A DNA stretch of 64,000 bases, from contig NZ_QJKB01000012.1 of assembly GCF_003201815.1 (NCBI RefSeq), positions 1 to 64,000 of the forward strand. The letters are read 5' to 3'. Of this stretch, positions 1-64,000 are shown piece after piece (the first letter of the stretch is position 1; the number at the start of each line of letters is the position of its first letter). Below the pieces are notes generated by a model. It did no database searches, was not told the origin of the DNA, and saw only the letters and a list, made by a program, of their open reading frames with translations. The position numbers and the translations under genes are program-made. Origin of the DNA: Undibacterium pigrum (GTDB lineage Bacteria; Pseudomonadota; Gammaproteobacteria; Burkholderiales; Burkholderiaceae_D).

Positions 1-40
1 CGCGAACAGAAATAACAAACAAAAACAAGATCAAAAACAA

Positions 41-96
41 GGGCAAGACCTCTCAACACTGAGGCACCGAGACACAGAGGCGCACTGAGAAAGGCA
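41..96 (-). repeat. Dispersed CTC-GTG repeat, copy 1
   Basis: Read on the minus strand this gives the words CTCTGTGTCTCGGTGCCTC and then GAGAGGTCTTG. The same words, imperfectly and in the opposite orientation, occur at 704-750, and a third relative is at 6188-6236. All copies are intergenic. Confidence 0.5.
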
Positions 97-392
97 AGAA
101 AGACAAAAGAACAGCAAAAACATGCGAACTTCTCTGCTTTTACTCTGTGACTCAGCCTTTTTATTTCATTCTTGGGACTATATCGCTCCCCTGCCGCAGT
201 AGGCACTGTCTGATCACTTATTCTCCCTCTTGATCAATGCTCGGTGCATCGACCAACGACACCAGGCTCCAGCCTGCGCTGCAGCGACGAGTTTGAGGGT
301 AACTCTCTTACAACCCAGACGACTGGCTGCCCACAATCTCTGTGCTGCCGGTGATTTGCGCGTATTCTCTGCCAGAGGCCGTGCTTGAAGCT

Positions 393-413
393 CCTTCCCC
401 TTCAAGGGGAAGG
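393..413. repeat. Perfect palindrome (CCTTCCCC/GGGGAAGG)
   Basis: A 21-bp near-perfect palindrome centred on TTCAA. Bases 391-409 are the exact reverse complement of 62333-62351, so this is a dispersed intergenic sequence word and not a local terminator. Confidence 0.55.
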
Positions 414-492
414 TTGGGATGGGGATGGGTTTCTGAAGTAAAACCAAATGCTGCCAATCGACCGAAACCCATCCTCACCTTGAGCCGTCTAT

Positions 493-574
493 TGTGCCGC
501 TTGCAGGCGACTTAGTTCTGTCGGCATAAAGCATGCTTTGTGAAACCCCGACGACACACCCTTGAATGGGGGAA
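493..574 (+). repeat. Structured intergenic repeat, copy 1
   Basis: It contains, in order, a GCTTGCAGGCG half-palindrome, the palindromic word AAAGCATGCTTT framed by TGTCGG...CCGACGACA arms, and CCTTGAATGGGGG. The same order of parts is found at 62268-62352 with different arm sequences that still pair. No coding potential is visible. Confidence 0.5.
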
Positions 575-703
575 TTTAATCGTTATTGCTTGTCAGAGAT
601 ATTATTCCTGACAGGAGTGAACCTGCGCTAGAGGGACGATAATCAGGCCAAGCCTATTGCAACCAGGGCGGCCGACTACCAGCATCTATAACTCGGACTC
701 CCC

Positions 704-750
704 TGCTTATCTCAGTGTCTCCGTGTTTCTGGGGAGAGGTCTTGATTGAC
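704..750 (+). repeat. Dispersed CTC-GTG repeat, copy 2
   Basis: The sequence CTCAGTGTCTCCGTGTTTCT followed by GAGAGGTCTTG resembles copy 1 (41-96) in inverted orientation. The two copies bracket about 610 bp of non-coding DNA. Confidence 0.45.
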
Positions 751-872
751 TCCTTCCAAAACTCTGCCGCTAGCCGTCGTCAATCCTTAAAGCACACACA
801 TTTACCCAATCAACCCCGCCATTTCCAAGTTTCTATACAATGGCATATCCCTTCTTACTCAGAGACAGACTT

Positions 873-1523
873 ATGACGCAGTTGATTTATGTGGCCGACC
901 CCATGTGTTCCTGGTGTTATGGTTTTGGGCCTGAATTGCTGGCCTTGCTGGATACTTTGCCTGGTGCCAAGGTGGATGTGATCATGGGTGGTTTGCGTGC
1001 CTATAACAAGCAGGTGCTGGATGATGAAACACGTACCACCATTCTTGGCCACTGGCAGCATGTGGCTGAGCGTACTGGCTTGCCTTTCGACAGTGCAGCC
1101 CTGTCGCAGCCAGGTTTTATCTATGATACCGAGCCTGCTTGCCGTGCCGTAGTAACAGCGCGCACATTGACCGATGATGATACTGGCCGCGCCGCGCTGG
1201 CGGTGTTTCATGCGATACAGCATGCTTTCTACGCCGGGGGCAAGGATGTGCGTGATACTGGGGTATTGTCAGCGCTGGCTGTTGAAGCCATGAACAAGGT
1301 CGAAGGCGAGGACAGTTTTGACGTCCATAGTTTTGCCGAGACCTTTGTTTCGCCCATGGCGATGTCAGATACCAGAGAACATTTTGAGCAAGCCCAGCGC
1401 TGGGGTATACGCGGTTTTCCTGCCCTCTTGCTGGTGCATAATGAGGCGCTGCATATGCTGGCTTCTGGCTTTACCACACGCGATGATTTGATCGCGACTT
1501 TACAACAGGTACAACAAGCATGA
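873..1523 (+). CDS. DsbA-family thiol-disulfide oxidoreductase
   Basis: A predicted cytoplasmic protein of 216 residues with a thioredoxin-type active site C12-S-W-C15 directly after the first beta strand, and a cis-proline loop (RGFPALLLV) near the C terminus. This is the pattern of the DsbA-like predicted protein-disulfide isomerase family (COG3531). No signal peptide is seen, so a periplasmic DsbA role is unlikely. I chose the ATG at 873 over the in-frame ATG at 840 because the family begins close to the first strand and the extra residues look non-conserved; neither start has a strong ribosome site. The stop overlaps the next start by 4 bases (ATGA), so the two genes are probably translationally coupled. 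The substrate is unknown. Confidence 0.85.
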   Translation: MTQLIYVADPMCSWCYGFGPELLALLDTLPGAKVDVIMGGLRAYNKQVLDDETRTTILGHWQHVAERTGLPFDSAALSQPGFIYDTEPACRAVVTARTLTDDDTGRAALAVFHAIQHAFYAGGKDVRDTGVLSALAVEAMNKVEGEDSFDVHSFAETFVSPMAMSDTREHFEQAQRWGIRGFPALLLVHNEALHMLASGFTTRDDLIATLQQVQQA

Positions 1524-2443
1524 GTATGTCAACGAGTAGCCCGCGTTTGCAAATCGCCCCGAACGGACCTGAGTTTTCCCGCATCGTACTTGGATTATGG
1601 AGACTGGGTAGCTGGCAAATGACCGCGCAGCAGAGAGTGAGTTTCCTGGAGCAGGCTCTGGCCCTGGGCATCACTACCATAGACCAGGCTGATATCTATG
1701 GCGATTATCAAAGTGAAAGCCTGCTGGGTGAAGCCATCGCGCTGGCTCCGCACTTGCGCGATCAATTCCAGTTCGTCAGTAAATGCGGCATCAAGCTGGT
1801 GTCTGACAAGCGGCCTGCACATGGCATGCAGCATTACGATACCAGTGCTGCCCATATCATCGCCTCGGCTGAACAATCACTGCGTGCGATGCAGATAGAG
1901 CAGCTGGATTTACTGTTGATACACAGGCCAGATCCGCTGATGGATGCAGATGAAATAGCAGGCGCCTTCAGGCATTTACAAGAGAGTGGCAAGGTCAGGT
2001 ATTTTGGCGTATCCAATTTCACCAATAGTCAGTTTGAATTGCTGGCCTCACGCTTCCCCCTGGTGACCAATCAAGTTGAATTATCCTTATTGCATATGCA
2101 GGCTTTGCATGATGGCACGCTCGATCTGTGCCAGCAGTTGCGCATTGCACCGATGATCTGGTCGGCACTTGGTGGCGGCAATTTATTCCGTCTATTGGCT
2201 GAGCAGGATGAGCGCAGTCAACGTATCAGTGCGGTACTGGCACGAATTGCTGCTGAACTTGAAGTCAGCCCGGGTACGATAGCACTTGCCTGGATTTTGC
2301 AACATCCATCCAGGCCGCTGGTATTGACTGGGTCAGGACGCCTGGCGGCGATTCAGGAAGCGGTCAATGCGACTGCCATTACATTGAGTCGTGAGCAATG
2401 GTTTGCCCTGTGGTGTGCCTCGGCCGGTAAAAACGTCGACTAA
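1520..2443 (+). CDS. Aldo/keto reductase (YdhF-like)
   Basis: A 307-residue NADPH-dependent oxidoreductase of the aldo/keto reductase superfamily, closest in style to E. coli YdhF. The catalytic tetrad is visible: Asp55 and Tyr60 in the segment TTIDQADIYGDY, a lysine in FVSKCGIK near residue 88, and a histidine in LLIHRPDPL near residue 132. The C-terminal part carries the cofactor-binding pattern ending LVLTGSGRLAAIQEA. It overlaps the preceding DsbA-like gene by four bases, which suggests a two-gene operon. The physiological carbonyl substrate cannot be read from sequence. Confidence 0.9.
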   Translation: MSMSTSSPRLQIAPNGPEFSRIVLGLWRLGSWQMTAQQRVSFLEQALALGITTIDQADIYGDYQSESLLGEAIALAPHLRDQFQFVSKCGIKLVSDKRPAHGMQHYDTSAAHIIASAEQSLRAMQIEQLDLLLIHRPDPLMDADEIAGAFRHLQESGKVRYFGVSNFTNSQFELLASRFPLVTNQVELSLLHMQALHDGTLDLCQQLRIAPMIWSALGGGNLFRLLAEQDERSQRISAVLARIAAELEVSPGTIALAWILQHPSRPLVLTGSGRLAAIQEAVNATAITLSREQWFALWCASAGKNVD

Positions 2444-2457
2444 TTCTTGCCTGCATC

Positions 2458-2488
2458 CATGCCTGTATGAAACCTTCATACAGGCATG
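2458..2488 (+). terminator. Hairpin after the aldo/keto reductase gene
   Basis: A perfect 14-bp stem (CATGCCTGTATGAA / TTCATACAGGCATG) with a 3-base loop begins 15 bases after the stop. No T-run follows, so it may stabilise the 3' end instead of acting as an intrinsic terminator. Confidence 0.55.
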
Positions 2489-2691
2489 CTGTCACAGCTA
2501 TAAGTGCCTTGGTGCTAAAAAATTAAGCATTTGACGCCGAATATTGCCTGAGGTGAATGTGACTGTTGCGTCATTTTCCCAGCATGTCTGAATTTCTGTT
2601 CACCCTATCAAATGTTGGTATAGTATTACTGATCCGGCCGCTACACTGAGTCTGGCCTGTTTTGTGATGTGATTGCAGAAGGACAGCATTT

Positions 2692-5058
2692 GTGACTGTT
2701 TTTCAATTCATCCGCAGTAACTACATGGCAAACTCTTCGTCAATGGGTGAAACACACCAGTGGCGTGAGCAAGTGTTGTCCGCGATACTCTTCTTTGTGT
2801 TGATACTGGGTGGGGCAACAGCCATCCCAAGTATAGTCCTGGCGATCAGTGAAAACCTGTGGTCGGTGGTGGTGGTGGATATCTTTGCCCTCGCCTGGAT
2901 TGCCACTATCTGGCGCCTGCCCTTCCTGAGTTATGAACAGCGCGCCTGGAACTTCTTGCTGTTCCTGTATTTGCTTGGCGTCTGGTTCGTCATCAAGGTC
3001 GGCCTGACTGGCCTGATTTATTTACTGGCTTTTCCGGTACTGACCTCCCTGTTGCTGAGTATGCGTCTGTCCATACAGGCATTGCTACTGTCGTCTGCCA
3101 GCCTGCTGGTGGTGGGCTATATAGCCGATGCAAACCTGCATGTGTATGGGTTTGATTCCCACCCTTTCATGCAACTGGTGGTGGTCACCATCAACTTCGC
3201 TTTCATTGCAGCTGTCATGTCCATTTCTTGTGGCGTGCTTTTGCAAAGGCTGGATAACTCGCTCGAACACCAGCGTGTCATCACCGCATCTTTGCAACAG
3301 GGGCAGGCCTCCCTGAAAGTAATGAATGAAGAATTGCGTCTCATCGTCGCTGCAGTAGCACGTTTGAATGATATCGTCATGATCATCAAAGTGGATGTCA
3401 GCAAAGCAGAACAAAGAAATCTCAAAATAGTTTTTGTGAATGATGCCTTCGTGCGCCAGACCGGTTTTCAGAGTGATGATGTCATCGACAAGTCCCCTGC
3501 TTTTTTGCAGGGCCCGCGCACCCAGGCGACGGAAATTGAAAGACTCAATGAAGCCTTGCTTGCCATAGAATCTGTACATATAGAATTGATCTGCTATACC
3601 CGTGATGGCAGTGAATTCTGGATGGAGGCCGATGTCGTTCCTCTGGCTGATGAAAATGGCTTGTTCAGCCACTGGGTTGCCACCGGGCGCGATATCAGCG
3701 ATCGTAAAAAGGCGCAGGAACACATACACAAACTGGCGTATTTTGATGTGCTGACAGGCTTGCCAAACCGCCGCCTGCTGCTGGACCGCATGAGCATTCT
3801 GTTGGCCACCGCCAGGCGCAGCAATATGATCAGCGCCGTGCTTTTCATCGACCTGGATCACTTCAAATACATCAACGATGCACGCGGTCACGCCGTGGGT
3901 GATGCCTTGCTGAACCTGGTTGCCCACAGGCTCAGCGGCAGCTTGCGTGAGGTTGATACCGTGGCACATATTGGTGGCGATGAATTTGTCGTCCTGCTTT
4001 GTCATATCTCCAATGATGTGGTGGCAGGTGCGCATGCGGCGCAAGCCGTGGCAGAAAAAATCCGTCATTCTATCTCGCAGTTTTTTGATATCAATGGACT
4101 GCAATACAGCACCACTTGCAGCATAGGCGTGACTTTGCTGCCGCGTGAAAACCAGAACTCGCATGATCTGTTACGCGAAGCAGATACTGCCATGTACCGT
4201 GCCAAGAGCGCAGGTCGCAATCAAATCGCCTTTTATGAAACCGGCATGCAAACCGAGGTCGAGCAAAGACTGACCATGGAAAGAGAGCTGGGCGAAGCCA
4301 TCTCAGGCGGGCATTTGCACATGTACATACAGGCACAGGTCGACAGGTTGGGAAAACCGGTAGGCGGTGAAATGCTGATGCGCTGGATACACCCCGAACG
4401 TGGCTTTATTTCACCCGCACTTTTCATCCCGGTGGCAGAAGAGTCAGGCATGATCTTGCGCCTGGGTGACTGGGTGCTGGAACAGGGTTGCCTGGCCCTG
4501 CTGCAATTGCAGGCCGCGGGTTGGGACATACCCTTGTCCATCAATGTCAGCCCCAAACAATTTCGCCAGCCTGATTTTGTCAACAAGGTCAGGCGAGTAT
4601 TGAAATATACAGGGGCACAGCCAACCCGCCTGATCTTTGAAGTCACCGAAGGCTTGCTGATTGATAACCTGCAAGACACTATTGCCCGCATGCTGGAACT
4701 GACCACTCTGGGCATACGTTTTTCCATCGATGATTTTGGTACTGGTTATTCCAGCCTTGCTTATCTCAAGCGTCTGCCTCTGTATGAACTCAAGATAGAC
4801 AAGAGCTTCGTGCAAGACACGCCGGGTGATGCAAATGGCACGGCCATCGTGCAATCGATTTTATCGATGGCATCTCACCTTAGCCTGCGGGTAGTGGCAG
4901 AAGGCGTGGAAACCAAAGAGCAGGCAGAATTCCTGATCGCCAATGGCTGCGCGTCCATGCAGGGCTTCCTGTTCGCCCGACCCATGCCGCTGGATAAATG
5001 GCTGATGCTGCAAAAGCAGATAGTGCAGCCGGGGAAGGAAAATAGCAGTGTGGTGTAG
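2692..5058 (+). CDS. Membrane PAS-GGDEF-EAL cyclic-di-GMP protein
   Basis: A 788-residue protein with about six hydrophobic helices (roughly residues 28-195), a PAS domain (about 215-335), a GGDEF domain with intact GGDEF at 428-432, and an EAL domain. An RxxD inhibitory site lies at 419-422, five residues before GGDEF, as in feedback-inhibited diguanylate cyclases. The EAL signature reads E560-M-L, followed by an intact DDFGTGYSSL near 680 and VVAEGVET. Both synthesis and hydrolysis of c-di-GMP are therefore possible; which dominates is unknown. The GTG start is supported by AAGGAC at 2679-2684; an ATG at 2725 is the alternative. It appears monocistronic. Confidence 0.92.
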   Translation: MTVFQFIRSNYMANSSSMGETHQWREQVLSAILFFVLILGGATAIPSIVLAISENLWSVVVVDIFALAWIATIWRLPFLSYEQRAWNFLLFLYLLGVWFVIKVGLTGLIYLLAFPVLTSLLLSMRLSIQALLLSSASLLVVGYIADANLHVYGFDSHPFMQLVVVTINFAFIAAVMSISCGVLLQRLDNSLEHQRVITASLQQGQASLKVMNEELRLIVAAVARLNDIVMIIKVDVSKAEQRNLKIVFVNDAFVRQTGFQSDDVIDKSPAFLQGPRTQATEIERLNEALLAIESVHIELICYTRDGSEFWMEADVVPLADENGLFSHWVATGRDISDRKKAQEHIHKLAYFDVLTGLPNRRLLLDRMSILLATARRSNMISAVLFIDLDHFKYINDARGHAVGDALLNLVAHRLSGSLREVDTVAHIGGDEFVVLLCHISNDVVAGAHAAQAVAEKIRHSISQFFDINGLQYSTTCSIGVTLLPRENQNSHDLLREADTAMYRAKSAGRNQIAFYETGMQTEVEQRLTMERELGEAISGGHLHMYIQAQVDRLGKPVGGEMLMRWIHPERGFISPALFIPVAEESGMILRLGDWVLEQGCLALLQLQAAGWDIPLSINVSPKQFRQPDFVNKVRRVLKYTGAQPTRLIFEVTEGLLIDNLQDTIARMLELTTLGIRFSIDDFGTGYSSLAYLKRLPLYELKIDKSFVQDTPGDANGTAIVQSILSMASHLSLRVVAEGVETKEQAEFLIANGCASMQGFLFARPMPLDKWLMLQKQIVQPGKENSSVV

Positions 5059-5089
5059 CGTGAAAAACTTGCAGGGCATGCTGTGTTAT

Positions 5090-5148
5090 GTAGGAGCGGC
5101 TTTAGCCGCGAATCTTATATGGTGGTTCGCGGCTGAAGCCGCTCCTAC
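5090..5148. repeat. Long inverted repeat (GTAGGAGCGGC type)
   Basis: GTAGGAGCGGCTTTAGCCGC and its near-perfect complement form a stem of about 23 bp with a 13-base loop. It sits between convergent genes (the GGDEF-EAL gene and the LysR gene). This word is a common dispersed REP-like sequence in proteobacteria. It could act as a bidirectional terminator or mRNA stabiliser. Confidence 0.6.
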
Positions 5149-5187
5149 GGGGGCTTCTATTATGTTTTCACTGCAAGGTACAGGCTG

Positions 5188-6075
5188 TTAAACCTGCTGA
5201 TACGTCGCCTGCATCCAGTCTATAAACAACTGCACCTCGGGCCGTATATTGGCTTGTGCTTCATGTACCAGGTAATACGCATGCGGTGGTGTCGCCAACT
5301 GCGTATCCAGCACCCTGACGACTTCACCTTTACTGATCATGTCCTGGGCAAATTGCTGGCGGGTCAGGCCTATGCCATGGCCATGCTTGACTGCTTCCAG
5401 CAGCAAACCCAGGTCATCAACGCGCAAACCTGTCGTTGGTTCTGGCCAGTCCAGTCCGGCTACTTCAAACCAGGGTTGCCAGGGTTCCAGGGCTGAGCGC
5501 AAGAGGCGTGCATGGCGCAAATCTGCCGGGCTTTGTATCGGTGGCAAGGTCTTCAGGTAAGCCGGGCTGGCGACGACAAAGCTGGGTTCTATGAACAATT
5601 TCTTGGTCACGAGATTGGGGTATTCTCCAGCACCAAAACGTATTTCCACATCGCTTTCTGACAAGCTCAAGTCATACAGAGGCACAAACAGATAGACTTC
5701 AATTTCTATGTCCGGATAGGCATCGGTAAAGCTGGCCAGGCGCGGCATGAACATATAACGCGCAAATGTAGGTGGTACCGTCACCTTGACGCGCAACTGG
5801 CTTTGCGTGACCTTGTTCGGCAGCGGGAAATCAGACAAGGTGCGCAAGGCCACCCGCACCACATCCAGGTAGCGGCGACCAAATTCAGTCAGCGTGACAC
5901 TGCGCCCTTCGCGCACAAAAACGCGTTCACACAAATGCTCTTCCAGCAGACGTATGCGGTGTGACAAGGCAGAAGGGGTAATACATAATTCCTCTGCCGC
6001 CACCGCAAAAGAACTATGCCGCGCCGCGGCTTCAAAAGCAGATAATGCATGTACCGGTGGTAATCGTGTTGCCAT
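5188..6075 (-). CDS. LysR-family regulator, GcvA-like
   Basis: A 295-residue transcription factor. The N-terminal winged helix-turn-helix (about residues 6-65) contains HALSAFEAAARHSSFAVAAEEL and TPSALSHRIRLLEE, typical of the GcvA/AmpR branch. The rest is a LysR substrate-binding domain from about residue 90. The start ATG gives the usual family length. The target genes and the inducer are not evident; the FAD-linked oxidase gene upstream is transcribed in the same direction and is not divergent, so neighbourhood does not identify a target. Confidence 0.88.
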   Translation of the reverse strand: MATRLPPVHALSAFEAAARHSSFAVAAEELCITPSALSHRIRLLEEHLCERVFVREGRSVTLTEFGRRYLDVVRVALRTLSDFPLPNKVTQSQLRVKVTVPPTFARYMFMPRLASFTDAYPDIEIEVYLFVPLYDLSLSESDVEIRFGAGEYPNLVTKKLFIEPSFVVASPAYLKTLPPIQSPADLRHARLLRSALEPWQPWFEVAGLDWPEPTTGLRVDDLGLLLEAVKHGHGIGLTRQQFAQDMISKGEVVRVLDTQLATPPHAYYLVHEAQANIRPEVQLFIDWMQATYQQV

Positions 6076-6187
6076 ACTCTTCCTGATTTGTTTTATGTAG
6101 TCCGTTCAAGCACATGCCACACAGTAGCAAGTAGTGCCAGGACCCAAAGACCTGGGCAAAGCTGAATTCTCCTTCTTTTTTGCCAGG

Positions 6188-6236
6188 GTTTCTCTGTGCT
6201 ATCTCTGTGGCTCGGTGTCTCTGTGGTGAATGGTCT
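6188..6236 (+). repeat. Dispersed CTC-GTG repeat, copy 3
   Basis: CTCTGTGGCTCGGTGTCTCTGTGG in the gap between two minus-strand genes resembles the copies at 41-96 and 704-750. Confidence 0.4.
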
Positions 6237-6265
6237 TTCGTCGATCAGCCGACAAGAATTTTCGT

Positions 6266-7690
6266 TTACTCTTCCGCCTCATCCCACGCAATAATCTTGC
6301 CGGGATTTAAAATATTCTTCGGATCAAATGCATGCTTGAGCAAGCGCATCATGTGTATTGCATCTGCCCCATGTTCTTCGATCAAAAATCCCATCTTGTG
6401 TATGCCCACCCCATGTTCACCCGTGCATGTGCCATCCATGGCAATCGCCCGTGTCACCATGCGCTGGTTGATGGATTCTGCCACGGCAATTTCTTCCGCA
6501 CTGTCCGGGTCTACCAGCATCAGTACATGGAAATTGCCATCACCGACGTGGCCGATGATGGAGTAGGTGATTCCATGGTTTTCACAATCTATCTGGGTTT
6601 CGCTGATGCACTCAGCCAGGCGTGAAATCGGCACGCAGCAATCTGTAGAGATAGAGCGTGAACCAGGCCGCAACTGCAGCAGCGCAAAATAGGCATTGTG
6701 CCTGGCTGCCCACAGGCGGCTACGGTCTTCGGGCTTGGTCGCCCATTCAAAATCACCGGCACCATTGGCTGCCGCAATTTCTTGTACCAGCTCTGCCTGT
6801 TCCTTGACACCATGCTCAGTGCCATGAAACTCAAACAGCAGCAAAGGTTTGACTGGCAGGTTCAATTTGTCATGCGCATTGATGGCACGCACACCATTCG
6901 CATCCAGGAACTCTACCCGTGCAATTGGCACGCCCATCTGTATGGTCTGGATGACGGTATTCACCGCATCTGCATTGTCTGGAAAGCTGCACACCGCCGC
7001 GGAGATGGCTTCAGGCAAAGGATAAAGCTTGACGGTCACTTCGGTGATGATGCCCAGCGTACCTTCACTGCCGACAAACACCCGCGTCAAATCGTAACCG
7101 GCCGATGATTTCTTGGCCCGCGAGCCCGTGCGTATGATGCGGCCATCGGCAGTCACCACCGTCAGCGCCATGACGTTTTCACGCATGGTGCCATAGCGCA
7201 CTGCATTCGTGCCCGATGCGCGCGTCGCCGCCATGCCACCCAGGCTGGCGTCCGCACCAGGGTCTATGGGGAAGAACAGACCAGTATCACGTATCTCGGT
7301 ATTTAGTTGTTTGCGCGTCACCCCTGCCTGCACGGTGGCCGTCAAGTCTTCGGCATGTACGGCTATCATGCTGTTCATTTGCGACAAGTCTATCGTCACA
7401 CCGCCATGCAGGGCCAGGATGTGGCCTTCCAGCGACGAACCAGCACCGTAGGGGATGACCGGCACATCATGCGCATGACACAGCCTGAGCACCTCTGCCA
7501 CCTCTTCCGTGCTCTGCACAAATACCACCGCCTCTGGTGGCATAGGGTCGTAGGAAGATTCGTCGCGGCCATGATGCTCACGCACCGCCAGGGCGATGCT
7601 GCAACGGTCTTCCAGCAATGCTTGCAGGGCATGCAGCAAACTGGCGGGCAAGGGCTTTCTGACACTCGCCAAAATGGCAGGATGGTTCAT
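6266..7690 (-). CDS. FAD-linked oxidase (D-lactate dehydrogenase/GlcD type)
   Basis: A flavoprotein of 474 residues predicted to oxidise a D-2-hydroxyacid, feeding electrons to cytochrome or quinone. The PCMH-type FAD-binding half shows PYGAGSSLEGH (about 80-90) and the block IDPGADASLGGMAATRASG; the C-terminal FAD-oxidase half shows IIGHVGDGNFH and GTCTGEHGVG. These match the D-lactate dehydrogenase (cytochrome)/glycolate oxidase GlcD family. I moved the start from an upstream codon (7804) to the ATG at 7690 because family members start near the sequence MNHPAILASV. Exact substrate (D-lactate, glycolate or another 2-hydroxyacid) is uncertain. Confidence 0.88.
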   Translation of the reverse strand: MNHPAILASVRKPLPASLLHALQALLEDRCSIALAVREHHGRDESSYDPMPPEAVVFVQSTEEVAEVLRLCHAHDVPVIPYGAGSSLEGHILALHGGVTIDLSQMNSMIAVHAEDLTATVQAGVTRKQLNTEIRDTGLFFPIDPGADASLGGMAATRASGTNAVRYGTMRENVMALTVVTADGRIIRTGSRAKKSSAGYDLTRVFVGSEGTLGIITEVTVKLYPLPEAISAAVCSFPDNADAVNTVIQTIQMGVPIARVEFLDANGVRAINAHDKLNLPVKPLLLFEFHGTEHGVKEQAELVQEIAAANGAGDFEWATKPEDRSRLWAARHNAYFALLQLRPGSRSISTDCCVPISRLAECISETQIDCENHGITYSIIGHVGDGNFHVLMLVDPDSAEEIAVAESINQRMVTRAIAMDGTCTGEHGVGIHKMGFLIEEHGADAIHMMRLLKHAFDPKNILNPGKIIAWDEAEE

Positions 7691-7722
7691 AATGAGGTCC
7701 GTACTGGTCGTGATGCTCTCTA

Positions 7723-7790
7723 TTATGCTGTGTCCAGCCAAATTTTGCCGCATCCTTTCAAAGTTCCTGACTGATTTAATTTGCCCGGGG
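7723..7790 (+). repeat. Direct repeat flanking the small gene at 7855-8409, left copy
   Basis: TATGCTGTG, CAAATTTTGCCG and ATCCTTTCA recur in the same order and spacing at 8475-8550, just upstream of the adenosyltransferase start. The two copies flank the unknown gene between them. Confidence 0.5.
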
Positions 7791-7854
7791 CAATTCGCCT
7801 TCAAGCACTGGCGGTCTGATAGGCGTCATCAAGTCGCATTTTGAAGGCTGGTAC

Positions 7855-8409
7855 TTATCCTAACTGTATAGCTTCCGCGTTAGCATCCGCCAGTTTGAAT
7901 AGCAAATCTTCAACAGCGGCCTCTGAAACAGAACCAAGGTCTATGCTTAATTGCAAGACGTCGCCCTCTTGCGTGATGTCAGACATGAAATGCACGACGC
8001 CATACAGGCCGTCTGCATTTTTGGCATTGCCATCGTCGCCATCAAACCATGCCATAAACCAGCTTGTCAGCGTGGCCTCTGCAACATTAGGCGACAGCCC
8101 GCTGATCTGCAAGGGCAACCAGTCCCAGGTGAATGGCGTGATACTCACCTCGCTGGCCGATAATTGAAAAGCAAAAGGCTCAAATTCCAGCTGGGTTTTT
8201 GCATCCACCGTGTGCGACTGACCAGCAAATTCACCTTCCACAGGTATCCAGTCTGTCCGGCAGGGCAGGGCTGGCTTGCCTTCCAGGCTGAGCGTACCAT
8301 CGGCATTGCGGTATGCCGGTTCTACATGGACATTGCCATTGCTCATCGCTGCAGAAAGTACGGTGATATAAGAAGCGCGTATTGCGGCTAATAATTGTGT
8401 AAGTGTCAT
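7855..8409 (-). CDS. Conserved-looking protein of unknown function
   Basis: A 184-residue acidic protein I do not recognise. No signal peptide, membrane segment or cysteine pair is evident; the composition is globular with many Asp, Glu and Ala residues and a Trp-rich centre (TWDWLP, SWFMAWFDGDDG). I chose the ATG at 8409 (MTLTQLL) instead of the upstream codon at 8493 because the upstream extension overlaps the promoter-side sequence of the divergent adenosyltransferase gene. The gene is bracketed by direct repeats (7723-7790 and 8475-8550), which suggests that it arrived between two older neighbours. Confidence 0.65.
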   Translation of the reverse strand: MTLTQLLAAIRASYITVLSAAMSNGNVHVEPAYRNADGTLSLEGKPALPCRTDWIPVEGEFAGQSHTVDAKTQLEFEPFAFQLSASEVSITPFTWDWLPLQISGLSPNVAEATLTSWFMAWFDGDDGNAKNADGLYGVVHFMSDITQEGDVLQLSIDLGSVSEAAVEDLLFKLADANAEAIQLG

Positions 8410-8474
8410 GCTGCGATTATATTGATAAGGCACAAGCAGAGCAATGATAGTAGGCTGGCATACCCCAATGCCAT

Positions 8475-8550
8475 ATATGCTGTGCTTGAGCAAATTTTGC
8501 CGTATCCTTTCACACTTCCTTATTTATTTTTTACTTATTTTATTTGCCAT
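8475..8550 (+). repeat. Direct repeat flanking the small gene, right copy
   Basis: This is the counterpart of 7723-7790. It forms the untranslated region that runs into the ATTTGCCATGG start of the cobalamin adenosyltransferase gene, so the left copy looks like a decayed duplicate of this start region. Confidence 0.5.
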
Positions 8551-9100
8551 GGGTAACCGACTCTCAAAAATCGCAACACGCACCGGCGACAAAGGTACGA
8601 CCGGCCTGGGTGACGGCAGCCGCGTCGCCAAAGACGCCCTGCGCGTACACGCCATGGGCGACGTGGATGAACTCAATTCTCAGATCAGCGTCCTGCTGTG
8701 TGAAGACATGCCAGAGCAGATGAAGCAGGAATTGTTTTCCATACAGCATGACCTGTTCGACATGGGCGGCGAACTCTGCATCCCCGGCTATACCATGATT
8801 ACTGAAACCCAGGTCGAAAGGCTCGATGCCCTGCTGGAAAAATACAATGCCGACCTGCCACCGCTAAAAGACTTCATCCTTCCAGGAGGCTCCCGCGCAG
8901 CCGCCATCGCCAACGTCTGCCGCACCGTCTGCCGCCGCGCAGAACGCGCCATCGTCAGCGTCGGCAATGCCGAAGCCATCAATGATGCCCCAAGACAGTA
9001 TATGAACCGCCTGTCGGATTTGCTGTTTGTGTTGTCGCGGGTGTTGAACCGGTATGCGGGCGGGAGTGATGTTTTGTGGGAGAAGGAGCGCCAGAGATGA
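8549..9100 (+). CDS. Cob(I)alamin adenosyltransferase, PduO type
   Basis: A 183-residue enzyme transferring the adenosyl group of ATP to reduced cobalamin or its precursor, giving adenosylcobalamin. The N-terminal ATP site TRTGDKGTTGLGD is at residues 10-22, and the helical bundle signature FILPGGSRAAAIANVCRTVC with RRAERAIV lies near 115-145. Length matches the family. The ATG at 8549 gives the standard N terminus (MGNRLSKIATRTGDKG). No cobalamin riboswitch-like element was recognised upstream. Divergent from the unknown gene at 7855-8409. Confidence 0.93.
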   Translation: MGNRLSKIATRTGDKGTTGLGDGSRVAKDALRVHAMGDVDELNSQISVLLCEDMPEQMKQELFSIQHDLFDMGGELCIPGYTMITETQVERLDALLEKYNADLPPLKDFILPGGSRAAAIANVCRTVCRRAERAIVSVGNAEAINDAPRQYMNRLSDLLFVLSRVLNRYAGGSDVLWEKERQR

Positions 9101-9183
9101 GTTCCGCATTCTGATTGAGCAGGCTGCAGCAAATATGCTGCTTGCGGAGTATGGTTATTTGAATGGCATTTTCTGGGCAATGA

Positions 9184-9582
9184 ATGATTAATTTGGGAAA
9201 TATCGAACTGCTTGTACAGAGGAAGCCAGTAGAGGATGCTTGTATTCTTGCCGTTGAGTCAGTATTGCAACTGCCTTTCCCTGAGGCCTACCTGCAGTTC
9301 TTAAAGCAAACCAATGGATTTGACGCAAACCTGTTGAGACTTTATCCGGTCGACGAACTAGTTGAAAGAAATTTGACTTATGAAGTCGGGCAGTATTGTC
9401 CAAATTTCATTAGCATCGGTGATGATGGCGGTGGACAGGCAATATTGATAAAGAGTGCATTGCTTGATGACACCAACGTTTATCTTGTTGGGCATGGCGT
9501 CATGAGTCCTGAATTTATGGAAATCATAGGCAATGACTTTCTCACCTGGTTAGAGTCAGGATGTCCGTTGCCTATTGAATAG
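9184..9582 (+). CDS. SMI1/KNR4 (SUKH) family protein
   Basis: A 132-residue protein with SUKH-superfamily features: PFPEAYLQFLKQTNG near the N terminus, FISIGDDGGGQAILI in the middle and an FLTWLESG ending. Many bacterial SUKH proteins are immunity proteins for polymorphic nuclease toxins, others are housekeeping. No toxin, deaminase, secretion adaptor or Rhs fragment is visible on either side, so an immunity role is only an inference. It lies 83 bases after the adenosyltransferase gene on the same strand. Confidence 0.8.
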   Translation: MINLGNIELLVQRKPVEDACILAVESVLQLPFPEAYLQFLKQTNGFDANLLRLYPVDELVERNLTYEVGQYCPNFISIGDDGGGQAILIKSALLDDTNVYLVGHGVMSPEFMEIIGNDFLTWLESGCPLPIE

Positions 9583-9657
9583 TCCTTTGAAGTTCTGGAT
9601 GCGATAGGTTCAGCTTATTGTTTGAATTTATCAAGTCATTCGCAAGCAGTCTGAATT

Positions 9658-11841
9658 TTATAATTTAAGCTCCATCCTCAACCCCACCCGCGTATAAGAC
9701 GAATTGATGGTACGTGTTTGCAAGGTGTTGCTGTTACCGCGGTATTCACTGATGCTCTCTGCTTGTGGGGCAAACAAATTATCCAGGTTCATGACCAGGC
9801 GCAGGCTGGGGTTGACAGTCCAGTTGGCGTTGGCTGTCAATGTGGTTTTGCGTGCTTCATAGGTTCTTTGTGTCAGGTTATTCCTGTACCAGTCGCCGGG
9901 TAGCCAGTTGGCATCAAGGTCTATCTTGACGGGCAAATCTGCCATGGTATAAGTCATGCCAAATTTGGCGCGCCAGGGGCTTTGGCCTTCCAGGCGGTTA
10001 TTGGGGCCGGGCAAATCACTCAGCACTGAATGTGCCCAACCCAGGCTGCCACGCAGGTCCAGTTTTGGGGCTGCCTTCCACAGGTCGCGTGCGGCAACAC
10101 GCCAGTCGACATTGATACCCTGCAATTCAGCATGGCCCAGATTGGCCGGGCGTTCTACATAGCGTGCCTGGTTGGCCCAGGGCAGGTTCATCAACAACAC
10201 TTCTGTGCCTGTCTTGCGGGCAATCTGGCGCGCATAGAGTTCCACGGTAATCTGACTATCTCTAGTCAGGCCATGCTCATACGCCAGGTTCGTGGCGATG
10301 GCACGCTCTGGTTGCAGCGCAGGATTACCCATGCTGTCTGGCGTATCTATCGTATTCTGACCGCAGCCAGACGTGATGGTGCATGGTGCAAAAGCGTTTA
10401 CTGACGGTTGTAGCATTAATTGATCGAGCTCCGGCGCCCTGAAACTTTGTGCCAGAGAAGCTCGCCAGCGGCGTTTTTGATCACCTTCCAGTTTTTTTGA
10501 AAAATGCAACGATGGTGACCACACCGTAAATGAAGCCTTGCTGTTGATATTGTATTCGTTGATCTTCAGCACACGGTCTTCTACCGACAGACCTGCGTTG
10601 AGGGCCAGATCTTTGTTGACACGCCAGTCGTCCTGTACAAATAGCCTGCGCGTTTCCTGGCTGGTATTGATGTTTCCACCAAGCAGACTGAGACTGGTAT
10701 CGGGCAGATTGTTCAACCAGTGTGTGTTGGTGATGTCCTGGTTTCCGTGCGTCAGTTGCAAGCCTGTTTTGAAATCATGGCCGCCACTGAAACTGGTTTT
10801 GTAATTCAGTGACAGGAAATAGCTGCTTTGATCAGTGCGATAGGCTTGCCGGCGCACAGCATAGTCCGTTGCCGTATCTTCGTCGCTGCGCCAGCTATCG
10901 TTCTTGATCTGCATCTGGTTAAAGCGGAAGATGGTTTCCAGTTGCCCGCTGTCTCCAGCATCATAAGACCAGGTCAGAGGCAGACTATATGAAGTCATTG
11001 GCGACGTTCCGTGCTGCAGTGCTTGTTGTTGCCTGCCATTACTCCAGTAACGCTGCTCACTCCTGTCATTGCTCAGCGTTATCCTGCCTATGTCCGGCCT
11101 GAAACTCAGGTTATTATTGGCATCGAGCTTGTAGGCCAGTTCACTGGATAGTGTCAGAAATTCGGTAGTGCGCAGGTTCTTGCGCACCGATTCAAACTGT
11201 GGCTGCAGTGTTGGGGCCGTTTGTACTTGTTCTGCATGACTGGCGCTTGGGCTGCGCTCATGCTTGGCCATGGTGTTCAGACTCAGGCTCAGTGGACTGT
11301 CAGGACTGAATTGATTCAAGTTCCAGCTAGCGTTTGCACCATATTCGCCAGTTACGGCAGTCGCACCCATACGCAATTGCTGCACATTCTTGCGTTCTAT
11401 TTTCCGGCTGATGATATTAATTGTGCCAGCAATGCCAAAGGGACCGGTTTCTGCCGTTGCAGATTTAATGATCTCGATTTTATCAACCTGGCTCAGATCG
11501 AGTTCCAGCGGGCTTTTTCCAGTCGGAGCCTGGCCGTCAATTAAAATTTGCGTATAACCCGGCAAGCCAAGCAGGCCCAGTCTGCCATCTTTGCCGACGC
11601 TGACGGCGGGTTCGCGCTTTAATATCTCACTGACATTTTGCAAGCCGCTATCGGCAATTTGCTTTCGTCCTATGATTAATTTTCCGGCGACAAAATCGCG
11701 GCTGGCTTCTATATCTGTCTGGCTGCCATTCACTACCACTTGCTGTACTTGTGGTGCCGCATGCGCTTTACTCGTTTCTTGCGACCATGCTGAAGCACTC
11801 ATCAGCAAGAGCCCCCATAAGAGTGTATCAGTAATTTTCAT
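9658..11841 (-). CDS. TonB-dependent outer-membrane receptor
   Basis: A 727-residue protein with a signal peptide ending near residue 20 (SASAWSQ), an N-terminal plug domain (about 35-150, with AVSVGKDGRLGLLGLPGYTQILIDGQ and the GTINIISR block) and a long beta-barrel C-terminal part ending SYTRVGLRMELKL. It should import a large ligand such as a siderophore, metal complex or oligosaccharide, powered by TonB-ExbBD. The ligand is not readable; no Fur box or cobalamin riboswitch was recognised. Two tiny exported twin-CX3C proteins lie directly upstream on the same strand (86 and 111 base gaps), which hints at a shared transcript. Confidence 0.9.
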   Translation of the reverse strand: MKITDTLLWGLLLMSASAWSQETSKAHAAPQVQQVVVNGSQTDIEASRDFVAGKLIIGRKQIADSGLQNVSEILKREPAVSVGKDGRLGLLGLPGYTQILIDGQAPTGKSPLELDLSQVDKIEIIKSATAETGPFGIAGTINIISRKIERKNVQQLRMGATAVTGEYGANASWNLNQFSPDSPLSLSLNTMAKHERSPSASHAEQVQTAPTLQPQFESVRKNLRTTEFLTLSSELAYKLDANNNLSFRPDIGRITLSNDRSEQRYWSNGRQQQALQHGTSPMTSYSLPLTWSYDAGDSGQLETIFRFNQMQIKNDSWRSDEDTATDYAVRRQAYRTDQSSYFLSLNYKTSFSGGHDFKTGLQLTHGNQDITNTHWLNNLPDTSLSLLGGNINTSQETRRLFVQDDWRVNKDLALNAGLSVEDRVLKINEYNINSKASFTVWSPSLHFSKKLEGDQKRRWRASLAQSFRAPELDQLMLQPSVNAFAPCTITSGCGQNTIDTPDSMGNPALQPERAIATNLAYEHGLTRDSQITVELYARQIARKTGTEVLLMNLPWANQARYVERPANLGHAELQGINVDWRVAARDLWKAAPKLDLRGSLGWAHSVLSDLPGPNNRLEGQSPWRAKFGMTYTMADLPVKIDLDANWLPGDWYRNNLTQRTYEARKTTLTANANWTVNPSLRLVMNLDNLFAPQAESISEYRGNSNTLQTRTINSSYTRVGLRMELKL

Positions 11842-11927
11842 TGATTTGGGTGTGAGCAGTATTTCACCGAACGAGGAAAGTATCTATTGTGAGTAAGGCT
11901 AAAATAGACTAGCCAGTTACCAGATTA

Positions 11928-12224
11928 TTAGTCAGGGTTGTATTGGCAAATGTCTCGACAAACTTGCTCAACCTTGTCGTACATTTTTTCAGTTTCTTCT
12001 TTTTCTTTTCTTTCCAGCTCTTGCAGTTTTTTAGGATCGGTTTCTTTTTCCTTTTCAGCGCGAATCTTCCTTAGTTGTTCACTATATTTTGGGACATCGA
12101 CAGGCAAGCTTGCATTGCAACGTTGTGTGCATTCGCTACGCGTACTCACTCTTCGTTCTTGGGCATAAGCACCTACTGTCGCAAATACTGCTGATACGAT
12201 GATTATTAGTAGAGGTTTTTTCAT
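11928..12224 (-). CDS. Exported coiled-coil protein with twin CX3C motifs
   Basis: A 98-residue protein with a clear signal peptide (LLIIIVSAVFATVGAYA, cleavage near residue 21). The mature part begins with a CTQRC motif, passes through a highly charged helical stretch rich in Lys and Glu (probable coiled coil), and ends with CRDIC. The two CX3C pairs at opposite ends of one long helix or hairpin resemble disulfide-stapled CHCH-like hairpins. The upstream in-frame start at 12299 is rejected because it would bury the signal peptide. No known family was recognised. It shares the twin-CX3C plan with the next gene upstream (12336-12506). Confidence 0.75.
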   Translation of the reverse strand: MKKPLLIIIVSAVFATVGAYAQERRVSTRSECTQRCNASLPVDVPKYSEQLRKIRAEKEKETDPKKLQELERKEKEETEKMYDKVEQVCRDICQYNPD

Positions 12225-12335
12225 TTTTATCTCGTAGTGCAAATTAATTTCTGCAAGAAAACCGAACAATAGATCTAACGAAAAGATTAGCTTGATCATG
12301 GAAATTAACTTCCATGATCAAGTCATGCACAAATT

Positions 12336-12506
12336 TTACAAAGAGGTACAGTAATCTACACACAGATTTACATATTCCCATCCATTTGCTTTAACACATG
12401 CGGCAATACATTTCATCTGAGGGGAAATTTCTTCCTTGTCTTTCCCCGCGTAAGCGGAAGAAAAACAGGCTAAAAAAACAAACATAAGTATAGATTTGCG
12501 CAACAT
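12336..12506 (-). CDS. Tiny exported protein with twin CX3C motifs
   Basis: A 56-residue protein: signal peptide MLRKSILMFVFLACFSSAYA, then about 36 mature residues containing CIAAC and CVDYC separated by 13 residues. A strong ribosome site (AAGGAGA, 6-7 bases before the ATG at 12506) fixes the start and shows that this small gene is real; the longer frame from 12539 is rejected. Four cysteines in a 22-residue span predict a disulfide-bonded helical hairpin or a metal site in the periplasm. Its neighbours are the longer twin-CX3C protein, a TonB receptor and, divergently, a DsbA/FrnE-like oxidoreductase. Confidence 0.75.
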   Translation of the reverse strand: MLRKSILMFVFLACFSSAYAGKDKEEISPQMKCIAACVKANGWEYVNLCVDYCTSL

Positions 12507-12752
12507 TATCGTCTCCTTTATTAGTTGACGGGGATGCAATGGTAATTAGATTGGTAATATATTGTCAATATAGAATAAAAATATATTTTCATAACAATAA
12601 GGTTTGGTCCACGCGCATTCTTTCCAGATATCAGCTTGCCGCTGACCTTGAATTGACAATAAATGCGCACATATGTGATCTCATACTGGTACTTAAGCTA
12701 CCAGACATTTGATAGCTGCGGCGCGCAGGCGGGTGGCGGAAAGAGGTAGAAA

Positions 12753-13400
12753 ATGAGTAAAGAGATCAGGATAGATTTTGTGTCTGATGTATCTTGCCCC
12801 TGGTGCATCATAGGGCTGAAATCACTGGAGCAGGCAATCGACAGGATAGGCGAAGACGTTGATGTCAAACTGCACTTCCAGCCATTTGAGTTAAATCCAA
12901 AAATGCCGGCAGAAGGTCAGGATATTGCCGAGCATCTGGCAGAAAAATATGGCGCAACAGCTGAGCAAACCGCCAGGAACAGGGAAATGATAAGGGCGCG
13001 TGGAGCAGAGCTGGGTTTTCAATTCAATATGGCTGCACGCAGCCGCATCTACAATACTTTTGATGCGCACCGCTTGCTGCATTGGGCTGAGTTGCAAGGC
13101 CATCAGCATGCCTTGAAAGTGGCGCTGTTTGAACTGTATTTCAGCAAGGGTGAGAGCCCGGCTTCACACGAGGCCCTGGTACGTCTGGCGGGTGAGGTGG
13201 GGCTTGATACAGAAGAGGCTGCACGCATTCTGGCTTCTGACACATATGCTGCCGAGGTGCGCGAACAGGAGCGTTTTTATCAGCAGCGAGGCATTAGTTC
13301 AGTACCAGCGATCATTATCAATGAACGTCATCTGATCTCTGGCGGTCAGCCACCTGAGGTATTTGAACAGGCATTGCGCCAGATTGCGGCGCAGACTTAA
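12753..13400 (+). CDS. DsbA-family oxidoreductase, FrnE-like
   Basis: A 215-residue cytoplasmic thioredoxin-fold protein with active site C15-P-W-C18 in SDVSCPWCIIG, the helical insert typical of FrnE and 2-hydroxychromene-2-carboxylate isomerase relatives, and a cis-Pro loop SVPAIIINE. Family members work as thiol oxidoreductases or isomerases, often in oxidative stress defence. The start follows AGAGG at 12743-12747. No signal peptide, so it is unlikely to fold the adjacent exported cysteine proteins directly. It converges with a peroxiredoxin-glutaredoxin gene across a strong hairpin. Confidence 0.9.
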   Translation: MSKEIRIDFVSDVSCPWCIIGLKSLEQAIDRIGEDVDVKLHFQPFELNPKMPAEGQDIAEHLAEKYGATAEQTARNREMIRARGAELGFQFNMAARSRIYNTFDAHRLLHWAELQGHQHALKVALFELYFSKGESPASHEALVRLAGEVGLDTEEAARILASDTYAAEVREQERFYQQRGISSVPAIIINERHLISGGQPPEVFEQALRQIAAQT

Positions 13401-13410
13401 AGAAGTAAGA

Positions 13411-13447
13411 CCATACGCCTTCATCCAGCAAGGATGAAGGTGTATGG
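13411..13447. terminator. Bidirectional hairpin between convergent genes
   Basis: CCATACGCCTTCATCC pairs with GGATGAAGGTGTATGG (16-bp stem with one G-T pair, 5-base loop), between the FrnE-like gene and the convergent peroxiredoxin gene. No strong T-run follows on either strand. Confidence 0.6.
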
Positions 13448-13487
13448 AGTTAATGACAGGATATCTGGTGCGTGCTCATGTACGAGC

Positions 13488-14222
13488 TCAACTACGAGCT
13501 TTAATCCACGCAGTGATGGCCGTGCCATCACCTATCAAGGCACCGTTGACAAACAGTTGCGGTGAAGTACCCTTGCCAGCAACCGCGGACAACAGGCGTT
13601 GACGCACATTGTCTGCCAGAGGCATTTCCAGATAATTCACACCGGCAGCATCGAGCTCCTCTTTTGCTTTTGCACAAAATGGGCAACCGACTTTGCTGAA
13701 CAGGGCAACTTGTTCAGGCTTGGCCGCTTTTGGTGCAATGTAGTCGAGCATGGTGTCTGCATCGGATACCAGGAAAGGGTCGCCTTCTACATCGGGTTCT
13801 ATAAACATCTTGCTGACCACGCCGTTTTTGACCAGCATGGAATAACGCCATGAGCGTTTGCCAAAACCCAGCGCAGACTTGTCAACCAGCATGCCCATGC
13901 CTTCGGTGAAGGTGCCGTTACCATCTGCAATCGGGCGCACCGCTGTCAAGCCCTGGTCCCGTGCCCAGGATTCCATGACGAAACCATCATTGACTGACAC
14001 ACACAAAATACTATCAACACCATTCGCCTTGAACAGACTTGCCAGTTCTTCGTAGCGAGGAAGATGGGTGGACGAGCAGGTAGGTGTGAACGCACCAGGC
14101 AAAGAGAAAACCACGACAGTTTTGTTATCAAACAATTCTGCGCTATTGGTGTTGACCCATTGATTGTTTTCGTGAAGCTTGAAATCGACTTGAGGAACTT
14201 TATTGCCTTCAAAATTTTGCAT
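13488..14222 (-). CDS. Hybrid peroxiredoxin-glutaredoxin (Prx5 type)
   Basis: A 244-residue fusion enzyme that reduces hydrogen peroxide and alkyl hydroperoxides with glutathione. The N-terminal Prx5 domain (1-165) has the peroxidatic cysteine C49 in LPGAFTPTCSSTHLP. The C-terminal glutaredoxin domain (about 170-244) has C180-P-F-C183 and the TSPQLFVNGALIGDG GSH-binding block. The fusion means that the glutaredoxin module recycles the peroxiredoxin in cis. A glutathione reductase gene occurs elsewhere in this window (43446-44807) and would close the cycle. Start and length match hybrid Prx5 proteins. Confidence 0.93.
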   Translation of the reverse strand: MQNFEGNKVPQVDFKLHENNQWVNTNSAELFDNKTVVVFSLPGAFTPTCSSTHLPRYEELASLFKANGVDSILCVSVNDGFVMESWARDQGLTAVRPIADGNGTFTEGMGMLVDKSALGFGKRSWRYSMLVKNGVVSKMFIEPDVEGDPFLVSDADTMLDYIAPKAAKPEQVALFSKVGCPFCAKAKEELDAAGVNYLEMPLADNVRQRLLSAVAGKGTSPQLFVNGALIGDGTAITAWIKARS

Positions 14223-14460
14223 GATATATCCTTGGTTTGAATAGGTCGCTGACGAGCTGGGGGGGAGGTAAACTGCTGATAGCAGGCGGCAGTCCAGAAT
14301 TTACTCAGCGACTGCACGGCGGCTTACATGCGCTGGCCCGGTGACATGATACCTTGAAGAAGACGGAGATTTGCAAAAATGGCAGGAATATGAATGTACT
14401 ATTTGTGTGTGATGCGCGAGACATTCAGGCAGATATTGATCAATCGCCAGAAAATAATAA

Positions 14461-14496
14461 AAAAGCCAGTTGACACATTGCTGTGCACTGGCTTTT
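14461..14496 (-). terminator. Intrinsic terminator for the secreted-protein gene
   Basis: On the minus strand, 19 bases after the stop at 14516, AAAAGCCAGT pairs with ACTGGCTTTT around a 16-base loop and runs into TTTTTTATTATTTT. Confidence 0.75.
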
Positions 14497-14515
14497 CTTC
14501 AGGTTCTTCGTGACT

Positions 14516-15079
14516 TTACTTTTTTTCGATCAGCAAGGAGTTGAAAAAGCGATCTGCGATTTCTTCTGCTTTTTTGTTCGAAGGCGCATGACCTATTTGC
14601 TGCAAGTAAATGGTATGCGGCGCTACATAGGCTTTCAAGGTGAAATCCTGGCCGTCCAGTCTGCCCTTTAATTGCTTGCCTTTGAGTTCAACGCTTGGCA
14701 GGACAATATCCACCCAGCCACCGTCTGTATCCAGTAAAAACTTTTTGATAAAGCCTCTGCGCAAATTGTCGAGCATGGTGTTGAGATAGGCCATTTCATA
14801 ACCCGCTGCAGATGGATCGTTGCGCTTAAATTCCAATATGCCCATCATCATCATGCAGCCTTCAGCTTCCATGGTATAGGTAGTGCGCTTATAGGGAGCT
14901 CCCTTGCGGTCTGGCAGGATTTCTTCAGTTTTTTCCGGCTTGTCCGCTGCCCAAAACTTCACTTGCTTGTCGTCGGTCGCGAAGCTTTGCCCTTCAGTAT
15001 CTGCTGCCTGCGACAGGCTGCAAAATAAAGAGCTGAGGACGAGCACCGCCAAGCCAATTCGATGGGTGAAGATATGCAT
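14516..15079 (-). CDS. Secreted protein of unknown function
   Basis: A 187-residue protein with a signal peptide (cleavage after SLSQA, about residue 25). The mature part is mixed alpha/beta and includes an unusual run of four methionines (GCMMMMG) near residue 76. I do not recognise a family. A single-gene transcript is likely, because an intrinsic terminator follows and a 376-base gap separates it from the divergent gene at 15456. The start is the first ATG ahead of the signal peptide. Confidence 0.7.
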   Translation of the reverse strand: MHIFTHRIGLAVLVLSSLFCSLSQAADTEGQSFATDDKQVKFWAADKPEKTEEILPDRKGAPYKRTTYTMEAEGCMMMMGILEFKRNDPSAAGYEMAYLNTMLDNLRRGFIKKFLLDTDGGWVDIVLPSVELKGKQLKGRLDGQDFTLKAYVAPHTIYLQQIGHAPSNKKAEEIADRFFNSLLIEKK

Positions 15080-15455
15080 ATTCGGTTCCTTTAATATAGC
15101 GACGAGACTATGATTGCTTGTTACTCAAATGTTCTTCTGACACGCATTGTGAAGACTATTACTGGACAGTGCCTGTCAAAATAAATCTGCGACTATTATA
15201 TGAATTAACTATAGTGACTGCCAAATACCAGGCGATAGGCGGCATAGGCAGGCGATATATGGCATTTGTGTTCCAGGGCCTTATTATTCAGTTGAGTTGC
15301 CAAAATGAGCATGCTCGCACAATGAGCCATGCCGCATGAAAGGATCAAATGAATTAGAGCTATAGCATGAGGCGCATGCCAGTTCATCTTGCGACTTTGG
15401 CTGGACTTGCTTTGGTATATGATTGATAAAAACAGTTAGTGCTCCTCTCACCTAT

Positions 15456-16143
15456 ATGCGCCTTTCCACCATAAATCTTGCCTTATTATTGAATTGCGTT
15501 CTGATACAGGCCCATGCCCTGACTGAAGATGAACGCATGTGCCGTGCTGGTCTGTACGCCGCCAATACGGTGCAAATGGAAATTGCCCGTGTTAAAGCAT
15601 CGCCTGGTGAAAAGCTTTATTTTATGAAGGACCACGATGCCTGTCCGGAAAAGGGAGATAGTTGCAAAGAGAAAGCCTATATTCTCAACGGCGACGAGGT
15701 ACTCGTCAGCAAACGTAGGGGGCAATGGGCCTGTGTCTGGTTTCATGGCGCCAAAACCGCGACAGTGGGCTGGCTGGATGCAGAGAAATTGCTCGGCAAA
15801 CCGTTAGTCCCAGGCAAACTGGATGACTGGTCTGGTGACTGGAATTTTTATAAAACAGGTTTCCTGAAGTTCAGAAAAGATGGTGCCGCACTGAAAGTAG
15901 AAGGGCAGGCGTATTGGCGCGGCTTGAACGACAATGTGCATACTGGCGACATCAGTGCCCGCATTACCCCGCAAATCACCGCAAAAAACAATGTTGCTCA
16001 GTTGAAAGATGGGGGAGGATCAATACTCCTGCATGGTCAACTTCAGCTTTTTGGGTGATTATCTGGTGGTGGCAGACAACAAAAACTGTGGTGGTGCAAA
16101 TGTCAGTTTTGATGGCGTATACCGGAAAACCAGGGCGAAGTAA
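15456..16143 (+). pseudogene. Frameshifted secreted SH3-like protein gene
   Basis: The first frame (signal peptide MRLSTINLALLLNCVLIQAHA, then an SH3-like segment ending near the words GQWACVWFHG...VGWLDAEKL) stops at 16058. Removing one G from the five-G run at 16011-16015 joins it to a second frame that reads DQYSCMVNFSFLGDYLVV, then DNKNCGGANVSFDGVYRK, and stops at 16143. The second segment looks like the natural cysteine-containing end of the protein, so the gene is probably frameshifted. A sequencing error in the homopolymer or phase variation are alternatives. The predicted whole product is about 228 residues, exported, function unknown. Confidence 0.7.
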
Positions 16144-16179
16144 TTCGGCATATTTTCACCCTGATTGTGGACTCGGCGA

Positions 16180-18756
16180 TCAGTCAGGATTTTGCTCACA
16201 CCATTTGATCCACATACCTCGATAGGCAGCTTCCATCTTGCGGGTATAGCCAGCTTCATCCATGAGAGCACTGGCTTGCATTTGCTCACGTAAGCCACCT
16301 CTTAGATTTGCAAGCGCAGGTAAATCACTGGCAAGTGCGACGGCTTTATCAATATATTCCTGCTCTGTTTGAGCGATCAGATGGGATAGCCCTGCACTTT
16401 CAAGTATGGCACTACCGAGCAAACCCATGCTTGGTCGACTTGCCAGTGTGATAAAAGGGATGCCCATGTACAGAGTCTCAAATAAAGTGGTGCCAGAATT
16501 ATGAGGGAAGCAATCCAAACCAATATCGACATTGCGCACCAAGTCCCAGGGCGGTGAATGGAAGCCTATGTCAATGCGTGAACGGTGTATGCCATGCGCT
16601 TCAAATTTTGCGATAAAGGACTCTTGCATGCTCGCCTCGACAAAACTGACGCTGTCGATAATCAGTCGCGCACCGGCGATTTTTTTCAGTATGCCTGCCC
16701 ATACAGCGATGACTCTATCGTTGATACGAATGGCACGGCTCAAGCAGCCAAAGGTGACATGACCGCATTGCAGCGCTGGCAGCGGGCTTACGGAGCCCAT
16801 GTTGTCAGATGGCCGGTAGTTGTAGCCTGGTGTTTCTACTCGCCACGGCTTCTCTGCAAAAAATGCCTCGCATCCCGCAGGCAAGCTAGTGCTGTCCATG
16901 AGCATGTAATCAACAGCTTTTATCCCTGTGGTGTAAGCGTAACCCAGCCATGAGGTAGATACTGGTGCGGGTTTGCGTGCGAATACCTGCAGGCTGTGGT
17001 TCCCGGTATGGCCAGCCAGATCAATCAGGATGTCTATGCCGTCGGCGCGAATACGATCTGCCATGACGTCATCTGACATATTGAGTGTTTGCACCCAGTG
17101 ATCGACATAGGATTGATATCGCTTGGTGACAGCGTCTTCCCATTCTGGTCGGGCATAGGAGTAGGCATATACTTCAAATTCGCGCTTGTCATGATGGGCT
17201 AACAGTGGTTCAAGAAAATGTCGCACCGGATGGGTGAACAAGTCTGGGGATACATAGCCTATCTTCAGGCGTTTGCCAGGATCACGCTGGTTGGAAAATG
17301 CTTGCCATTTTTGTTTCAGGTTTTGGCAGAAACGTTTGTCATATTTTTCATATTCAGCATATATCGCGGCGCTGCTGAGTTCCGGATGGTAGTTCAGGGC
17401 GAACAAGTAATGCGAATGAATTTTAGCTGCATCGGGAGCTAACTGCATGGCCTTGCGAAACAAGACGATAGCTTCATCCAGGCGTCCCTGATCAGAATAG
17501 ATCATGGCCAGATTATCGTAGGCATCCGGGTTGTTGGGGTCCATCTGCAGCACTTGCTGGTAACTGTCGGCGGCTTCTCGCAGTCGCCCCCACCTTTTAT
17601 AAACACTGGCAAGATTATTGTGGGCATTCAACATCCCCGGTGCCAAATCTGTGGCACGTTTGAAATAGACGACCGCCTCAGGAAAACGCTTTTGCTGATA
17701 AGCGATCACACCCAGATTGTCGTAGACCACAGCATCATCCGGGCGTATCTTCAATACTTGCTGAAACCTCGCCTCGGCAGCAGGAAATTGACCCACGCTC
17801 ATCAACAGTACCCCCATGGTGCCGAGTGCATCGGCATAGTCAGGATTGATGCTGATGGCTTTTCTTAAATTGCGTTCTGCTTCTTGTAGTTTGCCAAAAT
17901 CCATTTGCATGGATGCCAGCTTGCATAAGGGAGTCGCATCGCCGGGATTATTGGCGGCAGCAGTCAGGTAGGCTGCTTCTGTTTCTGCATGGCGTCCCTG
18001 GCTCTGCAGCAGGGCTGCCAGATGATCCAGAGCGCCGTGATGACCTGACTGCAATGCCAGCGCCTGACGATAAGCAGCCTCTGCATCTGCCAATCTGCCT
18101 TGGTGATGCGCCAGCAGGCCCAGACAAAAATGTGCTGAAGCCAAACCGGGATTTAACTGTAAAGCCTTACGGCAACTGGCCTCGGCTTCACCAGATCGAC
18201 CTTGCTGTTGTAATAGAATTGCCAGATGAGCATGTGCTTCACTGAAGTCTGGTTTGCTGCCCAGCGCCTTGCGGCAACTGCTTTCAGATTCTTGCCAGCG
18301 TGACTGTGATTTCAGGTTGAGGCTCAGATGGTAATGAGTGTTCGCATCATCCGGCATGGTTTGCAGGGCGTTGCGATAAGCTGCCTCCGCTTCGGCAAAA
18401 CGGTTTTGCTGATCAAGTATCAGGCCCAGGCTGTATATTGTATTGCCAGCCTCCGGGGTCAGCTCCAGCGCATTGCGGTAGCGGGATTCAGCCTCAGCCA
18501 CATTTCCTTGTGCAGCATTGATATCACCCAGAGCATGGTGAGCATGCGCGTTGCGGTCGTCAAGAATCAGCAATTGCTGATAGCAGTGGGCAGCCTGTTG
18601 CAACTGACCTGCATCAAAAAAAACTTTACCTTGTCGCTGGTATTCAGTCGTGGCTACAGATCCGGGCGGTGGTGTCCAGGCCTCTGGCATGCTGTGGGCT
18701 GGCGCTACGGATTTGTCATTGCTATTGCTAAGTTTATTTTTGAGCCAGGTGAACAT
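16180..18756 (-). CDS. TPR/O-GlcNAc-transferase-like glycosyltransferase
   Basis: An 858-residue protein of the SPINDLY/OGT family (COG3914). Residues about 40-470 are roughly a dozen tetratricopeptide repeats (recurring A-x-x-x-Y/C-R-x-A-L patterns). From about 495 comes the glycosyltransferase-41-like region: KIGYVSPDLFTHPVRHFLEP, ILIDLAGHTGNHSLQVFARKPAPVSTSWLGY, VTFGCLSRAIRIND and FPHNSGTTLFETLYMGIPFITL. The family transfers a sugar from a nucleotide sugar to Ser/Thr of proteins recognised by the TPR superhelix; bacterial substrates are mostly unknown. I use the ATG at 18756 (MFTWLKNKL); a further in-frame codon lies at 18792. No flagellin or pilin gene is near. Confidence 0.88.
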   Translation of the reverse strand: MFTWLKNKLSNSNDKSVAPAHSMPEAWTPPPGSVATTEYQRQGKVFFDAGQLQQAAHCYQQLLILDDRNAHAHHALGDINAAQGNVAEAESRYRNALELTPEAGNTIYSLGLILDQQNRFAEAEAAYRNALQTMPDDANTHYHLSLNLKSQSRWQESESSCRKALGSKPDFSEAHAHLAILLQQQGRSGEAEASCRKALQLNPGLASAHFCLGLLAHHQGRLADAEAAYRQALALQSGHHGALDHLAALLQSQGRHAETEAAYLTAAANNPGDATPLCKLASMQMDFGKLQEAERNLRKAISINPDYADALGTMGVLLMSVGQFPAAEARFQQVLKIRPDDAVVYDNLGVIAYQQKRFPEAVVYFKRATDLAPGMLNAHNNLASVYKRWGRLREAADSYQQVLQMDPNNPDAYDNLAMIYSDQGRLDEAIVLFRKAMQLAPDAAKIHSHYLFALNYHPELSSAAIYAEYEKYDKRFCQNLKQKWQAFSNQRDPGKRLKIGYVSPDLFTHPVRHFLEPLLAHHDKREFEVYAYSYARPEWEDAVTKRYQSYVDHWVQTLNMSDDVMADRIRADGIDILIDLAGHTGNHSLQVFARKPAPVSTSWLGYAYTTGIKAVDYMLMDSTSLPAGCEAFFAEKPWRVETPGYNYRPSDNMGSVSPLPALQCGHVTFGCLSRAIRINDRVIAVWAGILKKIAGARLIIDSVSFVEASMQESFIAKFEAHGIHRSRIDIGFHSPPWDLVRNVDIGLDCFPHNSGTTLFETLYMGIPFITLASRPSMGLLGSAILESAGLSHLIAQTEQEYIDKAVALASDLPALANLRGGLREQMQASALMDEAGYTRKMEAAYRGMWIKWCEQNPD

Positions 18757-19032
18757 AAGAGTAATTTGGTTTTGCTTTTCAGCTTGCCACACTACCCTAT
18801 GCTTTTTAAAAAAGCAATTTGCTTAAAAACGCATATGGACACAGAAACATATGTACTTGTGTAAATGCACTTTTTTGCAAATCAATTTGCTGTGTATTGC
18901 TGCGTACAACTGCCTGCCACACATCATCATATGTAAGGGATGCCAGAACACGCGGAGCATGCAATGCATGCCGCCGCGCAGCTTGAATACAAAGCATTTT
19001 TCAGGTGTCTTTGAATGGGGTTTTCCGATCGA

Positions 19033-20877
19033 TTAAGCCGCAAACCTGGCACGTATCGATTTCTCTATCCCTGCTGCATCCAGCCCGCATTGCGCCAGCA
19101 GCAAACCGGGGTCGCCATGATCAACAAAGCGGTCTGGCAAGCCCAGTATCAGCAATGGTTTATGGATGCCTGCTTCGGCCATGGCTTCTGCAACAGCAGA
19201 GCCAGCCCCCCCCATGGTGCAGCCTTCTTCTACCGTCACCAGCTCATCATGGCTGGCAGCCAGAGACTTGAGCAGTTCCACATCCAGCGGTTTGACGAAA
19301 CGCATATTCGCCAGCGTGGCATCAAGTTGCTCTGCCGCTTGCAGGGCGGGGTGCACCAGGGAGCCAAAGGCCAGTATCGCGATGCGCTTGCCCTGGCGCT
19401 TGATTTCGCCTTTACCCAAAGGAATGGTATCCAGATCCTTGCCTGTCGGCACACCTGCGCCTGCACCACGCGGGTAACGCACTGCTGCAGGGCCGGGATA
19501 TTGATAGGCCGTGCTCAACATCTGACGGCATTCGTTTTCATCCGACGCTGCCATGACCACCATGTTGGGGATGCAGCGCAGATAGGCCAGATCGTAATTG
19601 CCAGCATGTGTCGCACCGTCCGCACCGACCAGACCGGCGCGGTCTAGTGCAAATGTCACGTCCAGGTTTTGCAGGGCAACGTCATGGATCAGCTGATCGT
19701 AAGCGCGCTGCAAAAAGGTGGAATAGATGGCGACCACCGGCTTCAAGCCTTCGCAAGCCAGGCCAGCTGCAAAGGTGACGGAATGCTGTTCAGCGATGCC
19801 AACATCGTAATAACGCCTGGGGAATTGTTTTTCAAATTCCACCATGCCCGAGCCTTCGCGCATGGCAGGTGTAATGCCCACCAGTTTTTGATCAGCCGCC
19901 GCCATATCGCACAACCAGTTGCCAAATACCTGGGTATAGCTTTGCTTGGCAGGTGCGGCGGCAGGCTTGATACCCTCAGCCGGATTGAACTTGCCCGGGC
20001 CATGGTAGAGGACAGGATCAGCTTCAGCCAGTTTATAACCCTGGCCCTTTTTGGTGACCACATGTAAAAATTGCGGGCCTTTGAGGTTCTTGATGTTTTG
20101 CAGAGTTGGTACCAGCGAATCGAGATCATGGCCATCGATAGGGCCTATGTAATTGAAGCCAAATTCTTCAAACATGGTGGCAGGTACGATCATGCCCTTG
20201 GCATGTTCTTCAAAACGTTTGGCCAGCTCCAGTACGGGGGAGGGCAAGACTGATTTGCCGACATTGCGCGCTGTTGCATAGAACTTGCCTGACATCAGGC
20301 GCGCCAGGTAGCGGTTCAGTGCGCCGACTGGCGGTGAGATCGACATATCATTGTCATTCAAGACCACCAGCAAATTGATATCGTCATGTACGCCAGCATT
20401 GTTCATCGCTTCGAATGCCATGCCAGCCGTCATCGAACCATCGCCTATGATGGCCACTGCATGGCGGTCTTCACCCTTGGTGCGGGCGGCCAGTGCCATG
20501 CCCAGTGCAGCAGAAATCGAGGTGGATGAGTGTGCGGTACCAAAGGTATCGTATTCACTTTCGGCACGACGCGGGAAGCCGGAAATGCCATTCAACTGAC
20601 GCAGGCTGTGCATCTGGTCACGACGACCTGTCAGAATCTTGTGCGGATAAGTCTGGTGGCCAACATCCCATACCAGCCGGTCTTCCGGGGTATTAAAGAC
20701 ATAATGCAGGGCGATGGTTAACTCCACCGTGCCCAGGTTAGACGACAAATGGCCGCCCGTCTTGGAGACCGATTCGAGCACATACTGACGCAACTCATCT
20801 GCCAGGGGCTTGAGTTGGCTGCGTGTCATGCTGCGCAGGTCAGCAGGGGAATTAATGGTGTTTAATAAAGTCGTCAT
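19033..20877 (-). CDS. dxs: 1-deoxy-D-xylulose-5-phosphate synthase
   Basis: A 614-residue thiamine-diphosphate enzyme that condenses pyruvate and glyceraldehyde-3-phosphate, the first step of the MEP isoprenoid pathway (also feeding thiamine and pyridoxal synthesis). Visible are [16 protein letters not shown], the ThDP-binding [18 protein letters not shown] near 145-162 with LNDNDMSIS, the pyrimidine-binding [17 protein letters not shown] with its catalytic Glu, and [15 protein letters not shown]. Length is standard. It follows ispA and xseB on the same strand, as in many proteobacteria, but a 276-base gap separates it from ispA, so it may have its own promoter. Confidence 0.97.
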
Positions 20878-21153
20878 TGTTCTTTTTCATTACTTGGCTA
20901 AACGTCACTGATGATCGGTCCCTTTGTACCTGACTGACCACCAGAGCTGCTATCGCATACCTGCACTGCATTACTTTTCGGGTTTGCTTCCTGGGCACTA
21001 CACCCAGGAAAATTCCCTGCCAAACTTCTTCGTCACTCTGCGTGAAGGATCTTGCGCAGATAAATCCCGGCCGTCGCTGGGATGAGGTCAATATGATTAC
21101 TGTTATCCTTAGGGTGCGCATGGCACACCCTGCAACTATACTCACAACTGTGA

Positions 21154-22041
21154 TCAGGCCTGACGCTGCACGATCAAATCTGCCAGATCATGTAATAAGC
21201 CCGCCTTGTCACCAAACCTGCCCAAGGCTGCATGCGCATCATGGCACAGTTGCGTCGCCAATGCGCGTGAAGCGTCCAGCCCCATGAGGCTGACAAAGGT
21301 GGGCTTGTTATCGGCAGCATCCTTGCCAGCAGTCTTGCCGAGGGTTGCAGAATCTGCCGTGGCATCCAGCACATCATCCACCACCTGGAAAGCCAGGCCG
21401 ATGGCAGCGGCATAGCTGTCCAGCGCAGCGGTTTCATCTGCAGTCAGGGTTTTGCCGCACATGGCCCCCAATAATACAGAAGCGCGCAACAAGGCACCGG
21501 TTTTCAGCCTGTGCATTTGTTCCAGTTGCTCACGGTTCAGGGCGACGCCGACGCTGGCCAGATCAATTGCCTGGCCGCCGCACATGCCGACCGAGCCAGC
21601 TGCGCGTGCCAGTAATTGCAGCATCGCCAGTCTGGCTGTGGCATCGCCTTCACCTTCTGTCAGCACCAGGAAAGCCTGGGCTTGCAAGGCATCACCTACC
21701 AGCAAGGCAGTGGCTTCATCATATTTGACGTGTACCGTGGGTTTGCCACGGCGCAGGGCATCATCGTCCATGCAGGGCATGTCGTCATGCACCAGTGAAT
21801 AGGCATGGATCATTTCAACTGCAGCCGCTGCCCGGCTCAATAATGCAGCAGGGGCATCAAACAACTGGCCAGCCGCATGCACTAATAAAGGACGCACCCG
21901 TTTGCCACCATCGAGGGTGGCATAGCGCATGGCCGCATGCAATTGTTGCGGAACTGTATTTTCATCCGGCAAAAACTGCTTCAGGCTGGTTTCACACGTC
22001 GCCTGGGTTTGTCGCATCCAGTTACCAAATTGTTCATTCAT
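21154..22041 (-). CDS. ispA: Farnesyl diphosphate synthase (polyprenyl synthetase)
   Basis: A 295-residue all-helical prenyltransferase making C15 farnesyl diphosphate from isopentenyl and dimethylallyl diphosphates. The first aspartate-rich motif DDMPCMDDD is at 86-94, GGKRVRP at 45-51, and the second aspartate motif VVDDVLD near residue 222. It starts two bases after the xseB stop, so the two are tightly coupled. Substrate supply comes from the MEP pathway opened by the neighbouring dxs. Confidence 0.96.
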   Translation of the reverse strand: MNEQFGNWMRQTQATCETSLKQFLPDENTVPQQLHAAMRYATLDGGKRVRPLLVHAAGQLFDAPAALLSRAAAAVEMIHAYSLVHDDMPCMDDDALRRGKPTVHVKYDEATALLVGDALQAQAFLVLTEGEGDATARLAMLQLLARAAGSVGMCGGQAIDLASVGVALNREQLEQMHRLKTGALLRASVLLGAMCGKTLTADETAALDSYAAAIGLAFQVVDDVLDATADSATLGKTAGKDAADNKPTFVSLMGLDASRALATQLCHDAHAALGRFGDKAGLLHDLADLIVQRQA

Positions 22042-22043
22042 CC

Positions 22044-22331
22044 TTAATCCTCGCCGCCATTGTTACCACCCTGCGCGCCGGAATCGGCCAGGGGCTTGAG
22101 CATGCCCGCTTCCAGCACTTTGACTTGTTGCTCTACTTTTTCAAGTTGGGCTGCACAATATTTCACCAGTTCTGAGCCTCGTTGGTAAGCACTTACAGAG
22201 GCTTCAAGCGGCAGCTCGCCTGCCTCCATGCTGCCGACGAGCTTATTTAATTCAGCCATGGCATCTTCAAAGGAAAGACCTTCCAAATGGGCTGGAACAG
22301 AGAGATTTGCAGTTGCTTGTTTTTTTGTCAT
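22044..22331 (-). CDS. xseB: Exodeoxyribonuclease VII small subunit
   Basis: A 95-residue subunit with the family core LSFEDAMAELNKLVGSMEAGELPLEASVSAYQRG and the helical LVKYCAAQLEKVEQQVKVLE. Together with XseA (not in this window) it forms the single-strand-specific exonuclease VII. The ATG at 22331 (MTKKQATANL) is chosen; the longer frame from 22418 adds a hydrophobic extension foreign to the family. First gene of xseB-ispA-(dxs). Confidence 0.94.
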   Translation of the reverse strand: MTKKQATANLSVPAHLEGLSFEDAMAELNKLVGSMEAGELPLEASVSAYQRGSELVKYCAAQLEKVEQQVKVLEAGMLKPLADSGAQGGNNGGED

Positions 22332-22824
22332 AAAGAAATGTTTGTTTCGCGCCGTTAACAAAAAAAAGTGAAACCAAACGTAAAAATCGGCGTGAAAAAT
22401 AAGGTAAACAGAGTTCAACCTGCTATTTTAGTGCAATCCCGAGAAATTTACTGTTTAGTGCAATCCTGATAAGCAATTTTAGGGAGTTTGTTCGAAGCTG
22501 TTGCAGTTTTGGATTTATTCACAAGCTATACTTAAATTTTGCCGAAATTGCGTTTCAAACATTTCCATGTGGAAATTAACGGTATATAGTACGGTCATCC
22601 CTTTTGATTAATTCTTGTGCAGGTAAGCAGCTTGTCAACAAAGTTTCAGAAACTGAAATAATTGCTTCCAAGTCATGAGTTTGTCGTAATTGTATGCAAC
22701 TCTTGAGCCAAATTTGTTGCTTGCTGTAATCGAATTGCTGGAATGCTGCCCAAGGCAGTGAATTACGTTTCTCTATATTGATTGAAATTATTACCTTAGC
22801 AAAAAAACCGAATTTATTGCCGCC
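22332..22824. promoter_or_regulatory. Long divergent intergenic region with repeats
   Basis: This AT-rich gap of 493 bases separates xseB (minus) and the DUF1631 gene (plus). It holds a direct repeat of TTTAGTGCAATCC(C/T)GA at 22427-22442 and 22454-22469 (27-base period), and an inverted repeat ATTTCCA-TG-TGGAAAT at 22561-22576. Both are candidate protein-binding sites. No gene was seen. Confidence 0.4.
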
Positions 22825-25116
22825 ATGTCAACGCCCGTCAACCAAGCCAAGCCCACCGGTACTGCCATGCAGTCCCGCGATGCGGTCTTGCGCGGTCTGA
22901 TCCCGCTGGCGAACCACCTGGTGGCATCACAAATCGATGCCTTCTCTGCCCGTCTCGCGAATGCCTTCCTGGCGCTTTCCGAACAAAGCATGGATGCGCG
23001 TGAAGCAAGCCTGAGCTTTGCAGCCGGGCAATTGCTCAAAAAGAATGGCTATGCCTTCTACTACCTGGCCTCTGGTGCATTTGAAGCTGTTTTCCGCAAG
23101 GAAGTTGATGCTCTGCTACAAGGTGTCAAAGCCGTTGCCAACAATCTCGATGCCACACTGACGCTGGTCACCTATGAAGAAATGGACCAGAAGCTGGCTT
23201 TGAGCCGGGCTGGCCGCACTCTGGAACTCGATAGTGCTGAGCAATATGCCGCATTGAATATGCGCTTTGCCCACTTGATGGACCATGAGGCACTGAGCAT
23301 TGCGCAAAACCCTTTCCGTCCTGAGATTTTCCTCCATACGATTTATTCTGCCTGGTGCGAATTTGATCCTGATGTGAATACCCATGAGCTGGTCTTGCCA
23401 CTCTTGCGTGCGGATATCCTGTTTGATCTCGAACCGATTTTGAATTCGCTCAATGAAGCATTGATTGCCAAAGGCATACTGCCTGATTTGCATGAGTCCT
23501 TCCGCATACGCCGCAGCCGCAATTCTGACAAGCGCAAGGACGCAGCACCTGATGTTAACCAAAAACTGAGAAACCTCCTGTCTGGCAATGCCCAGTCTGG
23601 CGCGTCGAATGACGCGGGTGGACAATTTGCCGGTGGTGGGCATACAGGTGGCGGACAGGGTGGTGCTGGTGGCCCTGGCGGCCATCATGGACACGGCGGT
23701 GCTGGCGGGGCCATGAATGCTGGGCAAGATGCGTCTTCCAGTACTCCTTATTCTGGTTTTGCCCAGGCGGGTGAGCCGCAAAGTATCGCCCGTACAGAAT
23801 TATTCCAGAAGCTGGCTGGCTTGCAAAAAAGCGTGCAGTTACAGCAAATGATGGCCGGTGCGCAAGACGTCTTGCGCTTGTCGCAAATGCGCGAGCAAAT
23901 GCCAGAACTGGCCAATACCGGCATAGAAAAAAATACCCTGGATCTGCTGTCACAAGTGTTTGACAGTGTTTTCCGCAATCAGGCCATTCCTACCCAGATC
24001 AAGGAATTGATCTCGGTCTTGCAAATCCCTGTCCTCAAGGCTGCCTTGATGGATAAGGAATTCTTTTTCCAGGAAAATCATCCGGCTCGCCGCATGATTG
24101 AATTGCTGTCGCGTTACAGCCTGGCCTGGGATCAGAAAAAAGGCCAGCAAGACCCGCTGTTCCAGACCATGCAGCGCAATGTACATCGCGTACAGCAAGA
24201 GTTTGACCAGGAAATCGCCCTGTTTGATGAAGTCGTCAACGACCTCGAATCTTTCATCCAGAAAGAAGAAAAAGAAGCCGCTGAAGCCTTGCAGGCGCCA
24301 ATCAAAACGGCACTGAAAAAAGAAAAAGTCAAACAGGCCAGCATTGCAGCAACCAATGAAGTATCTCTGCGTGTGGGTACTGGCGAAGTTGTTGCTTTTG
24401 TCGAAACCTTCCTTGAAAACCGCTGGACCAAGGTACTGACCCTGGCCTACAGCGTCAAGGAAGAAAAGCCTTATGCAGTAGAAGATGCCATCAAGACCAT
24501 GGATGACCTGATCTGGAGTGTGCAGCCCAAGCTCACCCTGCAACAGCGCCAGGAATTGCTGAACCGCCTGCCCGCCATCCTGGCTCGTCTCAATAAATGG
24601 CTGAGCCTGATCAAGTGGGAAGATGCCGACCGCGTGCAATTCTTTGCCGACCTGGCAGAATGCCATGCCTCCATCGTACGCGCACCGCTGGACCTGTCAC
24701 CAGAACGCCAGATCGAAATCGCAGTCGAAGTCGCCCAACAAGCTGCCGAACGCCGCCTGGCAAAACGGGCAGAAGCCGAAAGCAAGGCCGAAGCAGAACC
24801 ACCGCCGCCACCGGATGAGCATGTCGACACCGTTACCGAACTGGAACGCGGCGTCTGGCTGGAATTCACCAAAAAAACCGGCGGCACCAACAAGGTCAAA
24901 CTCGCCTGGGTCAGCCCCATGCGCAGCCTGTATATCTTCACAACAGGCGACAAGGAAAAAACTTTCCAGGTCACCGCCGAAGAACTCGAACAAACCTTCC
25001 GCGAAAAACGCGCGAAGATATTGCAACTCGAAAAAGTCGTCGATCGCGCCCTCATGGAAGCTCTGGAAAATACGCCAGATGAACAAGAGGCTGAAGAAGA
25101 ACTCGGGCTGGTGTGA
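22825..25116 (+). CDS. DUF1631 family protein
   Basis: A 763-residue protein of the DUF1631 family, common in Burkholderiales and of unknown function. Residues 1-250 and 330-640 are helical. Between them lies a glycine- and histidine-rich linker (about 265-300, with GGGHTGGGQGG and GGHHGHGG), and after an acidic/proline stretch (EAEPPPPPDE) a small beta-rich C-terminal module (about 670-745, ERGVWLEFTKKTGGTNKVKL) whose layout resembles a PilZ-type barrel, although no canonical RxxxR/DxSxxG motif is visible. No signal peptide or membrane helix. The ATG at 22825 is the first in frame. It appears monocistronic behind a long regulatory gap. Confidence 0.85.
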   Translation: MSTPVNQAKPTGTAMQSRDAVLRGLIPLANHLVASQIDAFSARLANAFLALSEQSMDAREASLSFAAGQLLKKNGYAFYYLASGAFEAVFRKEVDALLQGVKAVANNLDATLTLVTYEEMDQKLALSRAGRTLELDSAEQYAALNMRFAHLMDHEALSIAQNPFRPEIFLHTIYSAWCEFDPDVNTHELVLPLLRADILFDLEPILNSLNEALIAKGILPDLHESFRIRRSRNSDKRKDAAPDVNQKLRNLLSGNAQSGASNDAGGQFAGGGHTGGGQGGAGGPGGHHGHGGAGGAMNAGQDASSSTPYSGFAQAGEPQSIARTELFQKLAGLQKSVQLQQMMAGAQDVLRLSQMREQMPELANTGIEKNTLDLLSQVFDSVFRNQAIPTQIKELISVLQIPVLKAALMDKEFFFQENHPARRMIELLSRYSLAWDQKKGQQDPLFQTMQRNVHRVQQEFDQEIALFDEVVNDLESFIQKEEKEAAEALQAPIKTALKKEKVKQASIAATNEVSLRVGTGEVVAFVETFLENRWTKVLTLAYSVKEEKPYAVEDAIKTMDDLIWSVQPKLTLQQRQELLNRLPAILARLNKWLSLIKWEDADRVQFFADLAECHASIVRAPLDLSPERQIEIAVEVAQQAAERRLAKRAEAESKAEAEPPPPPDEHVDTVTELERGVWLEFTKKTGGTNKVKLAWVSPMRSLYIFTTGDKEKTFQVTAEELEQTFREKRAKILQLEKVVDRALMEALENTPDEQEAEEELGLV

Positions 25117-25299
25117 TTTTCACCGCCTTATAAACCCAGTCAACAATATCTGCCATCTGCAGCTTGCATTGCCTTGTTGGAAACTGATTAAGATGGCACA
25201 CTCAGCATCTCTTCAATCCCTGCCTTGAAGAACCCTGTGCGGGCCATCTGCTTATCTCAAAAGCATGCTTACACCGCAACTTGTTCCTTATTTTTCACT

Positions 25300-25965
25300 A
25301 TGAAATTTTTTTACCTTCTTCTCGCCGCATTATGGGTAAGCAGTTCCCATGCCGCGGATCAGCAATTGAGCTGCCAGAAAGCCATGCTTTACCCCGAAGT
25401 CGAGCATGAACTGATTCAGCAACATCCGGCAAAAGTAAGCAGGGTAGATGCACACACGCTGGAAGTGAAGCATGCCAAAGGTGTGGAGCGGTTTATTGAC
25501 CAGCCACCACATGAGGCTCTGGCAGGCACACACTGGTTTTACTGTGGATATAGCGCCACACAAAAAGTACATCTGATAGGGCACAACGTAGATTCATTAT
25601 TCAGTGGCATTATCTTGCGTCACAGTGACGGCAAGACTTTCAAGGCCGGTCATACGATCTTGATGTCACCAAAAGGGAAGAAATTTCTCGCTATAGAACA
25701 GCAAAGTGGTCTTGATGGTGAAGACTGGACAGTCTACAAGCTGTACGGGAAAAAATTGTGGCAGGGATACGCAGGCATACTCAGCACTCCAGTGAAGAAC
25801 GAACCTGTCATGGTGATGGCACAATTTGTTAATCCGGTCTGGCGCGATGAAGATGTACTGGAAGCAGATATCAGTTGTGCCGATATCATCAAGGGAAAAG
25901 CGACTTTAGCCATAAGCAATATCGGCAAAGCCGCACCGCGCTGGTCTTCAAAGCCCAACTGTTGA
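25300..25965 (+). CDS. Secreted protein of unknown function
   Basis: A 221-residue protein with signal peptide MKFFYLLLAALWVSSSHAA. The mature part has cysteines near residues 26, 83, 201 and 221 that could form two disulfides. I do not recognise a family. The ATG at 25300 puts the signal peptide at the N terminus; the frame is open upstream to 25225 without signal character. The next gene begins 14 bases downstream, so the two may be co-transcribed. Confidence 0.65.
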   Translation: MKFFYLLLAALWVSSSHAADQQLSCQKAMLYPEVEHELIQQHPAKVSRVDAHTLEVKHAKGVERFIDQPPHEALAGTHWFYCGYSATQKVHLIGHNVDSLFSGIILRHSDGKTFKAGHTILMSPKGKKFLAIEQQSGLDGEDWTVYKLYGKKLWQGYAGILSTPVKNEPVMVMAQFVNPVWRDEDVLEADISCADIIKGKATLAISNIGKAAPRWSSKPNC

Positions 25966-25979
25966 GAGCGTCTTTTGCC

Positions 25980-26402
25980 ATGACAAATAGTCCCGTTTAT
26001 ATTCACCTCGTGCCGGGTACTGACCCTGCTGACATTTCAGCACTTTACCCTTACGCCGCCATCGTCATGGTAGAGACTGATGTAACCCCTGAATGGCGCT
26101 CGACCATCAGCCGCTGGCTGGTGGATACCGGATGTCTGTGTATGATTGCCTGGGGCAGGGAGTGCGCACTGTGGGACGATGTCGTAGATTGGTGTCATAT
26201 GGAGAAATATGACTTCGGAGATTATCCGGAAGACAGTTTCTTACCTACTTCGTGGTTCGAAAATTACACATTGGAAGAAGTGTTCGAGTTTGCCAAAATG
26301 CATGCGAGTCATCCTACGGTAGAATTATTGCACACAGTATTACTTCACATTTCTGCCGCCCCTGATGACGAAACAATATTGAAGAAGTATGCAGATGCCT
26401 GA
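25980..26402 (+). CDS. Small cytoplasmic protein of unknown function
   Basis: A 140-residue acidic protein (MTNSPVYIHLVPGTDPADIS...), no signal peptide, with a Trp/Cys-rich centre (CMIAWGRECALWDDVVDWCHMEKYDFGDYPEDS) and a helical end. I do not recognise the family. The ATG at 25980 is preferred; the frame is open upstream to 25875, overlapping the previous gene. It sits 14 bases after that gene's stop. A short hairpin (26423-26439) follows. Confidence 0.6.
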   Translation: MTNSPVYIHLVPGTDPADISALYPYAAIVMVETDVTPEWRSTISRWLVDTGCLCMIAWGRECALWDDVVDWCHMEKYDFGDYPEDSFLPTSWFENYTLEEVFEFAKMHASHPTVELLHTVLLHISAAPDDETILKKYADA

Positions 26403-26422
26403 CGGCAGAGCAGGCAGATGAA

Positions 26423-26439
26423 GCAGGCTCATGGCCTGC
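26423..26439 (+). terminator. Short hairpin after the small unknown gene
   Basis: GCAGGC-TCATG-GCCTGC followed by GCATTTTAT, 21 bases after the stop. Weak as an intrinsic terminator. Confidence 0.45.
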
Positions 26440-26539
26440 GCATTTTATAGTGATTGATCCTGATGCAACCCTTTGCTGTTTGATCAGCATGTGTAATTGC
26501 TCAGGCTTGCTCTTGGGCAGTCAGGGTCTGATGTGTTTA

Positions 26540-26814
26540 GAACTCATTTCATAAATAGGGTGAGTGCGAACAAGACGATTTGGGATGCAGTGCAAGGCGT
26601 GACCCGCTGCTAAGGCTGGTGCCTTAGCGAGGGCGGGGTGGCTCACTACGCGCAGCATTGCGCCCAAATCGTCAGTTCCCGAAGGGTTTGCCTCATAACG
26701 CGTGCTGGACTGCGTTGAACTCGTTGTCAATAGGCAAGCTATTGACTGCCTCGTCCGCCTTGCCAGCCCACGTTATGAGACAAACGCATCTCATCCTATT
26801 TATGAAATGAGTTC
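26540..26814. mobile_element. MITE-like element with perfect terminal inverted repeats
   Basis: A 275-bp non-coding unit whose ends, GAACTCATTTCATAAATAGG and its exact complement, form 20-bp perfect terminal inverted repeats. It is flanked by TA (26538-26539 and 26815-26816). Inside are nested palindromes: GACGATTTGGG (26574-26584 with 26663-26673), GCTAAGGC-TGGT-GCCTTAGC, CTCATAACG...CGTTATGAG (26692-26779) and GTCAATAG...CTATTGAC (26726-26746). No transposase is present; it would need one in trans. Confidence 0.75.
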
Positions 26815-26848
26815 TAGATATTTTGTTTATTTTTTGAAAGTTAGGTCA

Positions 26849-27208
26849 GTGAAATTTCTTTTGCCCACAATAATGCTGGCGCAGTTGTTCTATCTGAGCG
26901 CTGCGATGGCAGCACCTCCGGTCAGTGCAGAGGCTTTGGATAGTAGAGTCCCGATTATGAGAGCGAGTGAAGTCGTAGAATCTGCAAAGAACTTTCTGGC
27001 GAAAGAGAGGCGACTGAATATGAAAAAATTTGTGCTCGTCAATCTTTCATTTACTTATTATTCGGAATGGCAAGAGAGTAAAAAGAAATTCAATGGTCGA
27101 TGGATAGTGAGTTTTGCTCCTATGGGTGACAGAACGTTTGACGATGAAATTGCAGTTTTAGTGACAAACGAGAAAGTGCCAACATATAAAATTGGAGTCG
27201 CTCCTTAA
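26849..27208 (+). CDS. Small exported protein of unknown function
   Basis: A 119-residue product with a signal peptide (KFLLPTIMLAQLFYLSAAMA) and a mature part of mixed alpha/beta character (MKKFVLVNLSFTYYSEW...RWIVSFAPMGD). I chose the GTG at 26849 because it places the signal peptide at the start; the frame remains open upstream into the neighbouring inverted-repeat element, which would add meaningless sequence. An ATG at 26872 is possible but would shorten the signal peptide. AT-rich compared with neighbours. Family not recognised. Confidence 0.55.
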   Translation: MKFLLPTIMLAQLFYLSAAMAAPPVSAEALDSRVPIMRASEVVESAKNFLAKERRLNMKKFVLVNLSFTYYSEWQESKKKFNGRWIVSFAPMGDRTFDDEIAVLVTNEKVPTYKIGVAP

Positions 27209-27306
27209 GGCGTTTTCTTGTTGTACAGCTGACCACCATCACACAATGTCCGTCTCCCTCTGACGAGGAGGATGGCTGTTTTCTCTGATCCAGCCTCACT
27301 CATAAC

Positions 27307-28263
27307 TCACTCATACGCAGGTAACCTGCGCTGCTCATCCGCATTGAAATACTGCTTGCGCACCTGGTCCAGCGCTGCCTGTTTTTCTGTCGCGCTGTGG
27401 AAGGCCATTTCGGTATTGAGCTTGTTTTTTTGTTCCTGGTATTGTTGTATGCGAGCTTTCCAGATGGCTTCTTCGCGGTCGACTTCGGCCAGTCTGGTGG
27501 CGGCTTCTGGTGAGGTGGCGGTGGCGCGCATGTTGTAGATGTCGGCATCACTGGCACCATTGGCGCGCAGCTGGCTGGCTTGTTCTTCCAGGCGTATGAC
27601 CTGGTAGGGGGCGTTCTTTTCTTCCCTCAGTGCGGCTGGCAAGGCATCGTCGAGGGCTTGCAGTTGCGCCTGTTTTTGTTCGGGATTGAGGCTGGTGTTT
27701 TCAGCGACATCCATGCGGTTCAGGGCATCCATGTCATAGGCGTCATCAAAACCAAACATGGCCTGGTTTTCTTTTTCGCTGAAAAAACGCTGACGGGTTT
27801 GCTGCATGGCAGACCAGCGCTGGCGGGCGGCTGCGGCCATGCTGGTTTTGTTCATGCTGATGTTTTGCGCATTGGTTTCCACGCTCACCAGCGCCTGCTT
27901 GTACTGGATGTAGCGGGCCAGCAAATTCTTGGCTTGCAGGGCGGCCTGGGCACTGAGTTTCTGATCGAGCACTCTTTCAATTTCTGCGCGTATCTCAGGT
28001 AGTTGTTTTTCGCCAGTGGCGGTCAGGTAATAATCGAATAGCAGGCGCAATTCTGCGCTGACTTGCAACTCACTACCGCCATCGCGACTGAGGTTGCCAT
28101 CCTGGGCAGTGCCTTCAAACGAGCGTACAAAATCAAAGCTGTTATCCATCTTGCGTTGCTTGATGGGGGCGCTCTGTTCTTCGGTTTGCAGAGAGGTAAA
28201 AATAAAAAAAACCGCGACGACCAAAGCCGTCGCGCCGGCAAATGCCAGATTGGCTGTTCTCAT
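27307..28263 (-). CDS. Lipase-specific foldase (Lif)
   Basis: A 318-residue steric chaperone anchored in the inner membrane by one helix (about residues 7-23) with a periplasmic, helix-rich domain. The Lif signature (RxxFDY(F/C)LSAxGE) appears as LRLLFDYYLTATGE at 72-85, and the C-terminal half is the long Gln/Ala/Glu-rich helical scaffold that wraps the lipase. It lies 140 bases downstream of the lipase gene on the same strand, the classical lipase-foldase arrangement of Burkholderia and Pseudomonas. Confidence 0.92.
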   Translation of the reverse strand: MRTANLAFAGATALVVAVFFIFTSLQTEEQSAPIKQRKMDNSFDFVRSFEGTAQDGNLSRDGGSELQVSAELRLLFDYYLTATGEKQLPEIRAEIERVLDQKLSAQAALQAKNLLARYIQYKQALVSVETNAQNISMNKTSMAAAARQRWSAMQQTRQRFFSEKENQAMFGFDDAYDMDALNRMDVAENTSLNPEQKQAQLQALDDALPAALREEKNAPYQVIRLEEQASQLRANGASDADIYNMRATATSPEAATRLAEVDREEAIWKARIQQYQEQKNKLNTEMAFHSATEKQAALDQVRKQYFNADEQRRLPAYE

Positions 28264-28403
28264 AGACTCCCGCTCCTTTTTCAGATGTACTTCCTGTTAC
28301 TTTGCGGACTTGCCTTGCCATATGCAATTACAAATTAGCTTACTACTTTTTGTAATGACAATGTGTGACAAGTCCTGATTTTGCTACAAGATTTATATAT
28401 ATT

Positions 28404-29426
<1,023 letters not shown>

Positions 29427-29709
29427 CTAGGTTTCCCGCGCTTGATTAGCAAGTTGCTATGCAGCATAAAAAGAGGGAGAAAATGAATAACGTGGATATT
29501 TTTTAACGCAGGCAGCCACGCCGAAAATTGTTAAATCATTTATATGCCCTCTGTAAATGCAGGCATAGGTATGGAAAAGAGAATGTTTTAGATGAAATTC
29601 ACTAAAGTGCAGGCGTGGTTTTTGACGGGGAACAAACTGTAGGCTCTTCGCAACAGAGTTTCTTGCGCCAGGCGCGTATTTGTTTCCTGCGCATGTCCAT
29701 CTTATTTGT

Positions 29710-29753
29710 GTCGGATTTGCGTCCGATTTGCACCTGATTTGCGCCCGATTTTT
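29710..29753 (+). repeat. Four tandem 11-bp repeats
   Basis: Four consecutive copies of an 11-base unit, consensus GYCSGATTTGC, occupy 29710-29753 in the 588-base gap between the divergent lipase and fatty-acid-hydroxylase genes. The period equals about one helical turn, so all units face one side of the DNA. A regulatory site is possible; the rest of the gap shows nothing clear. Confidence 0.55.
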
Positions 29754-29924
29754 TGCTTGCAAGCTTGTGTTGCGACAGTTGCGCGCAGCGATTACTGCTT
29801 GCCCAAAACGCGAAGGCAATAAAAAACAGTCCGGCAAAATCCCTGCGCAATTTCCAGAAAATGTGTATGATGATCTTGTGATATATCAGTTGTTCTACAT
29901 TGATGGTTTTTCCGGGAGTGAGAA

Positions 29925-30740
29925 ATGGATGAGAAGCAACGCGCATTCCGCAGCCAGTATCAGGCTGCCACCAGCCCCTATTACCATGGCGTCCTGCATG
30001 GCCTGTTTGTATTCGGGCTGGGCTTTAGCCTCATCGTCCTTGCCCTGACCCAGGTGCAGGGGGCAGGCTGGGCCTGGCTGGGTGTGCCAGCGACCTTGCT
30101 GTTTGCCAATGTCAATGAATGGTATGTGCATAAAAACCGCTTGCATAAACGTGGCAAGAATCGCTTGTCGCAACTCATCTGGCATCGCCATACCAAAGAA
30201 CATCATCATTACTTCACCCATGAAGAAATGCGGGTGGCCAGCACGCGTGAATACCGCATCGTGTTTTTCCCGGCCTATGCCTTTGTCATGATTGCTGTCC
30301 AAAGCGTCTTGCTGGGTTTGCTGTGCGCCTTGCTGGCGGGGCGCAATCTGGGCTCTATCGTGTTTGCCACGGCCATTGCTTTTTATCTCTGGTATGAAGC
30401 CATGCACTTTCTTTGTCATGTCGATGAAAGCGCACTGGTCAGGCATCTGCCGCTGGTCAATACCATGCGCCGCAATCACATGGTGCACCACACCCAGGCG
30501 CTGATGACAGAATACAATATGAACCTGACTTTTCCCTTTGCAGACTGGCTGTTCGGCACCTCGGATTTGCGGCGCAGCTTGTTGGGGACGATCTTTAATG
30601 GCTATGGTTCACGGCACCTGAAGCCAGAAGTGGCAAGGCGTTATCAAGAGCTGGGCATGGAGCCGCCAGTGCCACATGTGCAGGCACCGCTGGAGCCTGT
30701 CGGCCAGCAGCTTGCGCCTGTGGATTTAAACAAAATATGA
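29925..30740 (+). CDS. Membrane fatty-acid hydroxylase/sterol-desaturase family
   Basis: A 271-residue di-iron membrane enzyme. About four hydrophobic helices flank the histidine clusters: HKNRLH (69-74), HRHTKEHHH (87-95), HFLCH (about 156-160) and HMVHH (about 180-184), the full set expected for the fatty acid hydroxylase superfamily. It would hydroxylate or desaturate a lipid. The start has a good ribosome site (GGGAG before ATG 29925). A GntR regulator begins 30 bases downstream on the same strand and may control it. Confidence 0.87.
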   Translation: MDEKQRAFRSQYQAATSPYYHGVLHGLFVFGLGFSLIVLALTQVQGAGWAWLGVPATLLFANVNEWYVHKNRLHKRGKNRLSQLIWHRHTKEHHHYFTHEEMRVASTREYRIVFFPAYAFVMIAVQSVLLGLLCALLAGRNLGSIVFATAIAFYLWYEAMHFLCHVDESALVRHLPLVNTMRRNHMVHHTQALMTEYNMNLTFPFADWLFGTSDLRRSLLGTIFNGYGSRHLKPEVARRYQELGMEPPVPHVQAPLEPVGQQLAPVDLNKI

Positions 30741-30770
30741 TGCGGCAATCATTACTTATTACGTCAGGCC

Positions 30771-31451
30771 ATGGATAAAACAGAATTCAGCAAGCTCTTC
30801 CCCCTCATCAAAAATGAATCGCAGGCAGCACGCGCATATCGTTTGCTGGAATTGCGCATTGTCTCACTGGACCTCAAGCCCGGCCAGGCGATTACTGAAA
30901 GTGAACTCTGTGATTATCTTGACCTTGGCCGCACACCGGTGCGTGAAGCATTGCAAAGGCTGGCACAAGAATGGCTGGTCAAGGTTTTGCCAAGGCGCGG
31001 CATGATAGTGAGTGAAGTAGATCTGCAATGCCAGATGCGCATGATAGAAGCCAGGCGTGCGATGGAGGGCAGCCTGATACGCATCGCCACCCGCAAGGCC
31101 AGCAAGGATGAACGCGCCCGTTTTCTTGCGCTGGCAGATGGTTTTCGCGAAGCTGCCAGCAAGGCCGATGAATTCATTCTCAGTGAAACAGACAGCGCCT
31201 TTAACCAGTTGGTGTTTGAAGTCGCTGCCAATGAATTCCTGGTTTCGGCCTTGCAACGTATGCATGCCTTGTCACGTCGCTTCTGGAAGATACAGTCACA
31301 GTTTGAAGACATCCTGCATGTCACCGCCATGACGCATGCCGACCTGGCAGAGGCGATTGCCAGTGGCGATGCTGATGCAGCCGTCGCCGCCACTGAAAAA
31401 CTGCTCGACAATGTGGAGGCGTACACTCGCGCTGCCCTCGACAGAACTTAG
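30771..31451 (+). CDS. GntR-family regulator with FCD domain
   Basis: A 226-residue transcription factor: N-terminal winged helix (about 20-85, with LKPGQAITESELCDYLDLGRTPVREALQRL) and a C-terminal all-helical FCD ligand domain (about 95-220, with MIEARRAMEG and HADLAEAIASGDADAA). FadR/VanR-type proteins sense carboxylic acids. Its place 30 bases after the fatty-acid hydroxylase gene suggests that it regulates that gene. An inverted-repeat element begins just after its stop. Confidence 0.9.
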   Translation: MDKTEFSKLFPLIKNESQAARAYRLLELRIVSLDLKPGQAITESELCDYLDLGRTPVREALQRLAQEWLVKVLPRRGMIVSEVDLQCQMRMIEARRAMEGSLIRIATRKASKDERARFLALADGFREAASKADEFILSETDSAFNQLVFEVAANEFLVSALQRMHALSRRFWKIQSQFEDILHVTAMTHADLAEAIASGDADAAVAATEKLLDNVEAYTRAALDRT

Positions 31452-31454
31452 TTA

Positions 31455-31647
31455 GGACTTACGCAAAACCGCCCCAACTGTGTTGCAGCGCCAGCAGTTA
31501 GTAAAATTCGGTACTAAAGTACTGTCTTCGTCGCTGCGGTGTAGTTGGGATTTCGGACAACATGTTGTCCGCCAACGTAACGAACATCCCTTACAAGGGA
31601 TGTTTCCTGAAGCGATAGCCTTGTTGGGACAATTTTGCGTAAGCCCT
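31455..31647. mobile_element. MITE-like element, 193 bp
   Basis: The ends GGACTTACGCAAAA and the complement of TTTTGCGTAAGCCC make imperfect terminal inverted repeats of about 24 bp, flanked by GTTA duplications (31451-31454 and 31648-31651). There is no coding capacity. It contains the word GTACTAAAGTACTGTCT, also present inside the element at 53667-53781. It probably derives from an insertion sequence by internal deletion. Confidence 0.7.
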
Positions 31648-31687
31648 GTTAGATTGATTTAAAAATAACCGGAGACAAGAGCAAGCC

Positions 31688-32182
31688 ATGAGCACACATA
31701 TCTACCATGCCATAGAGATACAAGTCCCTGTTCAGCAGGCATTTGATTATGCTTGCGCTCCCAGCCACTGGCCAGACTGGCATCCATCTTCATTAAAGCT
31801 CTACACAAATAATGCAGGCATAGCCAGCATCGGTACTGGCTTTGAAGAAGATGTGCAAGCTGGTGGCCGTACCGGGCACCTGGTCTGGACTGTGACCGAG
31901 TTCGTCAACGCCCAACGCTGGACTGGCCAGGCAAAAGTCGATAACGGTGCCAGCCTGACCGTCAGCTATCATTTCTCAGCCACGGCAAACGGCGGCACTT
32001 TGTTTGAGCGTCATCTCCATTATGACTTGCCCAATCTGGCGCTCAAGGTCTTGAATTTCCTGGTATTGCGCCGTCGTATTACAGCAGAATCTGCCTTGTC
32101 TTTACAGCGTTTGCAAACGGTCTTGCAGGGCGGCAGCCTGGGAGATTTTGCTGGCGACAAGAGCCTCGCTGCAAGCCACTAG
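31688..32182 (+). CDS. SRPBCC-family (polyketide cyclase/START-like) protein
   Basis: A 164-residue protein with the START-like beginning IEIQVPVQQAFDYACAPSHWPDWHPSS, a central beta sheet and a long C-terminal helix. SRPBCC proteins bind hydrophobic ligands; the specific role is unknown. A GGAG element lies about 12 bases before the ATG. Its last 104 bases overlap, on the opposite strand, the extended end of the RidA-like gene. Confidence 0.82.
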   Translation: MSTHIYHAIEIQVPVQQAFDYACAPSHWPDWHPSSLKLYTNNAGIASIGTGFEEDVQAGGRTGHLVWTVTEFVNAQRWTGQAKVDNGASLTVSYHFSATANGGTLFERHLHYDLPNLALKVLNFLVLRRRITAESALSLQRLQTVLQGGSLGDFAGDKSLAASH

Positions 32183-32732
32183 CTGCCTGTCCAATCGCTT
32201 TGCATGGTGTCTGTCCAGTTGCACAGGTTTTGCCGGTGTTGACTGCCATGACTTCTATCTCTACCAGGGCTTCCGGTAGCGCCAGTGCGGCAACCTGCAC
32301 TGTCGTGCGCACGGGTTTATTGGCTTGCTCAGGCGTGCCAAAAAACTGGCGGTAAGCCTGGTTCCAGCCAGCAAAATCCATCTTGCCACCCAGCCTGGGG
32401 TCACCCACCAGATAGACGCGCATCTGCACAATATCAGCCATGTCCAGACCTTGCTGTTGCAAGCTGTTTTGTATGGCCTTCAAGGTGCTGATGGCTTGTG
32501 TCTGGGTGTCGCCGGTGATGACAGGCTTGGCCTCGGGTTTGCCTTCTGGTTTTGTCGGCGTGGCGATTTCTCCCGACAGATACAGGTGGTCTCCCACCCA
32601 GATCGCATTTGAGACTATGCTGCTAGCTGGGCCTGTGCGTGTGACCATGGTATCGGCACTGGCGGGCAGTGATATTGTCAGTGCCGCAAATACCATGGCA
32701 AGCAGTAATCGATATGGCATAGGGGCTTTCAT
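32079..32732 (-). CDS. RidA-family protein, exported, with odd C-terminal extension
   Basis: About 217 residues: a signal peptide (RLLLAMVFAALTISLPASA) and a YjgF/RidA domain (VGDHLYLSGEIA, TLKAIQNSLQQQGLDMADIVQMRVYL, RTTVQVAALALPEALVEIEVMAV). Classical RidA hydrolyses reactive enamines or imines from PLP enzymes in the cytoplasm; secreted members exist with unknown roles. The family normally ends at VEIEVMAV; here about 50 basic, Cys-containing residues follow and overlap the end of the convergent SRPBCC gene, which looks like a lost stop codon. The start is uncertain (32732, 32720 or 32768; the last would be coupled to the GNAT gene stop). Confidence 0.75.
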   Translation of the reverse strand: MKAPMPYRLLLAMVFAALTISLPASADTMVTRTGPASSIVSNAIWVGDHLYLSGEIATPTKPEGKPEAKPVITGDTQTQAISTLKAIQNSLQQQGLDMADIVQMRVYLVGDPRLGGKMDFAGWNQAYRQFFGTPEQANKPVRTTVQVAALALPEALVEIEVMAVNTGKTCATGQTPCKAIGQAASGLQRGSCRQQNLPGCRPARPFANAVKTRQILL

Positions 32733-32770
32733 GATCAGATTAAAAAATTCCAGAAGCTGCGCATTCATTG

Positions 32771-33244
32771 TCAAGAGCCCAGCGATTTGCGAAAAAACAC
32801 TTGCCTGCCATTCCAGCGTCGCGAATGCTCATTGAAACCCAGGTCGCGATAAATTTTTGTCGAGGCAAGATTGAATTCATTCGTGTCCAGGCAGGCAGAG
32901 ACACATCCTGCTGCTTGGGCATGTTCCAGTGCAAAAGCGATGAGTGCACGGCCTATGCCATGCTTGCGTTTGGCAGGGTCAACAAATAGATCTTCCACCG
33001 TCGCTTCTTTGCCATTCACCCACATTGAATCGCGGTAATGCAACAGGGTGTAGCCCACAGCCTCATCATCAACATAGCTCAGAAAAAAACTGGCATCTTC
33101 AGATGCCAGCAAACGCGGTATGAAATCGGCAAACTCTTGATCAGTCGGTTGCGTGCGCTCAAGATGATTGCGAAAAAGAATAGTCAGGGCGAGTATGGCT
33201 GCAGCATCTGTAGCATCTGCAGGGGTCGCTAAACGTATATGCAT
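32771..33244 (-). CDS. GNAT-family N-acetyltransferase
   Basis: A 157-residue acetyltransferase using acetyl-CoA. The GNAT core is visible: motif A VEDLFVDPAKRKHGIGRALIAFALEHA (acetyl-CoA pyrophosphate loop R-K-H-G-I-G) and motif B NLASTKIYRDLGF. The acceptor is unknown. ATG 33244 (MHIRLATPAD) matches the usual start; the longer frame from 33295 is rejected. Its stop lies just before possible starts of the RidA-like gene, so the two are likely co-transcribed. Confidence 0.87.
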   Translation of the reverse strand: MHIRLATPADATDAAAILALTILFRNHLERTQPTDQEFADFIPRLLASEDASFFLSYVDDEAVGYTLLHYRDSMWVNGKEATVEDLFVDPAKRKHGIGRALIAFALEHAQAAGCVSACLDTNEFNLASTKIYRDLGFNEHSRRWNGRQVFFRKSLGS

Positions 33245-33687
33245 GTTAATAAAATGTGCGGTCATGGATTTCGTGCATGCCTTCATGTCATTCATATCAG
33301 TCTTTCATATTCGACTTCCACATCGGGCATCCACATCAGAGCAAAATGATAAGACCAGCCTGTCGTAGAATTTATGCAAAATACGCCGCTGTAATGCAGG
33401 ATTTATGCAAATTGCATTGCTCACGCTGCATGCTGGCCGCTGGATTTACGGACCTGGTGGCCACAAAAATTGCTGGCAATAGAGAGATGCTTGGTCTTTT
33501 TATATCATTTAGCCAAGCTTTTAGAGCAATTTTTTAAAGTTCAGGTATAATCCCCGGTTCTGTCCAAAATTTCCTCTTCAAGTCGTTTGATCGTTTGAAT
33601 TTTCGTTGGGATTGAAAATCCTTACGGAACAGGTTTTTGTGGATTCTTTCTCTCTTAGGTTGGTGCAAATTAATTTGGGGGGTGGGG
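33245..33687 (+). promoter_or_regulatory. Intergenic region with a probable promoter for the Rieske gene
   Basis: This 443-base gap holds no convincing gene. A perfect -10 box TATAAT lies at 33546-33551 with only a weak -35 upstream, leaving a 5' leader of about 130 bases before the ATG at 33688. Confidence 0.4.
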
Positions 33688-34788
33688 ATGTCCGATCTGG
33701 CTTCTTTGTCTACACTCGCGCGTTCTGACGCGCAACTTCCGGTTTACGTGTATTTTGATGAAACGCTGTTACAGCGCGAAATCAAAGATTTATTCCATTC
33801 TGGTCCGCGTTATGTCGGCCATGAACTCATGGTGCCCAACGTCGGCGACTTTGCCACGCTTGCTGCCGAAAACGAAGGCCGCATGCTGGTGCGTAACGCA
33901 CAAGGCATAGAACTGATGTCGAATGTCTGCCGTCACCGCCAGGCATTGATGTTCAATGGGCGCGGCAATACCAATAATATTGTCTGCCCGCTGCATCGCT
34001 GGACGTATGACCTCAAGGGTGAGCTCATCGGTGCGCCGCATTTTGCCGACACGCCTTGCCTGAATTTGCAGCGCACGCCATTGCAAAACTGGAATGGCCT
34101 GCTGTTCGAGCAAAACGGCTACAACGTCATGGAACGCATGTCCAAACTCAGTGTCACCGAGGATCTGGATTTCACTGACTATATGCTGGACCATGTAGAA
34201 GTACATGAATGCGATTACAACTGGAAGACTTTCATTGAAGTCTATCTGGAAGATTATCACGTCGAGCCTTTCCACCCTGGCCTTGGCAGCTTTGTTTCTT
34301 GCGATGACCTCAAATGGGAATTCGGCGAAGACTACAGCGTGCAAACCGTAGGCGTGCATAAAGGCTTGCAAAAATCTGGCTCGCCCACTTACCAGCGCTG
34401 GCAGGAACAGGTGCTGAAGTTCCGTGATGGCGAAGCACCCAAGTATGGCGCAATCTGGCTGACCCTGTACCCCAACATCATGGTTGAATGGTATCCGCAC
34501 GTGCTGGTGGTATCGACCCTGTGGCCAACTGCCACAGGCAAGACCCGCAATGTGGTTGAGTTTTATTATCCTGAAGAGATCGTTTTGTTCGAGCGCGAAT
34601 TCATAGAGGCTGAACGTGCAGCCTATATGGAAACCTGCGTCGAGGATGACGAGATAGGCCAGCGCATGGATGCCGGGCGCAAGATTTTGTTTGACCGTGG
34701 CGTCAATGAAGTCGGCCCTTACCAATCACCTATGGAAGATGGCATGCAGCACTTCCATGAATGGTACCGAAGAAAAATTGCAGTGTAA
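33688..34788 (+). CDS. Rieske-type ring-hydroxylating oxygenase, alpha subunit
   Basis: A 366-residue iron-sulfur oxygenase. The Rieske [2Fe-2S] ligands are C81-x-H83 and C100-x2-H103 (NVCRHRQ...NIVCPLHRW). The mononuclear iron site uses H191 and H196 in LEDYHVEPFHPG, plus an acidic residue near 335. Similar enzymes act on aromatic or quaternary-amine substrates; no beta subunit, ferredoxin or reductase is nearby, so electron supply and substrate are unknown. The ATG at 33688, after a G-rich GGGGGGTGGGG stretch, is preferred to the upstream 33637 start. A rho-independent terminator follows. Confidence 0.88.
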   Translation: MSDLASLSTLARSDAQLPVYVYFDETLLQREIKDLFHSGPRYVGHELMVPNVGDFATLAAENEGRMLVRNAQGIELMSNVCRHRQALMFNGRGNTNNIVCPLHRWTYDLKGELIGAPHFADTPCLNLQRTPLQNWNGLLFEQNGYNVMERMSKLSVTEDLDFTDYMLDHVEVHECDYNWKTFIEVYLEDYHVEPFHPGLGSFVSCDDLKWEFGEDYSVQTVGVHKGLQKSGSPTYQRWQEQVLKFRDGEAPKYGAIWLTLYPNIMVEWYPHVLVVSTLWPTATGKTRNVVEFYYPEEIVLFEREFIEAERAAYMETCVEDDEIGQRMDAGRKILFDRGVNEVGPYQSPMEDGMQHFHEWYRRKIAV

Positions 34789-34799
34789 TGTAGAATTTT

Positions 34800-34827
34800 A
34801 AGGGAGGCCCGTGCCTCCCTTATTTTT
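34800..34827 (+). terminator. Intrinsic terminator after the Rieske oxygenase gene
   Basis: AAGGGAGGC-CCGT-GCCTCCCTT followed by ATTTTTT, 12 bases after the stop. Confidence 0.88.
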
Positions 34828-34828
34828 T

Positions 34829-34852
34829 GGAGTTGAGTTTGGAGTTGAGTTT
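34829..34852 (+). repeat. Tandem duplication carrying the ribosome-binding site
   Basis: GGAGTTGAGTTT occurs twice back to back, ending two bases before the ATG at 34855. Each copy carries a GGAG; the second one is 10 bases before the start. Confidence 0.7.
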
Positions 34853-34854
34853 TT

Positions 34855-35775
34855 ATGCAGTCTTTATGGATGCTGGTTGCCAGCTTTCTGTTTTCCATCA
34901 TGGGTGTCTGCGTCAAGCTGGCATCGGTTGATTACTCCACCGCTGAAATTGTCGCTTATCGCGGTGCCATAGGTATGCTGATGATCGCCATGCTGGTCAG
35001 GTTCCAGGGTGGCACTTTAAAAACAGACATGCCTCGCCATCACCTGGTGCGCGGGGGTGTGGGCGTCATCTCGCTGTGGTTATGGTTTTATGCCCTGGGC
35101 AAATTGCCGCTGGCAATGGCCGTGACACTGAATTACATGTCACCCATCTGGATCGCCGCCATCTTGCTCATCGGCGCATGGTGGGGCAAGCAGCGCAGCA
35201 TCACCTGGCAACCGGTTGCTGCCATTCTCATGGGCTTCGCTGGCGTGGTCTTGCTGCTGCGCCCCAGCATACATACTGACCAGGTAATGGGAGGCATGCT
35301 GGCCCTGTTATCGGGCATGCTGGCAGCCTGGGCGTATATGCAGGTCAGGCAAATGGGTTTGCTGGGCGAGCCTGAATACCGTGTCGTGTTTTATTTTTCC
35401 CTGACCTGCGCCGTGGCTGGCTTATTGGGTGCCCTGATAGGCAAATCAGTCTATGCCGCAGCGGGCGATGTCACCTGGCATCATCTCGACAGCAAGGGCA
35501 TCATGCTCTTGCTGGCGATAGGCGTGACAGCCGCCAGCGCGCAAATGGCCATGACACGTGCCTATCGTCTCGGTAATACCCTGGTCACAGCCAACCTGCA
35601 ATATGTCGGCATCGTGTTTTCCAGTGTATGGGATTTGCTGATCTGGAAAGTCAGCCTGGCCTGGTTAAGCTGGGTGGGTATCGCTGTGATTTTATGTAGC
35701 GGCCTGATCGCAACATTCTATAATGCCAAAACCAATCGCAAATCCATACCTGGCGATGCCATCAGTTCAGAATAA
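34855..35775 (+). CDS. EamA/DMT-family transporter
   Basis: A 306-residue inner-membrane protein with ten predicted helices arranged as two EamA repeats (first near 1-135, second near 145-290), each with the small-residue-rich motifs of the drug/metabolite transporter superfamily. Likely exports a small metabolite such as an amino acid. It lies after the terminator of the Rieske gene and 27 bases before the sulfurtransferase gene, so it probably heads a two-gene transcript. Confidence 0.87.
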   Translation: MQSLWMLVASFLFSIMGVCVKLASVDYSTAEIVAYRGAIGMLMIAMLVRFQGGTLKTDMPRHHLVRGGVGVISLWLWFYALGKLPLAMAVTLNYMSPIWIAAILLIGAWWGKQRSITWQPVAAILMGFAGVVLLLRPSIHTDQVMGGMLALLSGMLAAWAYMQVRQMGLLGEPEYRVVFYFSLTCAVAGLLGALIGKSVYAAAGDVTWHHLDSKGIMLLLAIGVTAASAQMAMTRAYRLGNTLVTANLQYVGIVFSSVWDLLIWKVSLAWLSWVGIAVILCSGLIATFYNAKTNRKSIPGDAISSE

Positions 35776-35802
35776 TCATCATCTTTTTTTCAGGAGACCA
35801 AG

Positions 35803-36648
35803 ATGTACACAACATTGATCAGTGCAACAGAGCTGGCATCCCACATCGCCGACACCAACTGGGTCGTGCTGGATTGCCGCCATGATTTGATGGACACCAA
35901 GGCAGGCCAGGCAGCCTATGACCAGGGCCATATCCCCGGCGCACAATTCGTCCATCTGGACCAGCGTCTGTCGGCTGCCAAAACTGGTGCAGATGGCATC
36001 TTCCGCGGTCGCCATCCCCTGCCTGAAAAAGCCAGCTTCATCACCACTTTGCAAGCTCTGGGCATCAACAATGACAGCCAGGTCATCGTCTATGACGCCC
36101 ACGGCGGCATGTTTGCTGCACGCCTGTGGTGGATGCTGCGCTGGGTAGGTCACAAGGCCGTGGCCGTGCTTGACGGTGGCTTGCCAGCATGGATCGCAAC
36201 AGGCCAGCCAGTCACGACAGAAGTGCCTGCTGCACGCAGCGGCAATATCAGCGAACAGGCAACACTGGTGGGCACAGTCGATGTCAGCCAGGTGCTGGCA
36301 AACATCAGCAGCGCAGCCAAAACACTGGTCGATGCCCGTGCGGCTGACCGTTTCCGCGGCGAAAATGAAACGATTGATCCGATCGGCGGCCATATCCCTG
36401 GTGCCAAAAACCGCTTCTTCAAAGACAATCTGCAAGCCGATGGCCGTTTCAAACCCGCAGATCAGTTGCAGCAAGAATGGTCTGCCATCGTTGGCGATGC
36501 TAGCCAGGCCATCATGCAATGCGGTTCAGGTGTGACCGCCTGCCATAACTTGCTGGCGCTGGAAGTGGCGGGTTTGCAAGGTGCTGCCTTGTATCCTGGA
36601 TCGTGGAGTGAGTGGTGTGCGGATACGAGCAGGCCGGTGGAGCGTTGA
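35803..36648 (+). CDS. sseA: 3-mercaptopyruvate/thiosulfate sulfurtransferase
   Basis: A 281-residue tandem rhodanese. The N-terminal domain (1-140) contains the linker sequence DQGHIPGAQFVHLDQRLS; the C-terminal domain carries the active cysteine C240 in QCGSGVTACHNLLAL. The loop CGSGVT is that of mercaptopyruvate sulfurtransferases (thiosulfate enzymes usually have CRKGVT), so 3-mercaptopyruvate is the more likely donor. Start with CAGGAGA eight bases upstream of ATG 35803. Confidence 0.92.
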   Translation: MYTTLISATELASHIADTNWVVLDCRHDLMDTKAGQAAYDQGHIPGAQFVHLDQRLSAAKTGADGIFRGRHPLPEKASFITTLQALGINNDSQVIVYDAHGGMFAARLWWMLRWVGHKAVAVLDGGLPAWIATGQPVTTEVPAARSGNISEQATLVGTVDVSQVLANISSAAKTLVDARAADRFRGENETIDPIGGHIPGAKNRFFKDNLQADGRFKPADQLQQEWSAIVGDASQAIMQCGSGVTACHNLLALEVAGLQGAALYPGSWSEWCADTSRPVER

Positions 36649-36671
36649 ATAGAGTTTGAGCCGATGATATG

Positions 36672-36774
36672 CGTAGGTTGGGCTACGCTTCACCAGCCCA
36701 ACACTGGGCGTTTAAATGACGTATACGTTGATGGAGGCCCAGTGTTGGGCTGATACCTCGTAGCCCAACCTACG
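36672..36774. repeat. Long inverted repeat (CGTAGGTTGGGCTACG type)
   Basis: CGTAGGTTGGGCTACG at 36672 pairs with its complement ending at 36774, and AGCCCAACACTGGGC pairs inside it, giving a hairpin of about 103 bases between the convergent sulfurtransferase and ZIP genes. This word is a frequent dispersed intergenic repeat in many proteobacteria; it may act as a bidirectional terminator. Confidence 0.65.
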
Positions 36775-36795
36775 AGACCTGCGAATTTTCAATAA

Positions 36796-37602
36796 CTACC
36801 TGTGACTAGTCACAAACAACACCAGCACCACCCCCAGTGACACCAGAATAACCTGTGGTATTGTCTCTTTCAAGGTCGCCCGTCTCTGCATCTGCGGCAT
36901 CAAATCACTGACCGCAATATAGATAAACCCCGAAGACGCAAACACCAGCACATACGGGATCATGCCGCTGGCGCTTTCCAGCGTGTAATAGCCAAGCACG
37001 CCACCAACCACCCCCATCATGCTGCAGATCAGGTTATACATATAAGCGCGCATGCGGCTGAAACCGGCATTCAGCAAGACGATGAAATCACCTATCTCCT
37101 GTGGAATTTCATGGGCGATGATGGCCAGGCCGGTCACCAGACCCAGCTTGGGGTTGGCCAGAAAAGCCGCCGCGATCAAAATGCCATCGGTGAAATTATG
37201 CAGTCCATCACCCACCAGTATCATCCAGCCAGCCTTGCCCGCTTCATGCGCATCATGGCCATGCTCATGATGATGCCCATCGCCTTCATGGTGATGTGAA
37301 TGGCGCAGGATGGCGAATTTTTCCAGCAAGAAAAAAGCCAGCAAGCCGCCCAGCAGGCAGGCAAACAGCGTGCGCGGATCTGCACCCGACTCAAAAGCTT
37401 CAGGCAAAGCATGCAGCAAAGAAGTGGATAGCATAATGCCCACCGACAGACTGACCATGCGCTCTACGACTTTGGAGAGCAGTGAAAACGAAAAAATGGC
37501 AGCCGCAGTGATGCTCAAGACACCAGCAATCGTGGTAGCAAACAGGATGGATAACAGCGTGGAATGAATTTTAAGCCTCAGGAATTTGCAACCAGGTTGC
37601 AA
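36796..37602 (-). CDS. ZIP-family metal transporter
   Basis: A 268-residue membrane protein with eight predicted helices. The cytoplasmic loop between helices 3 and 4 is histidine-rich (HSHHHEGDGHHHEHGHDAH), and the metal-binding helices contain HNFTDG and HEIPQEIGD, the ZIP signature. It should take up zinc or other divalent metal. The start is uncertain: a TTG at 37602 lacks a ribosome site, whereas TGAGG lies six bases before an in-frame ATT at 37567-37569. The hexanucleotide repeat tract lies about 100 bases upstream. Confidence 0.88.
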   Translation of the reverse strand: MQPGCKFLRLKIHSTLLSILFATTIAGVLSITAAAIFSFSLLSKVVERMVSLSVGIMLSTSLLHALPEAFESGADPRTLFACLLGGLLAFFLLEKFAILRHSHHHEGDGHHHEHGHDAHEAGKAGWMILVGDGLHNFTDGILIAAAFLANPKLGLVTGLAIIAHEIPQEIGDFIVLLNAGFSRMRAYMYNLICSMMGVVGGVLGYYTLESASGMIPYVLVFASSGFIYIAVSDLMPQMQRRATLKETIPQVILVSLGVVLVLFVTSHR

Positions 37603-37702
37603 ATTAAAACATATTGCGGGGTTTTCTGCAAATCAAGTTGGTTCTATTGTCAACATCGGGATGTGCATTATTCGCCGAACTGTATTGTTCCATCGCTATA
37701 AT

Positions 37703-37790
37703 CAATGTCAATGTCAATGTCAATGTCAATGTCAATGTCAATGTCAATGTCAATGTCAATGTCAATGTCAATGTCAATGTTAATGTTAAT
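37703..37790 (+). repeat. Hexanucleotide tandem repeat (CAATGT)13
   Basis: Thirteen perfect CAATGT units (37703-37780) followed by TAATGT and a partial TAAT. It lies 34 bases before the lipoprotein start codon and within the promoter zone shared with the divergent ZIP gene. A unit of six does not shift a reading frame but changes spacing, so it may be a hypervariable transcription tuner. The tract is open in several frames (Asn-Val, Gln-Cys, Leu-Thr dipeptides), which I regard as meaningless. Confidence 0.9.
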
Positions 37791-37823
37791 TCATAATCTA
37801 TTTTCCTATTACCATTCCCGACC

Positions 37824-38675
37824 ATGAAAACAGCACATCGTATTTTTAGCATATCCGCACTGTTGATGTTATCTGCCTGTGCTCAGACATATGGTCCAGG
37901 GCACCCTATGAGTGATCCGGATTTCGTCATACGCCTTAACGCAGGCAATGCCCCTCGCGCCTTGACTGCCCTTGATGACAAGCTTGATGCATTGCATCCT
38001 TCTTATACCGGTCATCTATGTGCAGAGATAGCTGCAGACGTCAAAAAACTGCGTTTGAGCAAAGATGAATTTGAATCAAGTTCAGATTACCAAAGCCGGA
38101 TCGCACAAATGAATAACCCCGTCTTGCACGGCCAGTTGCGCTTGTCAGATACACTGGCGTTTGTACATCATATCAGGCCGTCTGATGTCAATTATGATGC
38201 CGATAAAAGTCAGATGACTGGTTCATTTCTATTCGCGGGTGATCAGCAGTTAAGTAGCGACAAAACCCAACTATTGCGTAGCAAGATTCTGGAAGAAACC
38301 AATACCGGCATTAGTAAAGGCCAGGCCAGAACTGAGTCAGGCATTTCTGTCCATGTTACTCGTTATGCCTACCGGGTTTGTGCCTTGAATATTGCCAATA
38401 CCCGCTCATGGCAGCGAAATAAGCATGATTACAGAGATAAGTTTAGTTTCAATATTCCCGCTGATGAGGCACGCCTGGCCAAAGGCAGATTAAAAACTCT
38501 TTTTGTTGGACGTCTGGTGCCACAATTTATACAAAATTACGATGGTGTAATAAGCCCTACAGTAGGGTCTATGTCAGAATCAACCTATACCGGTAGTGCT
38601 CTGGTTTTTCAGCTGGAACAGATCTGGATTTATAATCAGGTCACTGGACGTATCTATCAAAAAATTATGCCGTAA
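37824..38675 (+). CDS. Predicted lipoprotein of unknown function
   Basis: A 283-residue protein with a lipoprotein signal peptide: MKTAHRIFSISALLMLSAC, lipobox LSAC at 16-19, mature Cys19. The mature region is mixed alpha/beta with no family I recognise. It is likely periplasmic and membrane-anchored. The CAATGT tract ends 34 bases before the ATG, so repeat-length changes would alter its 5' region or promoter. It begins a block of lower-GC orphan genes. Confidence 0.7.
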   Translation: MKTAHRIFSISALLMLSACAQTYGPGHPMSDPDFVIRLNAGNAPRALTALDDKLDALHPSYTGHLCAEIAADVKKLRLSKDEFESSSDYQSRIAQMNNPVLHGQLRLSDTLAFVHHIRPSDVNYDADKSQMTGSFLFAGDQQLSSDKTQLLRSKILEETNTGISKGQARTESGISVHVTRYAYRVCALNIANTRSWQRNKHDYRDKFSFNIPADEARLAKGRLKTLFVGRLVPQFIQNYDGVISPTVGSMSESTYTGSALVFQLEQIWIYNQVTGRIYQKIMP

Positions 38676-38913
38676 AAATGATGATGGAAATTGATGGCCG
38701 ATGCAGATTAAACGAGATTGGCTATATGCAATGGATTAAATGAGTAAAGAGGTGCGCATCGCCATCAGGAAAAATCAGGAATAATCAACAATATGCAGCG
38801 CAGGCGAGCCATATCAAGTTCAAGAAAAAATGCTGTGAACTGCCAGCCATATTTCTTGGGCATGTAAACTTATCAGGCCAGATTTTTACCCTATTTGACA
38901 TCAGGTATCAGGA

Positions 38914-39501
38914 ATGCATCCAGCTTTTTCAAGCATACAATTCGGCCCATTTGCCAGTGCATATCACTCTCAGTCAACAAGTGCAGAATTCAAGCTTGCG
39001 TTCAGCAAGTTCCTGGAGCAGCACTTGCTGCCTCAGGTAGAGCATCCCTTTGACTCCACCAGTGGTACCTTACTTGCCAGTTATGACGATGAAAAATACT
39101 GTGGTCCTAACAGTTTGGTCCGTGACATCTACAATTTTGACTTCTCGTTCCATCGCAAATCTGGGGACGATAGCATAAAGATCGAGCTGGTATTCAATGC
39201 CAGGGATCAAAGCTTTTCCACACGCAGGAACAAGCCATTCTATCTATGGACAGTGTCTCGTCGCGAACGCTATCAGGAACAAGGTCAAAGGATAGAGGCC
39301 CTTTGTCAGCGCATTGCAAAGCAAGAGCCTGTAAATGCAGTTTGCCCGATATGCTCAACTTCCTTGCATGTTCATGATTCTCCTACGCTCTTCGACGTGC
39401 GTTGTCCGAACCGGTGTTTCAACTATAACTATCACCGGGACCCGGTTGATGGGCAATTCCTTCACGGCCACTTCTTCAGGGGTGATCCAGTTGATGCATG
39501 A
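38914..39501 (+). CDS. Unknown protein with C-terminal zinc-ribbon-like motif
   Basis: A 195-residue protein with no signal peptide. The first two thirds are mixed alpha/beta; residues about 145-175 contain CPIC...DVRCPNRC, spaced like a four-cysteine zinc ribbon. I do not recognise the family. It lies in the orphan block between the lipoprotein and a secreted repeat protein. The 437-base gap that follows (39502-39938) shows only short frames without signals, and I call nothing there. Confidence 0.6.
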   Translation: MHPAFSSIQFGPFASAYHSQSTSAEFKLAFSKFLEQHLLPQVEHPFDSTSGTLLASYDDEKYCGPNSLVRDIYNFDFSFHRKSGDDSIKIELVFNARDQSFSTRRNKPFYLWTVSRRERYQEQGQRIEALCQRIAKQEPVNAVCPICSTSLHVHDSPTLFDVRCPNRCFNYNYHRDPVDGQFLHGHFFRGDPVDA

Positions 39502-39938
39502 AGCTGTCGTCAAGATCATGCTGTGCAATCTCTCGGCATTGCCATGTCCTCAACCGCAAGCTTAAGGTTTCTGGAATAAAGGGACGTGTGACCGGGAATC
39601 GTATCTGCTCTTTCGTATACATGTTATTCATGCATCGCATAAGCTATGCATGTGATACCCATGGCTATCATCTTCAATCGCTATCTACATCGCGGAGAGG
39701 TGAAGCAAACTGAGCAGAATTGTACGCATGTGGATTTACTCAAGACGCGCAGGCAGCAGATTGCTGCTCTCTATAAGACCTTGAAAAAACAGCTTAAGAA
39801 ATACTGTTTCATTTATGTTATCTTTGCGCAGTTGCATTAATATATATAAATCACTGGCATTCATGTGCTGCTTTTTCGTCGGGATCAGCTATGTGGTGTT
39901 AATTAGCCTGACTATTTTTAAACCTGGTATTCAAGAAA

Positions 39939-40709
39939 ATGAAAAATAAAATACTTTCTCTCTTTTTTATCCTGAGCATGTTGTCTCCATTTTCCATACA
40001 GGCAGCAGACCAAAGCAGCCAACCTCCTGTCAATGAAGAAACCTTGAAAGTTTGTTCTAACCTGGATATGTATGCAGACTTAGCAGTAGACGGACGTGAT
40101 TCTGCAATGCCGAAGGAGGTTGCATTCAACATGGTCAAAGCATCAATGAATCGTCATCTTAAAATTCCAGCAAACGTGCTGTCTGAATACATCGCGGTTG
40201 TTGGCAAAATCTATGAGCTTATTTATGCAGATCAAACCATCAAGCGTGGCGCGACTCAAGCTACAATTGTTGATGCCTGCTCGCATTACAAGGGACAAAA
40301 TGCAGATACGCGCTATATTGCCAACTACCTCGAAAGAAACCCACGGTCTGCATGGGATCCATTGAAGCGAGTGCCTCTATGCGAAAATATCGGACAGTCA
40401 GCATCCAATGTTGCCGTCGCCAGAAACAAGGGAATGTCAAAAGAAAGTGTCAGCGCTCTCGTCAAAAATGGATTGCAGAATGACAAGCTTACATTGCGGG
40501 TAATGCCAACAATAATTAACGAGGTTTTTGAAAATCCTGACGTCGACACTACCTATATTTATGTGTACAACTTAAGGAAATGCGCGGCGATAGAGAACAA
40601 TCAAAAATATACCGAACTGACAGAATTAAAACCACGTATTCGCCAATGTGAAAAACTGGAAAAAGAGGAAGATAGACTGCAGTGTGATCGAAAGATATTT
40701 GGTCTATAA
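39939..40709 (+). CDS. Exported protein with internal duplication
   Basis: A 256-residue protein with signal peptide (SLFFILSMLSPFSIQAA). The mature part appears to be two copies of an approximately 80-residue helical unit (about 36-120 and 148-228). Each begins with a Cys (LKVCSNL, VPLCENI), continues through an Ala-rich helix and a K-E pair (MPKEVAFNMVKASM, MSKESVSALVKNGL), and ends with Ala-Cys or Cys-Ala (VDACSHY, RKCAAIE). No family is recognised. It has the low GC of its neighbours, and no clear ribosome site precedes the ATG. Confidence 0.65.
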   Translation: MKNKILSLFFILSMLSPFSIQAADQSSQPPVNEETLKVCSNLDMYADLAVDGRDSAMPKEVAFNMVKASMNRHLKIPANVLSEYIAVVGKIYELIYADQTIKRGATQATIVDACSHYKGQNADTRYIANYLERNPRSAWDPLKRVPLCENIGQSASNVAVARNKGMSKESVSALVKNGLQNDKLTLRVMPTIINEVFENPDVDTTYIYVYNLRKCAAIENNQKYTELTELKPRIRQCEKLEKEEDRLQCDRKIFGL

Positions 40710-40893
40710 GTCAGGCTGAAACAGCTTCATCTGGATCGATGAGAACTGGGATTGGGATAAGAATGAATTACAAGGGCCTCTAAAGCATTCTGCCAGTATT
40801 GTGCGTTTATCCTACGTTGCTACCATCCTGGTTTATCATCACAGTTGATGCATTGGCAATGCAAGCTGCATTCCTGTCACGGAGACATTTCAA

Positions 40894-41325
40894 ATGCTCA
40901 CCATTCCTCCAAATATTTCAAAGTTGATGATTTCTGGTTTGACTCAAGAAATTGCGCGGCTCAATGCCATAGGCGAAACTTGTGACGATGAATGGCCCAC
41001 CGATTTTGATCCAAATGACGCGATGGTTTATGATAGTTTTCGTCAGGAATTAGAAAGAAATGCCGGACGAAATACCATTATAGACCTCAAGAATTACTCG
41101 AAGGTCGATGCATTTTCCATGGCTTTACTCCCTGGTTTTGTAATTAAAAATTTGAGTGAACTTTCTCTTGCAGACATTGAGTCAGCCTGTCGGATATATG
41201 CACAATATGTAGCGCATCGATGTACCGCAATGCTAGAGACAGGTAGTGATAATACATCTGAACGCAGACAGCTTATGCACATGCTGTCGCAAGTGATCGC
41301 ATTTCCAGGACTTGATAATGAGTAG
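40894..41325 (+). CDS. Unknown small protein
   Basis: A 143-residue, mostly helical, cytoplasmic protein with a good ribosome site (CGGAGA before ATG 40894). There is no recognisable domain or cysteine motif. It belongs to the orphan block of 37.8-43.0 kb. Function not inferred. Confidence 0.55.
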   Translation: MLTIPPNISKLMISGLTQEIARLNAIGETCDDEWPTDFDPNDAMVYDSFRQELERNAGRNTIIDLKNYSKVDAFSMALLPGFVIKNLSELSLADIESACRIYAQYVAHRCTAMLETGSDNTSERRQLMHMLSQVIAFPGLDNE

Positions 41326-41415
41326 GGCGCTTAGATACGTTTGTTGCAGCGTAATTGCAGGTGTGATGCGTCGCTACCTCATGCCAGCTCGTGTAGCTTC
41401 GATTAACAAAGTGTA

Positions 41416-41829
41416 ATGGGAGACTTTGCTAGCGGAAGTTTGTCTGAAAGGTTGCAAATTTTTTTAAGAAATTTGCGTCTTTTTTTGAAATTACTTTATT
41501 TTATAATGAATCTTCCTCTCCAAAAAAAGACGAGTAACCGGGAAATTTTTCAAATTCTTGAAAACGCAGATAGAGCGAGCGCTGTTGCGATCATCATGGC
41601 TCGTGCGGAAGTAAAGTTGTTTCGGCACTATCTTGCTCGTTGGACTGATGTGTCCAATTCTTCAATACTTGATTGGATTGCCTTTTCTTTTTTACAGTTA
41701 AGGATATTTTTTACTTGTCAAAAATTGATTGCGCTGGCACCGCTATACGATCCTGAACATTTAGATAAAATTAGTTTTTTTGAGTTGGAAAATAAGCTTG
41801 TAAAGGTGATTTTTAACCCAGTAGATTAA
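41416..41829 (+). CDS. Unknown small protein, low GC
   Basis: A frame of 137 codons with a basic, hydrophobic beginning (LSERLQIFLRNLRLFLKLLYFIM) followed by a helical domain. The real start could be the internal Met at codon 31 (MNLPLQKKTSNREIFQ). The base composition is clearly AT-rich against the rest of the window. No family recognised; the gene call itself is moderate. Confidence 0.45.
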   Translation: MGDFASGSLSERLQIFLRNLRLFLKLLYFIMNLPLQKKTSNREIFQILENADRASAVAIIMARAEVKLFRHYLARWTDVSNSSILDWIAFSFLQLRIFFTCQKLIALAPLYDPEHLDKISFFELENKLVKVIFNPVD

Positions 41830-41908
41830 TGCAGGTCGCCCGCGTTCTATCAGCGAAAAAAATTAGGCAAACTGGATACACGGTGCACACAAAAAAGATG
41901 AGATTCAA

Positions 41909-41984
41909 AAACTGGGGCCAGGTCTTGCATCTATACATTTTCTTATGTTTGGAAATGTCCTAATGTAAGGCCTGCCCCAATTTT
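41909..41984. repeat. REP-like inverted repeat, left
   Basis: AACTGGGGCCAGGTCTTGC and its approximate complement GGCCTGCCCCAATTTT form a hairpin of 76 bases. The word GGGGCCAGGTCTTGCATC resembles sequences found beside REP-associated tyrosine transposases. A related half-site is at 43195-43226, across the gene at 42097-43002. Confidence 0.5.
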
Positions 41985-42096
41985 CTCGTTCAACGTTTGC
42001 TGTGAATTCCTTAGTAGGAAAGCGCGCTGGCGTTCTGTTTGCCTAGCGCCACTTAGTCCCGATATTTAGTTTCGGAAATCGCATAACTGATTCCGT

Positions 42097-43002
42097 TCAA
42101 CGCAATAATTTAAGATCGAGGATTGCGTCTCTTATCTGTGATGTATTAAGGGTATTCATTGGTAGGGGAATATACCCGATCACATTCATGACGTTACCAG
42201 TCTGAAGATTCGCTACCGCAACATACCTGGTATTGCCTCTTCCATCAGGCCCCCATCCATCGCAAACACTTATGCTACCTTTAGTAGTTGTATGCGGCCC
42301 ATCATGCTTCTTTCCTTCAAACACGCGACTCAATGAATCTGTACACAATTTTGTAAATTCTGTGACGTTTAGCGCCCGAGGAAAAGGGAGTGCGTTAATT
42401 AGCATGTTGGGTGTAAAGTCCCCAATCTCCCCGCTTTTATTGTAGGTCGATGCCCCAATTACTTTTTTTACTGGAACCATCCCAGGAATGGCGAGCCTCG
42501 CTCCGAACGCTGTTTCACTGTCCAGCTTACTTTCATCCCATTCCAAATTGTCTAAAAAAAGTTGCGTTCGTTTGAAGATTTCAGACGATTTCTCTTTTGG
42601 GCCCTGATTAGACACAATCACGTCTAATTGCATATTAGATTTGGTGACGCTTAGCCAAACGCCATCCCAATTTCCGATGGTTCCGTCTCTGGAACGTTTA
42701 TAGAGTTGCCCTTGCAATTTTCCATTTGAAAACAATTCGGGAGGATTTGGAAACGAATATTTCTGACTTTCCCGGAACCTATCAGCATAGTCTTTAGTGA
42801 TTTGCGCTGCAATTACGGTGATCCCGGTTGTACCAGTATCGTCTATTAGAAACGTTCCTAAACGCGGATGCTTAAATCCATTAGGCAGAACTGATTTAAG
42901 TCCTACGCCTTGCATTTCAATTTTTGAATTTGTTACATTGTCGGCCGCAAACAATTGACCACAAAAAAATGCTAACAAGATTGAAAAAGTGAATATCTTC
43001 AA
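42097..43002 (-). CDS. Exported protein of unknown function
   Basis: A 301-residue product with signal peptide (FTFSILLAFFCGQLFAA). The mature part is globular beta-rich sequence, with cysteines near 219 and 246. The TTG start at 43002 is supported by GAGAG about eight bases upstream. No family recognised. Flanked by REP-like remnants (41909-41984 and 43195-43226), AT-rich, and isolated on its strand, it may be horizontally acquired. Confidence 0.6.
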   Translation of the reverse strand: MKIFTFSILLAFFCGQLFAADNVTNSKIEMQGVGLKSVLPNGFKHPRLGTFLIDDTGTTGITVIAAQITKDYADRFRESQKYSFPNPPELFSNGKLQGQLYKRSRDGTIGNWDGVWLSVTKSNMQLDVIVSNQGPKEKSSEIFKRTQLFLDNLEWDESKLDSETAFGARLAIPGMVPVKKVIGASTYNKSGEIGDFTPNMLINALPFPRALNVTEFTKLCTDSLSRVFEGKKHDGPHTTTKGSISVCDGWGPDGRGNTRYVAVANLQTGNVMNVIGYIPLPMNTLNTSQIRDAILDLKLLR

Positions 43003-43194
43003 AATGATCTCTCGTTAATTTTGGGAAAAAATAATCTCATTGAACGAATGAAGCAAAGAATCTGCAAAAAATACTACGCATTAATGTCGCATTTTTTTGC
43101 CTGGCTCAAGAGTGTAATCCGAAGTGATTTCCACTTACGCTTGAACGTTAAAATTAACAGCCACACATGAACAAAAAAAACCGCAAATGCAGAA

Positions 43195-43226
43195 GCAGGG
43201 AGCAGGTCGTACATTTATACATTTCT
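43195..43226 (+). repeat. REP-like half-site, right
   Basis: GGGAGCAGGTCGTACATTTA shares its pattern with the left REP-like hairpin (41909-41984). No complementary arm is visible here. Confidence 0.35.
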
Positions 43227-43395
43227 TAGCCGGCGTCGCTCCGCTTAACGAAGTAATCGGAGGCATTGCCACACATGCCGATCCAATTTATTTCAGTACC
43301 AGACGCTGAATTAAAACGCCATCACGAATTTAGATTCAAAGGTGTTGGCGTAAGTTGCTGCTGGTATTTGCAAAGCAGAAATACATCTGGTTAAA

Positions 43396-43430
43396 CGGTC
43401 AAAGAGATTCTAAAAATATCTCTTTGACCG
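43396..43430 (-). terminator. Hairpin terminator after gor
   Basis: CGGTCAAAGAGAT pairs perfectly with ATCTCTTTGACCG (13 bp, 9-base loop), 16 bases beyond the gor stop on the minus strand. The other bases of the 443-base gap 43003-43445 hold no gene that I can see. Confidence 0.7.
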
Positions 43431-43445
43431 GACAGCTACTTACAC

Positions 43446-44807
43446 CTACACCACCGCCGTCCTCATCGTCACAAACTCTTCTGCAATCGTCGGATGCACG
43501 CCTATGGTGGCGTCTACTTGTGCCTTGGTCACGCCGCATTGCATGGCGACGGCAAAGCCCTGGATGATTTCTCCTGCATCTGCTCCTACCATATGCATGC
43601 CTAGTACACGGTCAGTGTCGGCGTCGACGATCATCTTCATGAGGCAGCGTTCGGTAGAGCCTGACAGGGTGTGTTTCAATGCCTTGAATTCGCTCTTGAA
43701 GATTTTGATATGTTTATGTTTTTCACGTGCCCTGGCTTCTGTCATGCCCAGGGTTGCCACGTTGGGGTGGCTGAATACGGCTGTGGGAATGTTTTCATAT
43801 GACATCAGCTTGCGCCCGTGCTGGAACAGGTTGGCGGCGACGATCATGCCTTCGGCCAGTGCCACTGGTGTCAGTGCCATGCGGTCGATGACGTCGCCTA
43901 TAGCGTAGATGCTGTCTACATTGGTGGCAAAGTGTTCATCGACGATGATTGCACCATTCTCGCGCACCAACACGCCTGCGTTTTCCAGCCCCAGGCCCTT
44001 GACATTGGGTTTGCGGCCAGTGGCAAACAGTATGCAGTCACTGTCCAGCGTGCGGCCATCGCTGAGTGTCACGCGTTTATTTTGTGTGTCACTGTCATCA
44101 GCGGTGATGGACACGATGCTGGTATCAAGTGCAATCTCGACGCCTTTCTTGCGCATTTCTGCAATCAGGAAATGGCCCAGGTCTGCGTCCATGCTGCGCA
44201 AGATTTGCTGGCCGCGCTGTACCAGCGTGACCTGGCAGCCCAGGCCATTGAGGATAGAGGCCAGCTCGACTGCAATATAACCACCACCCTGCACCACGGC
44301 ACTACGTGGCAGGGCAGGCAGGTGAAAGAATTCATCCGAAGTGATGCCCAGCTCACTACCTGGCAACTCAGGCTTGACCGGGTGGCCACCGGTAGCAATC
44401 AGGATATGTTTGGCGCGATAGCTTTTGCCATTGACGATGACGGTATGCGCATCGGCAATCTGTGCATGACCAGTGATGATGTCCACCTTGGCATTGGTCA
44501 AGATCTGGCCATAGATGCCATTGAGCCTGGCGATTTCTTTGTCCTTGTTGGCAATCAATGTGGCCCAGTCAAACTGCTGCTCACCCATGCTCCAGCCAAA
44601 ACCCGCAGCATCGGCAAAGTCGCTATGGTAATGGGCGGCATATGACATCAGTTTCTTTGGTATGCAACCGGCATTGACGCAAGTGCCACCGAGCGGACCA
44701 GCTTCTGCTACCGCCACGCGCGCACCATACTGTGCAGCAAAACGACTGGCCCGCACACCACCAGAGCCAGCACCTATCGTAAATAAATCATAGTCATAAG
44801 TGTGCAT
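43446..44807 (-). CDS. gor: Glutathione-disulfide reductase
   Basis: A 453-residue FAD/NADPH flavoprotein reducing oxidised glutathione. The FAD Rossmann motif GAGSGGVRASR is at 12-22, the redox disulfide C43-V-N-A-G-C48 in GGTCVNAGCIPKKLM, the central NAD(P) region shows GGYIAVELASILNGLG, and the C-terminal His-Glu pair is in GVHPTIAEEFVTMR. Length and start fit the family. It lies 123 bases downstream of the dienelactone hydrolase-like gene on the same strand, behind a hairpin, so it may be transcribed separately. It can supply GSH to the Prx-Grx fusion at 13.5-14.2 kb. Confidence 0.95.
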   Translation of the reverse strand: MHTYDYDLFTIGAGSGGVRASRFAAQYGARVAVAEAGPLGGTCVNAGCIPKKLMSYAAHYHSDFADAAGFGWSMGEQQFDWATLIANKDKEIARLNGIYGQILTNAKVDIITGHAQIADAHTVIVNGKSYRAKHILIATGGHPVKPELPGSELGITSDEFFHLPALPRSAVVQGGGYIAVELASILNGLGCQVTLVQRGQQILRSMDADLGHFLIAEMRKKGVEIALDTSIVSITADDSDTQNKRVTLSDGRTLDSDCILFATGRKPNVKGLGLENAGVLVRENGAIIVDEHFATNVDSIYAIGDVIDRMALTPVALAEGMIVAANLFQHGRKLMSYENIPTAVFSHPNVATLGMTEARAREKHKHIKIFKSEFKALKHTLSGSTERCLMKMIVDADTDRVLGMHMVGADAGEIIQGFAVAMQCGVTKAQVDATIGVHPTIAEEFVTMRTAVV

Positions 44808-44843
44808 GATGGTCCTTGGGTAAAGTTGATGATGGGTGAAACT

Positions 44844-44869
44844 GCAGGCCCGGCGTGTGCCGGGCCTGC
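44844..44869. terminator. Hairpin between the DLH-like gene and gor
   Basis: GCAGGCCCGGC-GTGT-GCCGGGCCTGC, an 11-bp perfect GC-rich stem. No strong T-run follows in either direction. Confidence 0.55.
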
Positions 44870-44930
44870 GGAGATAATCAGAAGTGATGAATCAGATATG
44901 AGTCAGCGAATATTGATCAAAAGGTATGAA

Positions 44931-45812
44931 TTAAACTACGCCGTTCGCCTTGAACCAGGCCAGGGCGCGGTTCCAGCCATCCTTGGCATCAGCTTCGTTA
45001 TAGCTGGGGCGATAATCCGCATTAAAGGCATGACCAGAATTTTCGTAAACCTTGAATTCTGATTTGCTATTACCTTTCTTGAGTTCCACTTCCATTTTGA
45101 AGACAGACTCAACAGGGATACCCTGATCCTTGGCACCATACAAACCCAGCACTGGAGCTTTAAGATTGGATGCGATATCAATAGGGTGTTTGGGTGTCAG
45201 TGCCGATGCATCGCCCACCAGCTTGCCGTACCAGGCCACGCCCGCTTTGACATTCGGATTATGGGCAGAATACAGCCAGGTGATGCGGCCACCCCAGCAA
45301 AAGCCAGTGATGCCCAGGCGCTTGGTATCGCCACCATTGCCACCAGCCCAGGCCACGGCCGCATCCAGGTCGCCCATGACTTGTGCATCAGGCACCTTGG
45401 AAATAATTTCTTTAATCAGCTCGGCCACGCTGGCGGCATTCCTGGCATCACCCTGGCGTACAAACAGTTCAGGCGCAATCGCCAGATAGCCCTGCTTGGC
45501 AAAGCGTCGTGCAACGTCGGCAATATGTTCATGCACACCAAAAATCTCGGAGATCACCAAGATCACCGGCAAATTGCTCTTGCCTTCAGGCTTGGCAAAA
45601 TACAGCGGCACTTCTGCGCCAGCCACTGTCAGCTTGGCGACACCATCCGTCAAACCGGCACGGTCAGTCTTGATCATGGTTTGCGCACATACCGGAGCAA
45701 CCGCTGCGGCAAAGCCGACACCGACTGCAGTTTGTATAAAACTGCGACGGTTGACCGTCGTACTGTCTTCTGTACTACCAACCAGGCTATTAAAGTCTTC
45801 GCGATGCTGCAT
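44931..45812 (-). CDS. Dienelactone hydrolase-family protein with Tat signal
   Basis: A 293-residue alpha/beta hydrolase. A twin-arginine signal (NRRSFIQTAVGVGFAAA, Arg22-Arg23) predicts Tat export after folding. The nucleophile is C172 in GFCWGGR, with Asp in GAKDQGIP (about 224) and His in NSGHAFNADY (about 256), the Cys-His-Asp triad of dienelactone hydrolases. The true substrate is uncertain. The ATG at 45812 has AGGAGA eight bases upstream, which rules out the longer frame. Confidence 0.9.
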   Translation of the reverse strand: MQHREDFNSLVGSTEDSTTVNRRSFIQTAVGVGFAAAVAPVCAQTMIKTDRAGLTDGVAKLTVAGAEVPLYFAKPEGKSNLPVILVISEIFGVHEHIADVARRFAKQGYLAIAPELFVRQGDARNAASVAELIKEIISKVPDAQVMGDLDAAVAWAGGNGGDTKRLGITGFCWGGRITWLYSAHNPNVKAGVAWYGKLVGDASALTPKHPIDIASNLKAPVLGLYGAKDQGIPVESVFKMEVELKKGNSKSEFKVYENSGHAFNADYRPSYNEADAKDGWNRALAWFKANGVV

Positions 45813-45932
45813 GGTGTTCTCCTGTAAGGTTTCTTTGAGGTTGTACTTGCTGATGTGAAACGCCGGATGAAACAGCAATGAATTGTACAACTTAATCAGG
45901 AGAGACATGCATGGCCAGCAGATTTCCTGTCC

Positions 45933-46826
45933 TTAAGCAACACGTGGCTTTTCTGGCCGCAGCACCAGCCACACCGCCAAACCTATCAGCGCACCGCCAG
46001 TGAGGTGGGCGAGAGTGATGTCTTCGTGCAGGAATAGTGCTCCCCACAATACGCCAAAGGGTGGGATCAGGAAAGTCACCGTCAGTGATTTGACCGGGCC
46101 TATGTCGGCGATGAGGCGGAAATACAGGATGTAAGCCAGCGCGGTGCATACCAGGCCCAGGGCTGCCAGTGTCAGCCATAAGTGACTGTCGCCCCAGGAC
46201 GCAGGTGGCTGGGTGAATGCGCCATACGAAAAAAATGGCAGCAGCAAGGCGACAGCGCCAAGCTGGCTGCCAAAAGCGACAAGCTTACTATCTAAGCCAC
46301 CTCTGGCGGATATCCATCTCTTGGTCAAAAAACTCGCCAGGCCATAGCAGGCTGTGGCCACCAAGCATTCTGTAGCGGCGATCAACAGCGCTGCATTGAA
46401 CTGCACTGGCCCGGTCGAGGTCAGCACGGCAACACCGGCAATGCCTATCAATACGCCCAGCATTTTGTAGATGCCTGGCCGTTCTGCAAAAAACAGGGCA
46501 CCGATGATGACGCCCATGAGTGGCGTCGTGGCATTCAAAATCGCAGAATATCCCGCAGGCAGTGCCTTGGCCGCCAGGCTGAACATGACAAAGGGGATGC
46601 CAGAATTGATGACGCCCAGCATCATGGCAGCGCCCAGTTTGTTGTTGAAATTCCAGCGTACCCGCATCAGCAGCAAAATCACGGCCAGGCCAGCCGCACC
46701 AAACAGGACGCGGAAAAAAGCGGTAGGCATGGCACCCAGCGTAGGCACGATCATGCGCATGAATAAAAAACTCGCTCCCCAAATTGCGGCAAGGCTGATG
46801 AGCCGCAGAGTGTCTGTGGTTTTCAT
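45933..46826 (-). CDS. EamA/DMT-family transporter
   Basis: A 297-residue inner-membrane protein with ten predicted helices and two EamA repeats (NATTPLMGVIIGALFF and TFLIPPFGVLWGALFLHE mark the equivalent helices). Probably a metabolite exporter. Divergent from a LysR gene with a 192-base shared region, the classical layout of a LysR-controlled exporter. Confidence 0.88.
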   Translation of the reverse strand: MKTTDTLRLISLAAIWGASFLFMRMIVPTLGAMPTAFFRVLFGAAGLAVILLLMRVRWNFNNKLGAAMMLGVINSGIPFVMFSLAAKALPAGYSAILNATTPLMGVIIGALFFAERPGIYKMLGVLIGIAGVAVLTSTGPVQFNAALLIAATECLVATACYGLASFLTKRWISARGGLDSKLVAFGSQLGAVALLLPFFSYGAFTQPPASWGDSHLWLTLAALGLVCTALAYILYFRLIADIGPVKSLTVTFLIPPFGVLWGALFLHEDITLAHLTGGALIGLAVWLVLRPEKPRVA

Positions 46827-46999
46827 ATTGTTCCTGTTGTTCCCGTTGTTTCTGTCATTGATTTGTGAAGCAAGCTGTGAATAAGTGTTTTTTTGGTCTA
46901 CACTTGATTAAGTTATTCTTTCCCTTTCCTGGCGACAGGGACGTATTGATTAAATCATTAAATCAGTAGTAATAACAATTCATCATTTATCGACTTTGA

Positions 47000-47012
47000 T
47001 TAGAAAAACTAA
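47000..47012 (+). promoter_or_regulatory. Candidate LysR-type operator (T-N11-A)
   Basis: TTAG-AAAAA-CTAA, a dyad of T-N11-A form, lies just before the LysR start codon in the shared region with the divergent exporter. The same region has a tandem ATTAAATC direct repeat at about 46949-46966. Confidence 0.4.
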
Positions 47013-47018
47013 ATCGTC

Positions 47019-47903
47019 ATGAATCGCTTGCCACCATTGAAAGCCTTGCAATATTTTGAATGCACCAGTCGTCATTTGAGTGTCAAAAATGCAGCGCATG
47101 AATTGAATGTGACGCCAGCCGCGGTCAGCCAGCAAATCAGCAAGCTGGCTGATCTCTTGCAGATACCCTTGTTTAAAAAAGACCAGCGCGGCATTGCCCT
47201 GACTGTGGAAGGCGAGCATTATTTCATGGGCATACGCACGGCTTTCAGGCAGATGGAAGAAGCGACCAGGCGTCTGCAAGAGCAACGCGCTTTACCCAAG
47301 ATCACTGTCAGTTGTACGCCGGGCTTTGCCATGCAATGGCTGATGCCGCAACTGCCGCAGTTCAATCAATTGCATCCTGAGATGGATATCCGTATCAGCA
47401 CCACCAACCGCCTGGCCGACTTTGCGCGTGATGATGTTGATTTCGCCGTCAGGCATGGGCTGGGAAATTATCCTGGCCTGACATCAGAAATATTGATAGA
47501 CGACCCACTGCAGCCGGTATGTAGCCCGCGCTTGCTGAAAAATCGCAAACAACTCAAGTCCGTCGATGAACTGAGTGACTATCCCTTGCTGCATGACGAG
47601 CATCAGCAAGACTGGCGCTTGTGGCTGGAGGCGACTGAAGCGCACAATGTGCGCTGGAATAGCGGCCCCGTCTTTGCCGACTCCAATGGTGCACTGGATG
47701 CCGCCAAACGTGGCCACGGCATTGCCCTCGCCAGAAAAACCCTGGTCAGGGAAGAGTTAAAAAATCATGAATTGATCATGCCCTTCAAGACCAGCATCAA
47801 GACGGGTATTGCTTATTTTTTGGTATACCCGTCCGAGGTCTTGTTAAGAGAAGAGGCGCGCCAGTTCAAGGAGTGGTTGTGTCAGGCAGTGAAATTGAAA
47901 TGA
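47019..47903 (+). CDS. LysR-family regulator, GcvA-like
   Basis: A 294-residue regulator with an N-terminal winged helix (about 5-65: LKALQYFECTSRHLSVKNAAHEL, TPAAVSQQISKLAD) and a LysR ligand domain. It belongs to the GcvA branch like the regulator at 5188-6075. Divergent orientation to the EamA exporter predicts control of that gene. A T-N11-A dyad lies directly before its start. Confidence 0.9.
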   Translation: MNRLPPLKALQYFECTSRHLSVKNAAHELNVTPAAVSQQISKLADLLQIPLFKKDQRGIALTVEGEHYFMGIRTAFRQMEEATRRLQEQRALPKITVSCTPGFAMQWLMPQLPQFNQLHPEMDIRISTTNRLADFARDDVDFAVRHGLGNYPGLTSEILIDDPLQPVCSPRLLKNRKQLKSVDELSDYPLLHDEHQQDWRLWLEATEAHNVRWNSGPVFADSNGALDAAKRGHGIALARKTLVREELKNHELIMPFKTSIKTGIAYFLVYPSEVLLREEARQFKEWLCQAVKLK

Positions 47904-47911
47904 GGGATAAT

Positions 47912-49948
47912 CTACTGAAGCTTGGCACAAATCTCGCGGCCAATTTCCGGCGCGCCATTCTTGCTTAACCAGGCCGCCGCTGCATCGGCCTTGAGGCAAT
48001 TGGCCCAGGCCAGTATCGATATACCCTTGTTATCAAGAGCATGCAAATTGAGTTTGAATGTGGAGGCTGCCATCATCTCCAGCATATCGATCTGATTCTT
48101 GATGATTGCCTGCCAAAAACTTAATGAACCATCCTTGTTGACGTTGTTTGGATTGGCACCAAATTCAAGTAAGGTTTTTACCAGATCAGCACGCCCGGAT
48201 TTGATCACCATATCCAGTGGATAGACCAGAAGACAATTTGGACACCTTGAGGCAGTATTCACATTATTGTATTTGCTGAGCATGGCGCGTATCAGGTCTT
48301 CACGATGTGGCTCATATCCTTCAAAGCGCAAATACAAAGGCAGTAGTTCGCCTGAAGTCTTGTATTTACCGTCATCGTACACATGGTTTTTGTCCAGCCG
48401 CAGGCCGTGTTCTATCAATTGCATGGTCGTTACGGGACGCATGTGTGCATAGACACCGATGTTCTCTGGCTTGTTCTGCTCAAACAGATGGTTGATATCT
48501 GCACCTGCGCTGACCAAAAAATCCACTTCTTGCCAGGCAATTTTCTTTTCATAATCGCGGGTGGCAAGTATGCGGCTGAGAACGGCTTCAGCTTCAATCT
48601 GGGGCAAGAGGGTGTTGGTTTTGGCGGTAGCATGCTGCGTCAGCGCTGCTGCCAGCAAGCTGGGGTAGGCAGGTGTATTCCAGGCACGCGATAAAACTTC
48701 TCTACCCAGCGGATTTGCACCACGTTTCAATAACTGCTGTATTGCATCTGCGTTTTTTGTGCTTACTGCATTGCGCATCAACTCCCTGTCATTGGCTGCA
48801 TCTGCCCCTGCCTGTGAGAACAGAAAATCCAGGACAGGTGCTGGTACTGTACCCAGGTCAGGATGGAAGTGTAGTAACTCCATAGCCACTGGTGACATGG
48901 TGTAAGGCCTGTTCTCGGGATTCTCTTGAGACTTGGCCAGGAAACCTTTTTCATTGAATTTTTTTAAGACACGCAGGGCTTGCTCTGCTGGCATAAAGCG
49001 CGTCAGTTTCAATAATTCAGTATTGGTATAGCTGTTTTCATGCGATGCAGGTACAGTCAGATGTGGGAAGACAGCCTGATCGAATAAGTCATAAAACTCT
49101 TTTTGTAAAGCCACGACTGTGTTCCAGTCATGATTGCCCTTGAGCAGTGCTATCCCGGCATTGAGCCATTGCGCCTCACCATTTTCATCGCGTGGTATCT
49201 GGCCTGCCTGCAGCAGTTCAAGGAAATTTTCCAGTATGGCAGTTCTTGTCTTTTCATCTTTTGCCGACATGCCAGGAAATCTCAGCATTTCTGCATGCAG
49301 CCACTGGCCACAGATGAATTCCAGTTGCTGTTGCGGTGAACGTTTCCTAAACCAGTCTTTGGTACTGGCCCGCAAATTATTAAAAGCAGCCTGCTCCATG
49401 TCTGGCAGTCTCTTGCCCGGGCATATTGCCGCAGCATCAGGTATTTCTTTGCCCTCTGGTCTTTTCTTCAAAGGCTCAGGTGCGGCGGGAGATATGCCTT
49501 TGGCAGCAACCGGATACAAGTCTATCGCTTCCAGCATGAAGCCTTGCATGATGTAGTAGACATAGCCTGTCGTCGCTTCTTTGGCCATATAAGATTTTTG
49601 AGTGGCCGTACTGACTTGCAAGGCAGTTCCCACCGGCAGTTTCATCAGCACACCACTGTCCACCCATATCGCACATGAAGTCTTGAGCAGGCTTTCATCT
49701 TTCAGCAACTGCGCCAGTTTGTCCGGGCTGACGACGCCGCTTTTTTTGACATTGGCATCCCACTGCTGTTTTTCAGTTTGCATGCGGTAAGTGAGTTCAC
49801 CACCTGCTTTTTCTATCCTGATGATGGCAGGGCCATTTTTTTCACTGGCAAAGTCACCCAGCAAGGCGTCTGCGCATGCAGCATGGGTGTTTTTGGAAAA
49901 CAGTCCGGCCAGAATGGCGAGAAAAAACGGTAGTCGAAATCTATGCAT
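47912..49948 (-). CDS. Exported ankyrin-repeat protein
   Basis: A 678-residue protein with signal peptide (FLAILAGLFSKNTHA). The first 250 residues have no recognised domain. From about residue 390 there are ankyrin-like repeats, clearest in AIQQLLKRGANPLG, DFLVSAGADINHLFE, and GRADLVKTLLEFGANPNNVNKDG followed by IIKNQIDMLEMMAAS. Ankyrin arrays mediate protein binding; an envelope or secreted location is inferred from the signal peptide. It converges tail-to-tail with the LysR gene (8-base gap). Confidence 0.78.
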   Translation of the reverse strand: MHRFRLPFFLAILAGLFSKNTHAACADALLGDFASEKNGPAIIRIEKAGGELTYRMQTEKQQWDANVKKSGVVSPDKLAQLLKDESLLKTSCAIWVDSGVLMKLPVGTALQVSTATQKSYMAKEATTGYVYYIMQGFMLEAIDLYPVAAKGISPAAPEPLKKRPEGKEIPDAAAICPGKRLPDMEQAAFNNLRASTKDWFRKRSPQQQLEFICGQWLHAEMLRFPGMSAKDEKTRTAILENFLELLQAGQIPRDENGEAQWLNAGIALLKGNHDWNTVVALQKEFYDLFDQAVFPHLTVPASHENSYTNTELLKLTRFMPAEQALRVLKKFNEKGFLAKSQENPENRPYTMSPVAMELLHFHPDLGTVPAPVLDFLFSQAGADAANDRELMRNAVSTKNADAIQQLLKRGANPLGREVLSRAWNTPAYPSLLAAALTQHATAKTNTLLPQIEAEAVLSRILATRDYEKKIAWQEVDFLVSAGADINHLFEQNKPENIGVYAHMRPVTTMQLIEHGLRLDKNHVYDDGKYKTSGELLPLYLRFEGYEPHREDLIRAMLSKYNNVNTASRCPNCLLVYPLDMVIKSGRADLVKTLLEFGANPNNVNKDGSLSFWQAIIKNQIDMLEMMAASTFKLNLHALDNKGISILAWANCLKADAAAAWLSKNGAPEIGREICAKLQ

Positions 49949-50120
49949 AAGTAGGTGGGGGCAGGGTGTGGTTGCATCCGTGAGACAGCTTCATCTCAGG
50001 CGACAAGAGAAGAAAGGGGGAAAGCAATATCGGCCATCTTACACCGCTTTATATCGAAATCCCGCATAAGCTCACATAAGCTCGTGTAAGATATGTATCC
50101 ATATTCGAGGAAAGAAAACA

Positions 50121-51380
50121 GTGATGAATTTAATGGACACGCTAGGTGCAGTCATCTTTGGTCTGGCCTTGTTGCATACTTTTAGTGCCAAGTTTTTTGA
50201 AGTGCTGGCGCATAAAAATGCGGCACATGCTGGCCTGTTTCATTTGCTGGGAGAAGTCGAGGTAGTGTTTGGTTTCTGGGCCTTTGTACTGATCGTTGTC
50301 ATGGCCCTGGTATCTGGCGGTGATGCAGCGGTAAGCTATGCCGAGTCGCGCCAATATACCGAACCCCTGTTTGTCTTTGTCGTCATGGTAGTCGCTGCCT
50401 CGCGCCCTGTGCTGGAGCTTGTTGCAAGCGTTCTTAAGGGCCTGGCGCGCTTTACTCCTGTGCCTGATACCATTGCCATGGTCTGGTTTGGTCTGGCCGT
50501 GGTGCCCTTGCTGGGATCTCTCATCACCGAGCCTGCCGCCATGACACTGGCGGCCCTGATGCTGGCGCCAAAAATTTTTCGCCAGGGCATGCCAGAGTGG
50601 CTGAAGTATGCAGCTCTGGGTGTATTGTTTGTCAACGTGTCCATCGGCGGTACGCTGACTTCCTTTGCAGCACCACCTGTATTGATGGTCGCTGCTGCCT
50701 GGCAATGGGATAGCGCCTTCATGCTGGCGACCTTTGGCTGGAAGGCGACTGTCGCAGTATTGTTCAATGCCACTATCGTTACGCTGTTATTGCGCAAGCA
50801 TATCGCTACAGGAACAGCAGATGCGCCGGATGAAGCCAAACCAGCCGAACCAGTACCGCTCATCGTCAGCCTGATCCATCTGGCCTTTCTGGCGGGTGTG
50901 GTCCTGTTCGCCCATCATCCAGTATTTTTTCTTGGCCTCTTCCTGTTTTTCATGGGTTATACCCAGGCCTATGAGCGCCACCAAAGCCCATTGATCTTGA
51001 AAGAAGGCTTGCTGGTTGGTTTCTTTCTGGCTGGCCTGGTTGTATTGGGTGGCATGCAGCAATGGTGGTTGCAACCCATCGTCGCCAGCCTGGCACCGCA
51101 TACCCTGTTTTTTGCAGCCCTGGGCCTGACAGCCATTACCGACAATGCTGCGCTGACTTATCTTGGTTCACTGATCGCCGGTTTGAGTGAGCAAGCCAAA
51201 TACCTGCTGGTAGCAGGCGCAGTGGCCGGTGGCGGTTTGACCGTGATCGCCAATGCCCCCAACCCCGCTGGCGTGGCCCTGTTGAAGCGAGGTTTCAATG
51301 ATGAATCGATAGGTGCACTAGGCTTGCTGTTGGGCGCTTTGCCGCCGACGGCAGTGGCGGCTTTGATGTTCTTGCTATAA
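50121..51380 (+). CDS. Putative Na+/H+ antiporter
   Basis: A 419-residue inner-membrane protein with about eleven hydrophobic helices. It resembles the putative Na+/H+ antiporter family PF07399, with the conserved segments LLGSLITEPAAMTLAALMLAP and LTAITDNAALTYLGSLI. Start GTG 50121 or ATG 50124; GAGGA lies about ten bases upstream. The DUF4424 gene follows after 22 bases on the same strand. Confidence 0.8.
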   Translation: MMNLMDTLGAVIFGLALLHTFSAKFFEVLAHKNAAHAGLFHLLGEVEVVFGFWAFVLIVVMALVSGGDAAVSYAESRQYTEPLFVFVVMVVAASRPVLELVASVLKGLARFTPVPDTIAMVWFGLAVVPLLGSLITEPAAMTLAALMLAPKIFRQGMPEWLKYAALGVLFVNVSIGGTLTSFAAPPVLMVAAAWQWDSAFMLATFGWKATVAVLFNATIVTLLLRKHIATGTADAPDEAKPAEPVPLIVSLIHLAFLAGVVLFAHHPVFFLGLFLFFMGYTQAYERHQSPLILKEGLLVGFFLAGLVVLGGMQQWWLQPIVASLAPHTLFFAALGLTAITDNAALTYLGSLIAGLSEQAKYLLVAGAVAGGGLTVIANAPNPAGVALLKRGFNDESIGALGLLLGALPPTAVAALMFLL

Positions 51381-51402
51381 ATTTGAACTGTATAAAAATG
51401 AT

Positions 51403-52392
51403 ATGAAAAAAATCTGGCTATTCTCCTTGTTAGCACTCGCCTCATTTCAGGCAATTGCCAATGATGGCATAGGCTCACTGGCTGTAGGTGGCGTCGTGTT
51501 CAGGAAAACTGACGACATCGCCATGAAGAAGGAGGTACTCAATATCAGCTGGAAGAAAATATCGGTTGACTATGAATTCCTTAATGAATCAAATGCCGAT
51601 ATAACGGAAACCATATTTTTCCCCTTGCCAGATTATGAGCAGGACCAAGCTCCGCGCCATTCCGGGCAGCCGAATGGTTTTTCCATCCGTGTTGACGGTA
51701 AGCCAGTGAGCTATAAAACCATCGTACAGGCATTCGCATCAGGAAACGGTAAAGAAGACATTACTGCCGAGCTCAGGAAGATAGGCTTGAGCGATGAGCA
51801 AATCGCTTTCTACCCGTTCTACAGCCCATTCAGGGTCAAGGTTAAGCCGCTGACTAAGAAGCAAATGGCGCTACTGGAAAAGCAAGCTTATTTAAAGGAT
51901 TTCGGTACGCCTGTGCCAGGCTGGACAGTGCGCATCGCTTACCAATGGCAACAACATTTCCCGGCAGGGAAAAGCATACATGTACACCATGAATATGCCC
52001 CTTTTCGTTCTGGCGGCCCCTCAGAATCGGGTTCCATGGATAAGCAGGTCAAGCCTTTTTGTGCAGATAAAACTTATCTTGATTCCTGGCACAAACTGCA
52101 TGCCACTGACAAGGACAATGTACGTGTCACCAATACCGTGGTTGATTACATCCTCAAGACTGGTAATACCTGGAAAAATGGCATAGAAGACTTTACCCTG
52201 AACCTGAACAAGGAAGATCCGCAGGAATTGATTACCCTGTGCTTTCCAGGTGATTTCAAACGCATCTCACCTACAAAACTGCAGCTACGCCTGCTTAATT
52301 TTAAACCGGCTGCAGACTTGTCCATCTTCTTTGGGAATATCGATCCGGGTGCCATGACGCCAGATGATGGCCAGGCACCGCGCCTCAAATAG
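51403..52392 (+). CDS. DUF4424-type exported protein
   Basis: A 329-residue protein with signal peptide (WLFSLLALASFQAIA). The mature N terminus NDGIGSLAVGGVVFRKTDDIAMKKEVLNIS and YEFLNESNADITETIFFPLPDYE match the DUF4424 pattern of exported beta-rich proteins; function unknown. It follows the antiporter gene by 22 bases, probably in one transcript. The 291-base gap after it (52393-52683) shows no gene or strong structure. Confidence 0.78.
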   Translation: MKKIWLFSLLALASFQAIANDGIGSLAVGGVVFRKTDDIAMKKEVLNISWKKISVDYEFLNESNADITETIFFPLPDYEQDQAPRHSGQPNGFSIRVDGKPVSYKTIVQAFASGNGKEDITAELRKIGLSDEQIAFYPFYSPFRVKVKPLTKKQMALLEKQAYLKDFGTPVPGWTVRIAYQWQQHFPAGKSIHVHHEYAPFRSGGPSESGSMDKQVKPFCADKTYLDSWHKLHATDKDNVRVTNTVVDYILKTGNTWKNGIEDFTLNLNKEDPQELITLCFPGDFKRISPTKLQLRLLNFKPAADLSIFFGNIDPGAMTPDDGQAPRLK

Positions 52393-52683
52393 CAACAACT
52401 GGCGGCAAGCCGGGGCGAGGCCAGTATAAAAGTAGATGTTTGCTGACAATCTGCTAATATGTTAAGGACCGCGCTCTATGCCTTGCACCTGAGGAATTTC
52501 TTGATATAAATTATTTGCAGCCTTCACTGGCTGGTTTTGCACCAAGAAGTTCTGTTCGTCAGACCACATTGATAGCAGCAAGAACAAGATAAACTGCCTG
52601 CATGAGAGGGCGAAGATAAAGTCTGTGGATGTACAGAATTTGTAAGTACTTGATGTTCCTTTTTTCAGCAATGGATAAACACC

Positions 52684-53667
52684 ATGACTGACGACAAAAC
52701 CAGGCCAGCATCTGAAGACAGCCACATTGCGCAAGCTTTGCCGCCAGTGCATGAGCCTGAAAAGACTGCTTCCACAGTTCCTCCCTTGCAAGCCAAATAC
52801 CAGTTGGAAGAGTCAGCCTGGCGCAGTTTTTTACGCATAGTAAGCGCACGCTTGCGCGCCAGTTCCATACGCACGGCAAAAAGTATTACCCACCGCACTT
52901 TGCGCATAGGTGTATCCGCCAGAATATTTCACCCCCAGGCTGGTGCCAAAGGCTTGTCCAGCAAGACTTTGCAATATCTCGAAGAGTCGATAGCGCAATG
53001 GGTCATGGCGCGCGATGTGATGGTCTTCATGATCCCCTCTGTCAATACCAATGGCTTGATCAGGCCCAGCAATATACGCTTGCGCGATTATGCCAGCCAT
53101 CTCGATGGTCTGGTCTTGCAGGGCGGGGCTGACGTAGCACCGGAGACTTATTCGCAGCAATCTACCCGCCCTGAATGGAGTGGTGACCGCACCCGCGACA
53201 TGTATGAACTTGAACTCTTGCATGAGTTCATCGAGGCCGACAAACCCTTGCTGGGCATATGCCGTGGCTGCCAGTTATTGAACGTGGCATTCGGCGGCAG
53301 CCTGCATCAGGATATCGTCACTGAAGTGCCCGGTGCCATTGCCCATGTCAATGATCTGTATGACCAGCATGGCCATGATTTGCAGTTCACACCGCAATCT
53401 TCTCTGGCCAAGCTGTTTCCTGCAGATGTCGTTGCCAGGGTCAATTCCATCCATCATCAATCCATCAAGAACCTGGGGAGAGATATAAAAGTAGAGGCCC
53501 TATCACCGGTAGATAACATCGTTGAAGCGATACGCTATCAAAAAGCAAAATTCGTGGTTGGCCTGCAATGGCATCCTGAGTTTCATTTGACAGGGCAGAG
53601 CGATCTGCTTGATTGCACGCCTATATTAGATAGTTTTTTGCGCGCCGCCAGAGAAACCCGACTTTAG
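52684..53667 (+). CDS. Class I glutamine-amidotransferase-like hydrolase (peptidase C26)
   Basis: A 327-residue protein: a variable N-terminal region of about 85 residues, then a PuuD-like gamma-glutamyl hydrolase domain. The nucleophile is C193 in LGICRGCQLLN, with H297 and E299 in LQWHPEF. Members cleave gamma-glutamyl-GABA or related gamma-glutamyl amides. The present stop (TAG 53665-53667) is formed by the junction with an inverted-repeat element; without it the frame would run eight codons further, to 53805, ten bases before the antiporter gene. The three genes then form a natural operon with the ligase that follows. Confidence 0.86.
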   Translation: MTDDKTRPASEDSHIAQALPPVHEPEKTASTVPPLQAKYQLEESAWRSFLRIVSARLRASSIRTAKSITHRTLRIGVSARIFHPQAGAKGLSSKTLQYLEESIAQWVMARDVMVFMIPSVNTNGLIRPSNIRLRDYASHLDGLVLQGGADVAPETYSQQSTRPEWSGDRTRDMYELELLHEFIEADKPLLGICRGCQLLNVAFGGSLHQDIVTEVPGAIAHVNDLYDQHGHDLQFTPQSSLAKLFPADVVARVNSIHHQSIKNLGRDIKVEALSPVDNIVEAIRYQKAKFVVGLQWHPEFHLTGQSDLLDCTPILDSFLRAARETRL

Positions 53668-53781
53668 AGGCCGTTGCGAAATTAACCTGGCGTTGTTGCA
53701 CCGCCTTGCCGTACTAAAGTACTGTCTGCGTCGGTGCGCCTAGCCGGGGGCGCCTAGCCATGTTAGTTTCGCAACAACCTC
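53667..53781. mobile_element. MITE-like element supplying a stop codon
   Basis: A 115-bp unit with imperfect terminal inverted repeats, GAGGCCGTTGCGAAATTAAC and the complement of GTTAGTTTCGCAACAACCTC, flanked by TA on both sides (53665-53666 and 53782-53783). The ends resemble those of IS5-like insertion sequences. It carries GTACTAAAGTACTGTCT, shared with the element at 31455-31647. No coding capacity. Confidence 0.75.
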
Positions 53782-53815
53782 TACAAGAAACAAGCAGAAG
53801 CATAGAGGAGGCAGC

Positions 53816-55012
53816 ATGACTGAGTTTTCCATGAATATCAGCCAGATGGCCTGGCCCTGTGTGGTTGCGGCGGCCTGGTTGCTGGGTGATATAGTCAATC
53901 GCAGTTTGCATCTGCCGCGCATCAGTGTGTATGCACTGACTGGCTTTGCGTTGGTGAATCTTTTCCCAACCTATTTATCGCCGCTGGATAACCATAGCCT
54001 GGTGCTGCTGGCGAATATCGCATTTGGTCTCATGCTGTTTGAATTTGCCTATCGCATCAATGTGCGCTGGCTCAGCCTCAATCCCTGGATTGCCATCACC
54101 GGACTGGTGGAAGCGGGGGCCACGTTTGCCACCGTGTATTGCGTGGCGCTCTGGTATGGCAGTACGCAACTGATGTCACTGCTGCTGGCCGCGCTGGCCA
54201 TGTCATCTTCGCCCGCTGCGGTCATACGCGTGATTAATGAACAGCGCAGCTCAGGCCAGGTCAGCGAACGCATCCTGCATTTGACTGCCATCAACACCGT
54301 GCTGGCCGTGTTTGTCTTCAAGCTCATCCTGGTCTACTGGACCATGCAAACACCGGGCGATTTCCTGAAAGCCTCTGCCCAGAGCTTGCACGTCATGCTG
54401 GTGGCTTGTGCCTCTGTGCTGGCAGGCACGGTATTTGGCATCTTGCTGCCCACCATACTGCGCTGGCGTGGCAAGCAGGCACAGGATGCGACCTTGGGTT
54501 TTGCCTTTGCGGTAATCCTGCTGGTGGCGTTGAGTCATGCCAGCAGCCTGTCGCCAGTGTTGGCGACCCTGAGCTTTGGCCTGGTTGCCAGGCACAGACG
54601 CATCAGCCTGGGCCGCACGCAAAGAAACTTTGGCGTCCTCGGTGAATTGCTGGCGGTGGTGCTGTTCGTCTTTGCGGCGTCCACCCTGGCCTGGACGCAG
54701 GTGCTGGCAGGCGTGATGCTGGGTAGCCTGTTGCTGGTCATGCGGTTGGGTAGCAAGATCGTCGTCACTACCTTGCTGGCCCCGGCCAGCGGCATTTCCA
54801 TGCGCAAGGGCTTGCTCAGTGGCCTGGGGCTGGCACCGGTTTCTGTTTTTCTCATCCTTAATCTTGAGCAGACCAACAGCCTGGGTATCGCCACCACCAA
54901 TGAATGGTATGCTCTGGTTGCCATGACCCTGATACTGGAAATTGCAGGCCCCATCCTGACCCAGCTGGCCTTGTATCTCGCCAAAGAAACCCCTGAAGAA
55001 CAGGAGCAATGA
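53816..55012 (+). CDS. Cation:proton antiporter (CPA2-like)
   Basis: A 398-residue membrane protein with about eleven or twelve helices and the layout of the Na+/H+ exchanger domain of the CPA2 family (early block [19 protein letters not shown], later [18 protein letters not shown]). Substrate ion unknown. Strong AGGAGG site before the ATG. Its stop overlaps the start of the GCS2-type gene (ATGA), so the two are translationally coupled. Confidence 0.82.
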
Positions 55013-56157
55013 TGCCACTTGAAGACTTCAACAAGTCAGATGCGCTCTCGGTTGGGGTAGAGCTTGAATTGCAACTCGTCAACCTGTCTGACTTTGACCT
55101 GACTGCTGCCAGCCCTGATCTTTTGCACTTGCTGGCCAAGCGCCCATTCCCTGGCAATGTGACGCCAGAAATTACCCAGAGCATGATAGAAATTTGCACC
55201 GATGTGCAAACCACGCATGCGGGCATCTTGCAGCAATTGCTGGCAATACGCGACACCCTGGTACATGCTGCCGACGTGCTCAACATCGGCATCTGTGGTG
55301 GTGGCACTCACCCTTTCCAGAAATGGACAGACCGCAAGATATTTTCCAAACCACGCTTTGAACAAGTGTCTGCCCTGTATGGCTACCTGGCCAAGCAATT
55401 CACCATCTTTGGCCAGCATGTACATATAGGCTGCACTTCCGGTGATGATGCCCTGTTCCTGCTGCATGCGCTGAACCGCTATGTGCCACATTTCATTGCC
55501 CTGTCTGCTTCTTCACCCTATGTACAAGGCGGTGATACGCTGTTTAATTCTGCCCGCCTTAATTCTGTGTATGCTTTCCCCCTGTCCGGGCGTGCACCTT
55601 ATTTGCTGAGCTGGGATGAGTTTGCCCATGGCTATTTCAGCAAAATGGAAAAAACCGGTGTCGTCAAAAGCATGAAAGATTTTTACTGGGACATACGCCC
55701 CAAGCCAGAATATGGCACCATAGAATTACGCGTCTGCGATACCCCGCTAAGCGTGGAAAGAGCAGCAGCACTGGCCGCCTATCTCCAAGCCCTGTGTGCC
55801 TACCTGTTGGAAAGGCGCGAACCACCGCCAGAAGAAGACGATTACCTCGTCTATAACTACAACCGCTTTCAGGCTTGCCGCTTTGGTTTTGATGGCGTGA
55901 CCGTGCACCCCAAAACCTATGCCAACACCGTCTTGCGTGAAGATATACTGGCCAGCCTGAACAGACTAAAACCCCACGCAGCAAGCCTGGGGGCAGAAGC
56001 TGCCCTGACGCATTTGAGTGAAGTGGCACGCACCGGCAATGACGCACAATACCTGCGCCAGCAATACCAGGAAAGCGGCAGCCCGGAAGGTATGGTGCAT
56101 TCCGCCATCCACATGTTCCGAGACCGGCGGCGTCGTACCAGGTGGGTGGCGATGTGA
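55009..56157 (+). CDS. YbdK-type carboxylate-amine ligase (GCS2 family)
   Basis: A 382-residue ATP-dependent ligase of the glutamate-cysteine ligase 2 family. The N-terminal [11 protein letters not shown] and [14 protein letters not shown] provide conserved Glu/Asp metal ligands, followed by [16 protein letters not shown] and [16 protein letters not shown]. coli YbdK has weak glutamate-cysteine ligase activity; the natural substrates are unsettled. With the gamma-glutamyl hydrolase-like gene in the same likely operon, a gamma-glutamyl amide cycle is possible but is only inference. Confidence 0.88.
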
Positions 56158-56188
56158 GTGGGCTGCATTGTTTATTCGCTCTAAAAAA

Positions 56189-57154
56189 CTAACACAGGAA
56201 TATCCCCATTTTTCCGGCGATGCAGGCATATGACCATGAAGCCTCTTCGTCCTTATTGATACTGTCCGAACCAAAACGATATAGCATCGCCAGATTGGCT
56301 GCTGCAATACCGTCTCCTGCTTCCAGTGCTTTGTTCAGATAGTGGCGCGCCATATTGTCATCGGCTTCGACACCTCTGCCGGTTTGGTAAAGCGTACCCA
56401 GGCCTGTCATGGCAGCAGGTATGCCATCCAGGGCAAGAGACTGCAGGATATCCAGCGCTGCTGCGTAATTTTTCCTGATGACCGCATATCCGGCTTCACG
56501 CAAATCGGTTTGGCATGGATGATCTGTCATGCAGGACATGACAGCGGCGCCATCAAAATGCAGCGAGTTCAGCTTTCCGTCCAGAGCATAGTAACAAGAT
56601 GTGCGGATGTGTCCCATAGAAAACCGTAGCGGTGAGACGCATTCGATAGGGCTATTCCAGCATTCTTCATGCGTAATGCCAGTATCCTTTCTATTTTCAT
56701 CTATGGGAATATAGGCACTATGACCGCAACGCAGACATGTAGGGGCCGTATTACGCTGCAGTCGCCACTGATAATGCAAAGCAAAGCTGGTATCTTCCAG
56801 TTCGAGCAGGCTGTCATAGATATCATGATTTCTTGCTTTTTTTTGGGGCAGACGTCGCAAGGCTGATGCTTTCATGTACTGGTCAATATCAGGTAAGCGC
56901 TCTATAAACGTGGCCGTATTGCAGTGCAAACACCAGCATGGCGACGTTAATAGAGGAATACTGTCCACCTCACAATAATGACGAATCCCGGTAACATCAT
57001 TCAGGGGATTATTAATGTCGGAAAACGCAGTCAGATTACTGGAATGATTGCTGTAGTAACCGTAACAATCAGGCACATCAAAATTAAACTGCTTGTCGCA
57101 TCCGGTGCATTTAAGAATACTACCAAGATAGTTGAGCATAGACGTATTCTCCAT
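56189..57154 (-). CDS. Cys-pair and Sel1-repeat protein, paralog A
   Basis: A 321-residue cytoplasmic protein. The N-terminal part has spaced cysteine pairs: CTGC (16-19), CWCLHC (about 73-78), CLRCG (about 139-142) and an EECW motif, all suggestive of zinc ribbons. The C-terminal third has Sel1-like repeats (AMTGLGTLYQTGRGVEADDNMARHYLNKALEAGDGIAAANLAMLYRFG). It is a paralog of the gene at 57317-58378, same strand, with a 162-base gap. The start may be the Met at codon 6 (57139), which has GGAG at the proper distance. No known family recognised. Confidence 0.72.
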   Translation of the reverse strand: MENTSMLNYLGSILKCTGCDKQFNFDVPDCYGYYSNHSSNLTAFSDINNPLNDVTGIRHYCEVDSIPLLTSPCWCLHCNTATFIERLPDIDQYMKASALRRLPQKKARNHDIYDSLLELEDTSFALHYQWRLQRNTAPTCLRCGHSAYIPIDENRKDTGITHEECWNSPIECVSPLRFSMGHIRTSCYYALDGKLNSLHFDGAAVMSCMTDHPCQTDLREAGYAVIRKNYAAALDILQSLALDGIPAAMTGLGTLYQTGRGVEADDNMARHYLNKALEAGDGIAAANLAMLYRFGSDSINKDEEASWSYACIAGKMGIFLC

Positions 57155-57316
57155 TGATATTACGGTTCTATTTGCGTCTTAGTGCTAATTCGCTTTGCCC
57201 ATTTAGTGCAGCAATTGGGCAAAAAAATGGACACAAGGCTGTTTGGTGCGAGTAATATTTAACGAGTACATATCCCGATTTTCATAAATCACGTCCGCGA
57301 TATCGCCCTATATTAT

Positions 57317-58378
57317 TTATCTGCGCTGTGAAAAATCCACCCCCATTTCTTTTGCCAGATGCAGATAATGCGCACTTGATTTTTCGTCCGCTGGCATGCC
57401 GGGTAGGCCGGTTTTTAAGAAATTTCCCAAATTGTAAGCAGCGATACCGTCACCAAGAGAGATGGCGCGCTTCAAGTAATCAAGTGCAAGACTACCGTCT
57501 ATGTCCATGCTGTAGCCAGTCGCTTGAATAATGCCAGCCATGCCCAATACCTGTGCATGATTTGTATCCAGTAATTCTTTTATGCAATTGATTGCGGCGT
57601 GCCCTTGTTCCCTGACCAGAGCATATGCCGCGTTTCGCAGTGCTTCCTGATTGGCAGGCATGTTGTATACATCGATGAATACCCGGTTTGAAACCCATTT
57701 CTGTATTTTAAATTCCAGGTCGACTCTGGCCAGGTACCCTTCTGTGTCGTAAGAAGCGTAGGTAATTGGTGCTATTGAACCTCCCATTATTATTCGTACG
57801 AATTCGAGAGGGCTACCCCAGCATTGTTCGTGTTCCAATTTTATGCTTGGGTCCAATCGTACGTAATTGTCCGTTCCGCAAGTGAGGCATTTGCAAGCGG
57901 TACGTCTGCGAAAGCGCAAGTTATACAATCGCTGGAATTCCAGGTCTGATAAATCCAGTAAACGGTCTGTGATACCTTTACTGGCTTCCCCATCCCAGCA
58001 TTTGCGCAATCCGGCTGCAATGTCGAACTTCCGCAAATCAGGCAGGTATTCTGCCCAGCTTGGTTTATTACATTCAAAACACCAGCATTCTTCTTTAAGT
58101 ACGCTTGGATGCAAAATGTCCAATGCCGCAAAGTAAGTCTCGAATTCTGCTATTGGAATATGATCGAGTGCAGACTTGTCTCCGCCAGGCATCCGACAGG
58201 TAGCATTGAGTTCATAGCAAAGAAAATTTTCTGGAAAATAAAAGCATTCAGAACACCCCGTGCATTTCAGATACATGGCAAGCCTCATGTCTGGAAAGGT
58301 CGGCCATTCTAATGAGCCGCTCTCAGTTTGCCTAGCCCATTTCCTGATTAAATTTGCAGCAAGCTGCAGCTTTGCCAC
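57317..58378 (-). CDS. Cys-pair and Sel1-repeat protein, paralog B
   Basis: A 353-codon frame with the same plan as paralog A: CTGC (39-42), CWCFEC, CLTCG, EQCWGSPLEFV, then Sel1-like repeats (SLALDYLKRAISLGDGIAAYNLGNFLKTGLPGMPADEKSSAHYLHLAKEMG). The GTG at 58378 has no ribosome site, whereas GAGG lies six bases before an ATG at 58276, giving a start MYLKCTGC that aligns with paralog A; the true protein may thus be about 319 residues. Function unknown; a binding or scaffold role is inferred from Sel1 repeats. Confidence 0.72.
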   Translation of the reverse strand: MAKLQLAANLIRKWARQTESGSLEWPTFPDMRLAMYLKCTGCSECFYFPENFLCYELNATCRMPGGDKSALDHIPIAEFETYFAALDILHPSVLKEECWCFECNKPSWAEYLPDLRKFDIAAGLRKCWDGEASKGITDRLLDLSDLEFQRLYNLRFRRRTACKCLTCGTDNYVRLDPSIKLEHEQCWGSPLEFVRIIMGGSIAPITYASYDTEGYLARVDLEFKIQKWVSNRVFIDVYNMPANQEALRNAAYALVREQGHAAINCIKELLDTNHAQVLGMAGIIQATGYSMDIDGSLALDYLKRAISLGDGIAAYNLGNFLKTGLPGMPADEKSSAHYLHLAKEMGVDFSQRR

Positions 58379-58468
58379 AAGAGGATGTTTTTATGCCAGA
58401 TATTGTTATTTTGAAATTTTTTAGCCATTAGAACGTAGTAAAATACGTCTGACAGCACGGAGCAAAGC

Positions 58469-58494
58469 CGGGCTGATTTAACCCCGCCAGCCCG
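58469..58494. other. Short hairpin in the gap before the HD gene
   Basis: CGGGCTG pairs with CAGCCCG around a 12-base loop within the 259-base gap between the divergent Cys-pair/Sel1 and HD genes. No other feature was seen in this gap. Confidence 0.35.
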
Positions 58495-58637
58495 TTCTGC
58501 GGCTTATCTGTTGAGCCTTATGTCAGCATGACATTCTGGTTTTTGACAAGTGTTCTCCCAATTTTTAAAAATCAGTAGTTCAGCCAGATCGCAGTAAGAA
58601 GACTGGCAAAAAGAAGCTGGACTGTGAAAGGGATAAA

Positions 58638-59198
58638 ATGAATCCATGGACCCCCGATATCTATGAAAAAGCCTGGTCGTTTTCATCGCGCCAGCATAGT
58701 GGGCAAACCTATGGCGGCAAGGTGGAAGGTGAGCGGATTGAATACATCAACCATATCGCCAGCGTCGCCATGGAAGTGATCTGGGCCTTGCAAACCAATA
58801 CCACGGCTGATGGGGCGCTGGCGGTGCAATGTGCACTCTTGCATGACACCATAGAAGATACCAGTGCCAGTTACGATTTGTTGAAGCAGGAATTTGGCCT
58901 GGCCGTGGCCGATGGGGTGCAAGCTCTTTCCAAGAATACTGCACTGCCGACCAAGGCAGAGCAAATGCGCGACAGCCTGGACCGCATACGGCAACAACCT
59001 GCTGAAATCTGGATGGTCAAGATGGCTGACCGCATCACCAACCTGTATCACCCGCCGCATTACTGGGATAATGAAAAAATTCTGGCTTATCGCGATGAAG
59101 CACAGCTCATCCATGATGAATTGCTGACTGCCGATGTTGGCCTGGCGCAGCGCTTGCAGGCAAAGATCAATGCCTATCCGCAGTTTCTGAAAAAATAA
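58638..59198 (+). CDS. HD-domain hydrolase, small (p)ppGpp-hydrolase-like
   Basis: A 186-residue HD-family protein similar in length and motifs to MESH1-type small alarmone hydrolases: HSGQTYGGK, YINHIASVAM, the metal-binding pair in ALLHDTIEDT, and KMADRITNLYHPP. No synthetase, TGS or ACT domain is present. It would cleave (p)ppGpp or a related nucleotide; the assignment is by motif only. An AAAGGGA ribosome site precedes the ATG. The promoter of the threonine-rich leader begins 12 bases after its stop. Confidence 0.8.
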   Translation: MNPWTPDIYEKAWSFSSRQHSGQTYGGKVEGERIEYINHIASVAMEVIWALQTNTTADGALAVQCALLHDTIEDTSASYDLLKQEFGLAVADGVQALSKNTALPTKAEQMRDSLDRIRQQPAEIWMVKMADRITNLYHPPHYWDNEKILAYRDEAQLIHDELLTADVGLAQRLQAKINAYPQFLKK

Positions 59199-59209
59199 AT
59201 GCCCCGTAC

Positions 59210-59238
59210 TTGACTATTGCTTTTGCAATAACTACACT
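59210..59238 (+). promoter_or_regulatory. Sigma70 promoter of the attenuator
   Basis: TTGACT (59210-59215), a 17-base spacer and TACACT (59233-59238). The spacer contains the inverted repeat ATTGC-TTTT-GCAAT (59216-59229), a possible operator. Transcription would start near 59244-59246, practically at the leader ATG. Confidence 0.7.
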
Positions 59239-59245
59239 CTCCCGC

Positions 59246-59350
59246 ATGATATTTCAATTGACCACCACGACCAGCCTCACCACCACGATTACCGTGGCTG
59301 CCGCGACTACCACGGGTAGCAGCGGGGTTGGCTGGCATATGCTTGATTGA
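59246..59350 (+). CDS. Threonine-rich leader peptide
   Basis: A 34-codon frame whose product begins MIFQLTTTTSLTTTITV and continues AAATTTGSSGVGWHMLD. Eleven of the 34 residues are threonine, ten of them in the clusters TTTT, TTT and TTT. It has no visible ribosome site and its ATG lies about where transcription should begin, so it may be read as a leaderless message. Its stop is 36 bases before the terminator stem. The composition parallels the thr operon leader peptide of enterobacteria; here the downstream gene is an isochorismatase-family hydrolase. Confidence 0.7.
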   Translation: MIFQLTTTTSLTTTITVAAATTTGSSGVGWHMLD

Positions 59351-59416
59351 GACATCACTGGTAGTGAGAAAACTACCTGATACAGCAAACCCCGCCAGCG
59401 ATGAGCGGGGTTTTTT
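59271..59416 (+). promoter_or_regulatory. Attenuator: alternative hairpins and terminator
   Basis: Segment 1, CCAGCC (59271-59276, inside the Thr codons), can pair with GGCTGG (59330-59335). Segment 2, GCGGGGTT-G-GCTG (59322-59334), can pair with CAGC-A-AACCCCGC (59383-59395), forming an antiterminator of 8+4 bp. Segment 3, AAACCCCGC (59387-59395), otherwise pairs with GCGGGGTTT (59405-59413), a terminator followed by TTT. Stalling on Thr codons would favour the antiterminator. Confidence 0.75.
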
Positions 59417-59463
59417 CTTGCCGGTACGCTGGCAATCTGACGATGAAAAAAGGAGTTATGAAG

Positions 59464-60006
59464 ATGGAGCAACAATCATATAACAAGCCTGCTGTACTGG
59501 TCATTGATATGCAGGTGGGTCTGTTCCAGGGTGGGCGCACAATCCATGCCGCTGAACAGCTGTTGGAGAACGTCAACCTTGTGCTGACCAGGGCGCATGC
59601 TGCCGGTGTACCGGTATTTGCCGTGCGCCACACAGGTCCGCAAGGCTCACCGATAGAAGCAGGCAGTGCCAACTGGCAAATCATGCCCACACTGAAAATT
59701 GATATGGAGAGGGATACCGTATTTGAAAAAACCAGACCCAGCTGCTTTGAAGGCACGGACTTACTGGCACAATTGCAGGCGAAAGGCATACAGGAACTGA
59801 TCATCACCGGCCTGAAAACCCAGTACTGCGTCGATGCCAATTGCCGCGCCGCCAGTGAGCTGGGCTTCAAGGTCATCCTGGTAGAAGATGCACATAGTTG
59901 TAATGATACAGAGTTGCTGCCTGCCGATACCATCATCGCGCATCACAATATGACTTTGCATGGCTTGTTTGCCAGCCTGATCAAGACTGAGGATTTGCGT
60001 TTCTAG
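59464..60006 (+). CDS. Isochorismatase-family cysteine hydrolase
   Basis: A 180-residue hydrolase of the isochorismatase-like superfamily. The catalytic triad is visible as D15 (VLVIDMQVGLF), K89 (VFEKTRPSCF) and C122 (TGLKTQYCVDANCRAA). Family members split amides, N-carbamoyl compounds or isochorismate; the specific substrate cannot be told. The ATG at 59464 has AGGAG eight bases before it, whereas the ATG at 59458 would have only two, so I use 59464. Expression should depend on the upstream threonine-type attenuator. Confidence 0.85.
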   Translation: MEQQSYNKPAVLVIDMQVGLFQGGRTIHAAEQLLENVNLVLTRAHAAGVPVFAVRHTGPQGSPIEAGSANWQIMPTLKIDMERDTVFEKTRPSCFEGTDLLAQLQAKGIQELIITGLKTQYCVDANCRAASELGFKVILVEDAHSCNDTELLPADTIIAHHNMTLHGLFASLIKTEDLRF

Positions 60007-60186
60007 TCCTGTCAGTCAGACTGGCGGGTGAATGTCCTGGCCAGCTTATCTTCTTTCATGGTGATTAAAAATTGCAAAAATTTTAATTGCGACTAGAATA
60101 AAATGACCTGGCCGGTTCATCAAGCCGCCAGGTCCATAACAAAATACATGGCACCGCATTTTTACATCCTGAACACGGGGGCAAGA

Positions 60187-60660
60187 ATGAAATTACTGCG
60201 TTTTTATGTTGAAGTGGGGGGAGAAGAATTTGATGCCGACAGGTTTGCCCTGGCGGCAGATGAAAAAGAACTCGATGGTGCGGTATCCCGCATCAGCAAT
60301 AACAGCAAGACACTCAAACGCTGGGGTGAGGATGCGCAGGTGACGATCAATCTGGCAGGTGCTGAACCGCCAGTCAATCAGGTCGGCAGCAGGCAATGGT
60401 GTACTGGCGTATTTGAATATGCGGCAGAAGAGCAGGCGGGGGCAAATTTGCCTGCCTGGCTGGCAGAAGAAGCGCAATTGCTGGACTTTATTGAGCAGGT
60501 CAAAAGCAAATTGCCTGCCGTGGCGAGTTTTTGCGTTGGTGAATACTTCATTTTGCTCAGACTGGTCTATGCCACGTCTGGCGCTGGCCTGCATTATTCA
60601 GAAACCCTGATGCGCCAGCTGGCAGAATGGAATGCCGGGCTGACCATAGACCATGCATAA
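60187..60660 (+). CDS. Small protein of unknown function
   Basis: A 157-residue cytoplasmic protein (MKLLRFYVEVGGEEFDADRFAL...), acidic, mixed alpha/beta, no motif recognised. The ATG at 60187 is preceded by a G-rich GGGGG stretch; the longer frame from 60103 lacks a ribosome site. It follows the isochorismatase gene by 180 bases on the same strand and could be its second cistron. Confidence 0.65.
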   Translation: MKLLRFYVEVGGEEFDADRFALAADEKELDGAVSRISNNSKTLKRWGEDAQVTINLAGAEPPVNQVGSRQWCTGVFEYAAEEQAGANLPAWLAEEAQLLDFIEQVKSKLPAVASFCVGEYFILLRLVYATSGAGLHYSETLMRQLAEWNAGLTIDHA

Positions 60661-60707
60661 AAAAACAGAAGCTTGCACATGCTGTCTGCAAATGTGCAAG
60701 CTTCTGT
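60661..60707 (-). terminator. Intrinsic terminator downstream of creD
   Basis: ACAGAAGCTTGCACAT and ATGTGCAAGCTTCTGT form a 16-bp perfect stem with an 11-base loop, followed on the minus strand by a T-run (A-run at 60661-60665 on the plus strand). It ends creD and may also slow the convergent gene. Confidence 0.85.
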
Positions 60708-60734
60708 AGCCATCAAATCAAATTGCCTGGTTCA

Positions 60735-62162
60735 TTATGCGTGATCGTAAGCGCTGTCTGTGGCAGGTTTGCCGAGGTTATACCAATCCACCTTGCGGGT
60801 TGCCAGCATGATGCCCGATAGGACCGCAAACAGCAGCAGGCTGCCCATCATCATGGCATTGTTTTCTGAATTCAATAAGCCAAACAGGATGCCGTACAAG
60901 ACGGTTAGCGCGCAGCCAAATCCAAAACCACGCTTCCAGTCACGCAACACATTCGCCAGATAAATACCTATCAATAAAATACAGGCGGCACTGGCAGTCA
61001 GGTAAGCCAGCACAAAACTGATTTTTTCCGAGAGACTGACCAGTAACAAGAAGAAAATCACCAGCGCCAGACCCACCAGGGTGTATTGCACAGGGTGGAT
61101 AGGCAGTTGCTTCAAGACCTCGAACAAAAAGAAGGCAGCAAAGGTCAGTGCCACGAACATCAAGCCATATTTGACGGCGCGGTCAGCCTGGGAATAGATG
61201 TTGACGGGTTCGATGTAAGAGACACTGAAGATATCGATAGGCGATGCCGATGAAGCGGGGCTGCCATCGTCATTCAGGTTTGTACCACTTGCTACTTTAA
61301 CTGCGTTTCCGGCATTTTCGAGTCGCGTCATTTGTTGCTGAGCATTGCTGGACAGTGAAGAGATATTCCAGTTGGCACTGACACTCTTATCTGTATTAAT
61401 CCTGCCTTTGGGTGATGGCAAGAAGCGGCCACCGTATTGCACATGCGGCCAGTTTGATGCCAGTGTCACCTGGTTATTTTTTGCCAGGGGCGCAAAGCTC
61501 AGTTTTTCTATGCCATCCACATCCAAATCTATCTTGAATTTAACTTGCTTTGCGCTAGCCAGGTTGACACCATCCAGCTTCGCATGGATACCGCGCTGAA
61601 AAGAACTGAGTTTGCTGCCTTGCTTGAACTCTATACTTTGCTCATCCCATTTGAGTTTAGGGAAGTTTTGCAAACCACGGGTATCACTGAGCCCCATGGA
61701 AATATAGGGTGTTTCCGTCATGGTGATGATGGCCTTGGGATTGTCCTTCTGCACCATGCCAGACAATTCTGGCAACATGAAGTCACCTGTTATTTTATGG
61801 TGCCCGGTATACACCAGCACTTTATGGATGCCGCGATATCGCTGGTCAGTATCGATATTACCTATGACCTGCATTTCGTTCGGGTAGATGTAGTGCTTTT
61901 TATTGGCAGACAACTGACGGCGCACGGTTTTATTGAGCGTTGCATCAAAACTCTCATCTTCCCAGGATTCGGTATAAGGCACGACCAGCACAGGGCCAAC
62001 GATGACCTGCTCACTGACAGAGTCCGCTGTAATACTGCGCACTGCCTCATCACGGTAACGCATACGCTCCCAGATCGTGGCTTGTATCATGCCTAGGGGC
62101 ACGTACAGCAAAATGGCCAGCAGGCCGACGATGGCGATTTTGAATAACAGACTTCTTTGCAT
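60735..62162 (-). CDS. creD: Inner-membrane protein CreD
   Basis: A 475-residue membrane protein: one N-terminal helix (about 7-27), a long periplasmic region (about 30-325) and a cluster of about five C-terminal helices (330-460, with PVQYTLVGLALVIFFLLLVSLSEKISF). This topology and the segments RRQLSANKKHYIYPNEM and ISMGLSDTRGLQ match CreD of the creBCD operon. Role: envelope/antibiotic response, molecular function unknown. Separated from creC by 189 bases containing a structured repeat. Confidence 0.92.
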   Translation of the reverse strand: MQRSLLFKIAIVGLLAILLYVPLGMIQATIWERMRYRDEAVRSITADSVSEQVIVGPVLVVPYTESWEDESFDATLNKTVRRQLSANKKHYIYPNEMQVIGNIDTDQRYRGIHKVLVYTGHHKITGDFMLPELSGMVQKDNPKAIITMTETPYISMGLSDTRGLQNFPKLKWDEQSIEFKQGSKLSSFQRGIHAKLDGVNLASAKQVKFKIDLDVDGIEKLSFAPLAKNNQVTLASNWPHVQYGGRFLPSPKGRINTDKSVSANWNISSLSSNAQQQMTRLENAGNAVKVASGTNLNDDGSPASSASPIDIFSVSYIEPVNIYSQADRAVKYGLMFVALTFAAFFLFEVLKQLPIHPVQYTLVGLALVIFFLLLVSLSEKISFVLAYLTASAACILLIGIYLANVLRDWKRGFGFGCALTVLYGILFGLLNSENNAMMMGSLLLFAVLSGIMLATRKVDWYNLGKPATDSAYDHA

Positions 62163-62267
62163 GACAGGCTCCGGTAATGGTGTAGCTTGTAATGTAAAAA
62201 AGTAATGTGCGGGGATGATGTGGTTTGTGTGAAGTGGGGTGGTGTTTTTTTAAGCCGCCATTCCACT

Positions 62268-62352
62268 GCGCAGCTTGCAAGCTGCTTAGAGATTGATGGC
62301 GCAAAGCATGCTTTGCGAATTCCCATCAATCTCCCCTTGAAGGGGAAGGAGT
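62268..62352 (+). repeat. Structured intergenic repeat, copy 2
   Basis: In order: GCAGCTTGCAAGCTGC palindrome, AGATTGATGG...CCATCAATCT arms enclosing the palindrome GCAAAGCATGCTTTGC, and CCCCTTGAAGGGG. It has the same layout as copy 1 (493-574), and the differing arms still pair. It lies between creC and creD and touches the creC stop codon. Confidence 0.6.
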
Positions 62353-63800
62353 CACACCATTAAACAAAACCTTGCCACCACACCACCGTCCACCTGATTG
62401 CTGACACTGATACTCCCCCCATGCAACAGCGCCACTTCGCGCACAAACGGCAAACCCAGGCCCGTGCTTTTGGCGGCATCAGGTCGCGGCAAAGAGTAGA
62501 AACGGTCAAAGATTTTATCCAGAGCGTAGCCGGGTATACCCGGCCCCTGATCGCTGATGCTGATGTGTACAGACGCGGCGTTGTCGGCGTTGTGGGGGCT
62601 GATGTGCAGACGGGCTTGCATATGGATGCTGCTGCCTGCCGGGGAGAAGGCTATCGCATTGTCCAGCAAATTACCGAGGGCCTGGCGCAGTAATAATTCA
62701 TCGCCGCTGATGCTGGTTATGGCGGTGTCCACATCTTGCTTCAATTGCAGGGACTTTGCCAGCAACCTGGGATTGGCATCTTCGGCAATCAGGGCCAGCA
62801 GGCGCGGGATGTTGACCAGTTGCACGTGGGCCAGGCTTTGCTGCTTTTCCAGTTTGACGAGCGCCAGCAGCTTGTCGATGAGTTGTCGCTGGCGTGAATT
62901 TTGTTCGAGGATATTGTTGAGGAAATGCTGTCTGTCAGCAGCGGGCATGTCTTCGCGCATGAGTTCGGCAGAGCCTTGTATAGAGGCGATGGGGCTTTTT
63001 AATTCATGCGCCATGGTGTGCATGAGTTGTTCTGCATATTGCTTGCCTTCGAGCTTGTCGCGCATGGCTTCAAGGGCGCGACCGAGGCTGCCGATTTCAT
63101 TATTGCCCAGTTCTGGCAGGCTGGCCTTCTCGCCATTTTCTACACTGGCAGCATAAGTTTGCAGCTTGCGCAAAGTGCGGTTGAGCCACCATGAAAATCC
63201 CAGACCTATCAGGAGTGAACCCAGCCACAGCCAGGCACTGCGTTGCAGTATCTTGCGCTGGCTGCGCTGTATAAACGGGTTGATGGTGGAGATGGGTTTG
63301 GCTACCGTCAATGAGCCGATGATATTGCCATGGTCCATGATGGGCGCAGCCACATGCATGACGCTGCTGCCTTCATCTGCCACCTTGCTGCGGGTACTGC
63401 GTGCGCCGTATTTGCCTTGCAGGGTGCGGTTGACATCATTCCATTGCGAAAAATCTTTGCCCAGGTCCTTGCCATCGCTATCGAAGATGACGATGCCTTT
63501 TTTATCGGTGATGTAGATGCGGTAATCCAGGCTGGTTTTGCGTATGCCGCTGATGTTGGCATCGATGCTGCGTTGCGCATAGTTTTGCAGGCGCTTCATC
63601 AAGTCACTGTCGGTGACTTTGCCTGCAGCCACATCGTCAGCCACCAGGGTGGCCAGCATTTGCGCGGTGTCGATGAGAGTGTCTTCCAGCGTCGCGCGCA
63701 CGCCGGGTTTGATTTCTTCAACCACTACATTCAAAATCAGCCAGGCACTGAGGCCCAGTATCAAGAAATAACCCAGCAGTATGCGCAGGCCTATCTTCAT
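62352..63800 (-). CDS. creC: Sensor histidine kinase CreC
   Basis: A 482-residue kinase: transmembrane helices at about 8-28 and 189-208 enclosing a periplasmic sensor region, HAMP-like linker, then dimerisation/phosphoacceptor H265 in HTMAHELKSPIASIQGS, and an ATPase domain with LGNLLDNAIAFSP (N box), DQGPGIPGYALDKIFDRFY (G1/F) and GLGLPFVREVALLHGG (G2). It phosphorylates CreB. The start overlaps the creB stop (ATGA). Confidence 0.94.
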   Translation of the reverse strand: MKIGLRILLGYFLILGLSAWLILNVVVEEIKPGVRATLEDTLIDTAQMLATLVADDVAAGKVTDSDLMKRLQNYAQRSIDANISGIRKTSLDYRIYITDKKGIVIFDSDGKDLGKDFSQWNDVNRTLQGKYGARSTRSKVADEGSSVMHVAAPIMDHGNIIGSLTVAKPISTINPFIQRSQRKILQRSAWLWLGSLLIGLGFSWWLNRTLRKLQTYAASVENGEKASLPELGNNEIGSLGRALEAMRDKLEGKQYAEQLMHTMAHELKSPIASIQGSAELMREDMPAADRQHFLNNILEQNSRQRQLIDKLLALVKLEKQQSLAHVQLVNIPRLLALIAEDANPRLLAKSLQLKQDVDTAITSISGDELLLRQALGNLLDNAIAFSPAGSSIHMQARLHISPHNADNAASVHISISDQGPGIPGYALDKIFDRFYSLPRPDAAKSTGLGLPFVREVALLHGGSISVSNQVDGGVVARFCLMV

Positions 63801-64000
63801 GCAGGCGACCAGCTATAGCCCATGCCGCGGTGGGTGATGATGCCTTCGTCCGTGGCTTCGGCATCATCTGCCGCGCCGGTGCTGTTGAGACGTGCCTGGC
63901 GCAGTTTGGCACGCAGGCATTTGACGTGGGCATCGACGGTGCGGTCCAGCGTATCGGGCGCGTTGGTCCAGACGATTTCCATGAGCTGTGCGCGTGAAAA
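63797..64000 (-). CDS. creB: Response regulator CreB, C-terminal end (cut by the window edge)
   Basis: Only the last 67 codons are visible: FSRAQLMEIVW followed by TLDRTVDAHVKCLRAKLRQ and GIITHRGMGYSW. This is the end of an OmpR-type winged-helix DNA-binding domain (recognition helix and C-terminal hairpin). The receiver domain lies outside the window. The overlap with creC and the order creB-creC-creD identify it. The annotation as CreB rests on context. Confidence 0.88.
   Translation of the reverse strand, partial: FSRAQLMEIVWTNAPDTLDRTVDAHVKCLRAKLRQARLNSTGAADDAEATDEGIITHRGMGYSWSPA

Follow-up and report, generated by a model that had tools for sequence, protein, structure and literature searches.

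According to the textbook view, amino-acid attenuators regulate the synthesis of amino acids. Similar leaders are, however, also found in front of genes that protect the cell: in Streptomyces, the gene of an indolmycin-resistant TrpRS is reportedly governed by a ribosome-mediated attenuator, and bmrCD of Bacillus subtilis is reported to be a resistance gene under the same type of control. The leader analyzed here resembles these two in that peptide stalling would control a protective gene rather than a synthesis pathway, and differs from them in effector and sensor. Attenuator peptides can also be leaderless: the trpL ORF of Sinorhizobium meliloti is located at the 5' end of its transcript (PMC7298713), and a leaderless leader peptide is named for ilvB of Corynebacterium glutamicum in a title cited in PMC4046766. 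These share with the present leader an ORF at the 5' end or without a ribosome-binding site, but they control amino-acid synthesis operons, whereas the start of the hydrolase leader is predicted from promoter spacing alone. In Escherichia coli, thrL exhibits a Thr-rich peptide, a Thr run ending just before a G-rich segment and a terminator directly thereafter, all of which recur here. However, thrL controls thrA and the following genes, while in the family described below the target is a hydrolase gene, the leader ORF usually begins at the predicted 5' end of the transcript and, outside of Undibacterium, the Shine-Dalgarno sequence of the gene is often hidden.

The present locus is located in the first 64,000 nucleotides of contig NZ_QJKB01000012.1 of Undibacterium pigrum, a stretch referred to as the window. 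Its leader is, with high probability, a ribosome-mediated attenuator that senses aminoacylated tRNA-Thr and controls an isochorismatase-family hydrolase. The logic of such a switch is known; what appears to be new, judged from sequence comparison, is the hydrolase target, the broad and old association between leader and gene, the frequent predicted leaderless start, a likely Shine-Dalgarno control in many members and the existence of codon-swapped sister elements. Literature searches returned nothing on a Thr leader combined with this hydrolase.

The leader in Undibacterium

The promoter, the Thr-rich reading frame, the pairing of segments 2 and 3 over 8 + 4 bp and the 9-bp stem of segments 3 and 4 followed by T's, all proposed in a sequence-only reading of this DNA, were confirmed base by base (Table 1). 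The regulated gene is, as that reading had proposed, an isochorismatase-like cysteine hydrolase (PF00857) and not a threonine biosynthesis gene. Its 1:2, 2:3, 3:4 logic stands insofar as a Thr-codon attenuator precedes the hydrolase, but the segment 1 it had named was dropped: CCAGCC (59271-59276) is complementary to GGCTGG (59330-59335) in the window only, i.e., in one of five species, and the conserved 1:2 hairpin is CTACC/GGTAG instead.

Table 1. Elements of the leader and its target gene in the window, with the Met-codon sister leaders in the last line.
Feature	Position	Strand	Remarks
Sigma-70-type promoter, TTGACT (59210-59215)-N17-TACACT (59233-59238)	59210..59238	+	hexamers identical in 5/5 Undibacterium loci
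Leader ORF, 34 codons, 11 Thr, MIFQLTTTTSLTTTITVAAATTTGSSGVGWHMLD, stop 59348-59350	59246..59350	+	read from sequence; first bases of Thr codons: 59261, 59264, 59267, 59270, 59279, 59282, 59285, 59291, 59306, 59309, 59312
Thr codon run (putative sensor), ACC/ACG/ACT codons	59261..59314	+	Thr kept, third bases vary across family
Conserved 1:2 hairpin, CTACC 59307-59311 / GGTAG 59315-59319, end of Thr codons	59307..59319	+	
Segment 2, GCGGGGTT 59322-59329 and GCTG 59331-59334; antiterminator 5' half, within leader ORF	59322..59334	+	
Intervening hairpin GGTAGT/ACTACC, one compensatory change (genome G019)	59360..59377	+	between segments 2 and 3
Segment 3, CAGC 59383-59386 and AACCCCGC 59388-59395; partner of segment 2 (antiterminator) or 4 (terminator)	59383..59395	+	
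Intrinsic terminator 3:4, AAACCCCGC 59387-59395 with GCGGGGTTT 59405-59413, T run 59411-59416	59387..59416	+	stem identical in 5/5 species
Terminator-loop GCCAGCG 59394-59400 / complement CGCTGGC 59427-59433 upstream of gene; possible long-range contact	59394..59433	+	
Shine-Dalgarno AAGGAG of hydrolase gene	59450..59455	+	
Isochorismatase-family cysteine hydrolase, 180 aa from conserved ATG	59464..60006	+	59458 = in-frame alternative start
Met leaders directly before GNAT acetyltransferase of ~155 aa	L224-L234, L236, L239-L246, L248		Pseudomonas sample

The locus thus combines a promoter-proximal ORF rich in one codon type, mutually exclusive antiterminator and terminator helices that share segment 3 in silico, and an intrinsic terminator between leader and gene, as expected of an amino-acid attenuator. 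Since the -10 hexamer ends 7 bases before the leader ATG, the transcript is predicted to start at or next to the leader AUG, giving a leaderless leader peptide. The fold of the leader RNA has a z-score of -6.8 and none of 200 dinucleotide shuffles was equally stable. A consensus terminator scan of the window did not report the 3:4 terminator; the scan allows loops of up to 8, and the loop of 9 present here is the probable reason. The match between terminator loop and downstream complement, determined by eye, comprises 7 bases in the window and about six in two relatives, contains one mismatch in the other two and is longer in some Pseudomonas.

No Rfam family accounts for the leader. RF00506 (Thr_leader) gave no match at E up to 1 between positions 58000 and 61000 of the window, none of 118 relatives reached its cut-off, and the target differs as well, RF00506 being defined by Thr biosynthesis genes and the present gene belonging to PF00857. 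Weak RF00506 matches in 62 of the relatives were taken, as a group, to be terminators. RF00513 (Trp_leader) reached 25 bits against a cut-off of 41, with a single Trp codon in the leader, and two microRNA matches in the window likewise fell below cut-off. Rfam yielded nothing over cut-off in the window and, for 17 further loci, only a TPP riboswitch and tRNA.

Among 118 genomes, orthologues of the hydrolase were identified in only four others, all Undibacterium, at 84-86% identity, and the next place followed at 39%. A separate search listed the hydrolase in Undibacterium umbellatum and a Burkholderiales MAG, together with a relative in Bacillus at 33% identity. The leader-plus-terminator arrangement, which had been predicted to recur upstream of orthologues, was searched for with R1, a covariance model of the five Undibacterium leaders. 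In 43 Undibacterium genomes, R1 recovered these five at 179-204 bits, each preceding the same isochorismatase-family hydrolase. Orthologues without a leader and leaders without alternating pairing, the outcomes against which the prediction had been set, were looked for and not found. The next R1 match, at 27 bits, was rejected, being on reading a gene end with a terminator. Weak matches from Undibacterium (10) and a family sample (11; one in common, hence 20 loci) were also rejected: none of those properly framed, which leaves aside the shortened loci L060, L061 and L066, showed such a Thr leader. They are mostly gene ends followed by a terminator (L049 and L053 are neither), and some presumably resemble 5S rRNA.

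Across the five leaders, the residues GSSGVG are conserved together with the promoter hexamers, the ORF start, the stretches of Thr codons and segments 2, 3 and 4. From the ORF start to segment 2, alignment gaps span 3, 9 and 15 columns, all multiples of three; a one-base gap follows after segment 2, in the last leader codons, and shifts the stop. At one extreme (G019), the stop codon is located right at the end of segment 2, and at the other (window), it follows 13 bases later, so that a ribosome terminating there would shield segment 2 at least partly. Paired cells amount to 100% for the 1:2 hairpin and the terminator, 97% for the middle hairpin and 95% for the antiterminator 2:3 helix, one position of which is G-C, G-U or A-U depending on the species. 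Shuffle controls with five sequences are not decisive, as they reached the observed score in 56 of 500 (antiterminator) and 114 of 500 cases. The terminator fold is more stable than the forced antiterminator in all five species, by 1.3 to 9.6 kcal/mol, and the switch would therefore have to rest on kinetics.

On one side, the leader and hydrolase pair adjoins an HD-domain (RelA/SpoT-like) gene, and on the other, a gene without family assignment. One genome (G039) carries both flanking genes without leader or hydrolase, and in a second (G004), the HD gene is followed by creD, again without either; leader and hydrolase therefore seem to come or go together. The HD gene (58638-59198 in the window) precedes the leader in each of the five carriers and encodes a stand-alone HD_4-domain protein with kinship to the hydrolase domains of RelA/SpoT.

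Distribution and architecture of the wider family

A tblastn search of plasmid records returned 570 records, and the best 15 of these matched at 46-56% identity in Burkholderia, Paraburkholderia, Pseudomonas, Pantoea, Duffyella and Aeromonas. A Thr-rich ORF starts 148-182 bases before the match in seven of eight plasmid loci inspected; the eighth, in Aeromonas, has none. The hydrolase gene on the Pseudomonas silvicola plasmid is broken. In a profile search built on 12 sequences, the subfamily scored at least 237 bits, as opposed to at most 176 (phylum sample) and 161 (order sample) for other hydrolases, and was present in 7 of 398 and 7 of 300 genomes, respectively, with the genome of the window counted in each. 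It was further detected in at least 55 of 149 Pseudomonas-group genomes and at least 11 of 198 genomes of the family of G722 (E ≤ 1e-60; lowest score 225 bits).

A leader is present at 53 of the 55 Pseudomonas-group hydrolase loci. A fixed rule was applied that asks for at least four Thr in nine residues and for an ORF beginning 110-320 bases ahead of the Asp motif. It assigned a Thr-rich leader to 81 of the 85 parsed clade loci, the exceptions being L099, L145, L176 and L198; with two unparsed loci found by the model R2 introduced below (L101, L199), the count is 83 of 87. The same rule was satisfied by none of 42 other isochorismatase-family loci and by 16 of 405 mononucleotide-shuffled upstream regions. 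A maximum-likelihood tree was built from 111 proteins, 85 of the subfamily and 26 others, and rooted at the midpoint. The subfamily forms one clade in it, with support of 100/96, that spans Pseudomonas, Enterobacterales and Burkholderiales, i.e., beta- and gammaproteobacteria. L176, which has no leader, branches first and the other three loci without one are nested inside; the leader is therefore old in the clade and was apparently lost three times.

The covariance model R2, built together with alignment A10 from 37 sequences without Undibacterium, scores the window leader at 42.9 bits. It also matches E. coli thrL (L298, K-12 MG1655 190-306) at 41.0 bits, while several Enterobacterales-type family leaders, at 26-31 bits, stay below thrL. 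The score alone therefore does not prove that the Undibacterium leader shares its ancestry with the others; rather than by score, it is tied to the family by the orthologous gene, its position, the promoter spacing and the CCCCGCCAGC(G/A)ATG core. The likeness of thrL to the new family hints either at a common origin or at strong convergence.

Promoter scoring at 36 distances from the leader ATG gave one sharp peak. In 65 of 81 leaders, 6-8 bases separate the end of the best predicted promoter from the ATG; L107, L102 and L170, all Enterobacterales-type, are among the misfits. The best Shine-Dalgarno match upstream of the leader comprises 2 or 3 of 6 bases in 51 leaders, 4 in 29 and 5 in one. 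The family leader is thus predicted to begin usually at the transcript 5' end.

Outside of Undibacterium, alignment A7 covers 61 of 76 regions; 15 rows (plasmid-record, Enterobacterales-type and two divergent ones) were left out because they align poorly. The 1:2 stem joins CACGACCGC, which comprises the final Thr codons and one Ala codon, to GGCGGGTCGTG in 80% of cells, and GGCGGG pairs with the CCCGCC of the terminator as 2:3 stem in 91.5% of cells, in the latter case without covariation in A7. Only 10 (2:3) and 6 (1:2) of 76 regions exceed the 95th shuffle percentile for these stems. The terminator, GGCCCCGCC..GGACGGGGCC, is followed by T's in many Pseudomonas.

Between terminator and gene, a further strand can pair with the Shine-Dalgarno sequence of the hydrolase. 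Its sequence is lineage-specific and the pairing is kept, the pairs being TTGCTCC/GGAGCAA, GTTTCTCC/GGAGAAAC, CCTTGCGT/ACGCAAGG or TCTCCGTTCA/TGAATGGAGA. The covering stem lies above the 95th shuffle percentile in 42 of 76 regions (about four expected), and one of its column pairs shows 14 double changes. Compared with versions slid by 1-3 columns, the structure has 81% as opposed to at most 53% paired cells, with hardly any difference in covariation measures and a poor alignment of A7 there. The anti-Shine-Dalgarno strand has alternative partners in the 3' half of the terminator (GGACGGG/CCCGTCC) or in its loop (GCCAGCGATG/CGTCGCTGGC), and in 39 of 76 regions (about four expected), such pairing between the terminator and the sequence ahead of the gene lies above the 95th percentile of shuffles. 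From these features, we infer that antitermination may be coupled to Shine-Dalgarno release in members outside of Undibacterium.

It could even be argued that Shine-Dalgarno release, and hence translation, is the main regulated step, with the terminator secondary. The frequency of covering stems whose sequences differ by lineage and several Enterobacterales-type members without a clear T run agree with this view. However, T runs follow the stem in Undibacterium as well as in many Pseudomonas, and the window, although it contains the complement of the loop, yielded no established hairpin of this kind over the Shine-Dalgarno sequence. We consider this view rather unlikely.

Sister elements with other codons and targets

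In the Pseudomonas sample, R2 matches (E ≤ 1e-4) occur in 71 of 149 genomes, many of them away from the hydrolase. Thirty-two such places, with few of the weakest matches among them, were read. Twenty of these exhibit Met codons instead of Thr codons (e.g., MTYTRRMNMMCSSMTASGGP) in front of a small GNAT acetyltransferase gene (Table 1), and L243, whose leader is visible in L268, is a further case. Two places are additional hydrolase copies, both broken, and six are without an intact target of these kinds; no threonine gene was found among the targets read. The predicted promoter ends 6 bases before the ATG in all 19 Met leaders scored, and for the 21 second-locus leaders, this distance is 6 (20 leaders) or 7 (one leader). 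The GNAT family carries the leader at 18 of 30 loci and, by pattern search, at none of 13 further loci; consequently, the Met leader belongs to a subgroup of that family.

A strict pattern, fitted by 47 of 96 leaders, was used to compare one pair of the 1:2 stem between both types, the other 49 remaining uncounted. This pair is C-G in 34 of 35 Thr leaders, whereas among 12 Met leaders it is U-A in nine and U-G in three. The change from ACG to ATG is thus accompanied by a change of the partner base, which argues that codon identity is the signal.

Further exchanges were observed in single genomes. Two near-identical copies in G1048 (L222, L223) place nine consecutive Thr codons before an MFS transporter gene, whose nearest relatives are MdtH and YdeE, both far below their cut-offs; the hydrolase locus of this genome (L145) is without a leader. 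A single leader, L237 (G1053:C63, 301-425), has Ile codons at the three positions otherwise taken by Met (MTTQSRMHIIRSSIFAFGGA); the GNAT gene that follows it is broken. Leader remnants were seen at L247 (G1067:C1), before a gene that by eye resembles an IS3-type transposase, and, with Thr codons and no hydrolase thereafter, at L235 and L250.

Proposed mechanism and role of the hydrolase

In the proposed model, a ribosome supplied with ample Thr-tRNA would translate the Thr codons up to the stop and cover segment 2, or the 1:2 hairpin would form; in either case, the 3:4 terminator would arise and transcription would end. If Thr-tRNA is short, the ribosome would halt in the Thr run and cover segment 1, leaving segment 2 free for pairing with segment 3, and the hydrolase gene would be transcribed. 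In many members outside of Undibacterium, a second layer is likely, in which the freed terminator half or loop would bind the anti-Shine-Dalgarno strand and its capture would release the Shine-Dalgarno sequence of the hydrolase gene. The best inference, already drawn in the sequence-only reading, is that the hydrolase would be induced when charged tRNA-Thr runs low. It could accordingly serve as a stand-alone enzyme of the detoxification type, called up by failed charging of tRNA-Thr upon Thr shortage or in the presence of a threonyl-tRNA synthetase inhibitor.

The protein itself is a clear member of PF00857 (128.1 bits against a cut-off of 27) and the residues Asp15, Lys89 and Cys122 are invariant in alignment A9. 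Its AlphaFold model has a mean pLDDT of 96, and the PDB matches listed are isochorismatase-like hydrolases. The fold and the Asp-Lys-Cys residues are shared with 3oqp, 5hwg, PA1677 (8cib), YecD, RutB and biuret hydrolase; identity to these hydrolases is, however, only 20-30%, and the leader-bearing clade stands apart from the 26 other hydrolases in the tree. With regard to the substrate classes known for this superfamily (isochorismate, nicotinamide, biuret, ureidoacrylate), all NCBIfam equivalogs listed score far below their cut-offs.

The targets of the sister elements, an acetyltransferase behind Met codons and an MFS transporter behind Thr codons, point to detoxification. Tentatively, the scaffold can be regarded as a codon-exchangeable sensor of failing aminoacylation, in which Thr codons, in response to ThrRS inhibitors (e.g., borrelidin or obafluorin) or Thr antimetabolites, would be assigned to the hydrolase or MFS exporter and Met codons (possibly also Ile codons, at one broken locus) to the GNAT protein. 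It might thereby arm stand-alone genes of self-protection, and the hydrolase might inactivate the same inhibitor by which the ribosome is stalled; we regard this reading as possible, though far from assured. Ribosome stops at Thr codons become more frequent under the ThrRS inhibitor borrelidin (PMC13410324). Obafluorin, a ThrRS inhibitor from P. fluorescens, is active only as long as its lactone is intact, and a second ThrRS is present in producers (PMC10619133). A hydrolase under a Thr attenuator could fit a defence against compounds of this kind.

Alternatively, the same attenuator could control an enzyme of metabolism by which threonine or nitrogen is released or spared, in ordinary feedback of the end-product type. 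The classical Thr attenuator, thrL before thrA, does control Thr synthesis, and amide hydrolases such as RutB, biuret hydrolase and maleamate hydrolase are among the structural neighbours. For the role in threonine or related amide metabolism that the sequence-only reading had considered, no positive evidence emerged: hom, the one gene among hom, thrB and thrC that was looked up in the window's genome, carries no such leader, the annotation around five plasmid loci names no Thr gene and no NCBIfam equivalog reaches its cut-off. Moreover, the hydrolase neighbours differ between lineages (in part of this set, a minority of frames was identified), no conserved operon partner was found among the neighbourhoods inspected, and an acetyltransferase and an MFS transporter are the targets of the sister elements. 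We therefore judge a metabolic role to be unlikely.

Sensing of a ribosome-targeting, chloramphenicol-like drug instead of tRNA charging is still less probable. Chloramphenicol stalls ribosomes most strongly after Ala, Ser or Thr (PMC12121999), the present leaders are rich in Thr, and drug-sensing leaders are known. However, in a 9-residue stretch placed on the Thr cluster, Thr occupies 487 of 728 cells, with all four Thr codons occurring, as opposed to 70 for Ser and Ala together, and the Met codons on the sister scaffold are not predicted by the chloramphenicol context rule. A constitutive upstream terminator next to an unrelated Thr-rich ORF, i.e., no switch at all, would agree with the very strong predicted terminator but is scarcely credible, since the reading frame of the ORF, the identity of the Thr residues, the segments and the gene are conserved together across beta- and gammaproteobacteria.

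Returning to the tRNA-Thr attenuator, its significance lies in its conserved position before a non-biosynthetic enzyme and in sisters that exchange both the sensed codon and the controlled gene. If the model is correct, screening of compounds that starve the cell of charged tRNA-Thr would offer a direct route to the function of the hydrolase, the leaders would become a means of finding genes that defend against tRNA-synthetase inhibitors, and the family would provide a natural series of codon-swapped attenuators for studying how codon identity sets the signal.

In some Pseudomonas, a 2-hydroxyacid dehydrogenase gene is located downstream of the hydrolase. At L105 (3592-3711), a TPP riboswitch (74 bits) lies downstream of a Pantoea agglomerans copy of the hydrolase and precedes thi genes.
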